Shown in pieces: positions 1 through 64,000 of a stretch of 64,000 nucleotides of DNA; within the stretch, counting starts at the first letter, position 1; the number at the start of each line of letters is the position of its first letter. The stretch covers positions 62,001-126,000 of the forward strand of contig NZ_JAJOMA010000004.1 in the NCBI RefSeq assembly GCF_021129235.1, written 5' to 3'. The notes beneath the pieces were generated by a model. The model was given only the letters and a program-made list of their open reading frames with translations. It had not been told where the DNA came from and searched no databases. Origin of the DNA: Kineosporia mesophila (GTDB lineage Bacteria; Actinomycetota; Actinomycetes; Actinomycetales; Kineosporiaceae). Both the position numbers and the translations under genes were made by a program.

Positions 1-208
1 TTACAAAACCGACATCTTGCCTCACACGGGCAGTCTCCCGGCGCGCCGAATAGCCGTCTAAGCAGGCACGACCTGCGTGCTGGGCTAATGTGACCTTCCG
101 ACCGGGCCGGGGAGTCGCCGCGGAAGGCGTTACGCCCAGTCAGGGCATCGCCTCGTTACGAGCGGTCGATGCGTCCAGACCAATTCACAACCCGTAACAG
201 GAGCGAAC

Positions 209-364
209 ATGTCGGACACCTACAGCGGCGAGTTCTACTGCGTGAAGTGCAAGGAGAAGCGTCAGGCCGAGGGCAAGGTCGTCGAGACCAACGGCCGTCG
301 CATGGCCAAGGGCGTGTGCCCGGTGTGCGGGACGAACCTGAACCGCATCCTCGGCAAGGCCTGA
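209..364 (+). CDS. DUF5679 small zinc-ribbon-like protein
   Basis: This 51-residue protein starts MSDTYSGEFYCVKCKEK and ends CPVCGTNLNRILGKA. Two CxxC pairs, at residues 11-14 and 37-40, would form a treble or ribbon zinc site. The middle carries the conserved ETNGRRMAKG stretch. The length and pattern match the actinobacterial DUF5679 family, whose role is unknown. The ATG is preceded by AGGAG at a 5-nt spacing, which fixes the start. It lies upstream of the ThiF-like and ABC1-kinase genes, a neighbourhood I recall from other actinobacteria. A nucleic-acid or protein-binding role is only inference from the zinc knuckles. Confidence 0.88.
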   Translation: MSDTYSGEFYCVKCKEKRQAEGKVVETNGRRMAKGVCPVCGTNLNRILGKA

Positions 365-605
365 CCAGCACCTTCGGGCAGTCGTGGGGTCCGGGAGGAT
401 CCCTCGGCTCCGTGGGCCGGCCCAGTGACGACAGACGTCGGCGGGCCGCAGGTGCGGCGGTGGCGCGGGCCAGGGCACGGTGACGAGCCCTGGCCGCCAC
501 CCAGGCATTTTCACCCTAGTTATCCACAACCCCGGGTCGTCCTGTGGACGGCCCCGCGCACGACGTCGTCCTTCCTGACACCCTTCACAGGTCGAGGGGA
601 AAATC
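365..605. other. Intergenic region with DnaA-box-like site
   Basis: This 241-bp gap follows the DUF5679 gene. It holds a perfect DnaA-box consensus TTATCCACA at 520-528 and a weaker inverted TGTGGAC at 543-549. The only other signal is the GAGGGG ribosome-binding site just before 606. No convincing gene is present; reading frames crossing it are shadows. Confidence 0.5.
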
Positions 606-1712
606 GTGCGCATTCGTCTCAAGCCGGGGTTCCGGCGGGCCTGGCGGGATCCGGCCACGTTGCAGATCGGGCTCTCCCGGCGACGGGGCACCGTGATCAC
701 CGGCCTCACCCTGCAGGACATTCCCCTGGTCGAGGCTCTTCAGCACGGTATCGACACCTCGGTGCCCGGATCGCTGTCCTCGTACGGCGATCCCGAGCGG
801 GGCGGCGCCCTGATCGGACTCCTGCGCGACTGCGGGGTCCTGGTGTCGTCCGCGTCGTCCGGGCCCGGTCTCCCCGGTCCGGCCCGCCTGGGGCGGGCCG
901 GTGCGCGGCTGGCTCCCGATGCGGCCGTCTGGTCCGTGGTGCACCCGCACTGCGGCGACGGCTGGCAACTCCTCGCCGGCCGGGCCGACCGCCGCGTGGT
1001 CGTGCGCGGCGCGGGGCGGCTGGGCAGCTCGATCGCCGCCACCCTGGCCGCGGCCGGGGTCGGCACCGTCGTGGTGCAGGACCCGGGCCGGGTCACCGCC
1101 GCCGATCTGGCCCCGGCCGGAGCCGGTCTGCCCGACCTCGGCCGCCCGCGGATCGCAGTCGGCCAGGACCTGGTGCGGCGCGCCGGCGGGCACTCCCCGC
1201 AGCCGGGCAACCCAGGCACGCGACCGTCCGCCCGGCGCCCCGAACCCGATCTGGTCGTCCTCGTCGACCACGGCACCGCCGACGCCACCCGCGCCGACGC
1301 CCTGATGAGTGCAGACGTCTCCCATCTCTCGGTGGTGGTGGGTGAGGACGGCGTCGTGGTCGGTCCCCTGGTACTTCCGGGCGCCAGTCCCTGCCTGCGC
1401 TGCCTGGACCTGCACCGGAGAGATCGCGACCCGGCCTGGTCCGCCCTGGCCGGCCAGCTGCGCAACCAGGGTGAGACACCGCAGGAGTCGGCGAGCTCGG
1501 CCCTGGCCGCCGGGCTGGCGAGTCTGCAGGTCCTGGCCCACCTGGACGGTCTGGCCGAGCCCGCCGCCGTCGGCGCCACGCTCGAGGTGGAGCTGCCCGA
1601 CGGCCTGGTCGCGCGCCGTCCCTGGCCGGTGCATCCCGGTTGCGGTTGCTCCTGGCCCGGAACCGCGGACGATGCGGACGCGCGCGCTACCGCACGAGAA
1701 GGGAGAATGTGA
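606..1712 (+). CDS. ThiF/cyclodehydratase-like adenylyltransferase-fold protein
   Basis: The 368-residue protein resembles the ThiF-type E1/cyclodehydratase leader-binding proteins. A Rossmann nucleotide-binding segment with GAGRLGSSIA lies at about residues 135-145, followed by a VVVQDPGRV strand where ThiF proteins keep their acidic ribose ligand. A CLRC pair at 263-266 and a terminal CGC at 346-348 could hold zinc. The start is GTG with a GAGGGG site 6 nt upstream. The stop overlaps the GTG of the ABC1 kinase (ATGTGA), so the two are probably translationally coupled. Mycobacteria pair the same two families (Rv3196-Rv3197, from memory). No RiPP precursor or YcaO gene is nearby, so a role in peptide modification is not supported. 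The substrate is unknown. Confidence 0.72.
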   Translation: MRIRLKPGFRRAWRDPATLQIGLSRRRGTVITGLTLQDIPLVEALQHGIDTSVPGSLSSYGDPERGGALIGLLRDCGVLVSSASSGPGLPGPARLGRAGARLAPDAAVWSVVHPHCGDGWQLLAGRADRRVVVRGAGRLGSSIAATLAAAGVGTVVVQDPGRVTAADLAPAGAGLPDLGRPRIAVGQDLVRRAGGHSPQPGNPGTRPSARRPEPDLVVLVDHGTADATRADALMSADVSHLSVVVGEDGVVVGPLVLPGASPCLRCLDLHRRDRDPAWSALAGQLRNQGETPQESASSALAAGLASLQVLAHLDGLAEPAAVGATLEVELPDGLVARRPWPVHPGCGCSWPGTADDADARATAREGRM

Positions 1713-3091
1713 CAGTGACAGATCTGCCGCGTCGCGCGGTCACCCGGACGGCGAAGCTGGCGTCCCTGCCGTTGACCGCTGCCGGGCGTACCGCTCTGGG
1801 ACTGGGTAAGCGTCTCGGTGGGAAGCCGGCCGAACTGGTCGCGGCCGAGATGCAGGCCCGCACCGCGGAGCAGATGTTCCGCGTGCTGGGCGAGCTCAAG
1901 GGCGGGGCGATGAAGTTCGGCCAGGCCCTGAGCGTCTTCGAGGCCGCGCTGCCCGAGGAGGTCGCCGGGCCCTACCGAGCGACCCTGACCCGGCTGCAGG
2001 ATTCCGCTCCCCCGCTGCCGGCCGCCACGGTGCACCAGGTGCTGGCCGAGCAGCTGGGCCCGCGCTGGCGCACCAGCAAGTTCCAGAGCTTCGACGACCA
2101 GCCCGCGGCGGCGGCGAGCATCGGTCAGGTGCACAAGGCCGTCTGGCGCGACGGCCGGCCCTGCGCGGTGAAGATCCAGTATCCGGGGGCGGGGGCGGCC
2201 CTGATCTCCGACCTCAATCAGGTGACGCGGGTGGGCCGGATCGCGGGCGGCTGGATCCCGGGCCTCGATGTGAAGCCGATCCTGGACGAGCTCAAGGCCC
2301 GCATGGTCGAGGAGCTCGACTACACGCTCGAGGCCAGGACCCAGGCGAAGTTCGCGAAGGCATTCCGGGGCGACCCGGTGTTCGCGATCCCCGAGGTCCT
2401 GGCCAGCAGCGAGCACGTGATCGTCAGCGAGTGGCTCGAGGGTGTGCCGTTGTCGAAGCTGATCTCCTCCGGCACCCGCGAGGAACGCGACCTGGGCGCC
2501 CGCCGCTACCTGGAGTTCCTGCTGGCCGGCCCGGCCCGCGCCGGGCTGCTGCACGCCGACCCGCACCCGGGCAACTACCGCCTGCTCGACGACGGTCGTT
2601 TCGGGGTGCTCGACTTCGGCGCGGTCAAGCGCCTGCCCCAGGGCATGCCGCCGGAGATGGGGCGCCTGCTCACCCTGGCCATGGCCGGTGAGTCGGAGGC
2701 GGTGGTCGCGGGCCTGCGTGAGCTCGGCTTCATCAAGTCGTCCATCACGATCGACGGCGACGCCCTGCTGACCTACCTGGCCCCGTTCCTCGAGCCGATC
2801 CGGCACTCCCGCTGGCGCTTCGAGCGGGCCTGGATGCGCTCGCTCTTCACCTATATCAACGATGTCCGGCGGCCGGACTGGACGATGGGCCTCAAGCTCA
2901 ACCTGCCGCCCGAGTACCTGCTGATCCACCGGGTCTGGCTGGGCGGCATCGCGGTGCTCTGCCAGATCGACGGCGACGTGCCGGTGCCCGAGGTGCTCGA
3001 GCAGTGGCTGCCGGAGTTCGACGCCGGGGCCTACGAGCTCGATGACGAGCTCGACGGCGACCTCGATGACAACGAGGTCGCGCGCGACTGA
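1709..3091 (+). CDS. ABC1/AarF-family atypical kinase
   Basis: This 460-residue UbiB/ABC1 protein-kinase-like enzyme keeps the family hallmarks. They are a KFGQ motif at 69-72, an alanine-rich nucleotide loop PAAAASIGQ near 132-140, the lysine of AVKIQ at about 155, EELDY at 201-205, HADPHPGN at 282-289 and the LDFG metal site at 301-304. ABC1 kinases bind ATP and act in quinone or lipid biology; the actinobacterial orthologue's substrate is not settled. Start choice: GTG at 1709 overlaps the preceding stop. GTG at 1715 is also possible, with the GGGAG site 9 nt upstream. The acidic C-terminus (ELDGDLDDNEV) is a small oddity. It corresponds to Rv3197, next to whiB7 in mycobacteria. Confidence 0.9.
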   Translation: MTVTDLPRRAVTRTAKLASLPLTAAGRTALGLGKRLGGKPAELVAAEMQARTAEQMFRVLGELKGGAMKFGQALSVFEAALPEEVAGPYRATLTRLQDSAPPLPAATVHQVLAEQLGPRWRTSKFQSFDDQPAAAASIGQVHKAVWRDGRPCAVKIQYPGAGAALISDLNQVTRVGRIAGGWIPGLDVKPILDELKARMVEELDYTLEARTQAKFAKAFRGDPVFAIPEVLASSEHVIVSEWLEGVPLSKLISSGTREERDLGARRYLEFLLAGPARAGLLHADPHPGNYRLLDDGRFGVLDFGAVKRLPQGMPPEMGRLLTLAMAGESEAVVAGLRELGFIKSSITIDGDALLTYLAPFLEPIRHSRWRFERAWMRSLFTYINDVRRPDWTMGLKLNLPPEYLLIHRVWLGGIAVLCQIDGDVPVPEVLEQWLPEFDAGAYELDDELDGDLDDNEVARD

Positions 3092-3542
3092 GCCGTACGG
3101 GTACGCACGGGCACTGCAGTGATGCGCACCACATCGTCCTTTCGCAACCGGCCACGCCGGGCATCCGTCGAAGTACTGGCGGGTGTCTGTTAACTCTTGC
3201 CCCCGCACGCCACACCCCGGGCCCGAGCCCGCCGCACCTGACCGTGCGTGAACCCCGGCCCAGCCGTACCGGGATCTCTCCGGCCACCCACCGGCCGACC
3301 TCGCACTCCCTGCTACCAGCGCCGTCGGCCTTCCGGGAGACATCACGGAGCGTTGCGAACGGCTGGGGAGAACGCGGTTCCACGGGTTAACCGACCCTCC
3401 AGTTTTCGAGACGCCTATCCCGTATTCTGAGATTAATCAGCATCCCCCGCACGGCCCACGGATACATCCAGATGTCGTGCAGATATCCGCCGGGACAGCG
3501 AACCGTCATCCGCGCGTTACGCGAAATGCGTACCCTGAACCC
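3092..3542. other. Long intergenic region
   Basis: About 450 bp lie between the ABC1 kinase and a small zinc-knuckle protein. I see no convincing gene here. The 60-codon frame at 3248-3430 lacks a ribosome-binding site and has no recognisable product. Base composition falls near 3400-3470, consistent with promoters. The only clear signal is the TACCCT hexamer at 3531-3536, 6 nt before the next start codon. Confidence 0.4.
3531..3536 (+). promoter_or_regulatory. -10 box of leaderless small gene
   Basis: TACCCT fits the actinobacterial -10 pattern TAnnnT and lies 6 nt before the ATG at 3543, so transcription would begin at or next to the start codon. No clear -35 is visible. Confidence 0.5.
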
Positions 3543-3794
3543 ATGAATGGCTCACTGCGTTCAGAGACCCGGATCGCCGAATCCCAACCTGCCGGTCTGG
3601 CTGCGATTCCCTCGCAGTCCGGCACCCACACCCACTGCCGAACCTGCCTCGCGCCGGCTCCGCAAGCCCTGTACCGCGTCGTCGGAGCCTGGTCGGTGAT
3701 CAACGGCGTTGCTCTCTGGGACTGCGAAACCTGTGCCCGGGAGCGGATTCTGGAGATCGAAGCCGGCCAGGACGTACGCCGCAGCCGACGCTGA
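3543..3794 (+). CDS. Hypothetical protein with two CxxC pairs
   Basis: This 83-residue protein belongs to no family I can name. It has two cysteine pairs, CRTC and CETC, spaced about 30 residues apart. They flank a hydrophobic segment (VVGAWSVINGVALWDC), which suggests a single zinc-ribbon fold. The C-terminus is basic (DVRRSRR). The ATG has no ribosome-binding site but sits 6 nt after a TACCCT hexamer, so a leaderless transcript is likely. Codon use is GC-rich at third positions, which supports a real gene. It stands alone between the ABC1 kinase and a convergent phosphatase gene. Confidence 0.6.
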   Translation: MNGSLRSETRIAESQPAGLAAIPSQSGTHTHCRTCLAPAPQALYRVVGAWSVINGVALWDCETCARERILEIEAGQDVRRSRR

Positions 3795-3851
3795 CCAGCC
3801 CTGACCCACACCCGTAGACCACACGTACCCCCGCACCGCCGGTAGCTCAGG

Positions 3852-3878
3852 CCGCTCCCCTCACCCGGTCGGGAGCGG
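3852..3878 (+). terminator. Hairpin after small zinc-knuckle gene
   Basis: CCGCTCCC and GGGAGCGG form an 8-bp stem with an 11-nt loop, 58 nt after the stop at 3794. It has no U-tract. It may serve the convergent phosphatase gene as well. Confidence 0.45.
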
Positions 3879-4045
3879 TACCGGCATCACCTGTGACCCA
3901 CCACGCCACAGGCGTGACCCGGTCGACGGCGAATATCTCGGACCCCCCGTAGATGATTGCCTGACGTACATTTCCTGAGCGCCCGTCACACCATTTACCA
4001 GGCCTTATCCGGAGCACCGGCCGGACGATCATTCCCGAACGCGGT

Positions 4046-5488
4046 TCATTCCACGTTCAGGTAGACGAAGCCTGGCCCCTCGTCGCGGTAGGTGACGCCC
4101 AGTCGCCCACAGACGTCGGCCAGGGCCGGTCTCCACGACCCGGTCACGCCCGGGTCCGCCGCCTCGAAGCCGTGGTCCGCGGTGAGCAGGAAAGTCACCT
4201 GCTGCCGCAGTCCGATGGCGTCCAGGTGAGCCAGAAAAATGCCCAGCCGCCGGTCCGCATCGCGCAGGCTGTTGCGCGCGATCGGTGAGCGCGGCCCTCC
4301 GGCGTGATGCCCGGCATCCGTGACGACGGTCGACCACCAGGTCAGGTACGGGGCCGTCGCCGGATCGGCCCACTCCCGCAGCACCTGCGCGAGCCCGGCC
4401 TCGTCGACCCGGGTGGCCCAGGCGAAGTAGCGGTCGTCCAGATGCGGGCTGCCGGTGGCCGGGGGCAGGAAATCCGTGACGGAACTGCCCGGCGTATCGC
4501 CCAGGGCGCGGACGACCTGCATCGTCGACGTGGTCGCGCCGCGGTCCACCGCCTCGTTCACGCACACGCTGCGGCTGCCCGGCCGCGCCCGGGCGAGACG
4601 CTCGAACACCGTGCGCACGCCGGGCCGCAACCATTCGGCGCTGCGGTGCCAGGTGCTCTCGTCGTTCGCGTTGATGCGCTCGCCCCGGGCCCGGTCGTAG
4701 AAGACGTTGCCGAGAACGCCGTGGCGCCCGGGGCCGACGCCGGTCAGCGCGGTGGTGTGATTGCACAAGGTCACACTGGGGAACTCGGCCACGGCCCCAC
4801 CGGTCAGGGCGGAGCCGTCGGCCAGCAGTTCGGCGACGGCCGGCAGCTCGCCCTCGGCCGCCAGGGCAAGTAGCTCCGAGCTCGGGGCGCCGTCCCAGAG
4901 CAGACCGACTACGCGACGGGAGGGGACCTCGTCCATCATCTCGACCGCCTGACCCTCGAAACCCTCGAGGGCTCCGGGATCATCGACCCCGGCCAGACGC
5001 AACAGCGTCGGGGCGACGTCGATCATCCGGGCGTACCCCGGTACCCGACCGGCCGGCGGGATGCCCGCACCGGAGAGCAGGAACGGCGCCCGGGACTGGA
5101 TCACGTCGAGCGAACCGTGCTCACCGGCGTGCCCACCCTCGTCCGGGAAGAAGTGTGAGGGCGTGTGGATCACGACGAGATCCGGACTGCGATCGGCGTC
5201 GGCGAAGAACGACAGCAGTCGCCGGGCCGGTTCGGGATAGGCATTGGACGCGTTCGGCGGCGAGGGGTTCGCGCGCTCCCGGTCGTAGGGCAGGAAGGCG
5301 AGCGGGTCGGTGACGGCCAGCGGGTCGGACCCGGCGATCACCTCGTGCCGCTCCCCCGTGAACAACCGCACCACACCTCGCTGCCCGTGCACCACGACGG
5401 TCCCGGCCGGTTCCGGATAGGCCACGAGGTCGACGATGTGGGCCAGGTGCGGCCGGGTGAGGGCCTCGGCGATCTCACGTGCGCTCAT
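4046..5488 (-). CDS. Alkaline-phosphatase-superfamily phosphodiesterase
   Basis: The 480-residue protein belongs to the type I phosphodiesterase/nucleotide pyrophosphatase group. The core has the metal-binding aspartate in LLWDGAPSS, the nucleophile region FPSVTLCNHTTALTGV, HGVLGN, the AGHHAGG histidines and TADHGFE. Oddly, the element that normally closes the fold (EHGSLDVIQSRAPFLLSG) sits near residues 135-155, before the core. This looks like circular permutation or a partial second copy. The start is taken as ATG at 5488, which has no strong ribosome-binding site but has TAATCT 8 nt upstream. No signal peptide is seen, so it should be cytoplasmic. The substrate is unknown. Confidence 0.8.
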   Translation of the reverse strand: MSAREIAEALTRPHLAHIVDLVAYPEPAGTVVVHGQRGVVRLFTGERHEVIAGSDPLAVTDPLAFLPYDRERANPSPPNASNAYPEPARRLLSFFADADRSPDLVVIHTPSHFFPDEGGHAGEHGSLDVIQSRAPFLLSGAGIPPAGRVPGYARMIDVAPTLLRLAGVDDPGALEGFEGQAVEMMDEVPSRRVVGLLWDGAPSSELLALAAEGELPAVAELLADGSALTGGAVAEFPSVTLCNHTTALTGVGPGRHGVLGNVFYDRARGERINANDESTWHRSAEWLRPGVRTVFERLARARPGSRSVCVNEAVDRGATTSTMQVVRALGDTPGSSVTDFLPPATGSPHLDDRYFAWATRVDEAGLAQVLREWADPATAPYLTWWSTVVTDAGHHAGGPRSPIARNSLRDADRRLGIFLAHLDAIGLRQQVTFLLTADHGFEAADPGVTGSWRPALADVCGRLGVTYRDEGPGFVYLNVE

Positions 5489-5517
5489 GGCAGGTGAGAT
5501 TAGGTGGCAAACGCCGA

Positions 5518-5555
5518 ACGGGGGCTGACCACCCCCTCCGATGGTCAGCCCCCGT
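5518..5555 (-). terminator. Strong hairpin between small gene and phosphatase gene
   Basis: ACGGGGGCTGACC pairs perfectly with GGTCAGCCCCCGT (13 bp) around a 12-nt loop. It lies 75 nt downstream of the 55-aa gene stop and just upstream of the phosphatase start, so it likely ends the whiB7-side transcript. Confidence 0.7.
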
Positions 5556-5629
5556 CCGAAGTCCAAGACGTGGTGAAGAGTCCTGGCGTTGCTTCACTGA
5601 TACAGGTCAGTGGCGAAAATTTCCGGCGA

Positions 5630-5797
5630 CTACCGGACCGACCCCACCCGGGCCGTCGTCGCCTTCGTCCACGGTGCCCGCTTCGTGCGGCGGCGGGCGC
5701 GCTTGGCCACGCTGACGTAGCGCTCGTCGGCGGCGAGTGCCCTGGCCTCGTGGTGCTGCAGTTTCATCAGTTCGAAGTTGTACAGGCTGGCGTGCAT
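5630..5797 (-). CDS. Small basic protein next to whiB7
   Basis: This 55-residue product starts MHASLYNFELMKLQHHEAR and continues into an Arg/Lys-rich tail (KRARRRTKRAPWTK). The ATG has an AGGGGGA ribosome-binding site 7 nt upstream, and the frame stops before a 13-bp terminator hairpin, which supports a real gene. The N-terminal half should form an amphipathic helix. Short proteins of this MH-x-LY type are common in actinobacteria, but I know no function. It follows whiB7 on the same strand with an 81-nt gap that contains an AT-rich CATAAT (5825-5830), so it may be read from its own promoter. Confidence 0.65.
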   Translation of the reverse strand: MHASLYNFELMKLQHHEARALAADERYVSVAKRARRRTKRAPWTKATTARVGSVR

Positions 5798-5878
5798 GGC
5801 AGTTTCCCCCTGGAAACGAAAAACATTATGTGAGTAAAACTTCGGGTGCTCGGGGCGGGCGGCCGCCGGATCCGGAGA

Positions 5879-6262
5879 TCAGGCAGCCACCACGACCTTC
5901 CGCGGCCGGCCCCGGGGGCGCTTGCGCGCGACGACCACGCCGGCGACGAAGAGCTCGCCACCCCAGACGCCCCACGGTTCGTTGCGCTCCAGCGCGCCGG
6001 CCAGGCATTCCTGCCGCACCGGGCAATCGCGGCACAGTGCCTTCGCGTGCTCCACATCCGTCGGAGACTCGGCGAACCAGAGCTCCGCGTCGAACACCCG
6101 GCAGGGCATCTCGGTCGAGGTCTCGTCGATCTCTTCCACCAAGGCGTCGAGCAAGGCGGTGAGCTGCACGGGTTTCATCCCCCTCGGGTTGTTCCCCCGG
6201 TTACGGCCGGGAGCTGTTTCATCTTTCGCTGAATTGGAGTTGAGATTGGACGTTCTGCTCAT
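5879..6262 (-). CDS. whiB7: WhiB7-type redox-sensing transcription regulator
   Basis: The 127-residue protein has the four WhiB cysteines (C54, C77, C80, C86) for a 4Fe-4S cluster and the EPWGVWGGE turn at 95-103. A C-terminal AT-hook, KRPRGRPRK at 114-122, distinguishes WhiB7/WblC from other WhiB proteins. WhiB7 binds the primary sigma factor and activates intrinsic antibiotic-resistance genes, including its own. The N-terminus is about 30 residues longer than the mycobacterial protein if ATG 6262 is used; ATG 6178 is the alternative but has no spaced ribosome-binding site. Neighbours match the mycobacterial whiB7 locus: ABC1 kinase, UvrD2, mycoredoxin and NudC. Expression should be controlled by the upstream leader and autoregulatory promoter described separately. 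Confidence 0.93.
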   Translation of the reverse strand: MSRTSNLNSNSAKDETAPGRNRGNNPRGMKPVQLTALLDALVEEIDETSTEMPCRVFDAELWFAESPTDVEHAKALCRDCPVRQECLAGALERNEPWGVWGGELFVAGVVVARKRPRGRPRKVVVAA

Positions 6263-6292
6263 CACGGAAACCTGAAAACCCTTGTCAGACAA

Positions 6293-6334
6293 CGAAAAAG
6301 CCGTGGACCCCGATTGGGGTCCACGGCTTTTTCG
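6293..6334 (-). terminator. whiB7 leader attenuator hairpin
   Basis: A perfect 19-bp stem begins CGAAAAAGCCGTGGACCCC on the transcribed strand and closes on an AATC loop. It ends in CTTTTTCG, so it is a textbook intrinsic terminator. It lies 22 nt after the stop of the upstream ORF and 30 nt before the whiB7 ATG, which is where an attenuator must be. Confidence 0.88.
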
Positions 6335-6356
6335 CGAGGCCGGAAGCGGCGTATGC

Positions 6357-6647
6357 CTATCCGGTGCCATCGCTGGCCTGTGACCCGTAAAGGGGCTTGA
6401 AGAAATCGGAGGACGGTCGCACGGCGGCCAGACGGCCAGCCTTGGCGGCAGCAGCCCCACTCATGGCGCCGGCCCAGGAGGAACCCAGGGACAACGGAGC
6501 GGGCTGCAGGCAGACTGCACCCGTGTTCACGAGTTCAGTCGCGCCGACGTGATACCGGACCTCATTCAGCGATGAGGACACGGACGCGGCTTTGCCCTGG
6601 ACGGCGACGGTGGCGGCGGTGATCCGCATGTCAATCGTGGTCTTCAC
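6357..6647 (-). CDS. Upstream ORF in the whiB7 leader
   Basis: This 96-codon frame starts at GTG 6647 with an excellent AGGAGGT site 8 nt upstream and stops 22 nt before the attenuator hairpin. The peptide begins MKTTIDMRITAATVAVQ, is rich in Ala, Ser and Val, and resembles no enzyme. Translation of an upstream ORF is known to set terminator readthrough in whiB7/wblC leaders: a ribosome slowed by antibiotic lets the antiterminator form. At 96 codons this ORF is long for a pure sensor, so the peptide may also have a function of its own. A stretch near its end (6377-6386) can pair partly with the 5' arm of the terminator. Confidence 0.7.
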   Translation of the reverse strand: MKTTIDMRITAATVAVQGKAASVSSSLNEVRYHVGATELVNTGAVCLQPAPLSLGSSWAGAMSGAAAAKAGRLAAVRPSSDFFKPLYGSQASDGTG

Positions 6648-6735
6648 GTGTCGCCACCTCCTGCTCTAGTCCCGGGCCGACCTTCTTCAGGCCTGCCGTG
6701 GTGCGATTGTTGTCACTGACAGGACAACGAGATCG

Positions 6736-6775
6736 AGAGTAGACGCCCCCGTGCCTGGCGGACAACGTATTTAAT
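6736..6775 (-). promoter_or_regulatory. whiB7 promoter with WhiB7 AT-rich element
   Basis: On the minus strand, ATTAAATA (6775-6768) lies 2 nt before a TTGTCC -35 (6765-6760). An 18-nt spacer leads to TACTCT (6741-6736). An AT-rich block just upstream of the -35 is the known signature of WhiB7-activated sigma-A promoters, bound by the AT-hook. This predicts a leader of about 470 nt. Confidence 0.72.
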
Positions 6776-6913
6776 GGCGAATACTTCGCGGCACCCACCC
6801 GAACGGGTCAGTAGGTGGTCCTTTGTCCTTGCCGCGCAAGACTTTTAGAAGTTCCAAAAAAGTTTTGAGAGTGCGTGGTCAGGCTCTGCGCAACCTCTGC
6901 CGGACCTCTGGTC

Positions 6914-7555
6914 TCAGCTGCGGTTGGCCGCGATCAGGATGAGGAAAAGCACCGGGAGCGCCCCGAAGCACATCAGCAGGCCCAGCCGGGTGGGTACGGG
7001 CGCGGGGGTCACGTCGGGGTCCCGGCCCTTGTTGCCCAGCCGCAGCAGCAGCGACGCGGCGACGAAACCGACCAGCGGCACCAGCACGCCGTACCGGAGG
7101 AAGTCGGGGTTGTTGCCGGTGGTCGCGAACCCGATGAACTGGACCGCCATGATCACCAGCGCGGTCACCCCGAAGACCACGAAACCGCGTAGCCCGCTGC
7201 CCAGACGGGGCAGCAGATTCGGCTGGATCGCCCGGTTGTGGGCGTCCGCCCCCTGGATCTCGGCCTCGTCGATCAGCTGGGCCACCCGGCCCAGGTCGGT
7301 CTGCGGCTCCACGTGCCCCTCGGGCCGGGTGCCGGCCTCCGGCGGGAACTTCAGCTTCGCCTTCTGGGCGAAGGCCGACAGGTGGTAGCGCTGGTTCTCC
7401 AGACGGGCCACCAGCTCGTCAGCGTGCTCGGACATCTCGGCGGCGCCCTCGCGGATGCCGGCCGTGCGGGCGTTCTCCTCGGCCCGCACCGAGTCCAGCC
7501 GGCGCGCGTACTCGGCGTACTCGGCCCAGCCCTGCTGCGGGGACGACGGCGGCAT
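6914..7555 (-). CDS. Coiled-coil membrane protein, partner of FtsK-like ATPase
   Basis: The 213-residue protein has a charged helical N-terminal half (residues 1-110: AEYARRLDSVRAEENARTAG and a heptad-like stretch around VARLENQRYHLSAFAQKAK). Three likely membrane helices follow: GLRGFVVFGVTALVIMAVQF, a segment around YGVLVPLVGFVAASLLL, and GLLMCFGALPVLFLILIAA at the C-terminus. I do not recognise a named family. Its ATG overlaps the stop of the FtsK/SpoIIIE-like gene (TGATG), so both should be made together and may form one membrane complex. The gene ends just short of the whiB7 promoter region. Confidence 0.75.
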   Translation of the reverse strand: MPPSSPQQGWAEYAEYARRLDSVRAEENARTAGIREGAAEMSEHADELVARLENQRYHLSAFAQKAKLKFPPEAGTRPEGHVEPQTDLGRVAQLIDEAEIQGADAHNRAIQPNLLPRLGSGLRGFVVFGVTALVIMAVQFIGFATTGNNPDFLRYGVLVPLVGFVAASLLLRLGNKGRDPDVTPAPVPTRLGLLMCFGALPVLFLILIAANRS

Positions 7556-10182
7556 CAGGCGAACTCCTCGCTGTAACGGCCGGGCGACACGAACGGCACG
7601 ATCAGGTCCTCGCGGTCCTCGTGCCGGTCGATCAGCAGGGCCCGGTTGTGCCGGGGCTGCCAGCGCAGGTTCGCCCGGCCGAGCAGGAGGCCCACCTCGT
7701 TGCCCTTCACGTTCAGGGCGACCAGGCCGGCCACGTCGTCCTTGCCCGTGGACCCCAGGTCGTCGCTGAGACGCCGCACGCCGCGCCACCAGCCGAAGAT
7801 GTGCACCCCGGAGGCCGGGCCCTCCCGCAGGATCGTGCGGAAGTCGTCGATACCCGCGGCCCGGCCGGGCTTCTTCTGCCGGAGCGAGGAGGCGGCCGCG
7901 TCGGCGCCGTAGACGAACAGGTAGTTGGGCCGCATCCGGTCGGGCGGGGTGTTCGCGAACTTCCGCAGCAGCTCGCGGTACTCGGGCAGGCGCAACATCT
8001 CGGCCCGGTGCCCGGCACGCTGCAGCCGTTGCTCGAGGATGAAGACGTCTTCCTCGGCCGACCCGATCAGGCTGACCAGGTGGAAACTGGCCTCGCCGGG
8101 CTCGTGCTGCTGGGCCAGGCTGATCGCGGCCGAGGCGAGCACGTCGGCGCCGACCGCCGAGGTGCCGAGCACTCCCAGGTGACGGCCGGGTGAGGAGTCG
8201 AGCGGGAAGCCGGCCGACGACAGGCCCACGTCGACCTGGCGGCCGACCAGCGCGACCTTGCGGCGGCGGCCGGTGGCGCGGCGCGGGGGCGGCGGGGCCT
8301 CGTCCACCGAGTACTCGGCGTACCCGATGAAGACCGCGGGCGGCGGGGAGCCGGGGGTGCGCATTTCCCACATCCGGTGCCGCAGCGCGTGCAGGCTGGA
8401 CGCGTCCGCGTCGGGGAACCGGGCCCGGCGGTTGGCGCTGGCCACCCCGGCGGCGTGGTTGAGCACGACCTGGCCGATCGGCAGTGCGGCCGCGGCGTCG
8501 TTCATCGCGTTCAGGATGCCGCCGCCCCCCGACAACGCGACCCGCATGCCGAACTGCCCGAACACCGACGTGCTCTTGCCGAAGAGCGACTCGATGCCGG
8601 AGACCGACTGGCTGGCCATGATCAGGTGGATGCCGTAGGACCGGCCCTTGCGGGCGATCTCCTCCAGCAGGGCGACCGAGCGCTTGGCCGTGTCGTCGGT
8701 GCCCTTGAGCAGCACGTGGAACTCGTCGATCACGGTGAGGATGCGCGGCAGCGCCACGTCGGGCCGGGAGGTGCGCAGCTGGGCCAGGTTGGTGACGCCG
8801 GCCTTCTTCATCGCGGCGGCCCGGCGGCTCATCTCGCGCACCAGCTCGGCCAGTACGGCCAGGCCGTACTCCCGGTCGGACTCCACCCCGACGGTGCGCG
8901 CGTGCGGCACCCAGGTCGGGTCGATCTCGGTCGGGATGAACTCCGAGAACGACACGCCCTCCTTGAAGTCCAGCAGGTAGAGCGCCAGCTCGTCGGGTGA
9001 GTAGCGGGCGGCCAGGCCGTAGAGGATGTCGAGCAGGAACACCGTCTTGCCGGAGCCGGTGCGGCCCGCGACCAGCCAGTGCGGGGTCTGGTCGTCGAGC
9101 GAGACCACCGCGTCGCCCCGGCCGATGCGGCCCACCAGCGTGGTCAGCCCGGTGATCGACGACTCGGTCCAGAGTCGCTCGGGCACCAGGTCGTCGAACA
9201 GCAGCGCGCCGTCGGACTCGGCCTTGGCCGCGACCCGGCGGCACAGCTCGTCGATCAGGCCGGGCGGGGGCGGGGAGTCGAGTGTGACCGTGGCGTTGAG
9301 TGCGCGGCCCTCGGCTCCGAAGCTCTCCAGCGGCGGGTCGCCGACCCGGAAGTGCCCGTGCGAGGAGGGGTCGGCGGTGATCATCGTGGTGCGTTCCAGC
9401 GGCACGGCCTTGTCCCACGCCGACCGGGACCGGCTCGGGCTCCCCCAGCCGGTCAGCAGCAGGTGCACGCGGGCGGCCGGGCCGGCGTGCGAGAGGGCCG
9501 CGATCCGGGAGTAGTCGCTGCGGGTGCAGCTCGCGGGCAGCGCGGCGGTCACCACGACGAGTACGTCGGGCGACGGGTTCAGGCCCGCCTGCACCTGTTT
9601 CACCTGTTCCTCAGCCTCGGTGAGCAGCTCGCGGAACTCGTCCAGGTCGCTGACTGGCTCGTTCATCACGCCGGCGGGCACCAGCGGGTGGAACGGTGCC
9701 AGGGGGGCGCCGAGGGCACCCCCGTCGACGGCGAGCAGGCGCAGCTGACCGGCCGGGAAAGCCGCCACCAGCCGGGTGATGATGCTGCGCAGGAGCCCGG
9801 CGACGGCCGGGTCGCGGGCGTCGGTGTCGATCGCGATGTGGCCGACCCCGGTGAACGGGACGATCACCGGGAACCCGACGCCGGGCAGGGGCTGCGCGTC
9901 GCCGATCCGGATCATCGCCGGGTCGCCGGCCCGGGCGGAGTGCTCCAGGGGAAAACGCTGCTCCCCGATCACCGCCCAGGGTGCCCCCAGCCACTGCGGG
10001 GCGGCGTCAGCCGCGGCCCGCTCCAGCCGGGCCGCCAGCGCGGTCTGCTGCTGGGCCGACTCGGCGCTGTGCGTCGACTCCGCCTCGAGCCGGTCGAGAC
10101 GCTCGCGCACCGCATCGAGCAGCCCCTCGGCCTGCCGGTGCGTGTTGACGGCCCGTCCGAACAGCGTCTTCGCGCTGACCAC
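7555..10182 (-). CDS. FtsK/SpoIIIE-type ATPase of unknown role
   Basis: The 875-residue protein has a coiled-coil N-terminus, a Rossmann-like region without a P-loop, and a central FtsK/SpoIIIE ATPase with Walker A GRTGSGKT at 373-380 and Walker B ILTVIDEFHVLL at about 482-493. A C-terminal RecA-like domain lacks a P-loop (SSPGRHLGVLGTSAVG). It has no N-terminal membrane helices and no FtsK gamma DNA-reading domain, so it is not the divisome translocase. A repeated-ATPase layout with one degenerate copy recalls EccC of type VII secretion and HerA/FtsK-like pumps. GTG 10182 is chosen because GGAGG lies 8 nt upstream. It is translationally coupled to the membrane protein that follows. Whether it moves DNA or protein is unknown. 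Confidence 0.8.
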   Translation of the reverse strand: MVSAKTLFGRAVNTHRQAEGLLDAVRERLDRLEAESTHSAESAQQQTALAARLERAAADAAPQWLGAPWAVIGEQRFPLEHSARAGDPAMIRIGDAQPLPGVGFPVIVPFTGVGHIAIDTDARDPAVAGLLRSIITRLVAAFPAGQLRLLAVDGGALGAPLAPFHPLVPAGVMNEPVSDLDEFRELLTEAEEQVKQVQAGLNPSPDVLVVVTAALPASCTRSDYSRIAALSHAGPAARVHLLLTGWGSPSRSRSAWDKAVPLERTTMITADPSSHGHFRVGDPPLESFGAEGRALNATVTLDSPPPPGLIDELCRRVAAKAESDGALLFDDLVPERLWTESSITGLTTLVGRIGRGDAVVSLDDQTPHWLVAGRTGSGKTVFLLDILYGLAARYSPDELALYLLDFKEGVSFSEFIPTEIDPTWVPHARTVGVESDREYGLAVLAELVREMSRRAAAMKKAGVTNLAQLRTSRPDVALPRILTVIDEFHVLLKGTDDTAKRSVALLEEIARKGRSYGIHLIMASQSVSGIESLFGKSTSVFGQFGMRVALSGGGGILNAMNDAAAALPIGQVVLNHAAGVASANRRARFPDADASSLHALRHRMWEMRTPGSPPPAVFIGYAEYSVDEAPPPPRRATGRRRKVALVGRQVDVGLSSAGFPLDSSPGRHLGVLGTSAVGADVLASAAISLAQQHEPGEASFHLVSLIGSAEEDVFILEQRLQRAGHRAEMLRLPEYRELLRKFANTPPDRMRPNYLFVYGADAAASSLRQKKPGRAAGIDDFRTILREGPASGVHIFGWWRGVRRLSDDLGSTGKDDVAGLVALNVKGNEVGLLLGRANLRWQPRHNRALLIDRHEDREDLIVPFVSPGRYSEEFA

Positions 10183-10283
10183 CGAGTGATCCTCCGAAAT
10201 GTGACCGTACCGAGCCCAGGTGTGCCCAAGTGTCACGAACCACGATAGGCGGTACGGCGATCACCGAGCACCCGGAAGTGGCG

Positions 10284-12416
10284 CTAAGCGGACTCCCACG
10301 GCGCCCCGGACAGCACGGACAGCACGTCGTCCCCCCATTTCTGCAGCTTGACGGCCCCCACGCCGGGCACCCGGGCGAGTTCGCCGGGCTCGGACGGGTT
10401 CGCCTCGGCGATGGCCATCAGCGTGGCGTCGGTGAAGATCACGTAGGCGGGCACCCGGGTCACCTCGGCGGCGGCCGCGCGCCAGTCGCGCAGGCTCTGC
10501 AGCGTCTGCTCGTCGTACCCGGTCGGGCAGGACGAGCAGCGGCCGACCTTGCGCTCCACCGCCCCGGTCAGCGACCGGCCGCAGATCTTGCACAGGGCCG
10601 GCGGCGGGCGGTGCGCGGCGGCGGCCCGGGCCTCCTGCGGCTCGCGCACCTTCTGCGCCCGCCGGGAGACGGTGTCCGCACCGGCCTCGGGGAACAGTCC
10701 GTCGAGGAACCGCGAGGGGTTACGGCTCGCCCGGCCCCCGGGGTTGCGCGACCGGGCCCAGGACAGGTGCAGGTGCTCGCGGGCCCGGGTGATGCCGACG
10801 TAGAACAGCCGGCGCTCCTCCTCCACCGCGTCCCAGTTCTCGGCGAACGAGATCGGCATCAGGCCCTCGGACACCCCGATCAGGAAGACCGCGTCCCACT
10901 CCAGGCCCTTCGCGGCGTGCAGCGAGGCCAGCGTGACGCCCTCGACGGCCGGGGCGTGCTGGGCCGAGGCGCGCTCGTCCAGCTCGGTCACCAGGTCGGA
11001 GAGGGTGGCGTCGGAACGCGCCGCCTGCATGTCGTCGGCGAGCGCGACCAGGGCCTGCAACGACTCCCAGCGTTCGCGCACCCCACCGGCCTGGACCCCG
11101 GTGGGGGCCGCCGGCGTCCATCCGCAGTGCGACAGGACGTCGCGCACCGACTCGCCCAGGGTGCCGTCGCCGAGCCCGCCGCGCGCCGAGCCGCGGATCA
11201 GCATGACCGCCTCGCGCACCTCCTTGCGGGCCCAGAAGCGCTCGCCGCCGCGCAGCACGTAGGCCAGGCCGGCGTCGGCCAGAGCCTGCTCCATCTGCTC
11301 GGACTGCGAGTTGGTGCGGAAGAGCACGGCGATCTCGCGCATCCGCACTCCGTCCTCGAGCAGCGCGCTCACCTGCTTGACCACGGCCGCAGCCTCCGCG
11401 GCGTCGTCGTCGTGGCTGCTCAGGCGGGGTGCCGGGCCGGCCTCGCGCTGCGAGCGCAGTTCCAGGGGGGCGGGGCCGGAGGTCTTCACCCGGCGGGCGA
11501 GCAGCCGGTTGGCCAGGGCCACGATCTGCGGGGTGGAGCGGTAGTCGCGTACCAGACGCACCACGGTGGCGTCGGGGTAGGTGTGCTGGAAGGTCATCAG
11601 GTGCTCGGGCGAGGCGCCGGTGAAGGAGTAGATGGTCTGGCTGGGGTCGCCGACCACGCACAGCTCCTTGCGGTCGCCCAGCCACTGGCTGAGCAGGCGC
11701 TGCTGGAGGGCGGAGACGTCCTGGTACTCGTCCACCACGAAGTGCCGGTACTGGCCGCGCACCTCGTTCGCCACGTGCGGGTAGCTCTCGATCAGCCCGG
11801 CCATGAGCAGCAGTACGTCTTCGAAGTCGATCACGCCGCGGTCGGTCTTGGCCTCTTCGTAGACCTGGATCAGCCGGGAGACGCTCTCGACGCCGAAGCC
11901 GCCCGGCTCGCCCCGGCCGGCCGTGCGGGCGGCCTTGACGTAGCTCTCGGGAGTGAGCAGCGAGACCTTCGACCACTCGATCTCGGCGGCCAGGTCGCGC
12001 ACGGCGGCGCGGTCGACGGTGAGCCGCAGGCGGGACGCGGCGTCGGCGACCATGCGGGCCTTGTGCTCGAGCAGTTCCGGCGGGCGGCCGCCGATCACGC
12101 GGGGGAAGAAGTAGCCGAGCTGGCGCAGGGCCGCGGCGTGGAAGGTGCGGGCCTGGACGCCGCCGACGCCGAGCTGGCGCAGGCGGGTGCGCATCTCGCC
12201 GGCCGCGCGGGCGGTGAAGGTGACGGCGAGAACCTGCTGCGGTTTGTAGACGCCGGAGTGCACGCCGTAGGCGATGCGGTGGGTGATGGCGCGGGTCTTG
12301 CCGGTGCCGGCCCCGGCCAGTACGCAGACCGGGCCCCGCACGGCGAGGGCGACCTCACGTTGTTCGGGGTCCAGCCCGGCGAGCATGCCGTCGGCGCCGT
12401 GGGCTGGGTTGGTCAT
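10284..12416 (-). CDS. uvrD2: ATP-dependent DNA helicase UvrD2
   Basis: This 710-residue superfamily 1A helicase has Walker A AGAGTGKT at 34-41, the DEYQD Walker B box, the GDPSQTIYSF motif and the C-terminal motif VTLASLHAAKGLEW. After the motor come a tetracysteine element (CKICG and CSSC) and an HRDC domain (residues about 630-705). That combination defines UvrD2, the essential actinobacterial helicase, as opposed to UvrD1. It should unwind 3'-tailed DNA in repair. The ATG at 12416 has no ribosome-binding site but lies 6 nt after GAGACT, so it may be leaderless. The gene diverges from mycoredoxin, exactly as in mycobacteria (Rv3198c/Rv3198A, from memory). Confidence 0.94.
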   Translation of the reverse strand: MTNPAHGADGMLAGLDPEQREVALAVRGPVCVLAGAGTGKTRAITHRIAYGVHSGVYKPQQVLAVTFTARAAGEMRTRLRQLGVGGVQARTFHAAALRQLGYFFPRVIGGRPPELLEHKARMVADAASRLRLTVDRAAVRDLAAEIEWSKVSLLTPESYVKAARTAGRGEPGGFGVESVSRLIQVYEEAKTDRGVIDFEDVLLLMAGLIESYPHVANEVRGQYRHFVVDEYQDVSALQQRLLSQWLGDRKELCVVGDPSQTIYSFTGASPEHLMTFQHTYPDATVVRLVRDYRSTPQIVALANRLLARRVKTSGPAPLELRSQREAGPAPRLSSHDDDAAEAAAVVKQVSALLEDGVRMREIAVLFRTNSQSEQMEQALADAGLAYVLRGGERFWARKEVREAVMLIRGSARGGLGDGTLGESVRDVLSHCGWTPAAPTGVQAGGVRERWESLQALVALADDMQAARSDATLSDLVTELDERASAQHAPAVEGVTLASLHAAKGLEWDAVFLIGVSEGLMPISFAENWDAVEEERRLFYVGITRAREHLHLSWARSRNPGGRASRNPSRFLDGLFPEAGADTVSRRAQKVREPQEARAAAAHRPPPALCKICGRSLTGAVERKVGRCSSCPTGYDEQTLQSLRDWRAAAAEVTRVPAYVIFTDATLMAIAEANPSEPGELARVPGVGAVKLQKWGDDVLSVLSGAPWESA

Positions 12417-12516
12417 CGGTGCAGTCTCTCAGCCGGGCCCGGCCACCGGGAACACAGCCCCGGGTGGCGATGTTGAGAGCTCGACGAGTTAGGCGAAGGA
12501 CCTGAGGAAGGTTGCG

Positions 12517-12777
12517 ATGGAGACCCCGGCACCCGGCACGATCACCATGTTCAGCACCACCTGGTGCGGCTACTGCAATCGGCTGAAGAAGCAGCTCGAC
12601 CGTGATGGCATCGGCTACACCGAGGTCAACATCGAAGAGGTGCCCGACGCCGCCGAGTACGTGATGTCGGTCAACGGTGGCAACCAGACCGTGCCGACCG
12701 TGGTCTTCCCGGACGGCAGCGCCGCGACCAACCCCTCGCTGGCCGAGGTCAAGTCGCGCCTCGTCCCGACTGCCTGA
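12517..12777 (+). CDS. mrx1: Mycoredoxin (glutaredoxin-like)
   Basis: The 86-residue protein has a thioredoxin fold with a CGYC active site at 17-20, the TVPTVVFPDG cis-proline loop and a C-terminal helix. The length and sequence match mycoredoxin-1, which reduces mycothiol mixed disulfides with electrons from mycothiol and mycothione reductase. The start is well set by GAGGAAGG 6 nt upstream of the ATG. It diverges from uvrD2 and is followed directly by a uridine-kinase-like frame. It should act in the cytoplasm in redox homeostasis, which fits the redox-responsive whiB7 nearby. Confidence 0.93.
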   Translation: METPAPGTITMFSTTWCGYCNRLKKQLDRDGIGYTEVNIEEVPDAAEYVMSVNGGNQTVPTVVFPDGSAATNPSLAEVKSRLVPTA

Positions 12778-12863
12778 GTCCCCTGACTCTTCGGGAGCTC
12801 GCCGAGCACGTCGTCCGGCAGCTGATCGCGCTGTCGGGCGACGGCCGGCGGCTGCGCCTCGGC

Positions 12864-13403
12864 GTGGACGGGCCGGTCGAGGCGGACACCGCCCGGCTGG
12901 CCGACGCGATCGCGCAGGAGCTGGAGAACAGCGCCGTGCCGGTCGCCCGGGTGAGCGCGAAGGACTTCCTGCGCGGGCGCTCGGTGCGGCTGGAGTACGG
13001 GCGCGAGGACCCGGACGCGGTCTACGACCTGTACTACGACTTCCCGGCGCTGCGCCGGGAGGTGCTCGACGCGTTGCTGCCGGACGGGCGCCACACCTGG
13101 CTGCCCCGGTTGCGCGATCCGCACACCGACCGCTCGGTGCGCACGCCCCCTCAACCCGCTCCTGCGGGCACCGTGGCCGTCGTGGACGGCCGGTTCCTGG
13201 CCCGCGACGACATCCGCGAGGCGTTCGATCTGGTCGTGCATCTCGACGTCTCGGTCAATGCCTTAGGACGCCGGTTACCTCCGGAGGAGGCCGCCCGCGT
13301 CACGGGTGCGTGGTCGCGGTACCTGGCGGACGCCGAGCCGGCGAAGCACGCCGATCTCGTCGCCCGCTTCGATCATCCGGACCGGCCCGCCCTGCGGCCG
13401 TGA
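12864..13403 (+). CDS. Uridine-kinase-like protein with degenerate P-loop
   Basis: At 179 residues from GTG 12864, the protein resembles actinobacterial uridine-kinase-like NTPases (LYYDFPALRREVLDALLP, a VAVVDGRFL strand, FDLVVHLDVSV). Where the family has a GxxGxGKST loop, this one reads VDGPVEADTARLADAIA, so the lysine and serine that bind phosphate are missing. The homologous frame continues upstream to about 12783 (TLRELAEHVVRQL...), but no ATG, GTG or TTG is available there. Either a CTG start at 12783 is used, coupled to the mycoredoxin stop 6 nt earlier, or the N-terminus has been lost. It is probably not an active kinase. Confidence 0.6.
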   Translation: MDGPVEADTARLADAIAQELENSAVPVARVSAKDFLRGRSVRLEYGREDPDAVYDLYYDFPALRREVLDALLPDGRHTWLPRLRDPHTDRSVRTPPQPAPAGTVAVVDGRFLARDDIREAFDLVVHLDVSVNALGRRLPPEEAARVTGAWSRYLADAEPAKHADLVARFDHPDRPALRP

Positions 13404-13435
13404 GCGCGAGGTGACAACCTCGTCTTCAATTCGTG

Positions 13436-14350
13436 TCACCAACCCGAGGGGTCATCGGGAATCGCCGCGCCGTACCAGTTCTCGATGAGCCGCCGGGCGA
13501 TCGACACGGCCGGGGGCAGCACCAGCGTGCCTGCCTTGATGTCGGCCTGCAGCTCGTCGCGGCTCCACCAGCGCGCTTCGGCGATCTCCACCTCGTCGAC
13601 CTTGATCTCGCTGCCGAGCGCCCGGCCGTGGAAACCGAGCATCAGGGACGACGGGAACGGCCAGGGCTGGCTGCCCCGGTACTGCACCTCCCCGACCACC
13701 ACACCGGCCTCCTCGGCCACTTCCCGGCGGACCGCGTCCTCCAGCGACTCGCCCGGCTCGACGAACCCGGCGAGCGTCGAGTAACGGTTCTCCGGCCAGC
13801 TCGCCTGACGGCCCAGCAGCAGGCGGTCATCCTGATCGGCGATCGACATGATCACCGCGGGATCGGTGCGCGGGTAGTGCTCACGGAGGCACTCGGGGCA
13901 CTGCCGGACCCACCCGCCCTGCGCGACACCGGTGGCGGCGCCGCAGTTCGAGCAGTGGGTGTGGAAGGTGTGCCAGGCCGTCAGCGCGACCGCGGTGGTG
14001 AAGATGCCCGCGCCGGTGTCGTCGAGCAGCGAGCCGACCTCCCGCAGCGAGGCCCAGCGCACTCCCTCGGGCACCGCCGGGCGCTCGGACACGGACAGCG
14101 CCAGGTAGTCGCGACCGTCGCCGTCGGTACCCAGGAAGAACTGCTGGCCGTCGGTTTTCAGGTTCAGCACGGATTCCACGGGCCACAGCAGCACGGTCGG
14201 CGCGTCGGTCACCGCGGTCTCGCCCTCGTGGAACAGCGCGACCCGGGTCCGGGGGTCGTCGAGCAGGCTGTCGATCAGGCCGGGATCCGCCCGGCGGTGG
14301 GCCGCCCGGTCGAGCGTGGAACGGGACAGGGCGAGACGCTCCAATGACAT
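13436..14350 (-). CDS. nudC: NAD(+) diphosphatase / RNA decapping hydrolase NudC
   Basis: The 304-residue Nudix hydrolase has an N-terminal domain and a four-cysteine zinc ribbon (C133, C136, C151, C154). The Nudix box starts GFVEPGES at about 195 and contains REVAEEAG, and SQPWPFPSSLM, the NudC signature, lies near 228-238. It hydrolyses NADH to NMNH and AMP and removes NAD caps from RNA. The family is normally about 260-315 residues. The ATG has no ribosome-binding site; TAGGGT lies 6 nt upstream, so the mRNA is predicted to be leaderless. It diverges from the phosphotransferase gene across only 39 bp. It occupies the position of Rv3199c beside mycoredoxin. Confidence 0.94.
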   Translation of the reverse strand: MSLERLALSRSTLDRAAHRRADPGLIDSLLDDPRTRVALFHEGETAVTDAPTVLLWPVESVLNLKTDGQQFFLGTDGDGRDYLALSVSERPAVPEGVRWASLREVGSLLDDTGAGIFTTAVALTAWHTFHTHCSNCGAATGVAQGGWVRQCPECLREHYPRTDPAVIMSIADQDDRLLLGRQASWPENRYSTLAGFVEPGESLEDAVRREVAEEAGVVVGEVQYRGSQPWPFPSSLMLGFHGRALGSEIKVDEVEIAEARWWSRDELQADIKAGTLVLPPAVSIARRLIENWYGAAIPDDPSGW

Positions 14351-14356
14351 AGCCGC

Positions 14357-14383
14357 ACCCTAATCGGGATCCGCGGTTACGGT
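14357..14383. promoter_or_regulatory. Divergent leaderless promoter pair
   Basis: The minus-strand TAGGGT (14362-14357) is 6 nt before the nudC ATG. The plus-strand TACGGT (14378-14383) is 6 nt before GTG 14390. With just 39 bp between the start codons, the two promoters must overlap and could interfere with each other. Confidence 0.6.
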
Positions 14384-14389
14384 GGTCGG

Positions 14390-15301
14390 GTGCCCTCCCG
14401 ATCGCCCCTCTCCCTGGCCGCACTGGCCTCGGCCGCCGTCAACGGCCTGGAACCGATGCGCACGCAGACCCTCGACGCCACCGCCGACGACGTCGACACC
14501 GCCCTGATCGAGGACAATCTGAGCCGGCACTGGGTGGTGCGGGCCCCGCGCACCGACGTGGCCGGGATGCGCCTGGACGCGGAGTCGCAGCTCGTCGGCA
14601 AATTGCGCTCCTGGGTGCCGTTCGGCCTGCCCGAGGCCGAGGGTGTCGCCCCGCTGCGCAACGGCGGGCGCGCCCTGGTGCACCGCCGGCTGCCCGGACG
14701 GGCCGTGCGTCCTCTCGAACTGCTGCACCGCCCGGCCCTGGCCGCCTCGTACGGCGAGGCGATCGCGGCCATCCACAACCTGCCCACCCACCTGGCCGAG
14801 GAGGCCGGGATGCCGGTCTACACGGCCGAGGAGTACCGGTTCCGCCGGCTGGCCGAGCTCGACCGGGTCGCGGCCACCGGCCTCACCCCGGTGCGGCTGC
14901 TGACCCGCTGGGAACACGCCGTCGAAGAGGTCGGCGCCTGGCGTTTCGTGCCCTGCGTGGTGCACGGCGACCTGGCCGGCGACAACGTGCTGGCCGAGGG
15001 CGAGAAGGTCACCGGGGTGATGGAGTGGTCGGAGACCCGGGTCGCCGATCCCGCCGACGACCTGGCCTGGGTCTCGATCGGCGCGACCGAGCCGGCCATG
15101 CGCCCGGTCTTCGCGGCCTACACCGCCGCCCGCAGCGAACCGGTGGACACCGACCTGGTGCGCCGCGCGCGGCTGTCCGGCGAGTTCGCGATCGCCCGCT
15201 GGCTGCTGCACGGCGTGCACAGCAACGACGCGGGCATCGTGGACGACGCCGTCCAGATGCTCGCCGACCTGGAGGCCGGAGTCGGTGACGAACCCTGGTG
15301 A
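14390..15301 (+). CDS. APH-fold phosphotransferase
   Basis: The 303-residue protein has the aminoglycoside/macrolide phosphotransferase fold. The Brenner motif HGDLAGDNVL near residues 193-202 supplies the catalytic Asp and Asn. GVMEWSETRVADPADDLAWV replaces the usual IDW(E/D) metal site, and the N-terminal WVVRAPR strand takes the place of the nucleotide-lysine strand. Relatives are annotated as macrolide 2'-phosphotransferases, but chromosomal copies in actinobacteria often lack proven resistance activity. Its closeness to whiB7 makes a resistance role attractive, yet its promoter lacks the WhiB7 AT-rich element. The start is GTG 14390 behind TACGGT with a 6-nt gap. It overlaps the next gene by 17 nt. 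Confidence 0.78.
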   Translation: MPSRSPLSLAALASAAVNGLEPMRTQTLDATADDVDTALIEDNLSRHWVVRAPRTDVAGMRLDAESQLVGKLRSWVPFGLPEAEGVAPLRNGGRALVHRRLPGRAVRPLELLHRPALAASYGEAIAAIHNLPTHLAEEAGMPVYTAEEYRFRRLAELDRVAATGLTPVRLLTRWEHAVEEVGAWRFVPCVVHGDLAGDNVLAEGEKVTGVMEWSETRVADPADDLAWVSIGATEPAMRPVFAAYTAARSEPVDTDLVRRARLSGEFAIARWLLHGVHSNDAGIVDDAVQMLADLEAGVGDEPW

Positions 15302-16073
15302 GAGCCTGCGCCTGGCCTCGCTGAACCTGTTCTCCGGGCGCACGGCCCAGGGGGTCGCGGCCGGCACCGAGGCATTGTCCGCGGCGGCCGTGACGCTCGA
15401 CGTCGACGTGCTCGCCTGCCAGGAGGTCGACCTCGGCCAGGCCCGCTCCGGTCTCGACCACACCTCGGTTCTGGCCGCGGCCCTGGACACCCGGTGGGCC
15501 CGTTTCGAGCCGACCGTCCTGGGGACGCCCGGGGAGACCTGGGTGCCCTACTCCGGCGGCCCGGTGGACGGGCCCGCCTACGGAATCTGCCTGATCTCCC
15601 GCATTCAGGTGCTCACCTGGCACACGCTGACCATGGAACCGGCCCGCGGCCGCTTCCCCCTCCCGGTGCCCGGCCGGCCCCCGCGCCTGGTCTGGCTGAA
15701 GGACGAGCCCCGGGTGGCACTCGCCGCGCGGCTCGCGAACGGCGTCACCGTGGTGTGCACCCACCTGTCGTTCGTGCCCGGGGTGAACGTGCGTCAGCTG
15801 CGCCGCCTGCGGACCTGGGTGGCGGAGTTCGCCGACGGCCCGGTGGTGGTGCTCGGCGACCTCAACCTGCCGCCGCTGCCGGTCCGGGCCCTCACCGGCT
15901 GGACGCCCCTGGTGAACACGCCGACCTTTCCCGGGTGGCGGCCGGGTGTGCAGCTCGACCACGTGCTCGGGGTGGGCCTGCCGCCCGGCACCCGGGCCCG
16001 GGGAGCGGGCGTCGCGGACCTTCCGGTGGGCGACCACCGTGCCGTTCGGGTAGTTCTCGACCTGCCGGGCTGA
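15285..16073 (+). CDS. Endonuclease/exonuclease/phosphatase-family protein
   Basis: The 262-residue protein has the EEP fold with its catalytic set largely intact. It shows the N-terminal LASLNLFSGR (Asn), the LACQEVD glutamate, the VVVLGDLNLPP Asp/Asn pair, VCTHLSF, and a final PVGDHRAVRV Asp-His. Such Mg-dependent enzymes hydrolyse phosphodiesters or phosphomonoesters in nucleic acids, inositol phosphates or lipids; the substrate cannot be told here. No signal peptide is present, so it should be cytoplasmic. The GTG start lies 17 nt inside the APH-fold gene, so translation is coupled. A second, degraded EEP protein lies at 29423-30817. Confidence 0.85.
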   Translation: MTNPGESLRLASLNLFSGRTAQGVAAGTEALSAAAVTLDVDVLACQEVDLGQARSGLDHTSVLAAALDTRWARFEPTVLGTPGETWVPYSGGPVDGPAYGICLISRIQVLTWHTLTMEPARGRFPLPVPGRPPRLVWLKDEPRVALAARLANGVTVVCTHLSFVPGVNVRQLRRLRTWVAEFADGPVVVLGDLNLPPLPVRALTGWTPLVNTPTFPGWRPGVQLDHVLGVGLPPGTRARGAGVADLPVGDHRAVRVVLDLPG

Positions 16074-16180
16074 CCGTTCCCGGGTGAGTTTCGGCCCTGG
16101 CGGGGTCTTTGCCCGGCCGTTCGACATGCTCTGACATCGTTCTGACAGTGGCCGTGATCCGGGCGTTCAGACCCGGTGGG

Positions 16181-16186
16181 TAGGGT
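16181..16186 (+). promoter_or_regulatory. -10 box of leaderless galE
   Basis: TAGGGT lies 7 nt before the galE ATG at 16194, and there is no ribosome-binding site. This predicts transcription starting at the A of the ATG. Confidence 0.6.
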
Positions 16187-16193
16187 TGCCGAT

Positions 16194-17168
16194 ATGACAT
16201 GGCTTGTGACCGGTGGCGCCGGGTACATCGGCGCGCATATTGCCCGCTGCCTCGAGGAGTCCGGGCGGTCCGTCGCGGTCCTGGACGACCTCTCGACCGG
16301 AGTACGGGGTTTCGTCGGCTCCGGGACGCGGTTCCACGAAGGCTCGATCCTCGACCGGGACGCGGTGCGGGCGGCTCTGACCGAGCCCGACGGCACCCCG
16401 ATCACCGGCGTGATCCACTGTGCGGGCTTCAAGTACGCGGGCGAGTCGGTCAAGCGGCCGCTGCACACCTACACCCAGAACGTGCAGGGCACCCAGGTGC
16501 TGCTCGAGGTGATGGCCGAGGTCGGCGTCGAGAACATCGTGTTCTCCTCCAGCGCAGGCGTCTACGGCACACCGGACGTCGAGCTGGTCACCGAGAGCAC
16601 CGCCACGACGCCCGAAAGCCCTTACGGCGAGAGCAAGCTCATCGGCGAGTGGCTGCTGCGCAACGTCGGCCGGGTCTCCGGCCTGACCCACACCTCGCTG
16701 CGGTACTTCAACGTGGTCGGCTCGGGTCACTCCGACATCTACGACGTGAGCCCGCACAACCTGTTCCCGGTGGTGCTGAAAACCCTCACCGAGGGCGGCA
16801 TCCCACAGGTCCGGGGCAACGACTACGCGACGCCCGACGGCTCCTGCGTGCGCGACTACGTGCACGTGCAGGACATTGCCCTGGCCCACGTCGCGGCGGC
16901 CGCCCGGATGGAGGCCGGCCAGGACATCGAGCGGGTCTACAACCTGGGCAGCGGCAGCGGCGCCTCGGTGCTCGAGATCATGACCGCGGTCGCCAAGGTC
17001 ACCGGTATCGCCTTCGAGCCGAAGATCGTCGACCGGCGCCCGGGCGACCCGGCGCGGATCGTGGCCGACGGCCAGCTGGCCCAGCGTGACCTGGAGTGGG
17101 ACACCCGGCACAGCCTGGAAGACATGGTCGCCTCCGCCTGGGCGGCGTGGCAGTCGGTCGCCAGGTAA
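16194..17168 (+). CDS. galE: UDP-glucose 4-epimerase
   Basis: The 324-residue extended short-chain dehydrogenase has an N-terminal NAD loop GGAGYIGAH. The catalytic Ser/Tyr/Lys set appears as VFSSSAGVYG and SPYGESK. Asn in RYFNVVGS and the DYVHVQDIA substrate loop complete the GalE signature. It interconverts UDP-glucose and UDP-galactose for cell-wall glycans. The length is normal. ATG 16194 is preferred over an upstream GTG because the TAGGGT hexamer sits 7 nt before it. A strong hairpin follows the stop. It is transcribed alone, upstream of a CoA-binding protein and an LCP wall ligase. Confidence 0.93.
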   Translation: MTWLVTGGAGYIGAHIARCLEESGRSVAVLDDLSTGVRGFVGSGTRFHEGSILDRDAVRAALTEPDGTPITGVIHCAGFKYAGESVKRPLHTYTQNVQGTQVLLEVMAEVGVENIVFSSSAGVYGTPDVELVTESTATTPESPYGESKLIGEWLLRNVGRVSGLTHTSLRYFNVVGSGHSDIYDVSPHNLFPVVLKTLTEGGIPQVRGNDYATPDGSCVRDYVHVQDIALAHVAAAARMEAGQDIERVYNLGSGSGASVLEIMTAVAKVTGIAFEPKIVDRRPGDPARIVADGQLAQRDLEWDTRHSLEDMVASAWAAWQSVAR

Positions 17169-17183
17169 CCAAAGACGACGCGC

Positions 17184-17215
17184 ACACCTGGGGTGCAGCC
17201 CTGTACCCCAGGTGT
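17184..17215 (+). terminator. Terminator after galE
   Basis: ACACCTGGGGT and ACCCCAGGTGT make an 11-bp perfect stem with a 10-nt loop, 16 nt after the galE stop. Confidence 0.75.
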
Positions 17216-17320
17216 CGTTGCGTAGCAGGGGTTTGACGGAAAGTCGGCCTTGTCATCAGTTCCCTGGGACTGGTTCCCGCAGTGCGGCATTTTGTCGGAG
17301 TCTCAGGGCAGACTGTGCGT

Positions 17321-17764
17321 ATGGAGACCGGCCCACCCAAGGCGCACCGTAACGATCCCGGCGTGATGCAGCGCCTGCTCACCACGCCCGCACGTTGGGC
17401 GGTGGTCGGGCTGTCCGACAACCGCGCCCGCCCCGCCTACGGTGTCGCACGCTACGTGCAGAACCTCGGCATGCGCATCGTGCCGGTGCACCCGAAGGCC
17501 GGGAAGGTGCACGGCGCCACCGGCTACCGCACGCTCACCGAGGCCACCGCGGCCGTCGGCCCGATCGACGTGGTCGACTGCTTCGTCCGCAGTGAACTGG
17601 TGGGCGATGTGGTGGACGAGGCGATCGCCGTGGGCGCGAAGGCCGTCTGGCTGCAGCTCGGCGTGATCGACGAGGCCGCGGCCGCCCGCGCGAGCGCCGC
17701 GGGCCTGAAGGTCATCATGAACACCTGCCCGGCCATCGAGGCTCCGAGACTGGGAGTGGCATGA
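17321..17764 (+). CDS. CoA-binding-domain protein
   Basis: The 147-residue protein is a stand-alone CoA-binding (succinyl-CoA synthetase alpha N-terminal-like) domain. It shows the Rossmann start WAVVGLSDNRARPAYGVA, VPVHPKAGKVHG, the VDCFVRSE loop, AVWLQLG, and a MNTCPAIEAP tail typical of the YccU family. It should bind CoA or an acyl-CoA, perhaps with a regulatory role; no reaction is known. ATG 17321 is used because CAGACT lies 6 nt upstream and there is no ribosome-binding site. The stop codon overlaps the ATG of the LCP gene (ATGA), so the two form an operon. Confidence 0.85.
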   Translation: METGPPKAHRNDPGVMQRLLTTPARWAVVGLSDNRARPAYGVARYVQNLGMRIVPVHPKAGKVHGATGYRTLTEATAAVGPIDVVDCFVRSELVGDVVDEAIAVGAKAVWLQLGVIDEAAAARASAAGLKVIMNTCPAIEAPRLGVA

Positions 17765-19167
17765 GCGACGACAACTACTGGTCACCCGACGAGGCGGCCG
17801 GCCGTCCGCGCCGGCGCCCGGGAGATCAGCAGAACCCGCAGAACCCGCGGGGTGCCCGGCGGGACGAGTACCCCTACGACCAGGACAACGACGAGGTCGG
17901 CGACATGTACCGCCAGCACGGCGGCGCCGACCCGCACGCGCAGTACGGGCAGTACGTGGACGAGCACGACGAGGCTTACGGACGCGGTGGTGTCCCCGGC
18001 GGTCCGGGCGGCGATGCGTACGGGGCCAGGTCGCGGGGCGCGGACGACAGCGGCGCCGGTGCTCCTGGCGGTCGCGGTCCGGGCGGTCCGGGCGGTCCGG
18101 GCGGTCGGGGTCCCGGTGGCCCGGGTGGTCGTGGGCCGGGTGGCCCCGGCAGCCGGCCGTCGGCGGTGGGCACCGGCCGCAGCCTGCCCCGGCCGAGCGT
18201 GAAGCTGGTGGTGCTGATCGTCGTGGGTCTGCTCATCGCCTACCCGATCATTCTCGGGTTCACGGCCTGGTCCAGCCTGAACCGGGTCGACGCGATCGAA
18301 CCGGCGCACCAGGACTCGAAGCTGGAAGACACCCCGGGCCGTACCTACCTGGTGGTGGGCAGCGACGCCCGTGACGACCTGAGTGCCGAGGAGAAGAAGG
18401 AGCTCGGCACCGGCTCGGTCGCCGGGCAGCGCACCGACACGATCATGCTGCTGCACGTACCCTCCGGCAGCGGCCCGACGGTGCTGATCAGCGTGCCGCG
18501 TGACTCGTACGTGCCGATCCCGGGCCACGGCAGCAACAAGATCAACGCCGCGTACTCCTTCGGCGGGCCGACGCTGCTGATCCAGACCCTGGAGAACGTC
18601 GGCGGCGTGAAGATCGACGAGTATGTCGAGACCGGCCTGGGTGGCTTCGCCAACATCGTCAACGCGATCGGCGGCGTGGAGCTGTGCCCCCAGCGCAACA
18701 TGAAAGACGCGAAGGCACACATCAACCTGAAGAAGGGCTGCCAGCAGATGGACGGGAAGACCGCCCTCGGCTACGCCCGCGCCCGGTACAGCGACCCCAA
18801 GGGTGACCTCGGCCGCGTCGAGCGGCAGCGCGAGACCCTGGCCGCCATCGCCAAGAAGACTCTCTCCCCCGGCACACTGATCCAGCCCTGGCGGGCCATC
18901 CCGGCGGCCAAGGCCGGCGGCGGGGCCCTGACGATCGACGAGAACACCGGCCCGGTCGCCCTGACCAAGTTCGTCCTGGCGATGAAGGCGGTCTCGGGCA
19001 GCGAGGGCATCTCGATGACCGTGCCCATCGGCAACGTCGACTACCGCGTCAACGGCATGTCCGCGGTGAAGTGGGACACGCAGAAGGCCCTGCAGATGTT
19101 CGCCGCCCTGAAGAGCGACGACACCTCAGCCCTCCAAGCCCTGGCCGACGAGCAGAAAGACAAGTAA
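17761..19167 (+). CDS. LytR-CpsA-Psr wall glycopolymer ligase
   Basis: The 468-residue protein has a long cytoplasmic N-terminus (1-140) that is acidic, then Gly/Pro-rich with repeated GGPGG and GRGPGGPGG units. A membrane helix (VKLVVLIVVGLLIAYPIILG, about 142-161) leads to an external LCP domain. The domain shows TYLVVGSDARDD, RTDTIMLLHV, ISVPRDSYV, KINAAYSFGG and GYARARYSDPKGDLGR, the conserved Arg/Asp lipid-phosphate-binding set. LCP enzymes transfer glycopolymers such as arabinogalactan or teichoic acids from a lipid carrier to peptidoglycan. It lacks a LytR_C domain. The gene is coupled to the CoA-binding gene. The synteny with galE and purE fits mycobacterial CpsA (Rv3267). Confidence 0.9.
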   Translation: MSDDNYWSPDEAAGRPRRRPGDQQNPQNPRGARRDEYPYDQDNDEVGDMYRQHGGADPHAQYGQYVDEHDEAYGRGGVPGGPGGDAYGARSRGADDSGAGAPGGRGPGGPGGPGGRGPGGPGGRGPGGPGSRPSAVGTGRSLPRPSVKLVVLIVVGLLIAYPIILGFTAWSSLNRVDAIEPAHQDSKLEDTPGRTYLVVGSDARDDLSAEEKKELGTGSVAGQRTDTIMLLHVPSGSGPTVLISVPRDSYVPIPGHGSNKINAAYSFGGPTLLIQTLENVGGVKIDEYVETGLGGFANIVNAIGGVELCPQRNMKDAKAHINLKKGCQQMDGKTALGYARARYSDPKGDLGRVERQRETLAAIAKKTLSPGTLIQPWRAIPAAKAGGGALTIDENTGPVALTKFVLAMKAVSGSEGISMTVPIGNVDYRVNGMSAVKWDTQKALQMFAALKSDDTSALQALADEQKDK

Positions 19168-19229
19168 GCCGGAGGTACTCAGACCGAACGGACCACGGCC
19201 GCGGGTGCTGGCAGCCCCTCACCAATCCT

Positions 19230-19304
19230 CCGTGATCATGCAACCGTTCCCCGGGGAAGTGGGGGTACCTCCCGGCCGGAGGCTGGGGGATTGCATGATC
19301 ACGG
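19230..19304. repeat. Palindromic intergenic element, copy 1
   Basis: Outer arms CCGTGATCATGCAA (19230-19243) and TTGCATGATCACGG (19291-19304) enclose a GC-rich interior with its own palindrome TTCCCCGGGGAA. The element lies between the convergent LCP and purE genes and should act as a bidirectional terminator. It shares its outer arms with copies near 48.1 and 49.6 kb. Confidence 0.8.
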
Positions 19305-19310
19305 AAGGTT

Positions 19311-19892
19311 TCAGCGGGCGGTGAAGCCCGTCGAGGGGCGTACGGGCTCGGCCGGGCCCACGCCGGACTCGGTGGCGGCGCTGTTCGCCCGGGCGCGGAG
19401 TTTCTCGCCCTTGGCGTGGGCGGCGTCGCGCAGTGACACCGAGAAGTCGACCAGGGCCGTGCGCAGGCCGGCGGCGAACTCGCCCTCACCGGCGGCCAGG
19501 ATGCGGACGGCGAGCAGGCCGGCGTTGCGGGCGCCGGCGATGGAGACCGTGGCGACCGGGATCCCGGCGGGCATCTGGACGATGGACATCAGGGAGTCCA
19601 TGCCGTCCAGGTACTTCAGCGGCACGGGCACCCCGATCACCGGCAGCGGGGTGACGCTGGCCAGCATGCCGGGCAGGTGGGCGGCACCCCCGGCGCCGGT
19701 GATGATCACGCGCAGACCCCGCTCGTGGGCGGCGGCGCCGTAGCTGATCATCTCCTGCGGCATGCGGTGGGCGGAGACCACGTCGGCCTCGTAGGGGACG
19801 CCGAACTCCTCCAGGGCGAGGGCGGCGGCCTCCATCACGGGCCAGTCCGAATCCGAGCCCATGACCAGGCCGACCAGTGGCTGAGCAGTCAT
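19311..19892 (-). CDS. purE: 5-(carboxyamino)imidazole ribonucleotide mutase
   Basis: The 193-residue class I PurE shows [23 protein letters not shown] with the catalytic His, and a [14 protein letters not shown] loop. [20 protein letters not shown] and [19 protein letters not shown] follow. It moves the carboxylate of N5-CAIR to C4 of the imidazole in purine synthesis. A roughly 30-residue tail beyond the usual end is rich in Ala and Gly. ATG 19892 has GAGG 8 nt upstream. It lies 26 nt after purK, which supplies its substrate, so the two are one operon. Confidence 0.95.
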
Positions 19893-19918
19893 TGCCGAAA
19901 CCTCGTTCACTCGTCGGA

Positions 19919-21187
19919 TCACTCGTCGATGTCGCCGCGGATGAACGCCGCGGCGTGCCGGGCCCGGTCCAGGCAGTCGTCCAGGTCGTCACCGCAGACG
20001 GTGACGTGGCCGACCTTGCGGCCGAGCCGGACCTCCTTGGCGTACATGTGCACCTTCACACCCGGGTCGCGGGCCATCACGTGCAGGTAGCTGCGGTAGA
20101 GGTCCTCGTACTCGCCGCCCAGCACGTTGACCATCACGGTCCACGGCGAGCGGGCCTTCACGTCGCCCAGCGGCAGGTCGAGCACGGCCCGCAGGTGCTG
20201 CTCGAACTGGCTGGTCACGGCGCCGTCGATGGTCCAGTGCCCGGAGTTGTGGGGGCGCATGGCCAGCTCGTTGACGAGGATGCGGCCGTCGGCGGTCTGG
20301 AACATCTCGACCGCGAGCACACCGACCACGCCGAGCTCACCGGCGATCCGCAGCCCCACGCTCGTGGCCTGTGCCGCCTGATCCTCGGTCAGGCCGGGTG
20401 CCGGGGCGATCACCTCGTGGCAGATGCCGTCCTTCTGCGTGCTCTCGACCACGGGCCAGGCCGCGGCCTGGCCGGAAGGACTGCGGGCGATGAGGGCGGC
20501 GAGCTCGCGGGTGAAGGCGACCTTCTCCTCGGCGAGCAGCCCGTCCGGCCCGGCGGCGGCCAGCCACTGACGGGCGGTGTCGGCCTTCTCCCCGGCCAGC
20601 TCGTCGAAGAGCAGAACACCCTTGCCGTCGTACCCCCCGCGCGGTGTCTTCAGCACCACCCCGCCGTCCAGCGAGGCGGCGAACGCGGCCAGCTCGTCCC
20701 ACGTGCGCACCTGGGCCCAGCGCGGGCAGGGCAGCCCGAGGTCGGTGAGCTTGCGGCGCATGGCGATCTTGTCCTGGGCGAAGCCGAGCGCGGCCGGGCC
20801 GGGACGCACCGGCACCCCGTCGGCGACGAGCTTCTCCAGGATCGCGCCGGGCACGTGCTCGTGCTCGAAGGTGATCACGTCGACGCCGGAGGCGAACGCG
20901 GACACCACCGAGATGTCACGGTGATCGCCGACCGGCGCCTCGTGGATGGCGAGCGCGGCGCTGGCGGCCTCGGACTCGGCCAGCACGCGCAGGCGCACGC
21001 CCATCTCGACGGCCGGGGGCTGCATCATCCGGGCCAGCTGCCCGCCACCGATCACCCCGACGGTCGGGAAGCCCCCGGGGATCGGGTCGGCCGCGGTCAG
21101 CGGGGTGAGCCGGACCTTTCCGAACGGGCCGGTCGCGCCGGTCGCGTCGGGGCCGGTGGTTTCGGGGGTGCGGGGTGTGGAGCTCAC
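19919..21187 (-). CDS. purK: 5-(carboxyamino)imidazole ribonucleotide synthase
   Basis: The 422-residue ATP-grasp enzyme shows [41 protein letters not shown] and [12 protein letters not shown]. It makes N5-CAIR from AIR, ATP and bicarbonate for PurE. The first 35 residues (Pro/Thr/Gly-rich) precede the conserved domain. GTG 21187 is the chosen start because TACTCT lies 7 nt upstream with no ribosome-binding site, giving a leaderless purK-purE mRNA. A longer frame to 21292 has no such support. It diverges from the GtrA gene. Confidence 0.93.
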
Positions 21188-21194
21188 GGCGGTC

Positions 21195-21200
21195 AGAGTA
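21195..21200 (-). promoter_or_regulatory. -10 box of leaderless purK-purE operon
   Basis: TACTCT on the minus strand lies 7 nt before the purK GTG at 21187. Confidence 0.6.
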
Positions 21201-21276
21201 ACGATGCGTCGGGCGTACGTGTACGAGGCCCGTCTCCGCTTAGCGATCCTCAGGTAGTCATGGCACTGTTTGGCCA

Positions 21277-21888
21277 ATGGCTGCCGATTCACCTTTTACC
21301 CGCCTGCGCAGGTCGGTCGATCTGCTGTACCGCGAGGTGGCGAAGTTCGGTGCCGTCGGCGGCGTCGCGTTCATCGTCGACACCGGTGTGTTCAACCTGC
21401 TGCTGCACAGCGGCGCCGGTGACGCGCTCGGGCTGAGCCACAAGCCGCTGACCGCGAAGACCATCTCGGTGCTGGTCGCGACGCTGGTGGCCTGGCTGGG
21501 CAACCGCTACTGGACCTTCCGCCACCGCCGCCGGGCCTCGCGCCGCCGCGAGTTCGTGCTGTTCCTGGTGATGAACGGGGCCGGCCTGGCCATCGCCCTG
21601 GCCTGCCTGGGCTTCTCCCGCTACATCCTGGGCCTGGACTCACCGCTGGCCGACAACATCTCCGGCAACGTGATCGGCCTGGTGCTGGGCACCCTGTTCC
21701 GGTTCTGGGCCTACCGCACGTTCGTCTTCACCGACGACCAGGCCGGGGCCGGGGCCTCGAAGCACCTGACTCCCCCGGGCACACCCGAGGCGATCGCCGA
21801 GGACCTCGAGGAGAAAGCCCATCAGGAGATCAACGTCCGCCCCAAGACGTCGGGCGACAACAGCTGGGGGCACCACCCGGCCCGCTAG
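21277..21888 (+). CDS. GtrA-family membrane protein
   Basis: The 203-residue GtrA-like protein has four predicted membrane helices. They are VAKFGAVGGVAFIVDTGVFN, a second near KTISVLVATLVAWLGNRYW, FVLFLVMNGAGLAIALACLG, and NISGNVIGLVLGTLFRFWAY. Between helices 2 and 3 is a basic loop with the family's NRYWTF box. GtrA proteins are thought to help move polyprenyl-linked sugars across the membrane for wall glycan decoration. The C-terminal 50 residues are hydrophilic. It stands opposite purK, as in mycobacteria (Rv3277), and converges on the cyclase gene with a 22-bp gap. Confidence 0.87.
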   Translation: MAADSPFTRLRRSVDLLYREVAKFGAVGGVAFIVDTGVFNLLLHSGAGDALGLSHKPLTAKTISVLVATLVAWLGNRYWTFRHRRRASRRREFVLFLVMNGAGLAIALACLGFSRYILGLDSPLADNISGNVIGLVLGTLFRFWAYRTFVFTDDQAGAGASKHLTPPGTPEAIAEDLEEKAHQEINVRPKTSGDNSWGHHPAR

Positions 21889-21910
21889 GGCTGGGGGACC
21901 TCAATTAGTT

Positions 21911-22888
21911 TCAGTCGACCGTGATCAGCTGGTCGCTGATCCCCATCGGCGCGACCAGCAACGGCTGCACCTGACCGAACCCCCGAACCAGCCGGGGGCG
22001 CTGGGCGACCAGCTCGATGCCGGGGTGATTCTGCAGTGCCTTGGCCGTGCCCGGATCGGTGACCACCGTGCCCGGCTCGGCCAGCGAGGTGAGGCGGCTG
22101 GCCAGGTTGACCGTGTTGCCGTACACGTCGCCGAGGCTGCGCAGCACCGGCCCGTGCACCATGCCCACCCGCACGTCCGGCACCACGTCGTCGTCGGCCA
22201 TCCGGGCCGAGATGGACAGGGCGATCAGGGCGCCGGTCATCTCGTCCGGCGCGATGAAGAGCACCTCGTCGCCCACCGTCTTGATCACCCGGCCGCCCCC
22301 GGCCGTGACCACGTCGGAGGCCAGCCCCTCGAACCGCTGCACCAGCCGGGACAGTTCCCGGCGGGGCAGACGGCGAGAGAGACGGGTGTAGGAGACCAGG
22401 TCGGCGAAGCAGACCGTGACGGCGTCGGCGGGACGGCCCGAGGCGGCGTCGAAACGGCTGATCGCGGCGACCAGCTGACGACGGAACGAGTAGAGCAGCA
22501 GCTCCTCGAGCTCGGGGGTGAGCTGCTCGATGAGCTTGATCGGGTCTTCGGGAACACCGCTGGGACTACGGCTGGCGAGGAACTCCAGCAGGGCCTCGAT
22601 CTGCCAGGACACCAGCCGGTCGGTGGTCTGGCCCAGGGCCCGGGCGCAGGCGATCGCGGTCTCTTCGTCGATCAGGTCGTGCCGGACGAGCCCGACGGCG
22701 CGTTCGAGGGCCTTGCGGTCGGTGTCGTTGAACGCCACCTCCTCGTCGTCGACCCCGGGAAATCCCAGGGCGCGCCACAGCTTGCGGGCCGACAGCAGAG
22801 AGACGCCGACCCGCTTGGCCACCTCCCGCCGGCGCAGCGTCCAGGGGCCGCCGAGCAGGTGGGAGGTGAACTCGTCCCGGTTGGTCAT
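21911..22888 (-). CDS. Class III adenylate/guanylate cyclase with N-terminal HTH-like domain
   Basis: The 325-residue protein has a C-terminal class III cyclase domain. VCFADLVSYTRLSR has the first metal Asp, GRVIKTVGDEVLF the second, and YGNTVNLASRL the transition-state region. The N-terminus (about 1-60) contains RRREVAKRVGVSLLSARKLWRALGFP in pieces typical of a MerR-like helix-turn-helix. A helical linker lies between. It probably makes cAMP, with the N-terminal part sensing a ligand or DNA. The ATG overlaps the stop of the PH-domain gene (TGATG), placing it last in a birA-PH-cyclase operon. There are no membrane helices. Confidence 0.87.
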   Translation of the reverse strand: MTNRDEFTSHLLGGPWTLRRREVAKRVGVSLLSARKLWRALGFPGVDDEEVAFNDTDRKALERAVGLVRHDLIDEETAIACARALGQTTDRLVSWQIEALLEFLASRSPSGVPEDPIKLIEQLTPELEELLLYSFRRQLVAAISRFDAASGRPADAVTVCFADLVSYTRLSRRLPRRELSRLVQRFEGLASDVVTAGGGRVIKTVGDEVLFIAPDEMTGALIALSISARMADDDVVPDVRVGMVHGPVLRSLGDVYGNTVNLASRLTSLAEPGTVVTDPGTAKALQNHPGIELVAQRPRLVRGFGQVQPLLVAPMGISDQLITVD

Positions 22889-23478
22889 CAGCGGCGTCCG
22901 TGGTCTTCGGGTGTGTCGGCGGCGGCCGGACCGCGGTACTCCTCGTCGAAGGCGTTGTCGAGGGAACGGGCGATCGAGGGGTCGAGCGGACGGCCACCCT
23001 CGTAGCCCCGCGCGTCGTCCGAGAGCTCGTGCAGCGTGCGCTGCACCAGCTCGACCTTCGGGATGTCGGTCAGCACCAGCGGACCGCCGTCACTGGCGTT
23101 CTCCACCTTGAGTGTGCCGCAGCCGAGCATCCGCTCGATCAGGCTGTGCTCGAACGACACCTCGTTCAGCCGGGTGAGCGGCATGTCGTGGCCGGAGCGG
23201 TTGAGCACGCCCCGGCGCAGGATCAGGCGCTCGGTGGTGACGACGTAGATCTCGTTCCACCAGACCAGGATCGGCCAGAGCACCCAGCGCAGGGCGACGA
23301 GCAGGCCCAGGCCGGCCGCGACGATCGTCACGATCGGCTGGCCCAGCAGGAAACTCGCACCGATCAGGGCGAGGACGAGGATCAGCAGCAGGATCGGCCA
23401 GGCAATGACCTTGATGTGGCGGCGGAGCACCAGGACGAGTTGTTCATCGTCGGCCAGGAGACGCGTCGGGAAACCCAT
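22888..23478 (-). CDS. PH-domain membrane protein
   Basis: The 196-residue protein has two membrane helices (VIAWPILLLILVLALIGASF and a second near TIVAAGLGLLVALRWVLWPI). A bacterial PH domain follows: WWNEIYVVTTERLILRRGVL, PLTRLNEVSFEHSLIERMLG and GTLKVENASDGGPLVLTDI. The tail is acidic. The family's function is unknown; membrane-lipid or protein binding is inferred. ATG 23478 begins 7 nt after the birA stop. It matches Rv3278c, which also sits beside birA. Confidence 0.9.
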   Translation of the reverse strand: MGFPTRLLADDEQLVLVLRRHIKVIAWPILLLILVLALIGASFLLGQPIVTIVAAGLGLLVALRWVLWPILVWWNEIYVVTTERLILRRGVLNRSGHDMPLTRLNEVSFEHSLIERMLGCGTLKVENASDGGPLVLTDIPKVELVQRTLHELSDDARGYEGGRPLDPSIARSLDNAFDEEYRGPAAADTPEDHGRR

Positions 23479-23485
23479 GGGCAGA

Positions 23486-24331
23486 TCATGCCGTTTCTGG
23501 GTTGCGGATGTGCACCACGTCGCCTGCCGAAAGAGGCGAAATGACACCATCTGGTGTCAGCAAGAGCAGACGCCCGCTGTCGTCCACCCCGTCGGCGATG
23601 CCGGTGCGGCTGACCCCACCAGGCAGCTCAGCCCGCACGGTGCGACCGATCGTGGAACAGCGTTCACGGTAAGCAGCCGCGATGCCGCTGGGCCCGTCGC
23701 TCTCGAACTCGGCCAGCCGGCGGGCCAGCGAGCGCAGCACCGCCCGCAGCACCGTGTCGCGGTCGGTGGTGGCCGAGCCGGACAGCCGCAGCGAGGTGGC
23801 GGTGGGTACCGGCAGTTCGTCCTGCGACTGGCTGACGTTGAGCCCGATACCGATCACTACGGCGCCGGGCGTGGCCTCGACCAGGATGCCCGCGACCTTC
23901 AGATGGTCGCCGGCGTAGCCGTTGCCGTCGATCGTGGGCAGCAGGACGTCGTTGGGCCACTTCAGGGTGGCGGGCAGACCGCAGACCCGGGTCAGCGCGT
24001 CGGTGACGGCGACCCCGGTCAGCAGGCTGATCCAGCCCCAGTTCTCGATCGGGGCGGTGGGACGCACCAGGACCGAGACCGCCAGGCCCGAACGGGCCGG
24101 GCTGACCCACTCGCGCCCGAGGCGTCCCCGGCCCGAACTCTGGCTGTCGGCCACCAGCACCGCACCGCCGCTCTCCCCCGCCTTGGCCCGTTCCATCAGG
24201 TCAGCGTTGGTGGAACCGGTCTCGGAGACCACGTCGACGCGGCTCCACGCGTCCGGCCCGGAGGCCAGGGCCGCGCGCAGCGACGCCTGCCGCAGGGGTG
24301 GGCGATCCAGATCGGTCCAGTCGGCTGACAT
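23486..24331 (-). CDS. birA: Biotin--[acetyl-CoA-carboxylase] ligase
   Basis: The 281-residue group I biotin protein ligase lacks the repressor HTH. Visible motifs are [16 protein letters not shown], the biotin/ATP loop [23 protein letters not shown] and [22 protein letters not shown]-terminal SH3-like domain follows. It makes biotinyl-5'-AMP and attaches biotin to carboxylase carriers, here most likely Lys562 of the alpha subunit encoded at 31380. ATG 24331 follows TATCCT at 7 nt, so it is leaderless. It diverges from accD, its pathway partner, and leads the PH-cyclase operon. Confidence 0.95.
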
Positions 24332-24338
24332 GCCGATC

Positions 24339-24344
24339 AGGATA
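24339..24344 (-). promoter_or_regulatory. -10 box of leaderless birA operon
   Basis: TATCCT on the minus strand lies 7 nt before the birA ATG at 24331. Confidence 0.62.
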
Positions 24345-24442
24345 GGCCGGGTGTGACCTGCGTCCCGATCCGGTCCGGTACGGGGGCGGGATACGCGGCT
24401 AGGCTCGCGAGAGTTCCGAGCCGTCCGACGAGGGAGCGCGCG

Positions 24443-26065
24443 ATGTCCGACCCGGTATCCATCGACGAGGTCGGCGGGCCCGACGCGGCCGGGCATCCCG
24501 ACATCCACACGACCGCCGGGAAACTGGCCGACTTCCACCGCCGCAGCGACGAGGCCGTGCACGCCGGTTCCGAGCGGGCCGTGGAGAAACAGCACGCCAA
24601 GGGCAAGCAGACCGCCCGCGAGCGCCTGCTCGCGCTGCTCGACGAGGGCTCGTTCGTGGAGCTCGACGAACTGGCCCGGCACCGGTCGACGGCATTCGGG
24701 GTGGATCGCAGACGTCCCTACGGCGACGGCGTGATCACCGGGTACGGCACGATCGAGGGCCGCCAGGTGTGCGTGTTCAGCCAGGACGTCACGGTCTACG
24801 GCGGCTCGCTGGGCGAGGTCTACGGCGAGAAGATCGTCAAGATCCAGCAGATGGCCGTGCGCACCGGGGTGCCCCTGATCGGCATCAACGAGGGTGGCGG
24901 CGCGCGGATCCAGGAGGGCGTGGTCTCGCTCGGCCTGTACGGCGAGATCTTCGCCCATCATGTGAAGGCCTCCGGCGTGATCCCGCAGATCTCCCTGATC
25001 ATGGGCGCGGCCGCGGGCGGGCACGTGTACGGCCCGGCGCTGACCGATTTCGTGGTGATGGTCGACCAGACCTCGCACATGTTCATCACCGGCCCCGACG
25101 TGATCCGCACCGTCACCGGTGAGGAGGTCACGTTCGAGGAGCTCGGCGGGGCCCGCACCCACAACACGCTCTCCGGCAACGCGCACTACCTGGGCACCGA
25201 CGAGGCGGACGCGCTGGAGTACGTGCGCTCGCTGGTCTCGTACCTGCCGGACAACAACCTGTCCGACGCCCCGGCGCTGCCTTTCGAGGCCGACCAGGAG
25301 CCCGACGACGAGCTCGACGCGTTCATCCCCGACTCCGCGAACCAGCCCTACGACATGCACACGGTGATCGAGCACCTGGTGGACGAGGGCGAGTTCCTCG
25401 AGGTGCACGCCCTGTTCGCGCCGAACATCATCGTCGGGTTCGGACGCGTCGAGGGCGCGCCGATCGGGGTGGTGGCCAACCAGCCGATGCAGTTCGCCGG
25501 CTGTCTCGACATCAACGCCTCGGAGAAGGCCGCGCGGTTCGTGCGCACCTGCGACGCGTTCAACATCCCGGTGCTCACGCTCGTCGACGTACCGGGCTTC
25601 CTGCCCGGCACCGACCAGGAGTGGAACGGCATCATCCGGCGCGGCGCCAAGCTGATCTACGCCTACGCCGAGGCCACCGTGCCGCTGGTCACGGTGATCA
25701 CCCGCAAGGCCTACGGCGGTGCCTACGACGTGATGGGCTCCAAGCATCTGGGCGCCGACATCAACCTGGCCTGGCCGACCGCGCAGATCGCCGTGATGGG
25801 GGCCCAGGGGGCGGTGAACATCCTCTACCGCAACGAGATCAAGCAGGTGATGAGCTCCGGCGGCGACGTCGAGGCGGCCCGTCAGGAGTTCGTCACCGAG
25901 TACGAGGACACTCTGGCCAACCCCTACGTCGCGGCCGAGCGGGGCTACATCGACGCCGTGATCCAGCCGTCCCGCACCCGCGAGCACGTCGTCCGGGCAC
26001 TACGGGCCCTGCGCACCAAGCGCGAGCAGTCGCTGCCGAAGAAGCACGGCAACATCCCGCTGTGA
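24443..26065 (+). CDS. accD5: Acyl-CoA carboxylase beta (carboxyltransferase) subunit
   Basis: The 540-residue carboxyltransferase has an N-terminal [15 protein letters not shown] stretch. The two oxyanion-loop regions are GGARIQEGV with [17 protein letters not shown] and [19 protein letters not shown] with [19 protein letters not shown]. It transfers CO2 from biotin to propionyl- or acetyl-CoA, giving methylmalonyl- or malonyl-CoA. The length and context (birA, accE, maf) match AccD5/PccB. ATG 24443 has AGGGAG 7 nt upstream. The partner alpha subunit is encoded 5 kb away. Confidence 0.94.
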
Positions 26066-26074
26066 GGATCTTTC

Positions 26075-26305
26075 ATGCTTGAGGACGAATCAACTGAGCG
26101 ACCACTGTTGCGTCTGGTTCGCGGGGACGCGACCGAGGAAGAGGTGGCCGCGCTGCTCGCGGTGATCAGGACCGTGGGGAGCTCCGACGGCTCACTGGGG
26201 CAGGAGGCCGGGCCGACCTCGAGCTGGACCGACCGGGCATCCCTGACACGACAGCAGTTGTCACCCGGTCCCGGTGCCTGGCGGGCATCGGGCCGGGCAC
26301 GCTGA
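26075..26305 (+). CDS. accE: Acyl-CoA carboxylase epsilon subunit
   Basis: The 76-residue protein carries the AccE/PccE signature. PLLRLVRGDATEEEVAALLA comes near the N-terminus, then SSWTDRASLTRQQLSPGPGAW with a final WRASGRAR. This subunit binds the beta ring and stimulates the carboxylase in actinobacteria. GAGGAT 6-8 nt before the ATG and the 9-nt gap to accD show co-translation. The gene is shorter in its linker than many homologues. It is followed by a long repeat tract that separates it from maf. Confidence 0.88.
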   Translation: MLEDESTERPLLRLVRGDATEEEVAALLAVIRTVGSSDGSLGQEAGPTSSWTDRASLTRQQLSPGPGAWRASGRAR

Positions 26306-26640
26306 CCCACATTCCGGCGTCCAGGCCCTCAGGAACCCAGGGGCGATCTGGGCCCCAGGCCCCAGGCCCCAGGCCCCGAGCCACCGCACCCCCGAGCTCA
26401 CAGCCCACAAACCGCAGCCCGCAGCCCGCAGCCCGCAGCCACCGGGCCACCGGGCCACCGGGCCACCGGGCCACCGGGCCACCGGGTGCAGTGGGCCACC
26501 GGGTGCAGTGGGCCACCGGGTGCAGTGGGCCATCGGACCCACCGGGTGCAGTGGGCCATCGGACCCACCGGACCCACCGGACCCACCGGACCCACGGGAC
26601 CCACGGGACCCACGGGAGCCGGCCACCCAGACAGACCCCC
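26306..26640. repeat. Hierarchical tandem-repeat tract
   Basis: Several short arrays abut. GGCCCCA recurs near 26351-26378 and GCAGCCC near 26414-26440. ACCGGGCC is repeated five times (26441-26480). A 17-bp unit ACCGGGTGCAGTGGGCC occurs three times (26481-26531) and once more (26541-26557). Nine-bp units ATCGGACCC, ACCGGACCC and ACGGGACCC fill the rest to 26620. The 17-mer equals an 8-mer plus a 9-mer, so the arrays seem to have grown from one another. All six frames are open in places, but this reflects repeat composition, not coding. Confidence 0.85.
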
Positions 26641-26643
26641 TGC

Positions 26644-26697
26644 GCAATGTGTACACCTGGTACATCCGGTACCGGATGTACCAGGTGTACACATTGC
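26644..26697. repeat. 54-bp perfect palindrome upstream of maf
   Basis: Two 27-nt arms meet at GGTACC with no mismatch. The left arm begins GCAATGTGTACACCTGGTAC. The transcript would fold into a very long hairpin on either strand. It lies directly after the tandem-repeat tract, between accE and maf, and may end accE transcription or bind a dimeric protein. Confidence 0.85.
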
Positions 26698-26896
26698 TTG
26701 CCCACCCTCACCAGAACCCCCCCGCGTGCGTCGACGAAGCCGGCTTGATCGGGATTTCGCTGCCCGCCCAGGTGCCCCGGTCGTCCGTCGAGGCCCCGCC
26801 GACCAGGACCAGTCAGGGCACGTCACGAGCACGTCACGAGCACGTCCCGGGGCGCCGGGCGCCGGGCTCGTCAACTGACTGCTTCACTTGTCCGCC

Positions 26897-27574
26897 GTGA
26901 GCACTCATATCCCCCTGACCCTCGCCTCTGCCTCCCCCGCGCGCCTGGCCACCCTGCGCGCGGCCGGGATCGAGCCCGCCGTGCGGGTGTCGGACGTCGA
27001 CGAGCCGGCCGTGCTGGCCCGCACCGGCATCACCGAGCCGGAAGACGTCGCGCTGCTCCTGGCCAAGGAGAAGGCCGAGGACGTCGCCCGCACGGTGGAG
27101 CGGGAGTACCTCGACCAGGACGACGAGGACGACGAGGCTCCCGAGCCCGGTCTGGTGCTTGGCTGCGACTCGGTGCTGGACCTGGACGGCGTCGCCCTGG
27201 GCAAGCCCGCCGACGCGCAGGACGCGGTGCGGCGCTGGAAGGAGATGCGCGGGCGTAGCGGACGGCTGTGCACCGGGCACTGGCTGATCGACCTGCGCGA
27301 CACCGAGAACGGCGGCACCGGCGGCACACTCGGTGCGGTCTCGATCACCACCGTGCACTTCGCCAAGGTCACCGACGAGGAGATCGAGGCCTACGTGGCC
27401 ACCGGCGAACCGCTGGCGGTGGCGGGCGCCTTCACCGTGGACGGGATCGGCGGGGCCTTCGTCAGCGGGATCGAGGGCGATCACCACGGCGTGGTCGGGC
27501 TGTCGCTGCCGCTGCTGCGCGACCTGACGACGGAACTTGGCGTGGCCTGGCCGTCGCTCTGGACAGGGAAGTAA
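26897..27574 (+). CDS. maf: Maf-like nucleoside triphosphate pyrophosphatase
   Basis: The 225-residue Maf protein begins with IPLTLASASPARLATLRAAG and contains LAKEKAEDVA, LGCDSVLDLDG, LGKPADAQDAVRRWKEMRG and the GEPLAVAGAFTVDGIGG loop. Maf enzymes hydrolyse canonical or modified NTPs to NMPs. An acidic insert (DQDDEDDEAPEP) near residue 70 is unusual. GTG 26897 is chosen; TTG 26888 in frame is possible. Neither has a ribosome-binding site. Placement after accD-accE is conserved in mycobacteria (Rv3280-Rv3282). Confidence 0.88.
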   Translation: MSTHIPLTLASASPARLATLRAAGIEPAVRVSDVDEPAVLARTGITEPEDVALLLAKEKAEDVARTVEREYLDQDDEDDEAPEPGLVLGCDSVLDLDGVALGKPADAQDAVRRWKEMRGRSGRLCTGHWLIDLRDTENGGTGGTLGAVSITTVHFAKVTDEEIEAYVATGEPLAVAGAFTVDGIGGAFVSGIEGDHHGVVGLSLPLLRDLTTELGVAWPSLWTGK

Positions 27575-27666
27575 CAGAACGTGGCCAAGTTTCGCATGTG
27601 ACACCAGTTGGTGGCATCTATCTGTTTCGGTTGCCGACCCCACGATCACCGTCAAGACTGGTTCAC

Positions 27667-29391
27667 ATGGGCTTGACCAGGGCCAGCCGGCATCGCCCGA
27701 CCACCGCGACCGAAACGAGTGAATTGCCCCGCATTGACCTCGAACACACAGGTCAGAGCGCGGACCTGAAGATCCGGACGACCCCCGCGGGCCGACCGGA
27801 CCTCGCCGGTGCGGCGATCGTCCCCCGCCCCTCGCCGCCGATGCTCGTGACGCCGCACCCAGCTGACACCGATGTCACCGAGCGCAACCGGGTGCACGAA
27901 GAGGAGAAGTTGCCCGCGTGGCTCGTCCTCCAGGTGACCGCCTTGATCGCCGTGGTCGTCGGCGCCTGCGCCGTGCTCGTGACGGTGACGCAGGGAGTGC
28001 CGCACACCTCGAGCATCGGGGCGGGCATCGCCCTGGCCTGTCTGGTCATGGCCGGTTTCCGGGCCCGCACGCTGCTGCGGAGCGCCCGCGGGCCGCAGCC
28101 CGACCGGGACGACACCGACCCCCTCACCGGCCTGGCCAGCCGCCGGGCCCTGGCCCAGGCGCTGGCCGCGCCCGGGGCGGGCACCGGATCCATGCTGCTG
28201 ATCGACCTGGACAACTTCCGCGACGTCAACGAGGCCCTCGGGCACGAGACCGGCGACCGGCTGCTGACGGCGGTCGGGGCCCGGCTGCGCTCCTCGCTCC
28301 GGCCCGGGCAGATGCTGGCCCGGCTGGGCGGCAACGAATTCGCCGTCCTGCTCCCGGGGGCCGGGCAGGACGAGGCCCAGCGCATCGCGAACGGCCTGCA
28401 GACCGCTCTGCACGAGCCGTTCGACGTGTGCGGGTCGCGGCTGCACACGGCGGCGAGCATCGGCATCGCGACCAGCCCGCCCTCTCTCCCCCCGGAACGG
28501 TCCGACCTGCTGCGCCGGGCCGACGTGGCCCTGCACCACGCCCGGCGCGACCGCACCGGGCAGTCGCTGTACGACCCGGGCGACGACGACAGCGGTGAGC
28601 GGCTGCGCCGCACCGCCGAACTGCGCCTGGCCCTGACCCGCGGCGACATCGAGGTGCACCTGCAGCCCCAGGTCGATCTGGGCAGCGGGCGCATCGTGGG
28701 CGCCGAGGCCCTGGCCCGCTGGCGTCACCCGCACGAGGGGGTGCTGCTGCCGGCCGTCTTCCTGCCGCTGACCGAGCACACCGGGCTGGCCCGGCCGATG
28801 GCCGCTCTCGTGCTCGACCAGGCCCTGGCCGCCTGCGCCTCGTGGTGGCGGGAGGGTCATCACGTGCCGGTGAGCGTGAACCTGAGCGCCGACGACCTAC
28901 GCGACGAGGAACTGCCCGGCCGGGTATGGGCGGCCCTGCAACGGCAGTCGCTGCCCCCGGCCGCGCTGCGGGTGGAGATCACCGAGCAGTCGCTGCTCAC
29001 CGATCCGGAGGCGGCGTCCGTGCTGCTGCGGCGCTGGCGTCAGGACGGCATCTCGGTCTCGATCGACGACTTCGGCACCGGGTACTCGTCGCTGTCGTAC
29101 CTGCGGCAGCTGCCGGTGGACGAGGTGAAGCTCGACCAGGCGTTCGTCACGGACCTGGCCCGGGAGTCGACCGCCACGATCGTGCAGCACACCATCGCGA
29201 TGGCCCACGGTCTGAAGGCCCGGGTGGTGGCCGAAGGGATCGAGCAGGGCCCGACCGCCCGGCAGCTGGCCGACCTCGGCTGCGACACCGGGCAGGGTCT
29301 GCTCTACGGGGGCGCGGTGACCGCCCCGGAGTTCCTCGAACGGTTACGCACCGTACCCGCATTGTCCACAGATCGCGCATCTCGACCCTGA
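27667..29391 (+). CDS. GGDEF/EAL c-di-GMP protein with degenerate GGDEF
   Basis: The 574-residue protein has a hydrophilic N-terminus, two membrane helices (WLVLQVTALIAVVVGACAVL and IGAGIALACLVMAGF), then GGDEF and EAL domains. The GGDEF signature reads LARLGGNEFAVLL, with Asn in place of the metal-binding Asp, so cyclase activity is doubtful. The EAL domain keeps EALARW, NLSADDL, EITEQSLL, DDFGTGYSSL and the QGLLYG end, so it should hydrolyse c-di-GMP. There is no cytoplasmic PAS or other sensor. It is a single gene, 92 nt after maf, and the degenerate domain may serve as a GTP sensor for the EAL part. Confidence 0.9.
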   Translation: MGLTRASRHRPTTATETSELPRIDLEHTGQSADLKIRTTPAGRPDLAGAAIVPRPSPPMLVTPHPADTDVTERNRVHEEEKLPAWLVLQVTALIAVVVGACAVLVTVTQGVPHTSSIGAGIALACLVMAGFRARTLLRSARGPQPDRDDTDPLTGLASRRALAQALAAPGAGTGSMLLIDLDNFRDVNEALGHETGDRLLTAVGARLRSSLRPGQMLARLGGNEFAVLLPGAGQDEAQRIANGLQTALHEPFDVCGSRLHTAASIGIATSPPSLPPERSDLLRRADVALHHARRDRTGQSLYDPGDDDSGERLRRTAELRLALTRGDIEVHLQPQVDLGSGRIVGAEALARWRHPHEGVLLPAVFLPLTEHTGLARPMAALVLDQALAACASWWREGHHVPVSVNLSADDLRDEELPGRVWAALQRQSLPPAALRVEITEQSLLTDPEAASVLLRRWRQDGISVSIDDFGTGYSSLSYLRQLPVDEVKLDQAFVTDLARESTATIVQHTIAMAHGLKARVVAEGIEQGPTARQLADLGCDTGQGLLYGGAVTAPEFLERLRTVPALSTDRASRP

Positions 29392-29422
29392 CCCACGGTT
29401 CCTTGGGATAAGTTGTCGAATC

Positions 29423-30817
29423 ATGGACGGCCGCTCCCCGGAACGCGGATCACGCCGCGAGCAGGAGACCGGCGCCGCACCGACGACCCCGAAGACGCGT
29501 CGCGAGCTGCGTGCGGAGCGTGAGGCTGCCGAGCGCGCCCAGACCCTGAGCGGTGGGCTGCCCGTACGCCCGGTGCCGGTGGACCGTTCTCCCAGCACCA
29601 GCCCGACCAGCACCAGCCCGACCACCACCAGCCCGACCGGCACCAGCCCCACCGCGCGGCAGAAGGCCCCGGCCCCCTGGGACGTGCCCGAACCGGAAGA
29701 ACCGCCGGGTCGCCGCCTGGAACGCCCCGGGCGCGGGCCCCTGGCCGAACGCTTCCCCGCGCGTCCGACTCCCCTGGGCGGTGTCGGCCCGGATCCGCAC
29801 GACGACCACGACGACCGCCAGGACGACCGCTCTGACGACGACCACGACCCGCACCACCCCACCGACCCGCGCCGGCGTCGCCGCGCGGGCCTCTGGCTGA
29901 CCGCGATCGCCCTGCTCCTGGCGCTGTGGACCGCCACGATGTTCCTCGACTCGGTGTCGCCGCTGGTCTCCGCCCCGTCGGCCCTGGTGCCGCTGGTGAC
30001 GATCTGCGCCCTGCCGGTGATCGCGATCGGGGTGGGTGGCAAGCACTTCATCTCGACCGGCATCGCCACGCTGGCCGCGCTGCTGCCCTGGGCGATGGTC
30101 GCGGGGTACGCCTCGTCCCGGGACCTGCCCGCCGGCACGACGGACACCGTGCGGGTGATGACGGTGGACGGTAACCACGGTCGGGCGAGCGCCTCGGACG
30201 TGGTGGGCGCGGCGACCGACTACTCGGCGGACGTGGTGATCGTCACCGGCCTGAGCACCACGCTGGCCCACGAGCTGACGGTGTCGGGCCTGAGCCGGAA
30301 CACGCCGCCGGTGTGGATGCACGTGTCGGGCGACCAGACCGACGGCATCGGGATCTGGAGCCGGCTCACCATCTCCGGCCTCACCGAGGCGGAGGGGTAC
30401 GACTCACCCGTCGCCACCGGGGTGCTCGAGGTGAACAAGGCCCGGGTCGGCCTGACCGTGGCCCAGTTGCCGGGGAGCCCGCTGCGGCCCGGGAAGGGCT
30501 GGCGGGCCGGCCTGAACCGGCTCTCACACCAGCGGGTCGAGGGCGCCACGAGCGGATCGTTCCTGGTCGGCGGCCTCAACGTGGCTCCTTGGCAGCCGGC
30601 GTTCCGGATGCTCGAGAAGGCCGGCTGGGAAGACGCGGCCGACATCACCGGCAAGGGCCTGCGGCCCACCTGGCCCTCGTGGTCACCGCTGCCGGTCACC
30701 CCGGCCGACCACGTGCTGGTGGACGAGAAGCTCGGCGTGGGCTCGACCGCGACGGCCAACATCGGCGGCAGTTCACACCGGGCGATCGTCGCGGCGCTGG
30801 AGGTGCCGGTGGGCTGA
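29423..30817 (+). CDS. Membrane-anchored, catalytically degraded EEP-family protein
   Basis: The 464-residue protein has a basic N-terminus, a TSPT repeat (about residues 58-77), a His/Asp-rich stretch (PDPHDDHDDRQDDRSDDDH), three membrane helices (about 150-235) and a C-terminal EEP-like domain. The domain aligns by order with the active family: VRVMTVDGNHG, ADVVIVTGLS, DGIGIWSRL, FLVGGLNVAPW, ADHVLVDEKL and GSSHRAIVAAL. The catalytic Glu, the GD(L/F)N Asp and the DH Asp are replaced by Thr/Gly, Gly and Ser. It is most likely a pseudoenzyme that binds rather than cleaves. The last five codons lie in a perfect palindrome. Confidence 0.75.
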   Translation: MDGRSPERGSRREQETGAAPTTPKTRRELRAEREAAERAQTLSGGLPVRPVPVDRSPSTSPTSTSPTTTSPTGTSPTARQKAPAPWDVPEPEEPPGRRLERPGRGPLAERFPARPTPLGGVGPDPHDDHDDRQDDRSDDDHDPHHPTDPRRRRRAGLWLTAIALLLALWTATMFLDSVSPLVSAPSALVPLVTICALPVIAIGVGGKHFISTGIATLAALLPWAMVAGYASSRDLPAGTTDTVRVMTVDGNHGRASASDVVGAATDYSADVVIVTGLSTTLAHELTVSGLSRNTPPVWMHVSGDQTDGIGIWSRLTISGLTEAEGYDSPVATGVLEVNKARVGLTVAQLPGSPLRPGKGWRAGLNRLSHQRVEGATSGSFLVGGLNVAPWQPAFRMLEKAGWEDAADITGKGLRPTWPSWSPLPVTPADHVLVDEKLGVGSTATANIGGSSHRAIVAALEVPVG

Positions 30818-30835
30818 TCAGCCCACCGGCACCTC
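30800..30835. terminator. Palindromic bidirectional terminator overlapping a stop codon
   Basis: GAGGTGCCGGTGGGCTGA is followed immediately by its exact reverse complement, giving a 36-bp perfect palindrome. The left arm encodes the final residues and stop of the EEP-like gene. The right arm ends 12 bp before the convergent thioredoxin stop. Confidence 0.8.
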
Positions 30836-30846
30836 GGGACGTCGGA

Positions 30847-31221
30847 TCAGCTACGGCCGGCTTCCTTCAGCTGGGCCTCGTACTGGGTGCGGACCTCTTC
30901 CATGTCGAGGTCGCGCACCTGACGCAGGATGTCGGTCAGGGCTGCCTCGGGAAGGGCGCCGGGCTGGCCGAACACCGGGATGCCGTCGCGGTAGACCACC
31001 AGCGTCGGGATCGAGGTCACGCCGTACTGCGCAGCGAGTTCCTGCTGGTCCTCGGTGTCCACCTTGGCGAACTTGGCGTCCTCATTCGTCTGGGAAGCCT
31101 TCTCGAAGACGGGGGCGAACTGGCGGCACGGACCGCACCAGGAGGCCCAGAAGTCGATCAGGACAATGCCGTCCTTGACCGTTTCGTCGTGGTTCTGCTG
31201 GGTCATCGTCATAGTAGCCAC
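30847..31221 (-). CDS. trx: Thioredoxin
   Basis: The 124-residue cytoplasmic thioredoxin has the WCGPC active site (C29, C32), the [13 protein letters not shown] cis-proline loop and [12 protein letters not shown]. Compared with classical TrxA (about 105-110 residues) it has a 17-residue charged helix at the C-terminus ([17 protein letters not shown]). GTG 31221 gives the MAT-type N-terminus seen in relatives; ATG 31212 is the alternative. It diverges from the carboxylase alpha-subunit gene. The electron donor is presumably thioredoxin reductase elsewhere. Confidence 0.9.
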
Positions 31222-31350
31222 GGTTGGTCAACCGACTTCCCCGCGGCACTGTTCCCGGGAGAGCCGGCCGGAGGGCGACTGCCCCCCTTCAACGTGTCCT
31301 GAGCCACTTCCCGAGGGGTCCGGGAGAGCGATACCGGCGATACTCTCCGA

Positions 31351-31371
31351 TGTCGAGAGGTTGTCGAGAGG
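31351..31371. promoter_or_regulatory. Direct repeat before accA3
   Basis: TGTCGAGAGG occurs twice with a 1-nt gap, between a TACTCT hexamer (31341-31346) and the ribosome-binding site. Its position in the leader suggests an operator, though chance cannot be excluded. Confidence 0.3.
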
Positions 31372-31379
31372 GAGCCGAG

Positions 31380-33173
31380 ATGACGACGCCGTCCCCGGAG
31401 CCGGGTAGCCCCCGGCCCATCAGCAAGGTCCTGATCGCCAACCGTGGCGAGATCGCGGTGCGGATCGCGCGCGCCTGCCGGGACGCCGGTATCGCCTCGG
31501 TGGCCGTGTACGCCGAGCCCGACCGTGATGCCCTGCACGTCACCGTGGCCGACGAGGCCTACTCGCTGGACGGCACCACCGCCGCGCAGTCGTACCTCGT
31601 CGTGGACAAATTGCTCGACGTGGCCGCCCGCTCCGGCGCCGACGCGGTGCATCCGGGCTACGGGTTCCTGGCCGAGAACGCCGACTTCGCCACCGCCGTC
31701 ATCGCCGCCGGCCTGACCTGGATCGGGCCGCCCCCCTCGGCGATCGATGCGCTCGGCGACAAGGTCAAGGCCCGCCACATCGCCCAGCGCGCCGGTGCGC
31801 CCTTGGTTCCGGGCACGAAAGATCCGGTGCGAACTGCGGACGAGGTGGTCACCTTCGCCCGCGAACACGGGCTCCCGGTGGCCATCAAGGCGGCGTTCGG
31901 CGGTGGTGGGCGGGGGCTGAAGGTCGCCCGCACGCTGGAGGAGATCCCGGAGCTGTTCGAGTCCGCGACCCGCGAGGCCGTGGCCGCGTTCGGGCGCGGC
32001 GAGTGCTTCGTCGAACGGTTCCTCGATCATCCGCGGCACGTGGAGACCCAGTGCCTGGCCGACGCGCACGGTCACGTGGTGGTCGTCTCCACCCGGGACT
32101 GCTCGCTGCAGCGGCGCAACCAGAAGCTGGTCGAGGAGGCTCCCGCGCCGTTCTTGACGCAGGAGCAGAGGGCCGAGCTCTACCGGGCGTCCAAGGCGAT
32201 CCTGTCCGAGGCCGGATACGTCGGCGCCGGGACGTGTGAGTTCCTGATCGGCCCGGACGGCACGATCTCGTTCCTGGAGGTCAACACCCGTCTTCAGGTC
32301 GAGCACCCGGTCTCCGAGGAGGTCACCGGGCTGGACCTGGTGCGCGAGCAGCTCCGGGTCGCCGCGGGCGAGCCGCTGGGTTACGACGACCCGGCGATCC
32401 GCGGGCACTCGATCGAGTTCCGGATCAACGGTGAGGACGCGGGGCGCAACTTCCTGCCCCAGCCGGGCACCGTCGTGGTCTTCGAACCCCCGTCCGGCCC
32501 GGGCGTGCGCCTGGACTCCGGCGTGGTCGCGGGTTCGGTGATCGGTGGCGGGTTCGACTCGATGCTGGCCAAGCTGATCGTCACCGGCGCCACCCGTCGC
32601 CAGGCGCTGGAGCGGGCGCGGCGGGCGCTGGGCGAGTTCGTGGTCGAGGGCCTGCCCACGGTGCTGCCCTTCCACCGGGCCGTCGTGGCGGATCCGGCCT
32701 TCGCCAGTGAGCCGTTCAGCGTGCACACCCGCTGGATCGAGACCGAGTTCGACAACACCATCGCGCCCTGGACCGGACCGGCCGCCGACGATGCCCCGGA
32801 GGAACCGCGCGAGCGCGTCGTGGTCGAGGTCGGCGGCAAGCGCCTGGAAGTGGTGCTGCCGGCCGGGCTGGGCACGTCGGGCACCGCCCGGGCCTCGGCG
32901 ACCGATGGGAAGAAGGCTCCCCGCCGCACCCGGAACCGGGCCGCGGCCGCCGTCAGCGGTGACGCCCTGACCTCACCCATGCAGGGCACGATCGTCAAGG
33001 TCGCCGTCGAGGAGGGGCAGCGCCTGGAGGTGGGCGACCTGGTCGTGGTGCTCGAGGCGATGAAGATGGAACAGCCGCTGACCGCTCACAAGGCGGGCAC
33101 GGTGACCGCCCTGACCGCGGAGATCGGCCGGACCGTCACGTCCGGCGCGCTGATCTGTGAGCTGAAAGACTGA
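31380..33173 (+). CDS. accA3: Acyl-CoA carboxylase alpha subunit (biotin carboxylase + BCCP)
   Basis: The 597-residue protein has a biotin carboxylase domain ([31 protein letters not shown] loop [28 protein letters not shown]). A linker and a C-terminal biotinyl domain with EAMKMEQPL follow; Lys562 is the biotin site. It carboxylates biotin with ATP and bicarbonate and hands it to the AccD ring. ATG 31380 has GGGAG 5 nt upstream. The gene is alone on its strand. With BirA, AccD and AccE nearby, the window holds the full set for malonyl/methylmalonyl-CoA synthesis. Confidence 0.95.
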
Positions 33174-33199
33174 ATTGAAGAACTGGACCGAAGGGCTGA

Positions 33200-33218
33200 C
33201 CGGCGCGTTCAGCGCCGG
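33200..33218 (+). terminator. Hairpin after accA3
   Basis: CCGGCGC and GCGCCGG form a 7-bp stem with a 5-nt loop, 27 nt after the stop and between convergent genes. Confidence 0.5.
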
Positions 33219-33256
33219 CCGGCCCGGACGTCCATAGTCATGGAGCTTTCAGGAAC

Positions 33257-34069
33257 TCAGAGCCGCCGGACGACCTCGGCGAGCATCGAGCCCACGCGCT
33301 CGGCGGCGGCCTTGCCCTCGGCCAGCACCTCGGCGTGGCTGAGCGGCTGGCCGGTGATGCCCGCGCCGAAGTTCGTCACCAGCGAGACACCGAGGATCTC
33401 CAGGCCGGCCTCGCGGGCCGCGATGGCCTCCAGCGCCGTGGACATGCCGACCAGGTCGGCGCCGAGCCGCCCGGCCATGCGCACCTCGGCCGGGGTCTCG
33501 TACTGCGGGCCGCGGAACTGCGCGTAGACGCCCTCGGGCAGATCGGGCTGCACCTCGCGGCAGATCGCCCGCAGCCGGGTCGAGTACAGGTCGGTGAGGT
33601 CGACGAAGGTGGCGCCCTCGAGCGGGGACGCACCGGTCAGGTTGATGTGGTCGCTGATCAGAACCGGGGTCCCGGGGGGCCATTCGGGGTTCAGACCGCC
33701 ACAGCCGTTGGTCAGCACCACCATCGAGCAACCGGCCGCCGCGGCGGTGCGCACCCCGTGGGCCACGGCGCGCACGCCCTTGCCCTCGTAGTAGTGCGTG
33801 CGGCTGCCGAGGATCAGGGCGTGCTTGGGAGCACCCTCCGAGTTGATCCGCACCGAGCGCAGCTGGCCCACGTGGCCGGGCACGCCGGAGACCGAGAAGC
33901 CCGGCACCTCGGTGGCCGGCACCTGCGCCACGGTCTCGCCCAGCAGGTCGGCGGCCGGGGCCCAGCCGGAGCCCAGAACCAGGGCCACGTCGTGCTTCTC
34001 GATACCGGTCAGCTCGGCGAGGCGCTGCGCCGCCTGGGCGGCCAGCTCGGTCGGGGAAAGGTCAGTCAT
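33257..34069 (-). CDS. deoD: Purine-nucleoside phosphorylase
   Basis: The 270-residue trimeric-type PNP shows ALVLGSGWAPAADLL, GSRTHYYEGKG, VLTNGCGGLNPEW, FRGPQYETPAEVRM with the purine-binding Glu, and VTNFGAGITGQPLSHAEVL. It splits inosine and guanosine with phosphate to base and ribose-1-phosphate. ATG 34069 is preferred; GTG 34081 overlaps the upstream stop (GTGA) and would add four residues. It is coupled to the gamma-glutamylcyclotransferase-like gene. It works with adenosine deaminase and the phosphosugar mutase in this region. Confidence 0.93.
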   Translation of the reverse strand: MTDLSPTELAAQAAQRLAELTGIEKHDVALVLGSGWAPAADLLGETVAQVPATEVPGFSVSGVPGHVGQLRSVRINSEGAPKHALILGSRTHYYEGKGVRAVAHGVRTAAAAGCSMVVLTNGCGGLNPEWPPGTPVLISDHINLTGASPLEGATFVDLTDLYSTRLRAICREVQPDLPEGVYAQFRGPQYETPAEVRMAGRLGADLVGMSTALEAIAAREAGLEILGVSLVTNFGAGITGQPLSHAEVLAEGKAAAERVGSMLAEVVRRL

Positions 34070-34077
34070 CTCAGGGC

Positions 34078-34554
34078 TCACTCGTTCGGGGGAAGGTGCT
34101 CAGGGGTGTCGCTCGACACGCACGGGCTGGTGCGCAGGTGGTGCACGTAGTCGCTGGGCGCACCGCCGGCCTCGGCCGCGTCGCCCAGCATGCCCAGGTA
34201 GTGGGCCGCGGGCAGGCCACCCTCGTAGGCGTCCAGCACGTGCACCCAGGCCACCGCGTCGCCGTCCAGGGTCTGCACCCGGACGTGGATCTTCCGGGAC
34301 TGCCCGGTGGCGAGTCCCTCCCACTCGTCCAGCGCCTGCTCGTCGCCGGAGGTGACGTCGTACAGACTGACGTAGACCTGCGCGGCCGGGTCTTCCACCA
34401 GGGTCGCCAGGGCACCGTCCACAGCGTTGGGAACCTGGGCGAAGGTGAGGCGCCAGCCGCTGATCCACCCGAACCCGCGCAACGGCGAGTGGGGCGCCCG
34501 CAGCGCCATCCGCTCGGGGTCGAGGTTCGCGCCGTAGGCGGCGTAGAGATCCAT
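34078..34554 (-). CDS. Gamma-glutamylcyclotransferase-like protein
   Basis: The 158-residue protein has the GGCT/AIG2 fold. The N-terminal substrate loop YAAYGANLDPERM, a GWRLTFAQV strand, LYDVTSGDEQALDEWEG with the catalytic Glu, and HYLGMLGDAAEAGGAPSDYV are visible. Family members cyclise gamma-glutamyl groups to 5-oxoproline or handle related amides; the substrate here is unknown. Its stop is just before the PNP start. A shared transcript suggests co-regulation rather than a shared pathway. Confidence 0.85.
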   Translation of the reverse strand: MDLYAAYGANLDPERMALRAPHSPLRGFGWISGWRLTFAQVPNAVDGALATLVEDPAAQVYVSLYDVTSGDEQALDEWEGLATGQSRKIHVRVQTLDGDAVAWVHVLDAYEGGLPAAHYLGMLGDAAEAGGAPSDYVHHLRTSPCVSSDTPEHLPPNE

Positions 34555-34675
34555 GAGGGACAGAGTAGGGATTCACCGGTGCTGACGTGCAAACGCCCGG
34601 TGTGACAACTGGGACTCATTGGCATCGTGTGTCGTCGTGCACCCCGCTCGGGCGTGCCGCCCGGCCCGGGTGCGG

Positions 34676-34681
34676 GACAAT
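34676..34681 (+). promoter_or_regulatory. -10-like hexamer of leaderless lpdA
   Basis: GACAAT lies 6 nt before GTG 34688. It deviates from TAnnnT only at the first base. Confidence 0.45.
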
Positions 34682-34687
34682 GGCCCG

Positions 34688-36046
34688 GTGAGCGTGAAGA
34701 GCAGGATTGTCATCGTCGGCGGCGGGCCCGGCGGGTACGAGGCCGCGCTGGTGGCGTCCCAGCTCGGCGCCGACGTCACGGTGGTCGAGGAGAACGGGCC
34801 GGGCGGTGCGGCGGTCCTCACCGACGTGGTGCCGAGCAAGACCCTCATCGCCACCGCCGAGGTACTGGCCACGGTCGGCAGCTCCGGCGAGCTCGGCATC
34901 CACGGGCTCGGCCGGGTGCGGGCCGACCTGGGCGAGGTCAACCGCCGGGTGAAAGACCTGGCCCAGGCGCAGTCCCGCGACATCACTCGGCGCCTGGAGA
35001 CCGAGGGTGTGCGCATCGTCGAGGGCCGCGGGGTGCTCGAGGGCCCCAGCCGCGTGCGGGTCGGCGACCAGGTCATCGAGGCCGACACGCTGCTGATCTC
35101 CACCGGCGCCGCCCCCCGGGAACTGCCCGACGCCCGGCCCGACGGCGAGCGCGTGCTGAACTGGACCCAGCTCTACGACCTGGAAGAACTGCCGGAGAAG
35201 CTGGTCGTGGTCGGCTCCGGCGTGACCGGGGCCGAGTTCGCCAGCGCCTACCACGCGCTCGGCGCGCAGGTCGCGCTGGTGTCCAGCCGCGACCGGGTGC
35301 TGCCGGGCGAGGACGCGGACGCCGCCGAGGTGCTGGAAGACGTGTTCCGGCGGGGTGGCATGGAGGTGCTGTCCCGTTCGCGCGCGCAGAGTGTCAAACG
35401 CACGGACGCGGGGGTCGTGGTCACGCTGGCCGACGGCCGCACGGTCGAGGGCTCGCACTGCCTGATGGCCGTCGGCGCGGTGCCGAACACCTCCGGCCTG
35501 GGGCTGGAGGAGGCCGGGGTCACGGTCTCGGCGTCCGGGCACATCGGGGTCGACCGGGTCTCCCGCACCAGTGCGCGCGGGGTCTACGCGGCGGGCGACT
35601 GCACCGGGGTGTTCCCGCTGGCCTCGGTCGCCGCCATGCAGGGTCGCAAGGCGATGTGGCACGCGCTGGGCGACGCGGTGTCCCCGCTGGAGCTGCGGCT
35701 GGTGAGTTCCAACGTGTTCACCTCCCCCGAGATCGCCACTGTCGGGGTGACCCAGGCCCAGGTCGACGCCGGGCTGGAGGCCGTCTCGGTGAAGCTGCCG
35801 CTGGCCACCAACGCCCGGGCCAAGATGCAGGGCATCCACGACGGTTTCGTGAAGCTGTTCGCCTCGCCATCGGGCCGGGTGCTCGGCGGCACGGTCGTGG
35901 CCCCGCGCGCGTCCGAGCTGATTCACCCCATCACGCTGGCGGTCTCGGCCCGGCTCACGGTCGACGAGGTGGCCTCGGTGTTCACCGTGTACCCGTCGAT
36001 CTCGGGCTCGGTGGCCGAGGCGGCGCGGCAGCTGCACATCGGGTAG
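34688..36046 (+). CDS. lpdA: NAD(P)H:quinone oxidoreductase, LpdA type
   Basis: The 452-residue flavoprotein disulfide reductase relative has the FAD loop IVIVGGGPGGYEAALVAS, an NAD loop VVVGSGVTGAEFASAY, the second FAD motif GVYAAGDCTG and the dimerisation domain. The redox-active CxxxxC pair is missing: the loop reads GPGGAAVLTDVVPSKTL. The C-terminal catalytic His is also absent. Both traits mark mycobacterial LpdA (Rv3303c), which reduces quinones rather than lipoamide. It should protect against oxidative stress. GTG 34688 has no ribosome-binding site. It is next to deoD and pmmB, as in mycobacteria. Confidence 0.9.
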   Translation: MSVKSRIVIVGGGPGGYEAALVASQLGADVTVVEENGPGGAAVLTDVVPSKTLIATAEVLATVGSSGELGIHGLGRVRADLGEVNRRVKDLAQAQSRDITRRLETEGVRIVEGRGVLEGPSRVRVGDQVIEADTLLISTGAAPRELPDARPDGERVLNWTQLYDLEELPEKLVVVGSGVTGAEFASAYHALGAQVALVSSRDRVLPGEDADAAEVLEDVFRRGGMEVLSRSRAQSVKRTDAGVVVTLADGRTVEGSHCLMAVGAVPNTSGLGLEEAGVTVSASGHIGVDRVSRTSARGVYAAGDCTGVFPLASVAAMQGRKAMWHALGDAVSPLELRLVSSNVFTSPEIATVGVTQAQVDAGLEAVSVKLPLATNARAKMQGIHDGFVKLFASPSGRVLGGTVVAPRASELIHPITLAVSARLTVDEVASVFTVYPSISGSVAEAARQLHIG

Positions 36047-36074
36047 CCGCAGGCAGACGCCGGTGACGACCAGG

Positions 36075-36080
36075 TAAGTT
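36075..36080 (+). promoter_or_regulatory. -10 box of leaderless phosphosugar mutase gene
   Basis: TAAGTT lies exactly 6 nt before GTG 36087. Confidence 0.6.
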
Positions 36081-36086
36081 CTGGGT

Positions 36087-37799
36087 GTGGACGAAACCGA
36101 GCTCGCGGGTCTGGTAGACCGCGCGACCCATTGGCGGGACGCGGACCCCGATCCCCGTACCCGGCGCGAGGTGGACCGGCTGATCGAGCTGGTCACCTCC
36201 GGCGATTCCACTGTCTCCGGTGAAGCGGTCGATGATCTCGTACAACGCTTCTCCGGCTCCCTCCAGTTCGGCACCGCGGGTCTGCGCGGCGCACTGGGCG
36301 CGGGGCCGAACCGGATGAACCGTGCTGTCGTCATCCGCGCCGCCGCCGGCATCGCCGGCCATCTGCACCACGCCCTCGGGCCCGACGGGGAGCCGCCCCG
36401 GGTGGTGGTGGGGTACGACGCCCGCCACGACTCGGACGTATTCGCGCGGGACACCTGCGCGGTGCTGACCGCGGCGGGGTGTGTGGCCCAGTTGCTGCCC
36501 GGCCCGCTGCCGACCCCGGTGCTGGCGTTCGCGTTGCGGCATCTGCACGCCGACGCCGGGATCATGGTGACGGCGAGCCATAACCCGCCCCAGGACAATG
36601 GTTACAAGGTGTACCTGGGTGGGCGGGCCGACTCCTCCCCCGGAAGTGGCGCCCAGATCGTCCCCCCGATGGACGACCTGATCGCCCACCAGATCTCGGC
36701 CGCACCGCCGGCCATCGACGTGACGATGGCCACCGACGGCTGGGAGCAGGTCGGCCCGTCGATCGTGGACGAGTACCTCGCCTCGGTCGGTGCCGTGCTC
36801 ACACCGGGCGGCGCCCGCGAGATCAGCATCGTGCTGACCCCGCTGCACGGTGTCGGCGGGGACACGGCGGTGCGGGCCTTCGCGGCCGCGGGTTTCCCGG
36901 CCCCCTACCTGGTCGAGCAGCAGGCGCAGCCCGACCCGGACTTCCCCACCGTGAGTTTCCCCAACCCGGAAGAGCCCGGTGCGCTCGACCTGGCGCTGGC
37001 CGCCGCCCGCGAGCGCGGTGCCGACCTGGTGATCGCCAACGACCCGGACGCGGACCGCTGCGCCGTGGCGGTTCCCGTGCCGGGCGCCGGCTGGCGCATG
37101 CTGCGCGGTGACGAGGTCGGGGCCCTGCTCGGCGACTACCTGCTGGTCCGGGGCGCCCAGGGCGTGGTGGCCAGCTCGATCGTGTCGTCGCAGCTACTTT
37201 CCCGCGTCGCGGCGGCCCACGGCGTGCGTCACACCGAGACCCTGACCGGCTTCAAGTGGCTGGCCCGGGTTCCCGAGCTGGCGTACGCCTACGAGGAGGC
37301 GCTGGGGTACTGCGTCTCCCCCGGTGCCGTGCGCGACAAAGACGGAATCAGCGCGGCGCTGCTGATCGCCGAGTACGCGGCGCAGTTACGGGCGCAGGAG
37401 CGCACCCTGCTCGACGCCCTGAACGATCTGGCCACGCGACACGGTCTGCACGCCACCGACCAGTTCTCGGTGCGGGTGGACGATCTGGCCCAGATCTCGG
37501 ACATGCTCGAGCGCATCACGCAGCGGCCACCGGCGAATCTCGGTGGCAGCCCGGTGAAGTCGGCCGAAGATCTGTCCGCGGGAGTGGACGGGCTGCCCGG
37601 CACGCCCGGCCTGCGCTACCGCACGACCGGCGGCGACCGGGTGATCGTGCGCCCGAGCGGTACCGAACCGAAGCTGAAATGCTATCTGGAAGTCGTAATT
37701 CCGGTGGAAGACGGCTCGGTGGACCGGGCCCGGGAAGTGGCCGCGGACCGGCTGGCCCGCATCACCGCCGACGTGTCCCAGGCGCTGGGCATCAGCTAG
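36087..37799 (+). CDS. pmmB: Phosphomannomutase/phosphopentomutase-type phosphohexomutase
   Basis: The 570-residue alpha-D-phosphohexomutase has [20 protein letters not shown], the phosphoserine loop [20 protein letters not shown] (Ser about 158), the metal loop [10 protein letters not shown], the [20 protein letters not shown] sugar loop and [12 protein letters not shown]. The length and TASHNP type match PmmB (Rv3308), a PgcA-like phospho-sugar mutase. It could use ribose-1-phosphate from PNP as well as hexose phosphates. GTG 36087 is leaderless. The stop overlaps the convergent gene's stop in CTAG. Confidence 0.9.
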
Positions 37800-39898
37800 G
37801 GCCGCCGGTAACCGCCTTCACGGAAAGACATCTGAGTGACTGCAGGCCTCTCGCCCTCCTGGGGTGAGGGGCCTGTCTTCATCAGCTGGGTGGGCCGGCT
37901 CGCCGATTCGGTCAGGTCGGTCAGGGCGGTCAGGTCGGTCTGAGCAAAACCGGCCTTCTCCACGACACTCTCGATGTAGTAGTCGTCCGGTGCGATCGAC
38001 CGGGCGGTCTCGAGCAGTCGTTTCGCCTCGGCCGGGCGCAGCTGCAGCAGGCGGATACCGGCCAGCGACGCGAAAGCCCGGCCGGCGCGCGGGTACCGGG
38101 CCACGTACTCTTCGAGGTCGGCCTCGGCGGCGTTCGGGTCGTTCAGCGCCAGGTTGACCTCGGCCCGCAGATAGGCGATGTGGTCGTCCTCGGAGTCGAT
38201 CTCGACGCGGCGCAGCGCGGTGTCGAGACCCATCTGGTCGTGGCCGCTCTCGTTGAGGGCGAAGGCCAGGTCGCGGACGATGGACGAGTCTTCCGGGTGC
38301 AGCTGCATCGCCCGGCGCAGCAGCGGCACGGCCAGGTCGTAGCGTTCGCGCAGGTGGAACAGGCGGCCGAAACGAGCTGGGGCACCGTCGATGTCGGGAT
38401 AGTGCTCGATGAAGCGCAGGGCGCTCTCGACCGCCTCGTCGGTGTCCCCGGCATCCAGGTCGACGATGATCAGGGCCTCGACGGCCAGGTCGTCGTCGGG
38501 GTGCATCTCCAGGTAGGTGACCAGGTCGAGACGGGCGTCCTCAGGGTCGCCCAGCACCTGCTGGCACTTGCCCCGGACGTACCACATCCGGTTGTCGGCG
38601 GGGTTCAGCTCCAGCGATCGGGTGGCGTGCGGCAGGGCCTCGGCCTCGCGGTCGAGCATCCACAGAGCCCGGGCCAGGCGGCCGTGCTGTGCGCCGTCGT
38701 CGGGATCGGCCGAGAGGGCCTGCCGCAGGTAGGGAACGCACTCGTCGTAGCGGTGACGGGTGAACAACCATTGCCCCATCAGCCCGGCAATGCCTGCTCT
38801 TTCCTGCGCGGGCATGGTCACCGCGGCCAGGCTGCAGTCGCGCCAGGCCTGGTCGAAGGCCTCGTCGTCGTGTTCCTTCAGCTGCAGCAGGATCGCCGCG
38901 CGTTGCAGCAGGGCCTGCGGGTGGGCCATCACCGCGGCCGTGTCGGGCTTGGGACCGAGCGCCTCGTCGAGCAGTTCGAGGGCCTCGGCCAGGGCCTCGC
39001 GGCTGCCGGTGCCGTGGTGCACCCGGTAGATCGCGTCGGCCAGCATCAGCCCGGTCTCGTTGCGGGGCGCCCCCATGGCCCGGGCCTTGCGCAGCAGTTC
39101 GGCACCGCGAGCGTACCGGCCCTCGGCGAGCACCACCTCGATCTCGCCCTCGAGCCGGCGCAGCTCGCGCATCGACTCCAGGTTGGTGCGGCCGGCCAGG
39201 TAGTCGGGGCTGAGGGTGGGCACGCGGGAGGCCACGGCGGTCTTGAAACGGGGCCAGGAGAACAGCTCGACGCCCTCCGGGCCGGGCTCCAGCACCTGCC
39301 CGGTCATCACCAGCGAGGGCGGCACCTCGCCCTTGGCCTCGCGCACCCCCGCGCCCTCGACCACGCCGATCCGGGTGCGGCCGGTCTCCAGCACCGGCGC
39401 CTTCAGCTGCCCGCCGACGAGCATCGGGAAGGCCTCGGAGACGAGCAGCTTCGCGTGGACGTCGCCGTCCAGCCGGGCTCCGCCGGACGGGCCCGCCCCG
39501 GCGAAGACCTCGGAAACCCGCAGATCGCCGTGCACCACGAGCTCCAGCCCGCTGATCACCACGTTGCGGGCCTTCAGGTCGCCGAGCACGTACAGGCTCA
39601 TGCCGTTGTTCGTGCGCGGATGCTGCACGGCCGTGTTGACCAGGAGATTCCCGGCGATGATCAGGCCGTGCACATCCGGCTCGGGACGCGTGAAGGCAGC
39701 AGACACCGCCTCGGCACCGGCATGGGGGTCGAGGTCGAGTTCGTCCATCTCGACATCGCCGACCAGGAGCAGCAACGAGAGCGCCGGGTTGGACGCCAGC
39801 AGCCGGGCCATCATGGTCCGGCGCAGGTCATAGCGCCCCACCGCATCCGCGGCGAGCACGCGCCGGGAGCCCGGGAAGCGGGCCGGCCGGTACGCCAC
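37796..39898 (-). CDS. Bactofilin-like beta-helix plus TPR protein
   Basis: The 700-residue protein has an N-terminal region (about 45-200) with short repeats of the polymer-forming/bactofilin kind (GLIIAGNLLVNTAVQ, LYVLGDLKARNVVISG, LELVVHGDLRVSEV, ARLDGDVHAKLLVSE). Tetratricopeptide repeats (about 250-660) follow; examples are YDECVPYLRQALSADPDDGA and ERYDLAVPLLRRAMQLHPED. There is no signal peptide. The pairing suggests a scaffold, but no function is known to me. GTG 39898 has GGAGGA 8 nt upstream. It precedes nothing on its strand, since pmmB converges on it, and starts 29 nt after the add stop. Confidence 0.75.
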   Translation of the reverse strand: MAYRPARFPGSRRVLAADAVGRYDLRRTMMARLLASNPALSLLLLVGDVEMDELDLDPHAGAEAVSAAFTRPEPDVHGLIIAGNLLVNTAVQHPRTNNGMSLYVLGDLKARNVVISGLELVVHGDLRVSEVFAGAGPSGGARLDGDVHAKLLVSEAFPMLVGGQLKAPVLETGRTRIGVVEGAGVREAKGEVPPSLVMTGQVLEPGPEGVELFSWPRFKTAVASRVPTLSPDYLAGRTNLESMRELRRLEGEIEVVLAEGRYARGAELLRKARAMGAPRNETGLMLADAIYRVHHGTGSREALAEALELLDEALGPKPDTAAVMAHPQALLQRAAILLQLKEHDDEAFDQAWRDCSLAAVTMPAQERAGIAGLMGQWLFTRHRYDECVPYLRQALSADPDDGAQHGRLARALWMLDREAEALPHATRSLELNPADNRMWYVRGKCQQVLGDPEDARLDLVTYLEMHPDDDLAVEALIIVDLDAGDTDEAVESALRFIEHYPDIDGAPARFGRLFHLRERYDLAVPLLRRAMQLHPEDSSIVRDLAFALNESGHDQMGLDTALRRVEIDSEDDHIAYLRAEVNLALNDPNAAEADLEEYVARYPRAGRAFASLAGIRLLQLRPAEAKRLLETARSIAPDDYYIESVVEKAGFAQTDLTALTDLTESASRPTQLMKTGPSPQEGERPAVTQMSFREGGYRRP
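37844..37874 (+). terminator. Terminator of pmmB inside the convergent gene
   Basis: AGGCCTCTCGCCC pairs with GGGTGAGGGGCCT (about 13 bp, two wobble pairs) 45 nt after the pmmB stop, within the 3' end of the TPR gene. Confidence 0.5.
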
Positions 39899-39927
39899 CG
39901 CTCAGTCCTCCTTCGAGCTCAGGCCGA

Positions 39928-41034
39928 TCAGCTGATAGCCAGTTGGGCGTAACCGGGTTTGACCACGTCCTCGATCAGGGCGAGTCGTTCGTCGAACGGG
40001 ATGAATGCACTCTTGAGGGCATTTATGGTGACCCATCGTAGGTCTTCCAGGGTCCATCCCGCCTGCTCGACGAGCAGCGTCATCTCCCGGGTCATCGACG
40101 TGCCGGACATCAGCCGGTTGTCGGTGTTCAGGGTGACGCGGAACCGCAGGTCTTTCAGCAGGCCGATCGGGTGCTCGGCGACGCTCGCCGCGGCTCCCGT
40201 CTGCACGTTGCTCGTCGGGCACAGCTCCAGCGGGATGCGCTTGTCGCGCACGAACCCGGCCAGCCGGCCGAGCTTCGCGGCCGGGCGGCCGTAACTGTCG
40301 CGACCCCCCAAGACCTCGATGTCTTCCATGATCCGCACGCCGTGACCGAGCCGGTCGGCGCCGCAGACCTGCACGGCCTCCCAGATGCTCGGCAGGCCGA
40401 AGGCCTCACCGGCGTGAATGGTCACGTGCATGTTGGCTTCGTGCAGGTAGTCGAAGGCGTCGAGGTGACGCGAGGGCGGGTACCCGGCCTCGGCCCCGGC
40501 GATGTCGAAACCGACCACACCGTTCTCCCGGTGCCGCTCGGCCAGCTCGGCGATCTCGCGACCCCGCGCGGCGTGCCGCATGGCGGTGACCAGCTGACCG
40601 GTGCGGATCGGGGTACCCGCCGCCGCGGCCTCCTTCTCACCCTCGGCCAGACCCTCCTGCACCGCGACGACCACGTCGTCGAGCGACAGGCCACCCTCGA
40701 GGTGCTGCTCCGGGGCCCAGCGGATCTCGGCGTAGACCACACCGTCCGCGGCCAGGTCGATCGCGGCCTCACGAGCCACGCGCACCAGGTCTTCACGGCG
40801 CTGCATCACCGCGACGGTGTGCACGAACGTCTCGAGGTAGCGCTCCAGGGAACCGGAGTCGGCGCTGCTGCGGAACCATTCGCGCAGCTCTTCCGGGTCG
40901 GTGGTGGGCAGCTCGTGGCCGATCTCCGCGGAGATCCCGACGATCGTCTCCGGCCTCAGACCACCGTCGAGGTGGTCGTGGAGGAGGACCTTGGGGGCCC
41001 GGGCGATGCTGGCTGAATCAATTGGACCGGTCAC
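39928..41034 (-). CDS. add: Adenosine deaminase
   Basis: The 368-residue metal-dependent hydrolase has the zinc pair [10 protein letters not shown], the substrate loop around [28 protein letters not shown] with His/Glu, [20 protein letters not shown] and the catalytic Asp of [12 protein letters not shown]. It converts adenosine and deoxyadenosine to inosine forms, feeding the PNP encoded 6 kb away. The GTG start has no ribosome-binding site and lies 8 nt after TATAAG. It shares strand with the TPR gene and diverges from the toxin-like gene. Confidence 0.95.
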
Positions 41035-41178
41035 GGGAGGAGCTTATAGCGCGACACCCGTCCCATAGGGGTTCCGAACCGATCCGCCGCGTGATCGTAA
41101 TTGCCAGGGCCGTTGGTCGCAGGCGAGCGGTTCATCCGTACTTGTCAGCGTTACGTAACCACCTGTAGTAACTGATAC

Positions 41179-42201
41179 GTGACAACGCGTACCGGCCTGA
41201 TCGCCGCTGCGGTCACCGGCCTGGCCACGGTGCTGGCCGAGTCGCAGACCCGGTGCGGCCGGGCGGCGGACACCACGCAGGCGCAGGCCGAGAACGCGCT
41301 GCTGGCCGGATGGGACGGGGTCGCCCACGGCTACGAGAGCGCGTCCGGGCACCTCTCGGAAGTGCTCTCCCACCTGTCGGATCTGGAGGAGCGGCTGACC
41401 CACGCGGTGGAGGTGCTCGACCGGGTGCACGACGACCTGTCGGCCCCCGAGGTCTCCGGGCACCTGGGCGCCGTCATCGCGGAACTCGGCGAGGAGCATC
41501 TCGACAACGCCGCCCTGGCCGCCGACAAGGCGCTCCGGCACCTGGAGACCGTCGAGGCCGGCTGGCTCGTCGGTGTCGCGCAGGACCTGGCCCGCGACCT
41601 CCAGGAGTCGGGCGAAGCGCTGATGACGATCCGGGACGACCTCGCCGAGGAGATCGGAGCGGCCGACGCCCTCGGCCCCACCGACACCGAAATGACGCCC
41701 CGTGTCGAGGAACTGCGCCGCCAGGGCCACGGCCCCCAACGACACGGGCCCCAGGTCACCGATCAGCAGCTGACCGACCGGGTGCTGTGGTGGATCGACC
41801 CGATGACCGGCACCACGGTGGACGGGGACACGGGCGGCCAGCACCGGTGCGCCAAGGTGGCCACGAAGGTTGCCTCCGAGGCCTCCTATGTGGCGGCCGA
41901 GGCGTTCATCCGCAGCAGCCGAGCCTTCGACCAGGCCCGGCGCCAGGCCGAAGCCGGACACGAGAGCATGATGAAAGTCGTTGTCCCCCTGCCCGACATC
42001 TATGGACCGGGCTACCGCGAACGGATTCGGGGAGTGCAGCGCAACGGCTCCCGCACGCATCCCACCGGTGACCCGGCAGGCACCCGGCCGCCCACGGAGG
42101 TCGACTTCACCGACGGTAGAATGATCGCGGTCTACACGCGGCGACCCGGCGGGAAGTTCCGGCTGAAAACGATGTTTCCTGACCCCCGAGGGGCTGTTTG
42201 A
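41179..42201 (+). CDS. Candidate polymorphic-toxin-like protein
   Basis: The 340-residue protein has an almost wholly helical N-terminal part (about 1-165), with acidic repeats such as ASGHLSEVLSHLSDLEERL resembling secretion-targeting or coiled-coil domains. The C-terminal part (about 185-340) is compact and basic, ending DGRMIAVYTRRPGGKFRLKT and MFPDPRGAV. That ending resembles C-terminal RNase-type toxin domains, but I cannot name the family. Candidate catalytic His, Lys and Thr are present but not proven. There is no signal peptide. The next gene starts at its stop codon, as toxin-immunity pairs do. The role is inferred from architecture and context only. Confidence 0.5.
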   Translation: MTTRTGLIAAAVTGLATVLAESQTRCGRAADTTQAQAENALLAGWDGVAHGYESASGHLSEVLSHLSDLEERLTHAVEVLDRVHDDLSAPEVSGHLGAVIAELGEEHLDNAALAADKALRHLETVEAGWLVGVAQDLARDLQESGEALMTIRDDLAEEIGAADALGPTDTEMTPRVEELRRQGHGPQRHGPQVTDQQLTDRVLWWIDPMTGTTVDGDTGGQHRCAKVATKVASEASYVAAEAFIRSSRAFDQARRQAEAGHESMMKVVVPLPDIYGPGYRERIRGVQRNGSRTHPTGDPAGTRPPTEVDFTDGRMIAVYTRRPGGKFRLKTMFPDPRGAV

Positions 42202-42203
42202 GC

Positions 42204-42506
42204 ATGCTGGACGCCGACGTCACGGGGTTCCTCCGGTATTCGAGCACGTACATGCATGTCAATGCCCTGGGGAGGGACTACGAGGAGACGTTCATCAGGG
42301 ATCTCACCCGCGTGCCGCCGACCCCCGAGCACCAGAGTTTCCGGCGCGGCTTCGCCAAGGCCCGGCTGGGGCAGCTGTCCCCCGAGGCGTACGAACGGGA
42401 GACCGGCTGGTATTTCGACGACGACGCCGAGTTCCACACCCATCTGGCCCGGCTCTGGCAGAAGTTCTACGGCGATGCCGACCCCCGCGACAGCCTGACC
42501 GGATAG
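42204..42506 (+). CDS. Candidate immunity protein
   Basis: The 100-residue acidic protein has no family I can name with confidence. It is helical with many aromatics (YMHVNALGRDYEETF, YERETGWYFDDDAEFHTHL, LWQKFYGDADP). The small size, acidity against a basic neighbour and overlapping translation suit an immunity protein. ATG 42204 is taken; TTG 42198 in frame overlaps the toxin stop, with GAGGGG 4 nt upstream, and may be the real start. It ends at 42506, one base before the convergent LigD-type polymerase stop. Confidence 0.5.
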   Translation: MLDADVTGFLRYSSTYMHVNALGRDYEETFIRDLTRVPPTPEHQSFRRGFAKARLGQLSPEAYERETGWYFDDDAEFHTHLARLWQKFYGDADPRDSLTG

Positions 42507-43598
42507 CTATTTCGGCTGATCCCCGTCCCACCGGGCCGGGTCGGCGTACCAGTCCCGGTCGGCGATGCCCTCGGTGTCGGCGCGGGAGACCGACGGACGA
42601 GCGCGCTTGGGTTCGCCGGGCATCTTCGGGTAGTCGGGCGGGAAGGGGAGTTCGCCCAGGCCCCGATCGAGGTCGTCCTGCCACAACGCCAGTGCGGGAG
42701 CGATGTCCCCCGGGGCCGAGTGCAGGTCTTCCCAGGGGTCGCCCCGATCCGCCAGCAGCTGCGGAACCGTGCGCACAGTCAGGGTTCTCGGGTCGACCTC
42801 AGGCAGCTCGTCCCAGGTCAGCGGGGTGGAGACGGGGGCGTGGGGCAGGGGACGCGGACTGTAGGCGCCGGCCATCGTGCGGTCGCGGGTGCACTGGTTG
42901 AAGTCGACGAAGACCCTCTCGCCGCGCTCCTCCTTCCACCAGGCCATCGTCACCCGGTCGGGGTCGCGACGTTCCAGCTCCCGGCCGATACCGATGGCCG
43001 CGTGCCGCACGTCGAGGAACTCGTGGTCGGGGGTGATGGGGACGAAGACGTGCACGCCGCGGTTGCCCGAGCTCTTCGCATACCCGGTGAGGCCGAGCTC
43101 TTTCAGCAGGTCACGCAGCTTCAGCGCGGCCCGCACGGCGTCGTCGTAGTCGCGGCCGGGCTGCGGGTCGAGGTCGAGGCGCAGCTCGTCGGGGTTGTCG
43201 GCGTTCCCCGACCGCACCGGCCACGGATGAAAGGTCAGCGTGTTCATCTGGACCGCCCAGACCGCGGTGGCCACCTCGTCCACCACCAACTGCGGATGAC
43301 TGCGCCCGCTCGGGTAGGTCACCGTGACCGAACGGGCGTAGGCGGGCACCCCGCGGGGCGGGTTCTTCGAGTAAAAGCGTTCCCCGTCAACACCTTCCGG
43401 GAAACGCTCGAGCGAGACCGGCCGGTCGCCCAGCGCCCGCACCAGCGCCGGGCCGACCGCCACGACGTACTCGGCCAAGTCCTTCTTGGTGAGCCCCACA
43501 TCGGGGTAGAGCAGCCGGCCAGGACTGGACAGGCGCACCGACCGGGCACCCTCCGGACCTTCGACCTCGATCTGCACCGCTGCGCTCTTGGCGGCCAT
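42507..43598 (-). CDS. LigD-type NHEJ polymerase/primase domain protein
   Basis: The 363-residue archaeo-eukaryotic primase-like polymerase shows RLLYPDVGLTKKDLAEYY-like residues (YPDVGLTKKDL), PVSLERFPEGVDG, FYSKNPPRGVP, the catalytic RLDLDPQPG, KSSGNRGVHVFVPI and FVDFNQCTRDRTMAGAYSPR. It adds nucleotides and ribonucleotides at double-strand breaks in bacterial end joining. In LigD this domain is fused to ligase; here it is separate, following a ligase gene. ATG 43598 has GGAGGG 7 nt upstream. The two genes overlap in translation but no Ku gene is in the window. Confidence 0.92.
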   Translation of the reverse strand: MAAKSAAVQIEVEGPEGARSVRLSSPGRLLYPDVGLTKKDLAEYVVAVGPALVRALGDRPVSLERFPEGVDGERFYSKNPPRGVPAYARSVTVTYPSGRSHPQLVVDEVATAVWAVQMNTLTFHPWPVRSGNADNPDELRLDLDPQPGRDYDDAVRAALKLRDLLKELGLTGYAKSSGNRGVHVFVPITPDHEFLDVRHAAIGIGRELERRDPDRVTMAWWKEERGERVFVDFNQCTRDRTMAGAYSPRPLPHAPVSTPLTWDELPEVDPRTLTVRTVPQLLADRGDPWEDLHSAPGDIAPALALWQDDLDRGLGELPFPPDYPKMPGEPKRARPSVSRADTEGIADRDWYADPARWDGDQPK

Positions 43599-43601
43599 CA
43601 C

Positions 43602-44714
43602 TCAACCCTCCCCAACTTGACGCAGGATCCGTGGCGCCCGTGCTCCCGAAGGCGAGAGGACGTCCTCAAGCCGGAAACTCACGGGCCGCTCGAGCTGGCC
43701 GTACCCGCAACTGCCCGGTTCGCGATCGGTGCGCCAGCGCCGGAACTGCGCGGTGTGGCGGAACCGGTCGCCCTCCATCTGGTCGTAGGCCACCTCGACC
43801 ACCAAGGAGGGACGCAGGGGCACGAAGGAGAGATCCTTCGTCGAGTTCCAGCGGGACACGTTGCCGGGCATGCGCTGATGCTCGTGGGCCTGGGCCTCCG
43901 CCCACTGGCCCCACGGGTGCTGCCCCAGCTCTTCCACGGCCATCCGGTAGGGCTCGAGTTCCTCGACCAGCTCGGCGCGCCGGATCATCGGGAACGACGC
44001 CGCGACGCCGACGTGCTGCAGCGAGCCGTCCTCGCGGTACAGGCCCAGCAACAGCGAGCCGACGACCGGGCCGCTCTTGTGCCAGCGGAAACCGGCCACC
44101 ACGCAGTCGGCGGTGCGGGCGTGCTTGACCTTGAACATGGCCCGCTTGTCAGGCAGGTAGGGCCCGTCCAGCGGCTTGGCGACCACCCCGTCCAGACCGG
44201 CGCCCTCGAACATGCCGAACCACTCCTGCGCGGTGGCCAGGTCGCCGGTGGCGGGCGTGCAGTGGATCGGGGCCCGGGCGGCGGACAGGGCCTCGACCAG
44301 ACGCGCCCGGCGCTCCGAGAACGGTTGCCCCATCAGGTTCTCGTCGCCCAGAGCGAGCAGGTCGAACGCGATGAACGAGGCCGGGGTCTGCTCGGACAGC
44401 AACTTGATGCGACTGGCCGCGGGATGGATGCGCTGCTGGAGCACCTCGAACTGCAGACGGTCGTCGACGACGGTGACGATCTCGCCGTCGATCACGCAGC
44501 GTTCGGGAAGGTTCTCCCGCAGTGCCTCGACGAGCTCCGGGAAGTACCGGGTCATCGGTTTCTCGTTGCGGCTGCCCAGCTCGACCTCGTCACCGTCCCG
44601 GAACACGACGGTACGAAATCCGTCCCATTTCGGCTCGACGTGGCCGACGTCGGGAATCTCCGGCACCGACTTGGCCAACATCGGTTTGACCGGCGGCATC
44701 ACGGGCAGATCCAT
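43602..44714 (-). CDS. ligC: ATP-dependent DNA ligase, LigC type
   Basis: The 370-residue ATP-dependent ligase has motif I EPKWDGFR (adenylated Lys near residue 29), motif [12 protein letters not shown], motif [15 protein letters not shown] and motif [17 protein letters not shown]. An OB domain with [12 protein letters not shown] completes it. It has no polymerase or phosphoesterase domain, so it is LigC-like. It seals nicks, mainly in repair synthesis or backup end joining. The stop is 3 nt before the polymerase ATG. The promoter lies in the 112-bp gap shared with the HAD gene. Confidence 0.92.
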
Positions 44715-44826
44715 GCCGCCATCGTGTCATCGCGGGGGCTCGCGGTGGGGAAAGAACAGGCAATGTCGCCGCACGCGAGGCCGAACGCGTCTGCAAGCGG
44801 GCGCCCGCTGTGGTCTGCTTGGACAC

Positions 44827-45603
44827 ATGTCCGATCCGCAAACCGCGCGGCCGAAAGACGTCGGCCTCCCCGAACACGTACTGGCCTGCCTCTTCGATCT
44901 GGACGGGGTGCTCACCGACACGGCGTCGGTGCACGCCTCCGCCTGGAAGAAGATGTTCGACTCGTATCTCGCCGAGCGCGCCCAGCGCCTCGGCGAAGCG
45001 TTCGTCCCGTTCGAGATCGCCACCGACTACGTGAAATACGTGGACGGTAAGCGCCGGCAGGACGGCACCCGCAGTTTCCTGGCGTCCCGCGGCATCACCC
45101 TGCCGGAGGGTGACGCGGCCGACTCGCCAGAAACCGAGTCGGTCAATGGTCTCGGCACCCGGAAGAACAATCTGGTGCACGAGATGATCGCCAAAGACGG
45201 TGTGACCATCTTCGACGGCACGTTCCGCTACCTGGAGGCCGCGCAGGCCGCCGGGCTGCGCATCGCCGTCGTCTCCAGCAGCGCCAACACCGCCGAGGTG
45301 CTGCGCGTGACCGGCCTGGAGAAGTTCGTCGAGGCCCGGGTCGACGCCCAGGCCGCGATCGCCGCCGGCCTGAACGGCAAGCCCGCTCCCGACACCTTCA
45401 TCGAGGGCGCCCGGCTGCTCGGCGTCGAGCCGAACCAGGCCGCGGTCTTCGAAGACGCCATCGCCGGTGTCGAAGCCGGACGATCCGGGCACTTCGGCAT
45501 CGTCATCGGGGTCGACCGGGTCGGCCACGCCGCCGCACTGTCCCAGCATGGGGCTGATGTGGTGGTTACCGATCTCGCTCAGCTGATAGATAACCGCGCA
45601 TGA
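44827..45603 (+). CDS. pgmB: HAD-family beta-phosphoglucomutase-like hydrolase
   Basis: The 258-residue protein has the HAD nucleophile [20 protein letters not shown] (DxD motif), a helical cap, [29 protein letters not shown] and [14 protein letters not shown]. The KFG-like GTRKNN cap loop and neighbour suggest beta-phosphoglucomutase, which turns beta-glucose-1-phosphate into glucose-6-phosphate. The stop overlaps the start of the GH65 gene (ATGA), which would supply the beta-glucose-1-phosphate. ATG 44827 is chosen because the upstream frame is antisense to ligC. Confidence 0.88.
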
Positions 45604-47969
45604 ACCGTCGAGCGGCATTCACAGTCGAGCCCTGGTGCATCCGGGAGACCGAGCTCCACCTGGAAGACCTCGGTTCCACCGAGTCGGTGTTCGCCCTGTC
45701 CAACGGGCACATCGGCATTCGCGGCAACCTGGACGAGGGCGAACCGCACGGCCTCCCGGGCACCTACCTGAACTCGGTGTACGAACGAAGGCCCCTGCCC
45801 CACGCGGAGGCCGGTTACGGCTACCCCGAGTCCGGCCAGACGATCATCAACGTCACCAACGGCAAGCTGATCCGCCTGCTGGTCGACGACGAGCCCTTCG
45901 ACCTGCGCTACGGCCACCTGGACAAGCACGAGCGGGTGCTCGACATGCGCGCGGGCACGCTCAAGCGCGAGGTCGAGTGGCGTTCGCCCGCCGACCAGTC
46001 GGTGCGGGTCACGAGCACCCGGATGGTGTCGTTCACCCACCGCTCGGTGATGGCGATCGCCTACGAGGTCGAGCCACTGCACGAGACCGCCCGCGTGGTG
46101 CTGCAGTCCGAGCTGGTCGCGAACGAGCAGATGCCCGAGGGCGGTTCGGTCGACCCCCGGGTGGCCGCGGCGATGCACAATCCGCTGCAGGCCCTGGAGC
46201 ACGACTGCAACGGCAACCGCATCACCCTGGTCCACGAGACCCGGCAGAGCGGGCGCCGCGTGGCGGCCGCCGCCGAGCACGTCATCGAGGTGCCCGAGGG
46301 CGTCAAGGTGTCCACCAACTGGGGCGTGCGGCCCGACTGGGGCCGGCTCACCGTCACGGCCACGCTGAAGCCCGGCCAGAAGCTGCGGCTGATCAAGTTC
46401 GTCAGCTACGGCTGGAGCTCGCAGCGTTCCCTGCCGGCCCTGCGTGATCAGGTGGCGGCCGGCCTGACCGGGGCCATCCACACCGGCTGGGACGATCTCC
46501 TGGACGAGCAGCGGCAGTACCTGGACGAGTTCTGGGCCCGCGCCGACGTCGAGGTGGACGGCGACGAGGAACTGCAGCAGGCCGTGCGTTTCGCGTTGTT
46601 CCACATCTTCCAGGCGGGAGCCCGGGCGGAGCAGAGGCCGCTCCCGGCGAAGGGCCTGACCGGCCCCGGGTACGACGGTCACTGCTTCTGGGACACCGAG
46701 ACCTTCGTACTGCCGGTGCTCATCCACACCGCACCCCGGGCAGCGGCAGATGCCCTGCGCTGGCGGCACAGCACTCTGCAGAAGGCCAAGGACCGCGCGG
46801 CCACGCTGGGCCTGAAGGGCGCGTCGTTCCCGTGGCGCACCATCAACGGTGACGAGTGCTCCGGCTATTGGCCGGCCGGCACGGCGGCGTTCCACATCAA
46901 CGCCGACATCGCCGACGCCGTGATCCGCTATCACGACGCCACCGAGGACGACGAGTTCGACCGCGAGATCGGCCTGCCCCTGCTGGTCGAGACCGCCCGG
47001 CTGTGGCGCTCCTACGGCGCTTTCGACCGGGACGGCTGGTTCCGCATCGACGGGGTCACCGGGCCGGACGAGTACAGCGCGATCACCGACAACAACGTGT
47101 ACACCAACCTGATGGCGCAGCGGAACCTCCGGGCCGCGGCCACGGCTGCCTCCAACTACACCGACGAGGCAGCCGTTCTCGAGGTGGACGCGGAGGAGAT
47201 CAGCGCCTGGCGGCAGTGCGCCGACTCGATGTTCATCCCGTTCGACGAGAAGCTCGGCGTGCACCCGCAGGCCGAGGGCTTCACCCGTCACGCGGTGATG
47301 GACTTCGAATCGCTGACCGAGGAGGACTACCCCCTCCTGCTCACGATGCCGTACGTGCAGCTGTACCGGCAGCAGGTGGTCAAACAGGCCGACCTGGTGC
47401 TGGCCATGCAGTTGCGCGGCGACGCGTTCACCCCGGAGCAGAAGGCCGCGAACTTCGCGTACTACGAGAAGCTCACGGTCCGCGACTCGTCGTTGTCGGC
47501 CTGCACGCAGTCGGTGATGGCGGCGGAGGTCGGGCACCTGGGCCTGGCCTACGACTACACCATCGAGAACGCGCTCACCGACCTGCACGACCTGCACAGC
47601 AACACGATGAACGGCCTGCACATCGCCTCACTGGCCGGCACGTGGATGTCCCTGGTCGCCGGGTTCGGCGGAATGCGCGACACAACAGGCACTCTCGCCT
47701 TCGCGCCGCGTCTTCCGGAGGGCCTGGACCGGCTCGCCTTCACCATCACCCACAAGGGCCTGCGCCTGCGGGTGGAGACCGACGGCAAGCAGGTGACCTA
47801 CCTGCTCACCGAGCACGAGCGCAACCCCGCCGACGAGCTCGAGATCCTGCACCACGGTGAGCTGGTCACGCTGAAGATCGGCGACCCGGTCAGCCTGGCG
47901 GTGCCGCCCACCCCGACGCACCCCCGGCCGACCCAGCCCTTCGGCCGGGAGCCCATGCGCCGCAACTAG
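45600..47969 (+). CDS. Glycoside hydrolase family 65 disaccharide phosphorylase
   Basis: The 789-residue GH65 enzyme has an N-terminal beta-sandwich ([40 protein letters not shown]) and an (alpha/alpha)6 barrel with [24 protein letters not shown]-like [17 protein letters not shown] follows, then the catalytic acid Glu491 in VTGPDEYSA and the phosphate-binding LHIASLAG region. It should phosphorolyse maltose, trehalose or kojibiose to beta-glucose-1-phosphate and glucose; substrate cannot be chosen by eye. It is coupled to the beta-phosphoglucomutase gene. A strong terminator follows. Confidence 0.93.
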
Positions 47970-48003
47970 TCCCAGGGTCCCAGGCAACAAAGGCAATAAC
48001 TAA

Positions 48004-48041
48004 GGACGCCCACCCGCCCCGATCGGGGCGGGTGGGCGTCC
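48004..48041 (+). terminator. Perfect palindromic terminator after GH65 gene
   Basis: GGACGCCCACCCGCCCCGA is followed directly by its exact reverse complement (19 + 19 bp), 34 nt after the stop, with a short T-rich stretch GTTTGGTT after it. Confidence 0.85.
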
Positions 48042-48067
48042 CCAGTTTGGTTGCCCCCAAACCCGTT

Positions 48068-48150
48068 CGTGATCATGCAAAACCTCCCCAGAGTTCTAGA
48101 ACTCTCGTCATCACAGTTCTAGAACGCCGGGGAGGTTTTGCATGATCACG
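48068..48150. repeat. Palindromic intergenic element, copy 2 with insertion
   Basis: The 22-bp arms (from CGTGATCATGCAAAACC at 48068-48089 and its complement at 48129-48150) are identical to copy 3. A 39-bp insert sits exactly at the centre and holds two GTTCTAGAAC motifs. The element lies between the convergent GH65 and deoA genes. Confidence 0.85.
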
Positions 48151-48167
48151 GAGGATTTTTGAGGGCT

Positions 48168-49460
48168 TCAGCCGGCCGTGATGCGGTCGATGATCAGCGG
48201 GCGGTGCGCCGGGCGGTTGCCCTCCGGGGCGATCTGGTAGCCGCCCTCCAGGGCCTCGATCGCCTGGTCGAACCGCTCGGGGGTGTCGGTGTGCAGGGTG
48301 AAAAGGGGCTCACCGGCGCGCACCTCGCCACCGGGCTTGACGTGCATCTCGACTCCGGCGCCGGCCTGCACCGGGTCTTCCTTGCGGGAACGGCCCGCGC
48401 CCAGACGCCACGCGCTGACGCCGACGGCCATCGCGTCGAGGCTCACCAGCACGCCGCCGGCGGGGGCGAGCACCTGGTGCGTGTGCTGCGCGACCGGCAG
48501 CGGGGCATCGACGTCGCCACCCTGCGCCGCGATCATCCGGCGCCACGAGTCCATCGCCCGGCCGTCTTTCAAGGCCTTCTCCGGGTCACCGGAAAGGCCT
48601 GCGGTCTCGAGCATTTCCTGGGCCAGCGCCAGAGTCAGCTCGACCACGTCGGGCGGACCGCCGCCGGCCAGCACCTCCAGCGACTCGCGCACCTCCAGCG
48701 CGTTGCCCGCGGTCAGGCCCAGCGGCGTGGACATGTCGGTCAGCAGCGCCACGGTGTTCACCCCCGCGTCCGCCCCCAGCCGCACCATCGTCTCGGCCAG
48801 AAGACGGGCCTGCTCCTCGCTCTTCATGAACGCGCCACTGCCGACCTTCACGTCGAGCACCAGCGCCCCGGTGCCCTCGGCGATCTTCTTGCTCATGATC
48901 GACGAGGCGATCAGCGGCACCGCCTCGACGGTTCCGGTGACATCGCGCAGGGCGTACATCTTGCGGTCGGCCGGAGCCAGGCCCTCACCCGCGGCACAGA
49001 TGACCCCGCCCACCTCGTCGAGCTGGCGGGCCATCTCGGCATTGCTCAGCCGGGCCCGCCAGCCCGGAATCGACTCCAGCTTGTCCAGCGTGCCCCCGGT
49101 GTGACCGAGCCCGCGCCCCGACAGCTGCGGCACCGCCGCGCCGAGCGCCGCGACCAGCGGGGTCAGGGGCAGCGTGATCTTGTCGCCCACGCCCCCGGTG
49201 GAGTGCTTGTCGGTGGTCGGGCGGGACAGGCCGCTGAAGTCGAGGCGCTCCCCCGAGGCGATCATCGCGGCGGTCCACCGGGAGATCTCCTCCGGCAGCA
49301 TGCCGTTCAGCAGGATGGCCATCAGCAACGCGGACATCTGCTCGTCGGCCACCACCCCGCGGGTGTAGGCGCCGACCACCCAGTCGATCTGTGCGTCGCT
49401 CAGTCGGTTGCGGTCACGTTTGGCGGCGATCACGTCGACGGCGGCGAAAGGTTCGGTCAT
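48168..49460 (-). CDS. deoA: Thymidine phosphorylase
   Basis: The 430-residue pyrimidine nucleoside phosphorylase has an alpha domain with MSALLMAILLNGM, SRPTTDKHSTGGVGDKI (phosphate/substrate loop), the LDKLESIPGW signature, a helical ASSIMSKKIAEG and LVLDVKVGSGAFMKS. A C-terminal PYNP domain follows. It splits thymidine and deoxyuridine with phosphate. ATG 49460 follows TAACCT at 7 nt, so it is leaderless; an upstream frame to 49568 is unsupported. It stands after cytidine deaminase, matching Rv3314c-Rv3315c. Confidence 0.95.
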   Translation of the reverse strand: MTEPFAAVDVIAAKRDRNRLSDAQIDWVVGAYTRGVVADEQMSALLMAILLNGMLPEEISRWTAAMIASGERLDFSGLSRPTTDKHSTGGVGDKITLPLTPLVAALGAAVPQLSGRGLGHTGGTLDKLESIPGWRARLSNAEMARQLDEVGGVICAAGEGLAPADRKMYALRDVTGTVEAVPLIASSIMSKKIAEGTGALVLDVKVGSGAFMKSEEQARLLAETMVRLGADAGVNTVALLTDMSTPLGLTAGNALEVRESLEVLAGGGPPDVVELTLALAQEMLETAGLSGDPEKALKDGRAMDSWRRMIAAQGGDVDAPLPVAQHTHQVLAPAGGVLVSLDAMAVGVSAWRLGAGRSRKEDPVQAGAGVEMHVKPGGEVRAGEPLFTLHTDTPERFDQAIEALEGGYQIAPEGNRPAHRPLIIDRITAG

Positions 49461-49467
49461 GGTCGCG

Positions 49468-49473
49468 AGGTTA
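49468..49473 (-). promoter_or_regulatory. -10 box of leaderless deoA
   Basis: TAACCT on the minus strand is 7 nt before the deoA ATG at 49460. Confidence 0.6.
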
Positions 49474-49559
49474 ACGAAGGGACGTGTGGGACGGCAGGGC
49501 GAGTCCCGTTCTGCCCTTCTGCCCGCCGCGTAGCCCGGCGCATGACCCCCTAAACCAAT

Positions 49560-49603
49560 CGTGATCATGCAAAACCTCCCCGGGGAGGTTTTGCATGATC
49601 ACG
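49560..49603. repeat. 44-bp perfect palindrome, copy 3
   Basis: Two 22-nt arms meet without a loop; the left arm begins CGTGATCATGCAAAACCTCC. It lies between cdd and deoA, which are transcribed in the same direction, so it probably terminates the importer-cdd transcript, with AAAACC/GGTTTT giving a U-run in either direction. Confidence 0.88.
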
Positions 49604-49612
49604 GAGAAGGGG

Positions 49613-50098
49613 TCAGGTGTGCGTCGGGCCCGTCGCGCGGGACAGATCGCTCGGCCCGAACGCGTCCGGCAGCACCTGCGTCATCGGGACGATGCCGTGG
49701 CTGGTCTCGACCAGCAGTTCCGGACCACCGAATTCGTAGAGCAGCTGACGGCAGCGCCCACAGGGCATGAGCGACTCACCGTCGGGGCCGACGCAGGTGA
49801 AGGCCACGAGACGGCCTCCGCCCGTAGCGTTGAGCGAGGACACCAGCCCGCACTCGGCGCACAGACCCACACCGTACGAGGCGTTCTCGACGTTGCAGCC
49901 GGTCACGATGCGACCGTCGTCGACCAGGGCCGCCGCGCCCACCGGGAACCCGGAGTAGGGCGCGTAGGCCTTCTCCTTGATCAGGCGGGCCGCGGCCCGC
50001 AGGGCGGTCCAGTCGATCTGTTCCGGCCCGGCGTCACCGGCCACCCGACCCGGGTAGAAGTCCGGGTCCGCGGCGGCCGCCTGCGACTGTTCCGTCAT
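49613..50098 (-). CDS. cdd: Cytidine deaminase
   Basis: The 161-residue zinc deaminase has the AYAPYSGFPVGAAALVDDG start, GCNVENASYGVGLCAECG with the catalytic Glu, and MPCGRCRQLLYEFGG. It converts cytidine and deoxycytidine to uridine forms. An N-terminal extension of about 35 residues is unlike the short tetrameric enzymes. It begins 4 nt after the last permease gene, so it is part of the importer operon. Confidence 0.94.
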   Translation of the reverse strand: MTEQSQAAAADPDFYPGRVAGDAGPEQIDWTALRAAARLIKEKAYAPYSGFPVGAAALVDDGRIVTGCNVENASYGVGLCAECGLVSSLNATGGGRLVAFTCVGPDGESLMPCGRCRQLLYEFGGPELLVETSHGIVPMTQVLPDAFGPSDLSRATGPTHT

Positions 50099-50102
50099 GC
50101 GG

Positions 50103-51365
50103 TTACTTCCCCTCCGGCCGGTAGACCAGCCCGTCGGCCTTCGGCATGCGCAGCCGCTGGGCCGAGAGGGCGAGCACCAGCAGCGTGGTGACGTACGGCG
50201 TCATCGTGGTGATCGGGCCGGGCAGCTCGTCGCTGTTCAGGTACCAGACCAGCGACAGCACGGCGAAGACCAGGCCGACCGCGGCGGTGACCCACTTGCG
50301 GCGGTACAGGTTGAGCGCCGTGACGACCAGCAGCAGGGCGAAGACCACGAGCAGCAGGGCGTGCACGGCGACCGCGTTGCGCAGCTGCATGGCGTCGGTG
50401 TAGCCGAAGAGGCCCGCACCCATCATCAGGCCGCCCGGACGCCAGTTGCCGAAGATCATCGCGGCGAGACCGATGTAACCCCGGCCACCGGTCTGGCCCT
50501 CGCGGTAGATGCCGGAGGCGACGATGGCCAGGAAGCCACCAGCCAGACCGGCCAGGCCGCCGGAGACCGCGACGGCGATGTACTTGTACAGCCGCACCTT
50601 GACGCCGAGGGACTCCGCGGCGTGCGGGTCCTCGCCGACCGAGCGCAGGCGCAGGCCGAACGGGGTCTGCCAGAGGATCACGTAGCTGGCGATCACCAGC
50701 AGCACGGCGAGCACGGTCAGGATCGAGACGTTCGTCAGCAGGCCCCGCAGGATGCCGGCGATGTCGGAGATCAGGAACCAGTGGTGCTTCTCCAGCGGCT
50801 CGAGCACCCCGTCCAGGCCGGGGACCGAGGGACGCGGCAGCGCGGAGATCGGCGGGGACTGGGTCTCGCCACCGCCCGGGCTGTCGGCCAGCAGCTCACC
50901 GGCCAGGTACTGGGTGACGCCCAGGCCGAGGATGTTGATCGCGACACCGGACACCACGTGGTCGACACCGAAGGTCACGGTGGCCACGGCGTGCACCAGA
51001 CCACCGATCAGGCCGAACAGCACGGCCGTCAGCAGACCCGCCCAGGGGCCGTGCTGCCAGCCGATCCAGCCGGCGCCGAAGGTGCCGAGGATCATCATGC
51101 CCTCGAGACCGATGTTGACCACGCCGGCCCGCTCGGACCACAGGCCGCCGAGACCGGCCAGGCCGATCGGCACGGCCAGGGTGAGGGCGGCGCTCACGGT
51201 GCCGGCCGAGGTCAGGTCGTTGGCGTCGGTGAGGACCCGGATCAGGCTCAGCACGGCCAGCGCGACCAGAGCGTAGAGGGCCAGGCGCAGCGGCTGGCTC
51301 AGGCGCGTGGCCCTCTCCGGGGCCGGAGCGGCGGGCGGGGTGGTCGTTTCCAGCGTGGTGCTCAT
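50103..51365 (-). CDS. Nucleoside ABC transporter permease (second)
   Basis: The 420-residue permease of the BPD_transp_2 family has about nine to ten helices (for example YALVALAVLSLIRV, VSAALTLAVPIGLAGLGGLW, LLTAVLFGLIGGLVHAVATV). The GLWSERAGVVNIGLEGMMI motif is typical of BMP-system permeases (NupQ/YufQ-type). It forms the membrane channel with the upstream permease. Its ATG overlaps that gene's stop (ATGA). A periplasm-facing loop of about 60 residues (ADSPGGGETQSPPISALPRP) is larger than usual. Confidence 0.9.
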   Translation of the reverse strand: MSTTLETTTPPAAPAPERATRLSQPLRLALYALVALAVLSLIRVLTDANDLTSAGTVSAALTLAVPIGLAGLGGLWSERAGVVNIGLEGMMILGTFGAGWIGWQHGPWAGLLTAVLFGLIGGLVHAVATVTFGVDHVVSGVAINILGLGVTQYLAGELLADSPGGGETQSPPISALPRPSVPGLDGVLEPLEKHHWFLISDIAGILRGLLTNVSILTVLAVLLVIASYVILWQTPFGLRLRSVGEDPHAAESLGVKVRLYKYIAVAVSGGLAGLAGGFLAIVASGIYREGQTGGRGYIGLAAMIFGNWRPGGLMMGAGLFGYTDAMQLRNAVAVHALLLVVFALLLVVTALNLYRRKWVTAAVGLVFAVLSLVWYLNSDELPGPITTMTPYVTTLLVLALSAQRLRMPKADGLVYRPEGK

Positions 51366-52507
51366 GCCTGCGCTCCCTGCGGCGTCTTGTCGTTACCGGC
51401 GGCGGGCGCGGGCGGTTCGCTCAGACGGCGGCCGACCTCACGCTGCTGGGCGACGATCCGGTAGCGACGGACCAGTTCGTAGGCGATGACGACGGACAGC
51501 ACGATCACGCCCTGGGTGATCATGACGATCTCCTTCGGCACGCCCTCCAGGTCGAGGATCTGCGAGGAGTTGTCCAGGAACCCGAACAGCAGGGCCCCGA
51601 TCGCCACGCCGAGGGCGGTGTTGCGGCCCAGCAGCGCGATCGCGATGCCGGTGAAGCCGATACCGGCCGGGAAGTCGAGCGAGTAGGTGTACGACGAGCC
51701 GAGCAGCTGCGGCATGCCGACCAGACCGGCGATACCGCCGGAGACGGCCATGCTGATCAGGATCATCCGCTTCACGTTGACGCCGCTGGCGACCGCGGCC
51801 TCCTCGTTACGGCCGGCCGCGCGCAGGTCGAACCCGAACCGGCTGTGCTCGATCACGAACCAGTAGAGGAAACCGACGATCACGGCGAGGACGATCAGGC
51901 CGTAGACCTTCAGCGGGGAGTCCGGCACCAGGCCGATGCCCGGTACCTGGCCGCTGGCCGGGATCGGCTTGGTGCCGATGTTGTTCGAGCCCTCGGCCTG
52001 CACCGCGAGCTTGTCGGTGGTGAGCAGGAAGGCGATCAGCGCGGTGGTGATCGAGTTCAGCATGATCGTCGAGATCACCTCGCTGACCCCGCGGTACACC
52101 TTGAGCAGACCCGCGACGGCGGCCCAGAGCCCGCCGACCAGCACGGCCACCAGCAGGATCAGGCCGACGTGCAGGATCGGGGGCAGGCTGACCGCGCCAC
52201 CGACCGCGGCGGCGAGCATGGCCGCCAGCCGGTACTGACCGTCGACGCCGATGTTGAACAGGTTCATCCGGAACCCGAAGGCGACGGCCAGCGCGGCGAA
52301 GTAGTAGGTGACCGAGCCGTTGATGATCATCGCCGTGGTACGCGGTTCCTTGGCGTACTCGATCATCTGCTTGAACGTGTCGAACGGATCGTTCCCGGCG
52401 GCGGCCAGGACGGCCGAGGTGATCGCCAGGGACAGGATGATCGCCAGCGCCGGTGCGGCCAGGGACAGGCCGACGCGGCGGACGGTGTCCGCATTCATGC
52501 TCTTCAC
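51362..52507 (-). CDS. Nucleoside ABC transporter permease (first)
   Basis: The 381-residue BPD_transp_2 permease has helices such as LSLAAPALAIILSLAITSAV, LAALAVAFGFRMNLFNIGVD, and LLKVYRGVSEVISTIMLNSI. The NIGVDGQ and VSEVISTIMLN motifs identify the NupP/YufP type. It pairs with the second permease under control of the ATPase. GTG 52507 overlaps the ATPase stop (GTGA); ATG 52498 is possible. Confidence 0.9.
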   Translation of the reverse strand: MKSMNADTVRRVGLSLAAPALAIILSLAITSAVLAAAGNDPFDTFKQMIEYAKEPRTTAMIINGSVTYYFAALAVAFGFRMNLFNIGVDGQYRLAAMLAAAVGGAVSLPPILHVGLILLVAVLVGGLWAAVAGLLKVYRGVSEVISTIMLNSITTALIAFLLTTDKLAVQAEGSNNIGTKPIPASGQVPGIGLVPDSPLKVYGLIVLAVIVGFLYWFVIEHSRFGFDLRAAGRNEEAAVASGVNVKRMILISMAVSGGIAGLVGMPQLLGSSYTYSLDFPAGIGFTGIAIALLGRNTALGVAIGALLFGFLDNSSQILDLEGVPKEIVMITQGVIVLSVVIAYELVRRYRIVAQQREVGRRLSEPPAPAAGNDKTPQGAQA

Positions 52508-54069
52508 GCAGCCTCACCGGCCCCGGTCATCGCGGAGCCGAGTTGTTCGGGGGTGACGGTCGAGGGGTCGACCTCGGCGACGAGCTCGCCGCGCAGGATC
52601 ACGGTCAGGCTGTCGGACAGGCCGATCAGCTCGTCCAGGTCGGCGCTGATCAGCAGCACGGCCAGGCCCTCGGCCCGGGCGGTGCGCAGCAGGTCCCAGA
52701 TGGCCGTCTGCGCGCCGATGTCGACGCCGCGGGTGGGGTGGGCCGCGATCAGCAGCTTGGGGTTGCCGCTCATCTCGCGACCGACGATCAGCTTCTGCTG
52801 GTTACCGCCGGACAGGGAGTTCGCCAGCACGTCGATGGACGGGGTGCGCACGTCGTACTCGCGCACGATCCGCTCGGTGTCGGTGCGGGCACCGGCCCGG
52901 TCGACGAGCGGTCCACGGACGTTGGGCTTGCGGCTCTGGTGGCCGAGGATCCGGTTCTCCCAGAGCGGGGCGTCGAGGATCAGGCCGTGACGGTGCCGGT
53001 CCTCGGGGATGTACCCGCAGCCGGCCTCCCGGCGGCGACGGGTGGACCACGAGGTGATGTCGTCGCCGGTCAGCTTGATCGTGCCGCTGTCGACCGAGCG
53101 CATGCCCATGATCGACTCGACCAGCTCGGCCTGCCCGTTGCCCTCGACCCCGGCCAGGCCCAGCACCTCACCGGCGTGGATGGTCAGGGTGACGTCGCGC
53201 AGCAGGTGCCGGGCGCCGTCGATGAGATTGATGCCGGACAGCTCGAGGACGGGGCGGTCGGTGACCGTCGAGTCGCTGGTCTGCGGGGAGGGCAGTTCGC
53301 TGCCGACCATCAGCTCGGCGAGCTCGCGGGAGCTGACCGTCTTCGGGTCGGCGGTGGCGACGGTGGTGCCACGGCGCATGACGGTGATGTCGTCGGCGAC
53401 CGAGCGGACCTCGTCCAGCTTGTGCGAGATGAAGATGATCGAGAGCCCCTGGCCCTTCAGCACCGCCAGGGCCTCGAACAGCGCGTCGACCTCCTGCGGC
53501 ACCAGCACGGCCGTGGGCTCGTCGAGCACCAGGATGCGCGCACCGCGGTAGAGCACCTTGATGATCTCGACCCGCTGCCGGTCGCCGACACCGAGGCGCT
53601 CGACCATCTCGTCCGGGTCGACCTCGAGGCCGTACTGCTTGCCGATCTCGCGGATCTTCGTGCGGGCGGCGGCGCGGTTCAGGCCGAAGCCTCCCCAGCG
53701 CCGGGGCTCGGCCCCGAGCACCACGTTCTCCAGAACGGTCAGGTTGTCAGCCAGCATGAAGTGCTGGTGCACCATGCCCACACCGCGCGCGATCGCGTCG
53801 GCCGGGCTGTGCAGGACGACCTGCTCGCCGTTCAGCGTGATCGTGCCCTCGTCCGGCTTGTGCATGCCGTACAGGGTCTTCATCAGCGTGGACTTGCCGG
53901 CGCCGTTCTCGCCCACCACGGCGTGCACCGTGCCGGGCCGGACCCGCAGGTTCACGTCATGGTTGGCGACCACGCCGGGGAACCGTTTGGTGATCCCCGA
54001 CAGTTCGACCGCGGGGACGGTGGCTGCCGCGCCAGTCTCGCTCTGCGCGGCACCTTCCGACTCGGGCAT
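52504..54069 (-). CDS. Nucleoside ABC transporter ATP-binding protein
   Basis: The 521-residue protein has two ABC domains in tandem. The first has Walker A GENGAGKST, signature LGVGDRQRVEI and Walker B ILVLDEPTAVL. The second is degenerate in Walker A (GVEGNGQAEL) but keeps LSGGNQQKLIVGREM. This is the NupO/YufO pattern, one active and one atypical site. ATG 54069 has GAGGT 9 nt upstream. It couples to the permease gene. A hairpin separates it from the binding-protein gene. Confidence 0.92.
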   Translation of the reverse strand: MPESEGAAQSETGAAATVPAVELSGITKRFPGVVANHDVNLRVRPGTVHAVVGENGAGKSTLMKTLYGMHKPDEGTITLNGEQVVLHSPADAIARGVGMVHQHFMLADNLTVLENVVLGAEPRRWGGFGLNRAAARTKIREIGKQYGLEVDPDEMVERLGVGDRQRVEIIKVLYRGARILVLDEPTAVLVPQEVDALFEALAVLKGQGLSIIFISHKLDEVRSVADDITVMRRGTTVATADPKTVSSRELAELMVGSELPSPQTSDSTVTDRPVLELSGINLIDGARHLLRDVTLTIHAGEVLGLAGVEGNGQAELVESIMGMRSVDSGTIKLTGDDITSWSTRRRREAGCGYIPEDRHRHGLILDAPLWENRILGHQSRKPNVRGPLVDRAGARTDTERIVREYDVRTPSIDVLANSLSGGNQQKLIVGREMSGNPKLLIAAHPTRGVDIGAQTAIWDLLRTARAEGLAVLLISADLDELIGLSDSLTVILRGELVAEVDPSTVTPEQLGSAMTGAGEAA

Positions 54070-54125
54070 CAACGGAACACCTCTTCACCCACTGCTGGAC
54101 ATCCGTTTCCGGGGGGACAACTGGA

Positions 54126-54163
54126 CCGCCGCCCCTCCCCGCAGAATCGGGGCGGGACGGCGG
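54126..54163 (-). terminator. Intra-operon hairpin after the binding-protein gene
   Basis: On the minus strand, CCGCCGTCCCGCCCCG pairs with CGGGGAGGGGCGGCGG (15 of 16 positions) around ATTCTG. It may stop part of the transcription or stabilise the binding-protein mRNA, giving excess of binding protein over ATPase. Confidence 0.6.
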
Positions 54164-54196
54164 CCAGGGTAATGCGTCAGATCTGATCGATCAGCG

Positions 54197-55252
54197 TCAC
54201 GGGGTGGCGGACACCTTGATGTCGCCGCTGATGATCTGCTTCTTGAGCTCGTCCGCCTTGGCCTCGTAGTCCTTGACCGCGTCGTTCGAGGTCGAGTACG
54301 CGATGCCCTCGTCGGACAGGTCGAACTCCTGCTTGCCGGTGAGCACCTTGCCGTCGACGGCGGACTTGATGAAGTCGTAGACCGACGTGTCGACGCGCTT
54401 GAGCATCGAGGTCAGGATGTAGTCCTTCACCGCGGAGTCGGCGGTCAGGTACTGGTCGGAGTCGACACCGATGGCCCAGTTGCCCTTGCCGGCCGCGGCG
54501 ATGGCCTTGAACACGCCGGAGCCGGAGCCGCCGGCGGCGGCGTAGATGACGTCCGCACCGGCGTCGATCATGCCCTGCGCGGTGGTCTCACCCTTGTCGG
54601 GGGCGTTGAAGCCCGCGAAGTCCGGCGGCTGGGTCAGGTACTTGACCTGGACCTTGATGTCCTTGTTCACGGACTCGGCGCCCTGCTTGAAGCCGGCCTC
54701 GAACTTCTGGATCAGCGGGGTGTTCACGCCACCGACGAAGCCGACGTTGCCACTCTTGGAGGCCTCGGCCGCAATCGCGCCGACCAGGAACGAGCCCTGC
54801 TCCTCGGCGAAGACCAGCGAGGTCACGTTGCTGACCTTCTCCAGGCTGGAGTCGTCGATGATGCCGAACTGGACGTCCGGGAATTCCTTCGCGACCTTGC
54901 CCAGCGACGTGGCGTAGGCGAAGCCGACCGCGATCACCGGGTTGTAGCCGCCCTGCGCGAGCAGGCGCAGACGCTCTTCACGGGCCGAGTCGGTCTCGTT
55001 GGCGCTGGCCTCGAGCTCCTTGACATCGATCCCGAACTCGGACTTGGCCTTGTCCAGGCCGACACCGGCGGAGTCGTTGAACGACTGGTCGCCACGGCCG
55101 CCGACGTCGTAGGCCAGACCGACCTTGACGTCGGACTTGGCGGAACCGGTGTCACCGGCGTCGCTCGAGCCGTCGGAGCTCCCGCCGCCACAGGCGGCGA
55201 GGGCGAAGGTCGCGGCGGCAGCCACCGCAACCAGCTTGGTCACCCGGAGCAC
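54197..55252 (-). CDS. BMP-family nucleoside-binding lipoprotein
   Basis: The 351-residue lipoprotein has a signal peptide ending in LAAC with a GGGSSDGSSD linker. The BMP fold shows VGLAYDVGGRGDQSFNDSAG, VIAVGFAYATSLGKVAKEFP, SLVFAEEQGSFLVGAIAAEA, NVGFVGGVNTP and VIYAAAGGSGSGVF. It captures nucleosides outside the membrane for the permeases. GTG 55252 has GGAGG 5 nt upstream and gives a proper signal peptide. It begins the importer-cdd operon. Confidence 0.93.
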   Translation of the reverse strand: MLRVTKLVAVAAAATFALAACGGGSSDGSSDAGDTGSAKSDVKVGLAYDVGGRGDQSFNDSAGVGLDKAKSEFGIDVKELEASANETDSAREERLRLLAQGGYNPVIAVGFAYATSLGKVAKEFPDVQFGIIDDSSLEKVSNVTSLVFAEEQGSFLVGAIAAEASKSGNVGFVGGVNTPLIQKFEAGFKQGAESVNKDIKVQVKYLTQPPDFAGFNAPDKGETTAQGMIDAGADVIYAAAGGSGSGVFKAIAAAGKGNWAIGVDSDQYLTADSAVKDYILTSMLKRVDTSVYDFIKSAVDGKVLTGKQEFDLSDEGIAYSTSNDAVKDYEAKADELKKQIISGDIKVSATP

Positions 55253-55544
55253 AGGTGCCTCCTCTTGAATCACAGCTTTGGACGAACCAGGGGTATCCAG
55301 GACATGACGTCCAGGACAACTGCCCCGGTCCCGGCCCTGACCGGGCCGGTATCAGGGGCGACCATAGCTGTTATTCAGGGCGCGATCTGACCCGGAGACA
55401 TTCGGTGGCCGAACCGTGACCGTTGAAATCTGTTCGTCATTCGCCCTGCCCACCGGAGGACTCACCGCCCCGGGCCCGGAACTCGCCAATATCAGATCGA
55501 ACCTGGTCAGGAGGGGCAAGCTCGCATTGATTGCCCTCGCGGAC
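55253..55544. other. Control region of the nucleoside importer
   Basis: This 292-bp gap lies upstream of the binding-protein gene. It has a TATGGT hexamer on the minus strand (55361-55366) and a direct repeat TCCAGGAC at 55297-55304 and 55312-55319. The repeat, between hexamer and start, may be a repressor site. No gene is seen. Confidence 0.35.
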
Positions 55545-56723
55545 CTACGCTCCGAACAAATCCCGCACCGCGGTCGCGGCCAGGAAGGTCGCGGCGATCG
55601 TGACCGCCCGTTCGTCCACGTCGAAGTCGGGCCGGTGGAGGTCGAAGGTCGTGCCGCCCGGCGTGCGGGTGCCGAGCCGGACCATCGCGCCGGGCACCTT
55701 CTCCAGGATCCAGGCGAAGTCTTCTCCACCCAGGCTCTGCGGGGTCAGCTGGAGCGCCTCGGCCCCCAGCTCGGCCTTGATGCTGGCCTCGGCGATCGCC
55801 ACGGCCTCGGCGTCGTTGACCGTGGGCGGCACCCCGCGCTGGTAGCTGACCTCGGCCTTGACCCCGTAGGGCTGAACGATCGAGTGGATGGTCTCGGTGA
55901 TGACCGCGCTGGCGACGGTCCAGACCTGGCTGTCCAGGCAGCGGAACGTGCCGGCCACCTCACCGGCGCTGGGGATCGCGTTCATCGCCACGCCCGCGTT
56001 GATGCGGCCCCAGACCATGCTCGCCCCGGACCGCGGGTCGAGCCGGCGGGAGAGGGCGGCGGGAACCCCGGTGACGACCGCGGCGAGCGCGAAGATCACG
56101 TCTTCGGTGAGGTGCGGGCGGGACGTGTGCCCGCCGTGACCGGTGAGGGTGACGCTGACGTGGTCGGCGGCCGCGGTGATCGCGCCGACCCGGGAGCCGA
56201 TGTGGCCGACGTCGGTGTGCGGGTCGCAGTGCAGGCCGTAGGCCCGGGTCACGTCGTCGAGAAGCCCCTCGCCGAGCACCTTCAGGGCGCCGCCGGGCAT
56301 CTTCTCCTCGGCGGGCTGGAAGATCAGCCGCACCCGGCCGGGCAGCGGCGTGCGCTCGTGCAGGTCGGCGAGCGCCAGCGCGGCCCCGAGCAGACCGGTG
56401 GTGTGCACGTCGTGGCCGCAGGCGTGGGTGGCGCCCTCGTGGGTGGACGCCCAGGGGCGCCCGCAGCTGTCGATCATCGGCAGCGCGTCGAGGTCGGCGC
56501 GCAGTACAACGGTGCGCCGGCCGGTGCCGATGTCGCACCAGAGGCCGGTGCCGCTGTGCAGCCGCCGGGGTTCGAGGCCGGCCTTCGCCAGCCGGTCGAA
56601 CACCAGCCCGGTAGTGCGGAACTCCTGAAATCCGAGTTCCGGATGCGCATGGATGTCACGCCGGACGTCGATCAGCTCGTCGGCGTACGCCGCTACCAGG
56701 GAAGCAACCTCGGGAATGTTCAC
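55545..56723 (-). CDS. amiA1: M20-family amidohydrolase (AmiA/HipO-like)
   Basis: The 392-residue metallopeptidase has RRDIHAHPELGFQEFRTTG, VVLRADLDALPM (Asp), ATHACGHDVHTTGLLGAA (Cys/His), IFQPAEEKMPGGA (Glu), a lid domain with MVWGRINAGVAMNAIP and SLGGEDFAWIL near the end. It hydrolyses N-acyl amino acids or similar amides. The name follows mycobacterial Rv3305c. GTG 56723 follows TATGCT at 9 nt. The physiological substrate is unknown. Confidence 0.9.
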   Translation of the reverse strand: MNIPEVASLVAAYADELIDVRRDIHAHPELGFQEFRTTGLVFDRLAKAGLEPRRLHSGTGLWCDIGTGRRTVVLRADLDALPMIDSCGRPWASTHEGATHACGHDVHTTGLLGAALALADLHERTPLPGRVRLIFQPAEEKMPGGALKVLGEGLLDDVTRAYGLHCDPHTDVGHIGSRVGAITAAADHVSVTLTGHGGHTSRPHLTEDVIFALAAVVTGVPAALSRRLDPRSGASMVWGRINAGVAMNAIPSAGEVAGTFRCLDSQVWTVASAVITETIHSIVQPYGVKAEVSYQRGVPPTVNDAEAVAIAEASIKAELGAEALQLTPQSLGGEDFAWILEKVPGAMVRLGTRTPGGTTFDLHRPDFDVDERAVTIAATFLAATAVRDLFGA

Positions 56724-56787
56724 GATCAGGCGAGCATAGACCTGCGTGGTGTGATCCCCGGCACCCGAATGGTTGACCAACAAGTAT

Positions 56788-57855
56788 TTAACAAACCGTT
56801 CTCAGCAGTGCGCTGCACAAAGTCAGCCCCGGCCCGAAAGACATGGCCACGAGCGGCTCCCCGGCTCTGAGCAGGCGCTGTCGCCGGATCGCGCCCAGCA
56901 CCATCAGCACGGTGGGCGAGGAGCAGTTGCCGTACTCGTCCAGAACGGCCCGGCTTTCGGCGACCTGATCGTCGCCGAGCCGTAACCGTTCGGCGACGAC
57001 ATCGACGATCCGGCGCCCGCCGGGATGGACGGCCCACCCGGCCACCTCGTCCACCGTGTGGCCGAATCCGGAGACCAGACCGGTCATGGCGTCCTCCACC
57101 TGACCGGCCAGCACGTCCGGAACCTGGGGCGACAGGCCCATCCGGAAACCGTGGGCGGTGACGTCCCAGGTCATCAGTTCCTCGGTGCCGGGGATCGTGA
57201 CGGCGGTGGTGTGCAGCAGTTCCAGGCCGACCGGGGCGTCGGGCTCGATCACCAGGGCGGCCGCGGCATCGGCGAACAGCGCGTGCGACACCACGGTCTG
57301 GAGGTCGGAGGGGTCGTCGGACTTCTGCATGTGCAGGGTCGGCAGTTCGACGCACAGCAGCAGCGCGGGCAGGCCCTGGGCCCGCACGAAGTCGGCCGCG
57401 GCCTGGAGCCCGGGTACGGCTGCGTAACACCCCATGTGGCCCACCAGCAGCCGGCGGGTGTCCAAGCCCAGGCCCAGTTGCTCGGCGATCCGGATGTCCA
57501 GCCCGGGGGTGGCGTAGCCGGTGCAGGAAACCACGACGAAGAGCCCGATTTGGGACGGGTCCAGCCTTGCCTCGGCGAGCGCGGCCGCGGCGGCGGCACT
57601 CCCGAGGGCCTGGCCCTCGGTGACGTAGCGGCGCATCCGGTCACCGGTGCTCCAGCCGCTGACGTCGGTCTCGCGGGGGTCGACGGCCGCGTGCCGGGTG
57701 GTGATGCCGGCCCGCAGGAAGATCTGCCGGGCGACCCGGTTGCCACCCAACCGAGGTGAGAAGACGTCGTCCCACAATTCGTTCTGCGCGATCGGCTGCG
57801 GAACTGCCTGGCTCTGGCCGGTGATCACGGCGCGGTGCCCCAGAAGGCCTCTCAC
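56788..57855 (-). CDS. Type III polyketide synthase
   Basis: The 355-residue chalcone/stilbene synthase-like enzyme has the catalytic triad Cys143 (GHMGCYAAVPG), His277 (GWAVHPGGRRIVD) and Asn310 (EYGNCSSPTVLM). It condenses malonyl-CoA on a starter acyl-CoA, likely to pyrones, resorcinols or naphthols. GTG 57855 overlaps the methyltransferase stop (GTGA), with AAGGAG 5 nt upstream. The malonyl-CoA could come from the carboxylase in this window. No oxygenase or prenyltransferase is next to it. Confidence 0.93.
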   Translation of the reverse strand: MRGLLGHRAVITGQSQAVPQPIAQNELWDDVFSPRLGGNRVARQIFLRAGITTRHAAVDPRETDVSGWSTGDRMRRYVTEGQALGSAAAAAALAEARLDPSQIGLFVVVSCTGYATPGLDIRIAEQLGLGLDTRRLLVGHMGCYAAVPGLQAAADFVRAQGLPALLLCVELPTLHMQKSDDPSDLQTVVSHALFADAAAALVIEPDAPVGLELLHTTAVTIPGTEELMTWDVTAHGFRMGLSPQVPDVLAGQVEDAMTGLVSGFGHTVDEVAGWAVHPGGRRIVDVVAERLRLGDDQVAESRAVLDEYGNCSSPTVLMVLGAIRRQRLLRAGEPLVAMSFGPGLTLCSALLRTVC

Positions 57856-58571
57856 ACGGACTCCTTGATCGCGGTCGCCTGGTAGACCGTGGCCACCGAA
57901 CGGGTCGGCAGCATGGTCACGTCGTCGCGGCGGCGGGTCAGCCAGGCGAGGTACTCCCCCACCGCCGGGCGCAGACCGGTCGGTGGTCGCAGTCGCACAC
58001 CGTGCCGGGCCAGCAGTTCGCCGAGCCGCTCGGGCGGGACCAGCAGGTCCGGGTCGTGGATGCCGGGCGGCGGGCCCCCGGGCAGGCGCTCGGCGATGCG
58101 CACCAGGGCGACCCGGCACAGGAGGGTGTCGTTCAGGGTGTCGACGACGAGTGTGCCGCCGGGTGCCAGCACGCGGCTGATCTCGGCCACGGCGGCCGGC
58201 AGGTCGGTGAGGTGCTCGAGCACCTCACCGGCCACCACGCACTCGAACGTGTGGTCGGCGAACGGCAGCCGGGTGGCGTCCGCGGCCAGGACCCGTACCC
58301 CGCGCACCCGGGCCTGGCGCAGCGACAGCAACGACAGGTCGATGCCGGTGTGCGCCCAGCCCGACAGCCGGCCGGTGAGGTGCGGTTGCAGCAGCCCGGC
58401 CCCGCAGGCGATGTCGAGCAGGGGCGCGCCCTCGCGGGGCGGGTCGGGGATCAGGCCGGCCCGGGAGCGCGCCAGCCAGTGCAGGGCCGCGAACCTTCCG
58501 TGCGGACGCCACCACTCGTCGGTGAGGTCGTCGTACTGCGCCGGATCGTTGCGGGCCCTGCGTGACGACAT
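57852..58571 (-). CDS. SAM-dependent methyltransferase of the polyketide operon
   Basis: The 239-residue class I methyltransferase has motif I LLDIACGAGLLQPHL, the acidic TGIDLSLLSLRQA, ADATRLPFADHTFECVVAGE and LAPGGTLVVDTLN. It resembles UbiG-type O- or C-methyltransferases. The ATG has GGGAG 4 nt upstream. It is the first gene of a two-gene operon with the polyketide synthase, so it likely methylates the polyketide or phenolic product. Confidence 0.88.
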   Translation of the reverse strand: MSSRRARNDPAQYDDLTDEWWRPHGRFAALHWLARSRAGLIPDPPREGAPLLDIACGAGLLQPHLTGRLSGWAHTGIDLSLLSLRQARVRGVRVLAADATRLPFADHTFECVVAGEVLEHLTDLPAAVAEISRVLAPGGTLVVDTLNDTLLCRVALVRIAERLPGGPPPGIHDPDLLVPPERLGELLARHGVRLRPPTGLRPAVGEYLAWLTRRRDDVTMLPTRSVATVYQATAIKESV

Positions 58572-58611
58572 GTCGCTCCCAGGAGTTGGCCAACTCCCGT
58601 ATTAGCTCATA

Positions 58612-59739
58612 TCAGCGCAGGTCGTGCCGCCCGAGTTGGGTCAGGGTCTCGACGACCTTCTTGACGTCCTGCGCCCATTCGCGCGTGGTGACGAGCACGG
58701 CGGAGGGGGTGTCGATGACCACGACGTCTTTCAGGCCCAGCACCGCGACGAGCCGTTCCCCGGCCGGCACCGCGATGCCGGAGGAGTCCACGTCGAGCAC
58801 CTGGGCGGCGTCGCCCACGACCTTGAGCGCGGCGTCGCCCGGCAGCAGGGCGGCCAGCGAGGCCCAGTCGCCGATGTCGTCCCAGCCCAGGGCGGCGGGC
58901 ACCACGGCGACCCGGCCGGCCTCGGCCGCGGGCTCGGCGATGGCGTAGTCGATCGCGACCTTCTCCAGCTGCGGCCAGAGCTCGTCGACCACGGCCTGGC
59001 GCTCGTCGGTGTCCCAGACCGCGGCGATGCGGCGCACGCCCGCGTACAGCTCCGGGCGGTTGCGCTCCAGCTCGGCCAGCAGCACGTCGGCGCGGGCCAC
59101 GAACATGCCCGCGTTCCAGCGGTACCCGCCCTCCTCGAGGTAGAGGGCGGCGGTGTCGGCGTCGGGCTTCTCGACGAACCGCTCCACCCGGTGGGCCGAC
59201 GACGCGCCCTCCAGGCCGAGGGCCTCGCCGACCTTGATGTAGCCGAACGCGGTGGACGCGTGGTCGGGCTCGATGCCCAGGGTGACGATCTCGCCGTGCC
59301 GGGCGGCGGCCACCGCGTCGGCCACCGCGGCCTCGAAGCCAGGGGCGTTGCGGATCACGTGGTCGGCCGCGAACGAACCGACCACGGCGTCGGGGTCACG
59401 CTGCACGATGACGGCAGCGGCGAGGCAGATCGCGGCGGCGGAGTCACGCGGCGTCGGCTCGGTCAGCAGGTTGGCCGCGAGCAGGCCGGGCAGCTGCTCG
59501 ATGACCGCCTCGGCGTGCGCGGTACCGGTGACCACGGCGACCCCACCCGCCCCGGCGAGCGGTACGAGCCGGTCCCAGGTCTGCTGCAACAGGGTGCGGC
59601 CCGAGCCGGTGAGGTCGAGCAGGAACTTGGGCCGGGCCTGGCGGGACAGCGGCCACAACCGGGTGCCGGCCCCACCAGCAGGCACGATGGCCCAGAACCC
59701 GGGCAGGGCAGCAGACGATTCAGGTGCTAGCTCAGTCAC
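58612..59739 (-). CDS. manC: Mannose-1-phosphate guanylyltransferase
   Basis: The 375-residue nucleotidyltransferase has the signature FWAIVPAGGAGTRLWPLSR, the RPKFLLDLTGSGRTLLQQTW loop, SFAADHVIRN (metal Asp), VERFVEKPDADTA, YRWNAGMFVAR and ALGWDDIGDWASL. It makes GDP-mannose for glycans and lipomannans. No isomerase domain is fused. GTG 59739 follows TACGGT at 7 nt, so it is leaderless. It matches Rv3264c and diverges from the mannosyltransferase-like gene. Confidence 0.94.
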   Translation of the reverse strand: MTELAPESSAALPGFWAIVPAGGAGTRLWPLSRQARPKFLLDLTGSGRTLLQQTWDRLVPLAGAGGVAVVTGTAHAEAVIEQLPGLLAANLLTEPTPRDSAAAICLAAAVIVQRDPDAVVGSFAADHVIRNAPGFEAAVADAVAAARHGEIVTLGIEPDHASTAFGYIKVGEALGLEGASSAHRVERFVEKPDADTAALYLEEGGYRWNAGMFVARADVLLAELERNRPELYAGVRRIAAVWDTDERQAVVDELWPQLEKVAIDYAIAEPAAEAGRVAVVPAALGWDDIGDWASLAALLPGDAALKVVGDAAQVLDVDSSGIAVPAGERLVAVLGLKDVVVIDTPSAVLVTTREWAQDVKKVVETLTQLGRHDLR

Positions 59740-59746
59740 CCGCCCC

Positions 59747-59752
59747 ACCGTA
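59747..59752 (-). promoter_or_regulatory. -10 box of leaderless manC
   Basis: TACGGT on the minus strand lies 7 nt before the manC GTG at 59739. Confidence 0.62.
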
Positions 59753-59909
59753 GGGCCCCGGGCAACCTCCCTGTACCGAACTCAGCGGAATAGACCCCGG
59801 ATGAGCCAGACCTCACCCGGTAGCCAGCCAACCCCTCGCCGGTCGCTGTTCACCTGCGACACCACCGCCGCTTCCCTGACGCTCACCCGGTCGGCCCACG
59901 CTGTGGCCC

Positions 59910-61172
59910 ATGCAGCGAGTGTCTGTGGTGGGGTCCGGCGCCGAGCTGGGCCTGTTGCGTCAGAGCCTGTCCCCGGCCGAGGTCAGGCCGCTGGTCCCTT
60001 CCTTCGCCTCATCCGTGAGCGAACTCCCCGTACCCGGCCCGTCGGACCGGCCCCTGCGGGTCGCGATCGTCGCCGAGTCGTTCCTGCCCACCGGTAACGG
60101 CGTCACGAACAGCGTCTGCCGGGTGCTGGAGCATCTGCGGGCCCACGGTCACGAGGCCGTCGTGATCTGCCCCGGCCCGGCCCCCCAGGCCTTCGCCGGG
60201 TTCCCGGTGGTCTCGGTGCCTTCCTTCAGTTACCGGCAGTTCCCCGTCGGCATACCCAGCTCCAGGGTGCTGCGCACGCTCTCGGCGTTCCGCCCGGACA
60301 TCGTGCACCTCGCCTCCCCCTTCGTCCTGGGCGCCGTCGGAGTGACCGCGGCCGGACAGCTCGGGGTGCCGACGGTGGCCGTCTTCCAGACCGACGTGCC
60401 GGCCTTCGCCGGGCGTCACCGCCTGGGCGCGCTGGCGAGCACGGCCTGGCGCTGGGTGCGGCGCATCCACACGCAGGCCGACCTCACGCTGGCGCCCTCG
60501 AGCTCGGCGATGGACGAACTACGCGCCCACGCGGTGCCGCGCCTGGCCCTGTGGCAGCGCGGTGTGGACAGCGACCGGTTCCGCCCCGGCCGTCGCGAGA
60601 CCCCGGCCGTGCGGGAACTGCGGCAGCGGCTCGCCCCGAACGGCGAGGTGCTGGTCGGCTACGTCGGCCGCCTGGCCACGGAGAAGCGGGTGCAGCGCCT
60701 GGCCGCGCTCAACGGGATGGAGAACGTGCGCCTGGTGATCGCCGGCGACGGCCCGCACCGCAAGACCCTGGAGCGCAGCCTGCCGGGAGCCACCTTCCTG
60801 GGCTGGCAGGACGGCGAAGACCTGGCCGACACCTTCGCCGCGCTCGACGTGTTCGTGCACACCGGTACCTCCGAGACCTTCGGGCAGACCCTCCAGGAGG
60901 CCATGGCCAGCGGCGTGCCCGTGGTGGCCCCGGCCGCCGGCGGACCGCTCGACCTGGTCACCCCGGGTACCAACGGCCTGCTCTACGCTCCCGAGGACGA
61001 CGCGGACCTGCGAAACTGCGTCCGGGCCCTGGCCACCGACCCCGAACAGCGCCGCTGGATGGGCGCCGCCGGCCGGGTCGGCGTGCAGCTCAACACCTGG
61101 GACCTGCTGGGCGACGAGCTGATCGAGCACTACCGCAGCGTGCTGCGGGTGCGGGCCGTAGCCGCTTCCTGA
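59910..61172 (+). CDS. GT4 glycosyltransferase, GDP-mannose-type
   Basis: The 420-residue GT-B enzyme has the N-terminal RVAIVAESFLPTGNGVTNSV, acceptor-side VFQTDVPAFAGRH, LVGYVGRLATEKRVQRLAA, LVIAGDGPHRKTLE and the GTSETFGQTLQEAMASGVPV donor loop with EAMASG. It is closest to the mannosyltransferases MgtA/PimB of mycobacteria, using GDP-mannose made by the adjacent manC. The first 45 residues precede the fold. ATG 59910 is kept; GTG 60016 would give a shorter, usual N-terminus. Confidence 0.87.
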   Translation: MQRVSVVGSGAELGLLRQSLSPAEVRPLVPSFASSVSELPVPGPSDRPLRVAIVAESFLPTGNGVTNSVCRVLEHLRAHGHEAVVICPGPAPQAFAGFPVVSVPSFSYRQFPVGIPSSRVLRTLSAFRPDIVHLASPFVLGAVGVTAAGQLGVPTVAVFQTDVPAFAGRHRLGALASTAWRWVRRIHTQADLTLAPSSSAMDELRAHAVPRLALWQRGVDSDRFRPGRRETPAVRELRQRLAPNGEVLVGYVGRLATEKRVQRLAALNGMENVRLVIAGDGPHRKTLERSLPGATFLGWQDGEDLADTFAALDVFVHTGTSETFGQTLQEAMASGVPVVAPAAGGPLDLVTPGTNGLLYAPEDDADLRNCVRALATDPEQRRWMGAAGRVGVQLNTWDLLGDELIEHYRSVLRVRAVAAS

Positions 61173-61294
61173 CCTTCCCCCCGACGCCAATCCCCTTCTT
61201 GGAGACGGCTTGACGCGCGTCGACCCGATCGGGCCAGGCCCGGCGGCACGTCGCCCGGGCACCGTGACGGCGTGCCCCGGGCGTCATCCGTTCC

Positions 61295-61325
61295 TTGTGA
61301 GTGCCCCGGGAGCGACAGGTACGCT
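61295..61325 (+). promoter_or_regulatory. Promoter of D,D-carboxypeptidase gene
   Basis: TTGTGA (61295-61300) and TACGCT (61320-61325) are separated by 19 nt. The start codon is 9 nt after the second hexamer, giving a 2-3 nt leader. Confidence 0.45.
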
Positions 61326-61334
61326 CGAAACACG

Positions 61335-62627
61335 ATGTCCAGTTCTCACCGCGTGCTCCGGATCGTCACCGCTGTCACTGCTGCCGCCGCTCTCACCCTG
61401 AGTGCGGCCGGCACGGCCCAGGCGGCTCCCACCCAGGACAAGAAGGACGACTTCGTCCTGCCTCAAGCGGTCTCCTGGGTCGGCGGTGAAGACCTGATCA
61501 GCACCAAGACGCTGACCGACCTGCCGGACGGGGTCAAGGCGCCGCCGAAGGTCAAGGCCGCCGCCTGGCTGGTCGCCGACCTGGACAGCCGGGAGATCCT
61601 GGCCGCGAAGAACGTGCACGTGCCGCTGCGCCCGGCCTCCACCCTGAAGCTCTTCACCTCGCTGACCATCGAGCCCCAGCTCGAGCTCGATCAGGTCTAC
61701 ACGGGCCGCGAGGAGGACGAGGCGATCGAGGGCACTCGCGTCGGCATCGTCAAGGGCTCGAAGTACACGGTGGACGACCTGTTCCACGGCCTGCTGATGG
61801 CCAGCGGGAACGACACCGCCAACGCCCTGAGCAATCTGATCGGTGGTCAGGCGGCGGCGGTCACGCAGATCCAGGCCGAGGCGACCTCGCTCGGGGCCTT
61901 CGACACGGTCGTGCGCAACACCAGCGGCCTGGATACCAAGGGCCAGGTGAGCAGCGCCTACGACCTGGCGCTGGCCGGAGCCGCCGCGCTGCAGAACGAG
62001 ACGCTGGCCAAGATCATGGTGACCCCGGCGTACGCCTTCCCGAACAAGGGAAAGTCGCTGAGCGCCAAGCGGAAGCACTACCAGATCCAGAACCACAACC
62101 GGCTGCTCGGCTACCTGCCCGGGGTGATGGGCGTCAAGAACGGCTACACCACCAAGGCCGGGAGCACGAACGTCGCCGCGGCGGCGCACCAGGGCCACCA
62201 CTACATCGCGGTGGTCCTGCGGTCCGACGGCTCGGTCTTCACCCCCAGCGGTGACCTGCTGAAGTGGGCCTTCACCTACGGCCAGAAGGCCAACCCGGTC
62301 GGTCGGCTCGTGGAACCCGGTGAGCTGAGCGCGATGACGGGCCCCGGCATCGACGTCTCGGCGGCGCAGGCGACCAGTTCACCCGACTCCGGCGCGGTGG
62401 ACGGCATGATCAACGGCGCCGGGTCCGACCAGCTCAAGGCGGCTCTGCCGGCCGCCAACACGGTCAGCACCACCCAGCACATGACCCGCTTCTGGCCGCT
62501 CGTGCTCACCCTCGCCCTGCTGCTCGTGGCGGCGGCCTTCGGTCTGCGCCCCGTCCTCGTGAACAGCCGGCGCTCCCGCGCCCGTCAGGTGCGTCGCCGG
62601 CAGCGCGACTCCCGGCACCTCTACTGA
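61335..62627 (+). CDS. dacB1: D-alanyl-D-alanine carboxypeptidase (DacC/DacB1-like)
   Basis: The 430-residue exported serine peptidase has a signal peptide (about 1-30, ending GTAQAA). The SxxK motif is ASTLK with Ser102 and Lys105, SGN is at 158-160 and KNG replaces KTG at 268-270. It ends in a membrane helix (LVLTLALLLVAAAFGLRPVL) and an Arg-rich tail (RRSRARQVRRRQR). It trims the last D-Ala from peptidoglycan peptides. KNG is tolerated in some relatives. A 44-bp palindrome follows. It matches Rv3330. Confidence 0.92.
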   Translation: MSSSHRVLRIVTAVTAAAALTLSAAGTAQAAPTQDKKDDFVLPQAVSWVGGEDLISTKTLTDLPDGVKAPPKVKAAAWLVADLDSREILAAKNVHVPLRPASTLKLFTSLTIEPQLELDQVYTGREEDEAIEGTRVGIVKGSKYTVDDLFHGLLMASGNDTANALSNLIGGQAAAVTQIQAEATSLGAFDTVVRNTSGLDTKGQVSSAYDLALAGAAALQNETLAKIMVTPAYAFPNKGKSLSAKRKHYQIQNHNRLLGYLPGVMGVKNGYTTKAGSTNVAAAAHQGHHYIAVVLRSDGSVFTPSGDLLKWAFTYGQKANPVGRLVEPGELSAMTGPGIDVSAAQATSSPDSGAVDGMINGAGSDQLKAALPAANTVSTTQHMTRFWPLVLTLALLLVAAAFGLRPVLVNSRRSRARQVRRRQRDSRHLY

Positions 62628-62628
62628 A

Positions 62629-62672
62629 CCAAAACATCATGGTGGACGTCGACGTCCACCATGATGTTTTGG
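62629..62672. terminator. 44-bp palindromic bidirectional terminator
   Basis: CCAAAACATCATGGTGGACG begins a 22-nt arm that meets its exact complement with no loop. It lies 1 nt after the carboxypeptidase stop and 3 nt before the convergent YihY stop. AAAAC/GTTTT ends give U-runs in both directions. It shares length and position, not sequence, with the 49.56-kb element. Confidence 0.88.
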
Positions 62673-62675
62673 GTG

Positions 62676-63866
62676 TCAGTCGTCGTCGTGGCGGCGCAGA
62701 ACACTGCCGACCGACTTCACCGCGCCCACCGCGGAGCGGGCGGCGACCAGGCCGGCGGCACCCAGAACGGCCCCGGCCGCGACCGAGACCCGGTCGGCCG
62801 CACGAGGACTCACGACCGGTGAGTACTGCGCCGGAGGCATCGGGGTCGCGGTGCGCCGGCCGGCCGCGGCCGGGTTGGTGGACGCCGCGGGGCCCGTGGA
62901 CGTGGCGGTACCGGCCCGTGTGCGGGTCACGGTGAGCGTCGCCTCCGGGGTGGGGACGGTGTCGGCGAGGTGCCCACGGTCGATCGCGATCGTGGCACCC
63001 CAGGCGGCCGCGACCAGCGTGAGGCGGCAGACCAGGTTCAGCCAGACCAGCAGGATCAGGGCGACGCCGGCGGTGGCCAGGAACTTGTTGTTCGTGGCCC
63101 CCTTCAGCAGCACGCCGGACAGCAGCTTCAGCACACCCAGGCCGATACCGCCGAACAGCGCGGCGTCCCACAGGTCGTGGTTGGGCAGCTTCACGCCGGA
63201 GAGCAGGCGGAACAGCAGCATGAAGATCAGGGTGTCGACGCCCAGCACGAGCAGGGTGCCGACGATGCCGAGCACCACCCGGCCGATGGCAGACCCCTCG
63301 TCCACACCGAGCCAGCCGAGCAGCACGCCGGTGGAGGCGCTGACGAAGATGCCCGCCACCGCGGAGACCAGCATCATCACGCCGAGGCTGGCCAGCACGC
63401 CCAGGTCGCGGGCCTTCGAGATGACGAAGTTCCGCTCCAGCTTGAGCTGGCCGAACATCGCCCGGATGCCCTCGCGCATGGCGTCGAGCCAGCCCAGGCC
63501 GGTGAAGAGGAAACCGACCAGACCGATGATGCCGGCGATGGTGAGCTGGCTGGAGCTGGTCAGCGTGTCGATCGAGACGATGCCGCCGCTGCCGCCCACC
63601 GGGCTGATGACCACGGTGCCGACGCCGTCGTTCACCGCGTCGACCACCCGGCGCTGCATCGGCTTGTCGTCGCCGACGATCAGCCCGAACACGGTGAAGC
63701 CGACGGCCAGGGCCGGGAAGATCGAGAAGAACGCCGCGTAGGCCATGCCGCCCGCGAGCACACCGCCGCGGGCATTGCCGTACCGCTGCCAGGCCCGCCA
63801 CGGCACCGAACCCTTGGCCCGCTCGAGCAGGCCGGCCGACCTCTTCCCCACTGTCGTCTCGCTCAC
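62676..63866 (-). CDS. YihY/virulence factor BrkB family membrane protein
   Basis: The 396-residue protein has six helices (for example GMAYAAFFSIFPALAVGFTV, AGIIGLVGFLFTGLGWLDAM, LGVMMLVSAVAGIFVSASTG, VVLGIVGTLLVLGVDTLIFM). The conserved NHDLWDAALFGGIGLGVLKL and LVWLNLVCRLTL segments are present. A disordered Thr/Ala/Pro tail carries small hydrophobic GAVLGAAGLVAARSAVGAVK. Function is unknown; the family was once misannotated as RNase BN. GTG 63866 is used. Confidence 0.9.
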   Translation of the reverse strand: MSETTVGKRSAGLLERAKGSVPWRAWQRYGNARGGVLAGGMAYAAFFSIFPALAVGFTVFGLIVGDDKPMQRRVVDAVNDGVGTVVISPVGGSGGIVSIDTLTSSSQLTIAGIIGLVGFLFTGLGWLDAMREGIRAMFGQLKLERNFVISKARDLGVLASLGVMMLVSAVAGIFVSASTGVLLGWLGVDEGSAIGRVVLGIVGTLLVLGVDTLIFMLLFRLLSGVKLPNHDLWDAALFGGIGLGVLKLLSGVLLKGATNNKFLATAGVALILLVWLNLVCRLTLVAAAWGATIAIDRGHLADTVPTPEATLTVTRTRAGTATSTGPAASTNPAAAGRRTATPMPPAQYSPVVSPRAADRVSVAAGAVLGAAGLVAARSAVGAVKSVGSVLRRHDDD

Positions 63867-63871
63867 GGGAC

Positions 63872-64000
63872 TAAGTGTCCAGCAGATCGCCCTTGAAGCC
63901 GAACCGACGCCGCAACTGCCACAGCCCGTCGCGCCCGTGCTCGTAGAAGTTGAGCCCGGCGACGTCGAACGTCGAACGGTAATCGGCCAGCTCGGACTCG
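63872..64000 (-). CDS. 3' end of a gene running off the window
   Basis: Only the last 42 codons and the TAG are present (reading ...DYRSTFDVAGLNFYEHGRDG and then LWQLRRRFGFKGDLLDT). The frame has the strong third-position GC of its neighbours. The stop is 5 nt before the YihY GTG, so the two are likely one operon. I cannot name the product. Confidence 0.6.

Follow-up and report, generated by a model that had tools for sequence, protein, structure and literature searches.

The whiB7 leader of Kineosporia mesophila, a probable ribosome-controlled attenuator, and the amino-acid content of its upstream reading frame

The leader of whiB7 in Kineosporia mesophila is very probably a ribosome-controlled transcription attenuator, a member of the known kind in which an upstream open reading frame (uORF) governs whiB7/wblC. 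The parts of this leader, its alternative folds, the co-adaptation of its segments and the spread of the arrangement through the class were computed here; the direction of the switch and self-activation are carried over from the literature on relatives and would hold by analogy. As to the uORF itself, we lean towards reading it as a pan-amino-acid sampler: the sequence would drift, selection would preserve one or more codons for almost all amino acids, and a single switch would respond both to a lack of any charged tRNA and to ribosomes stalled by drugs. This step, which is new, we infer.

Layout and distribution of the whiB7 leader

The window, a stretch of 64,000 nucleotides (positions 62,001 to 126,000 of contig NZ_JAJOMA010000004.1) from a Kineosporia genome of 7.78 Mb, carries on its minus strand, in this order, a WhiB7-type promoter, a Shine-Dalgarno (SD) sequence, the uORF, a terminator and whiB7. 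The following features were assigned:

6766-6774, minus strand: A/T-rich box TTAAATACG, adjoining the -35 element on its upstream side
6736-6765, minus strand: promoter, -35 TTGTCC (6765-6760) and -10 TACTCT (6741-6736), 18-base spacer
6654-6662, minus strand: SD sequence AGGAGGTGG of the uORF, with AGGAGGT from 6662
6357-6647, minus strand: uORF, GTG start, TAG stop, 96 codons, all 20 amino acids
6292-6335, minus strand: Rho-independent terminator, 20-bp stem, 4-base loop, fold of -39.6 kcal/mol
5879-6178, minus strand: whiB7 coding sequence, 99 aa, WhiB domain and RGRPRK AT-hook

The original prediction had named the promoter, the SD sequence, the 96-codon GTG uORF, the stem with a U run and whiB7, and each was found where it had been placed. 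The outermost pair of the terminator stem is a G-U wobble, and TTTTT lies within the 3' arm. The whiB7 product matches PF02467 (Pfam Whib; E 1.8e-16), its AT-hook was identified by eye, and no model in NCBIfam matched the protein; an alternative GTG start is possible 9 bases further in. Among the matches listed, those from outside the genus are 52-77% identical to the WhiB7 protein of the window.

The box TTAAATACG (6774-6766) is a probable WhiB7-responsive element, judged by its sequence and position. The available part of PMC7157823 gives GAAAWY, 3 nt upstream of the -35 element, as the WblC site. TTAAAT of the window agrees with it in four of six positions and is spaced as published, and GAAAAT-ACG-TTG or GAAAAT-GCG-TTG is present in the leaders L012, L013, L022 and L137. 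The hexamers TTGTCC and TACTCT are identical in six leaders of the same genus, all six of which contain an SD-preceded uORF of 89-96 codons. These six also share, between the start site and the SD sequence (6662-6735 in the window), CTGAAGAAG followed by a C/G-rich stretch, possibly a 5' hairpin.

Upstream of the leader (window 6917-10236) lie a gene for an FtsK/EccC-like ATPase (7558-10236; PF01580, E 3.4e-28) and one for a 213-aa protein without Pfam match. Several relatives have in front of whiB7 instead a protein end like VVFTDATLxAIAE, which we take to be HRDC-like. Directly downstream of whiB7, on the same strand, a 55-codon ORF beginning MHASLYNFEL (5630-5797) had no match in Pfam or NCBIfam.

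For comparison, 168 loci were collected from searches of 1, 58, 58 and 148 genomes. Sixteen were set aside (paralogues, a cut contig and loci fetched via a uORF search) and eight more lacked the WhiB7 pattern, leaving 144 for analysis; a first version of this pattern had missed 72 of 152 loci and was replaced. The same arrangement, an SD-preceded uORF ending near a stem of at least 10 bp, is present in 126 of the 144 loci, the other 18 having no uORF-terminator pair or a weak terminator only. It was found again in 154 of 180 further whiB7 loci (excluded: one without WhiB7, eight without uORF, 17 weak). In a named set, mostly Streptomyces, 77 of 80 of these further loci had it, with a median uORF length of 108 codons; in the other set it was 77 of 100, with a median of 82. 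The extremes of 8 and 212 codons among the further loci are probably miscalled.

The uORF of the window had been called unusually long, which is not borne out by this survey. In the 126 loci the median is 85 codons (interquartile range 71-105, range 37-172); 81 uORFs are shorter than 96 codons, four including that of the window are equal, and 41 are longer. The distance from the uORF stop to the terminator is rather uniform, with a median of 22 nt (5-95%, 15-27).

Some loci depart from the common pattern. In L017 (genome G013) an in-frame TGA stands at the beginning of the WhiB7 match; this locus has a short leader and several candidate uORF starts. Among the matches listed, the genomes shown of family f19, which belongs to the same order, are all without a whiB7 match at the cut-off, possibly a family-wide loss of whiB7, and G034, G198, G234, G429 and G435 have two whiB7-like matches each at that cut-off.

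The antiterminator fold and the pairing of the uORF end

When the leader RNA was folded before the 3' arm of the terminator, a structure of three helices was predicted. P1 is formed by the uORF and the terminator 5' arm, P2 by the uORF end and the spacer or the base of the terminator arm, and P3 is a hairpin enclosing the stop codon. In the window, folding places their strands as follows:

6376-6386, minus strand: 5' strand of P1, GGGTCACAGGC, within the uORF
6316-6327, minus strand: 3' strand of P1, GCCGTGGACCCC, shared with the terminator 5' arm
6360-6373, minus strand: 5' strand of P2/P3, GCGATGGCACCGGA, uORF end
6334-6345, minus strand: 3' strand of P2/P3, TTCCGGCCTCGC, in the spacer; the hairpin encloses the uORF stop codon

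According to the original prediction, GGGTCACAGG at 6386-6377 would pair partly with the terminator 5' arm as the antiterminator. It does so in the fold, at nucleotides -30 to -21 of the uORF counted from the end of the stop codon, and an antiterminator of this type is supported across the class. The structure extends beyond P1, and it encloses the stop codon as well. P1 to P3 are not all clean in each of the 19 loci shown, L099 and L133 being different, and P1 of the window is modest (-11.6 kcal/mol compared with a mean of -16.1). The early RNA of the window, ending before the 3' arm, folds with -34.1 kcal/mol and retains -16.3 kcal/mol when the stop codon is occupied by a ribosome; the terminator alone reaches -39.6 kcal/mol. 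As the longer RNA adopts the terminator fold at equilibrium (-65.2 kcal/mol), antitermination must be kinetic.

Selection on the pairing was assessed by mixing leader parts between species. Each uORF end was combined in turn with the spacers and arms of all the other species, and row and column means were removed (104 non-redundant of 121 anchored loci). Own uORF-leader combinations pair better by 7.4 kcal/mol (permutation sd 0.33), and the value is negative in 104 of 104 loci: the uORF end and the downstream leader are co-adapted. P2/P3 give z -17.1 with 91% of loci negative, P1 alone gives z -6.6 with 65% of loci negative, and three control segments gave z -0.8, 1.3 and 1.3.

Changes within the fold were counted on an alignment of 62 rows, the window and 61 of 64 references. 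Compensatory double-sided change was seen in 11 of 18 named pairs, and the covariation score of 0.241 lay above every one of 500 shuffles (0.171 +- 0.008) and every slid version (at most 0.138). The fold loses stability, on average, when synonymous codons are shuffled (mean z -1.36 over the 126 loci), with all 60 shuffles beaten in only 14% of loci; for the window z is -1.58, and 5% of the shuffles are as stable. RNAalifold predicted no pair on the 62-sequence alignment A1 and, on an earlier alignment, the terminator core only and no antiterminator; alignments are fuzzy where spacer lengths vary. An anchored column-pair scan was uninformative, dominated by nearly invariant GC columns. Rfam 15 had no family at the gathering threshold in window positions 4000-9000 (best 23.7 bits, 45 needed), nor any at threshold in L001, L013, L047 and L067, and the P1-P3 fold could become an Rfam family.

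Complementarity to the terminator 5' arm was scanned in sliding 24-nt segments along the leader, counted from the end of the stop codon. Its mean over the 126 loci is best at uORF nucleotides -41 to -17 (-17.5 compared with about -13 kcal/mol). The scan is noisy for the single locus: only 36 of the 126 loci have their best segment at the uORF end (offsets -23 to -8), and inner segments of the window's uORF score as well (-17.7 and -17.6) as the one near its end (-16.9).

The hairpin could also be an ordinary terminator and the ORF a chance product of GC-rich DNA, in which chance ORFs are long; control segments, too, pair with the arm by at least five pairs in 70 of 92 folds, to be compared with 100 of 100 real folds. 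The SD sequence, the fixed spacing, the co-adaptation and signals specific to the reading frame all oppose this explanation, which we regard as extremely improbable.

With an attenuator, the events could be as follows. RNA polymerase would start at about position 6729, and the uORF would be translated behind it. Unhindered ribosomes would reach the stop codon, cover the uORF end and open the stop-codon hairpin; the terminator 5' arm would then be free, the terminator would form, and whiB7 would not be transcribed. A ribosome slowed or stopped in the long upstream part would leave the uORF end unoccupied, and this end would pair with the spacer and the terminator 5' arm (P1-P3) while the 3' arm has yet to be transcribed. 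The polymerase would then read on into whiB7, and WhiB7 would also activate its own promoter. Attenuation of this kind in relatives is treated in the available parts of PMC11550727, PMC13236596 and PMC10727445; a model of whiB7/wblC attenuation is published, and related literature, also available in part, comprises PMC4128351, PMC12421871, PMC13393426, PMC10287673 and PMC10937400.

From the length of the uORF it had also been suggested that the peptide might have a role of its own, and the question had been raised whether the peptide or only the pairing is conserved in relatives. A peptide role deduced from length finds no support here. The pairing is conserved; the peptide body evolves loosely, with a median dN/dS of 0.72 (interquartile range 0.50-1.03, 60 close pairs), and the conserved end falls within the pairing region. 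SPPV or GPPV, often preceded by W, terminates 33 of the 126 uORFs and DGTG or DGSG another six, the six of the same genus ending in ASDG-T/S-G; both types form the 5' sides of helices P2 and P3. Among the 60 close pairs, pS is 0.069 and pN 0.038 in the final 17 codons, compared with 0.149 and 0.109 in the body. As silent change is reduced there too, the conserved end is read as being kept mainly by RNA pairing.

A functional small protein or arrest peptide, with attenuation being secondary, would account for the recurring last residues and for a median body dN/dS below 1; the closest pair of the window, L001-L007, has dN 0.036 and dS 0.113. However, the body is poorly conserved, judging by the median and spread of its dN/dS; the last residues vary from clade to clade with the pairing preserved, silent substitutions are scarcer at this end as well, and the uORF peptide gave only one weak match each in Pfam (15.2 of 22 bits) and NCBIfam (16.4 of 450 bits), far under the cut-offs. 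A main function of the peptide is accordingly considered quite unlikely.

Amino-acid coverage of the uORF

Coverage was assessed on uORFs of at least 50 codons, using greedily chosen dissimilar representatives from which the start and the last seven residues were removed unless stated otherwise. In 62 mutually dissimilar uORFs, 18.34 distinct amino acids per uORF were found compared with 17.15 +- 0.13 when residues were pooled and redealt (z about 9). No coverage excess was seen in the two alternative frames of this DNA (z -2.6 and -2.5) or in 80-residue segments taken from 40 ORFs of the window (z -2.6). Counts of rare residues are under-dispersed, with variance/mean ratios of 0.47 for C, 0.51 for W, 0.37 for Y and 0.64 for F, and also 0.71 for H, 0.71 for M, 0.69 for N and 0.76 for K; these residues tend to occur about once per uORF. 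Q (1.0) and E (1.51) are not under-dispersed, and Glu is over-dispersed in all sets but one. Among 57 combined representatives, counted as whole peptides, 20 contain all 20 amino acids and 41 at least 19. Three of the six uORFs from the same genus contain all 20, and three lack His only. Ala is the commonest residue in the uORF pool (16.9%, compared with 12.4% in the window proteins).

The excess is a property of the whole ORF, since local windows of 30 codons showed none (z at most 1.1). It amounts to z 9.0 without the last seven codons and z 6.5 without the last 19; residues at codons -19 to -8 thus add to coverage, though a stall there should not help, and a restriction of the sampling to residues preceding the final 19 codons is unsupported. 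Sampling at the level of codons was rejected: given the amino acids, the number of distinct codons is not raised (z -1.5).

The excess was seen again in 23 additional loci that are dissimilar to those of the first set (z 4.2), and under stricter dissimilarity it was weaker (z 2.3 with 14 loci, 2.4 with 11). W, K and Q were not under-dispersed in this replication set at any cut-off, and C, H and D were not at some. Both the weakening and the behaviour of W, K and Q would suit the possibility that the attenuator is real and the coverage an echo of common descent, with ancestral residues slowly lost at fixed places. All loci are homologous, weak shared motifs (VCLQ/LCPQ and GTGLSG) are visible, and in one draw of related pairs 394 of 497 singletons had a copy at most 10 residues from the corresponding position. 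On the other hand, the first set kept its signal under stricter dissimilarity (z 9.1, 8.6 and 6.8 with 65, 39 and 27 loci), including the under-dispersion (variance/mean of W 0.53, 0.21 and 0.24), and the excess belongs to the whole ORF and not to its 30-codon windows.

Retention of single residues points the same way. In well-aligned pairs, singletons are kept in place more than additional copies of the same amino acid (Mantel-Haenszel odds ratio 2.09; 1.68-2.72 over 20 draws with about 461 singletons each, mean z 5.5); the other two frames gave odds ratios of 1.35 (mean z 2.3) and 1.40 (mean z 2.0). Since retention is weakly raised in those frames too, part of the effect is not frame-specific. 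Taken with these results, common descent as the source of the coverage appears possible but doubtful. In well-aligned pairs, 67-74% of the singletons lost from their place are found elsewhere in the uORF. This is only weakly above the 63-65% that independent draws give (z 0.5-2.4); the other frames reach 28-38%. Loosely aligned pairs gave higher values (z 5.1 to 8.3); these may merely repeat the coverage signal, and the strict version was therefore relied on.

It could also be the length that matters, the uORF setting the time or distance between polymerase and ribosome, with composition being incidental. The bounded length (interquartile range 71-105 codons) and the fairly free sequence would agree with this. 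Yet lengths spread from 37 to 172 codons, and neither under-dispersed rare residues nor singleton retention would be predicted; length as the sole selected property is judged unlikely. If the uORF is a sampler, selection for carrying nearly all amino acids would account for the length of its body, and the same switch would be tripped by a lack of almost any charged tRNA or by a drug halting ribosomes in many contexts.

Two further features of the uORF bodies were seen in 57 uORFs by shuffling within each uORF, both unreplicated: [RK]x[RK], a macrolide-arrest context, is enriched (80 compared with 54.8 +- 6.4), and PP, a site of slow translation in unstressed cells, is depleted (7 compared with 21.8 +- 4.5). 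This combination would suit a frame that runs freely until the ribosome is disturbed. Nine uORFs of family f22, perhaps Mycobacteriaceae (L114, L118, L133, L141, L332, L334, L336, L337 and L339), have 50-74 codons, 24-37% Ala and only 14-17 different amino acids. Perhaps these frames do not sample and are tuned to Ala instead; such tuning would agree with the response to alanine starvation that the title of a 2024 publication by Poulton et al. names.

Relation to known leader systems

A uORF attenuator of whiB7/wblC has reportedly been described by Lee, Lee and Roe in 2022 and by Burian and Thompson in 2018. The leader of the window shares with it the gene, the WhiB7-type promoter, the uORF, the terminator and an antiterminator made of uORF and terminator; it differs in being a member from Kineosporia. 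The stop-codon-enclosing P1-P3 fold, the length survey and the amino-acid coverage were worked out here.

In the trp, his and ilv attenuators, too, the choice between antiterminator and terminator depends on where the ribosome stands in a leader ORF. Those ORFs are short, and their few regulatory codons specify one amino acid or a small number of them. Unlike them, the whiB7 uORF is long and contains nearly every amino acid, the rare ones about once. An attenuator of this type was rejected for the window, whose uORF has 20 amino acids and is not dominated by one or few. The available part of PMC13236596 includes an ilvB1 case.

The erm, vmlR and topAI (toiL) systems likewise switch on a stress or resistance gene when ribosomes stall in a uORF. 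Such drug-sensing uORFs are short, with stalls at definite sites, unlike the long, freely evolving whiB7 uORF. An erm-type arrest-peptide leader was rejected as well, given the median body dN/dS of 0.72 and a conserved end that belongs to the RNA pairing region and shows fewer synonymous changes. According to the available part of a 2025 paper (PMC12121999), toiL, too, responds to several classes of drug, whiB7 is induced by starvation as well, and stalling within the whiB7 uORF had not been tested. No paper describing the amino-acid coverage of the whiB7 uORF was found, as judged from titles and the beginnings of abstracts.

The leader thus is a known kind of attenuator in another genus, and the length of its uORF leads to a testable new reading. 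Classical leader peptides are several times shorter than whiB7 uORFs, and the sampler, if true, would explain this difference. The coverage rule would also give a concrete answer to the question of how one leader senses chemically unrelated ribosome drugs as well as starvation, and it may offer a way to recognize general translation sensors in genomes.
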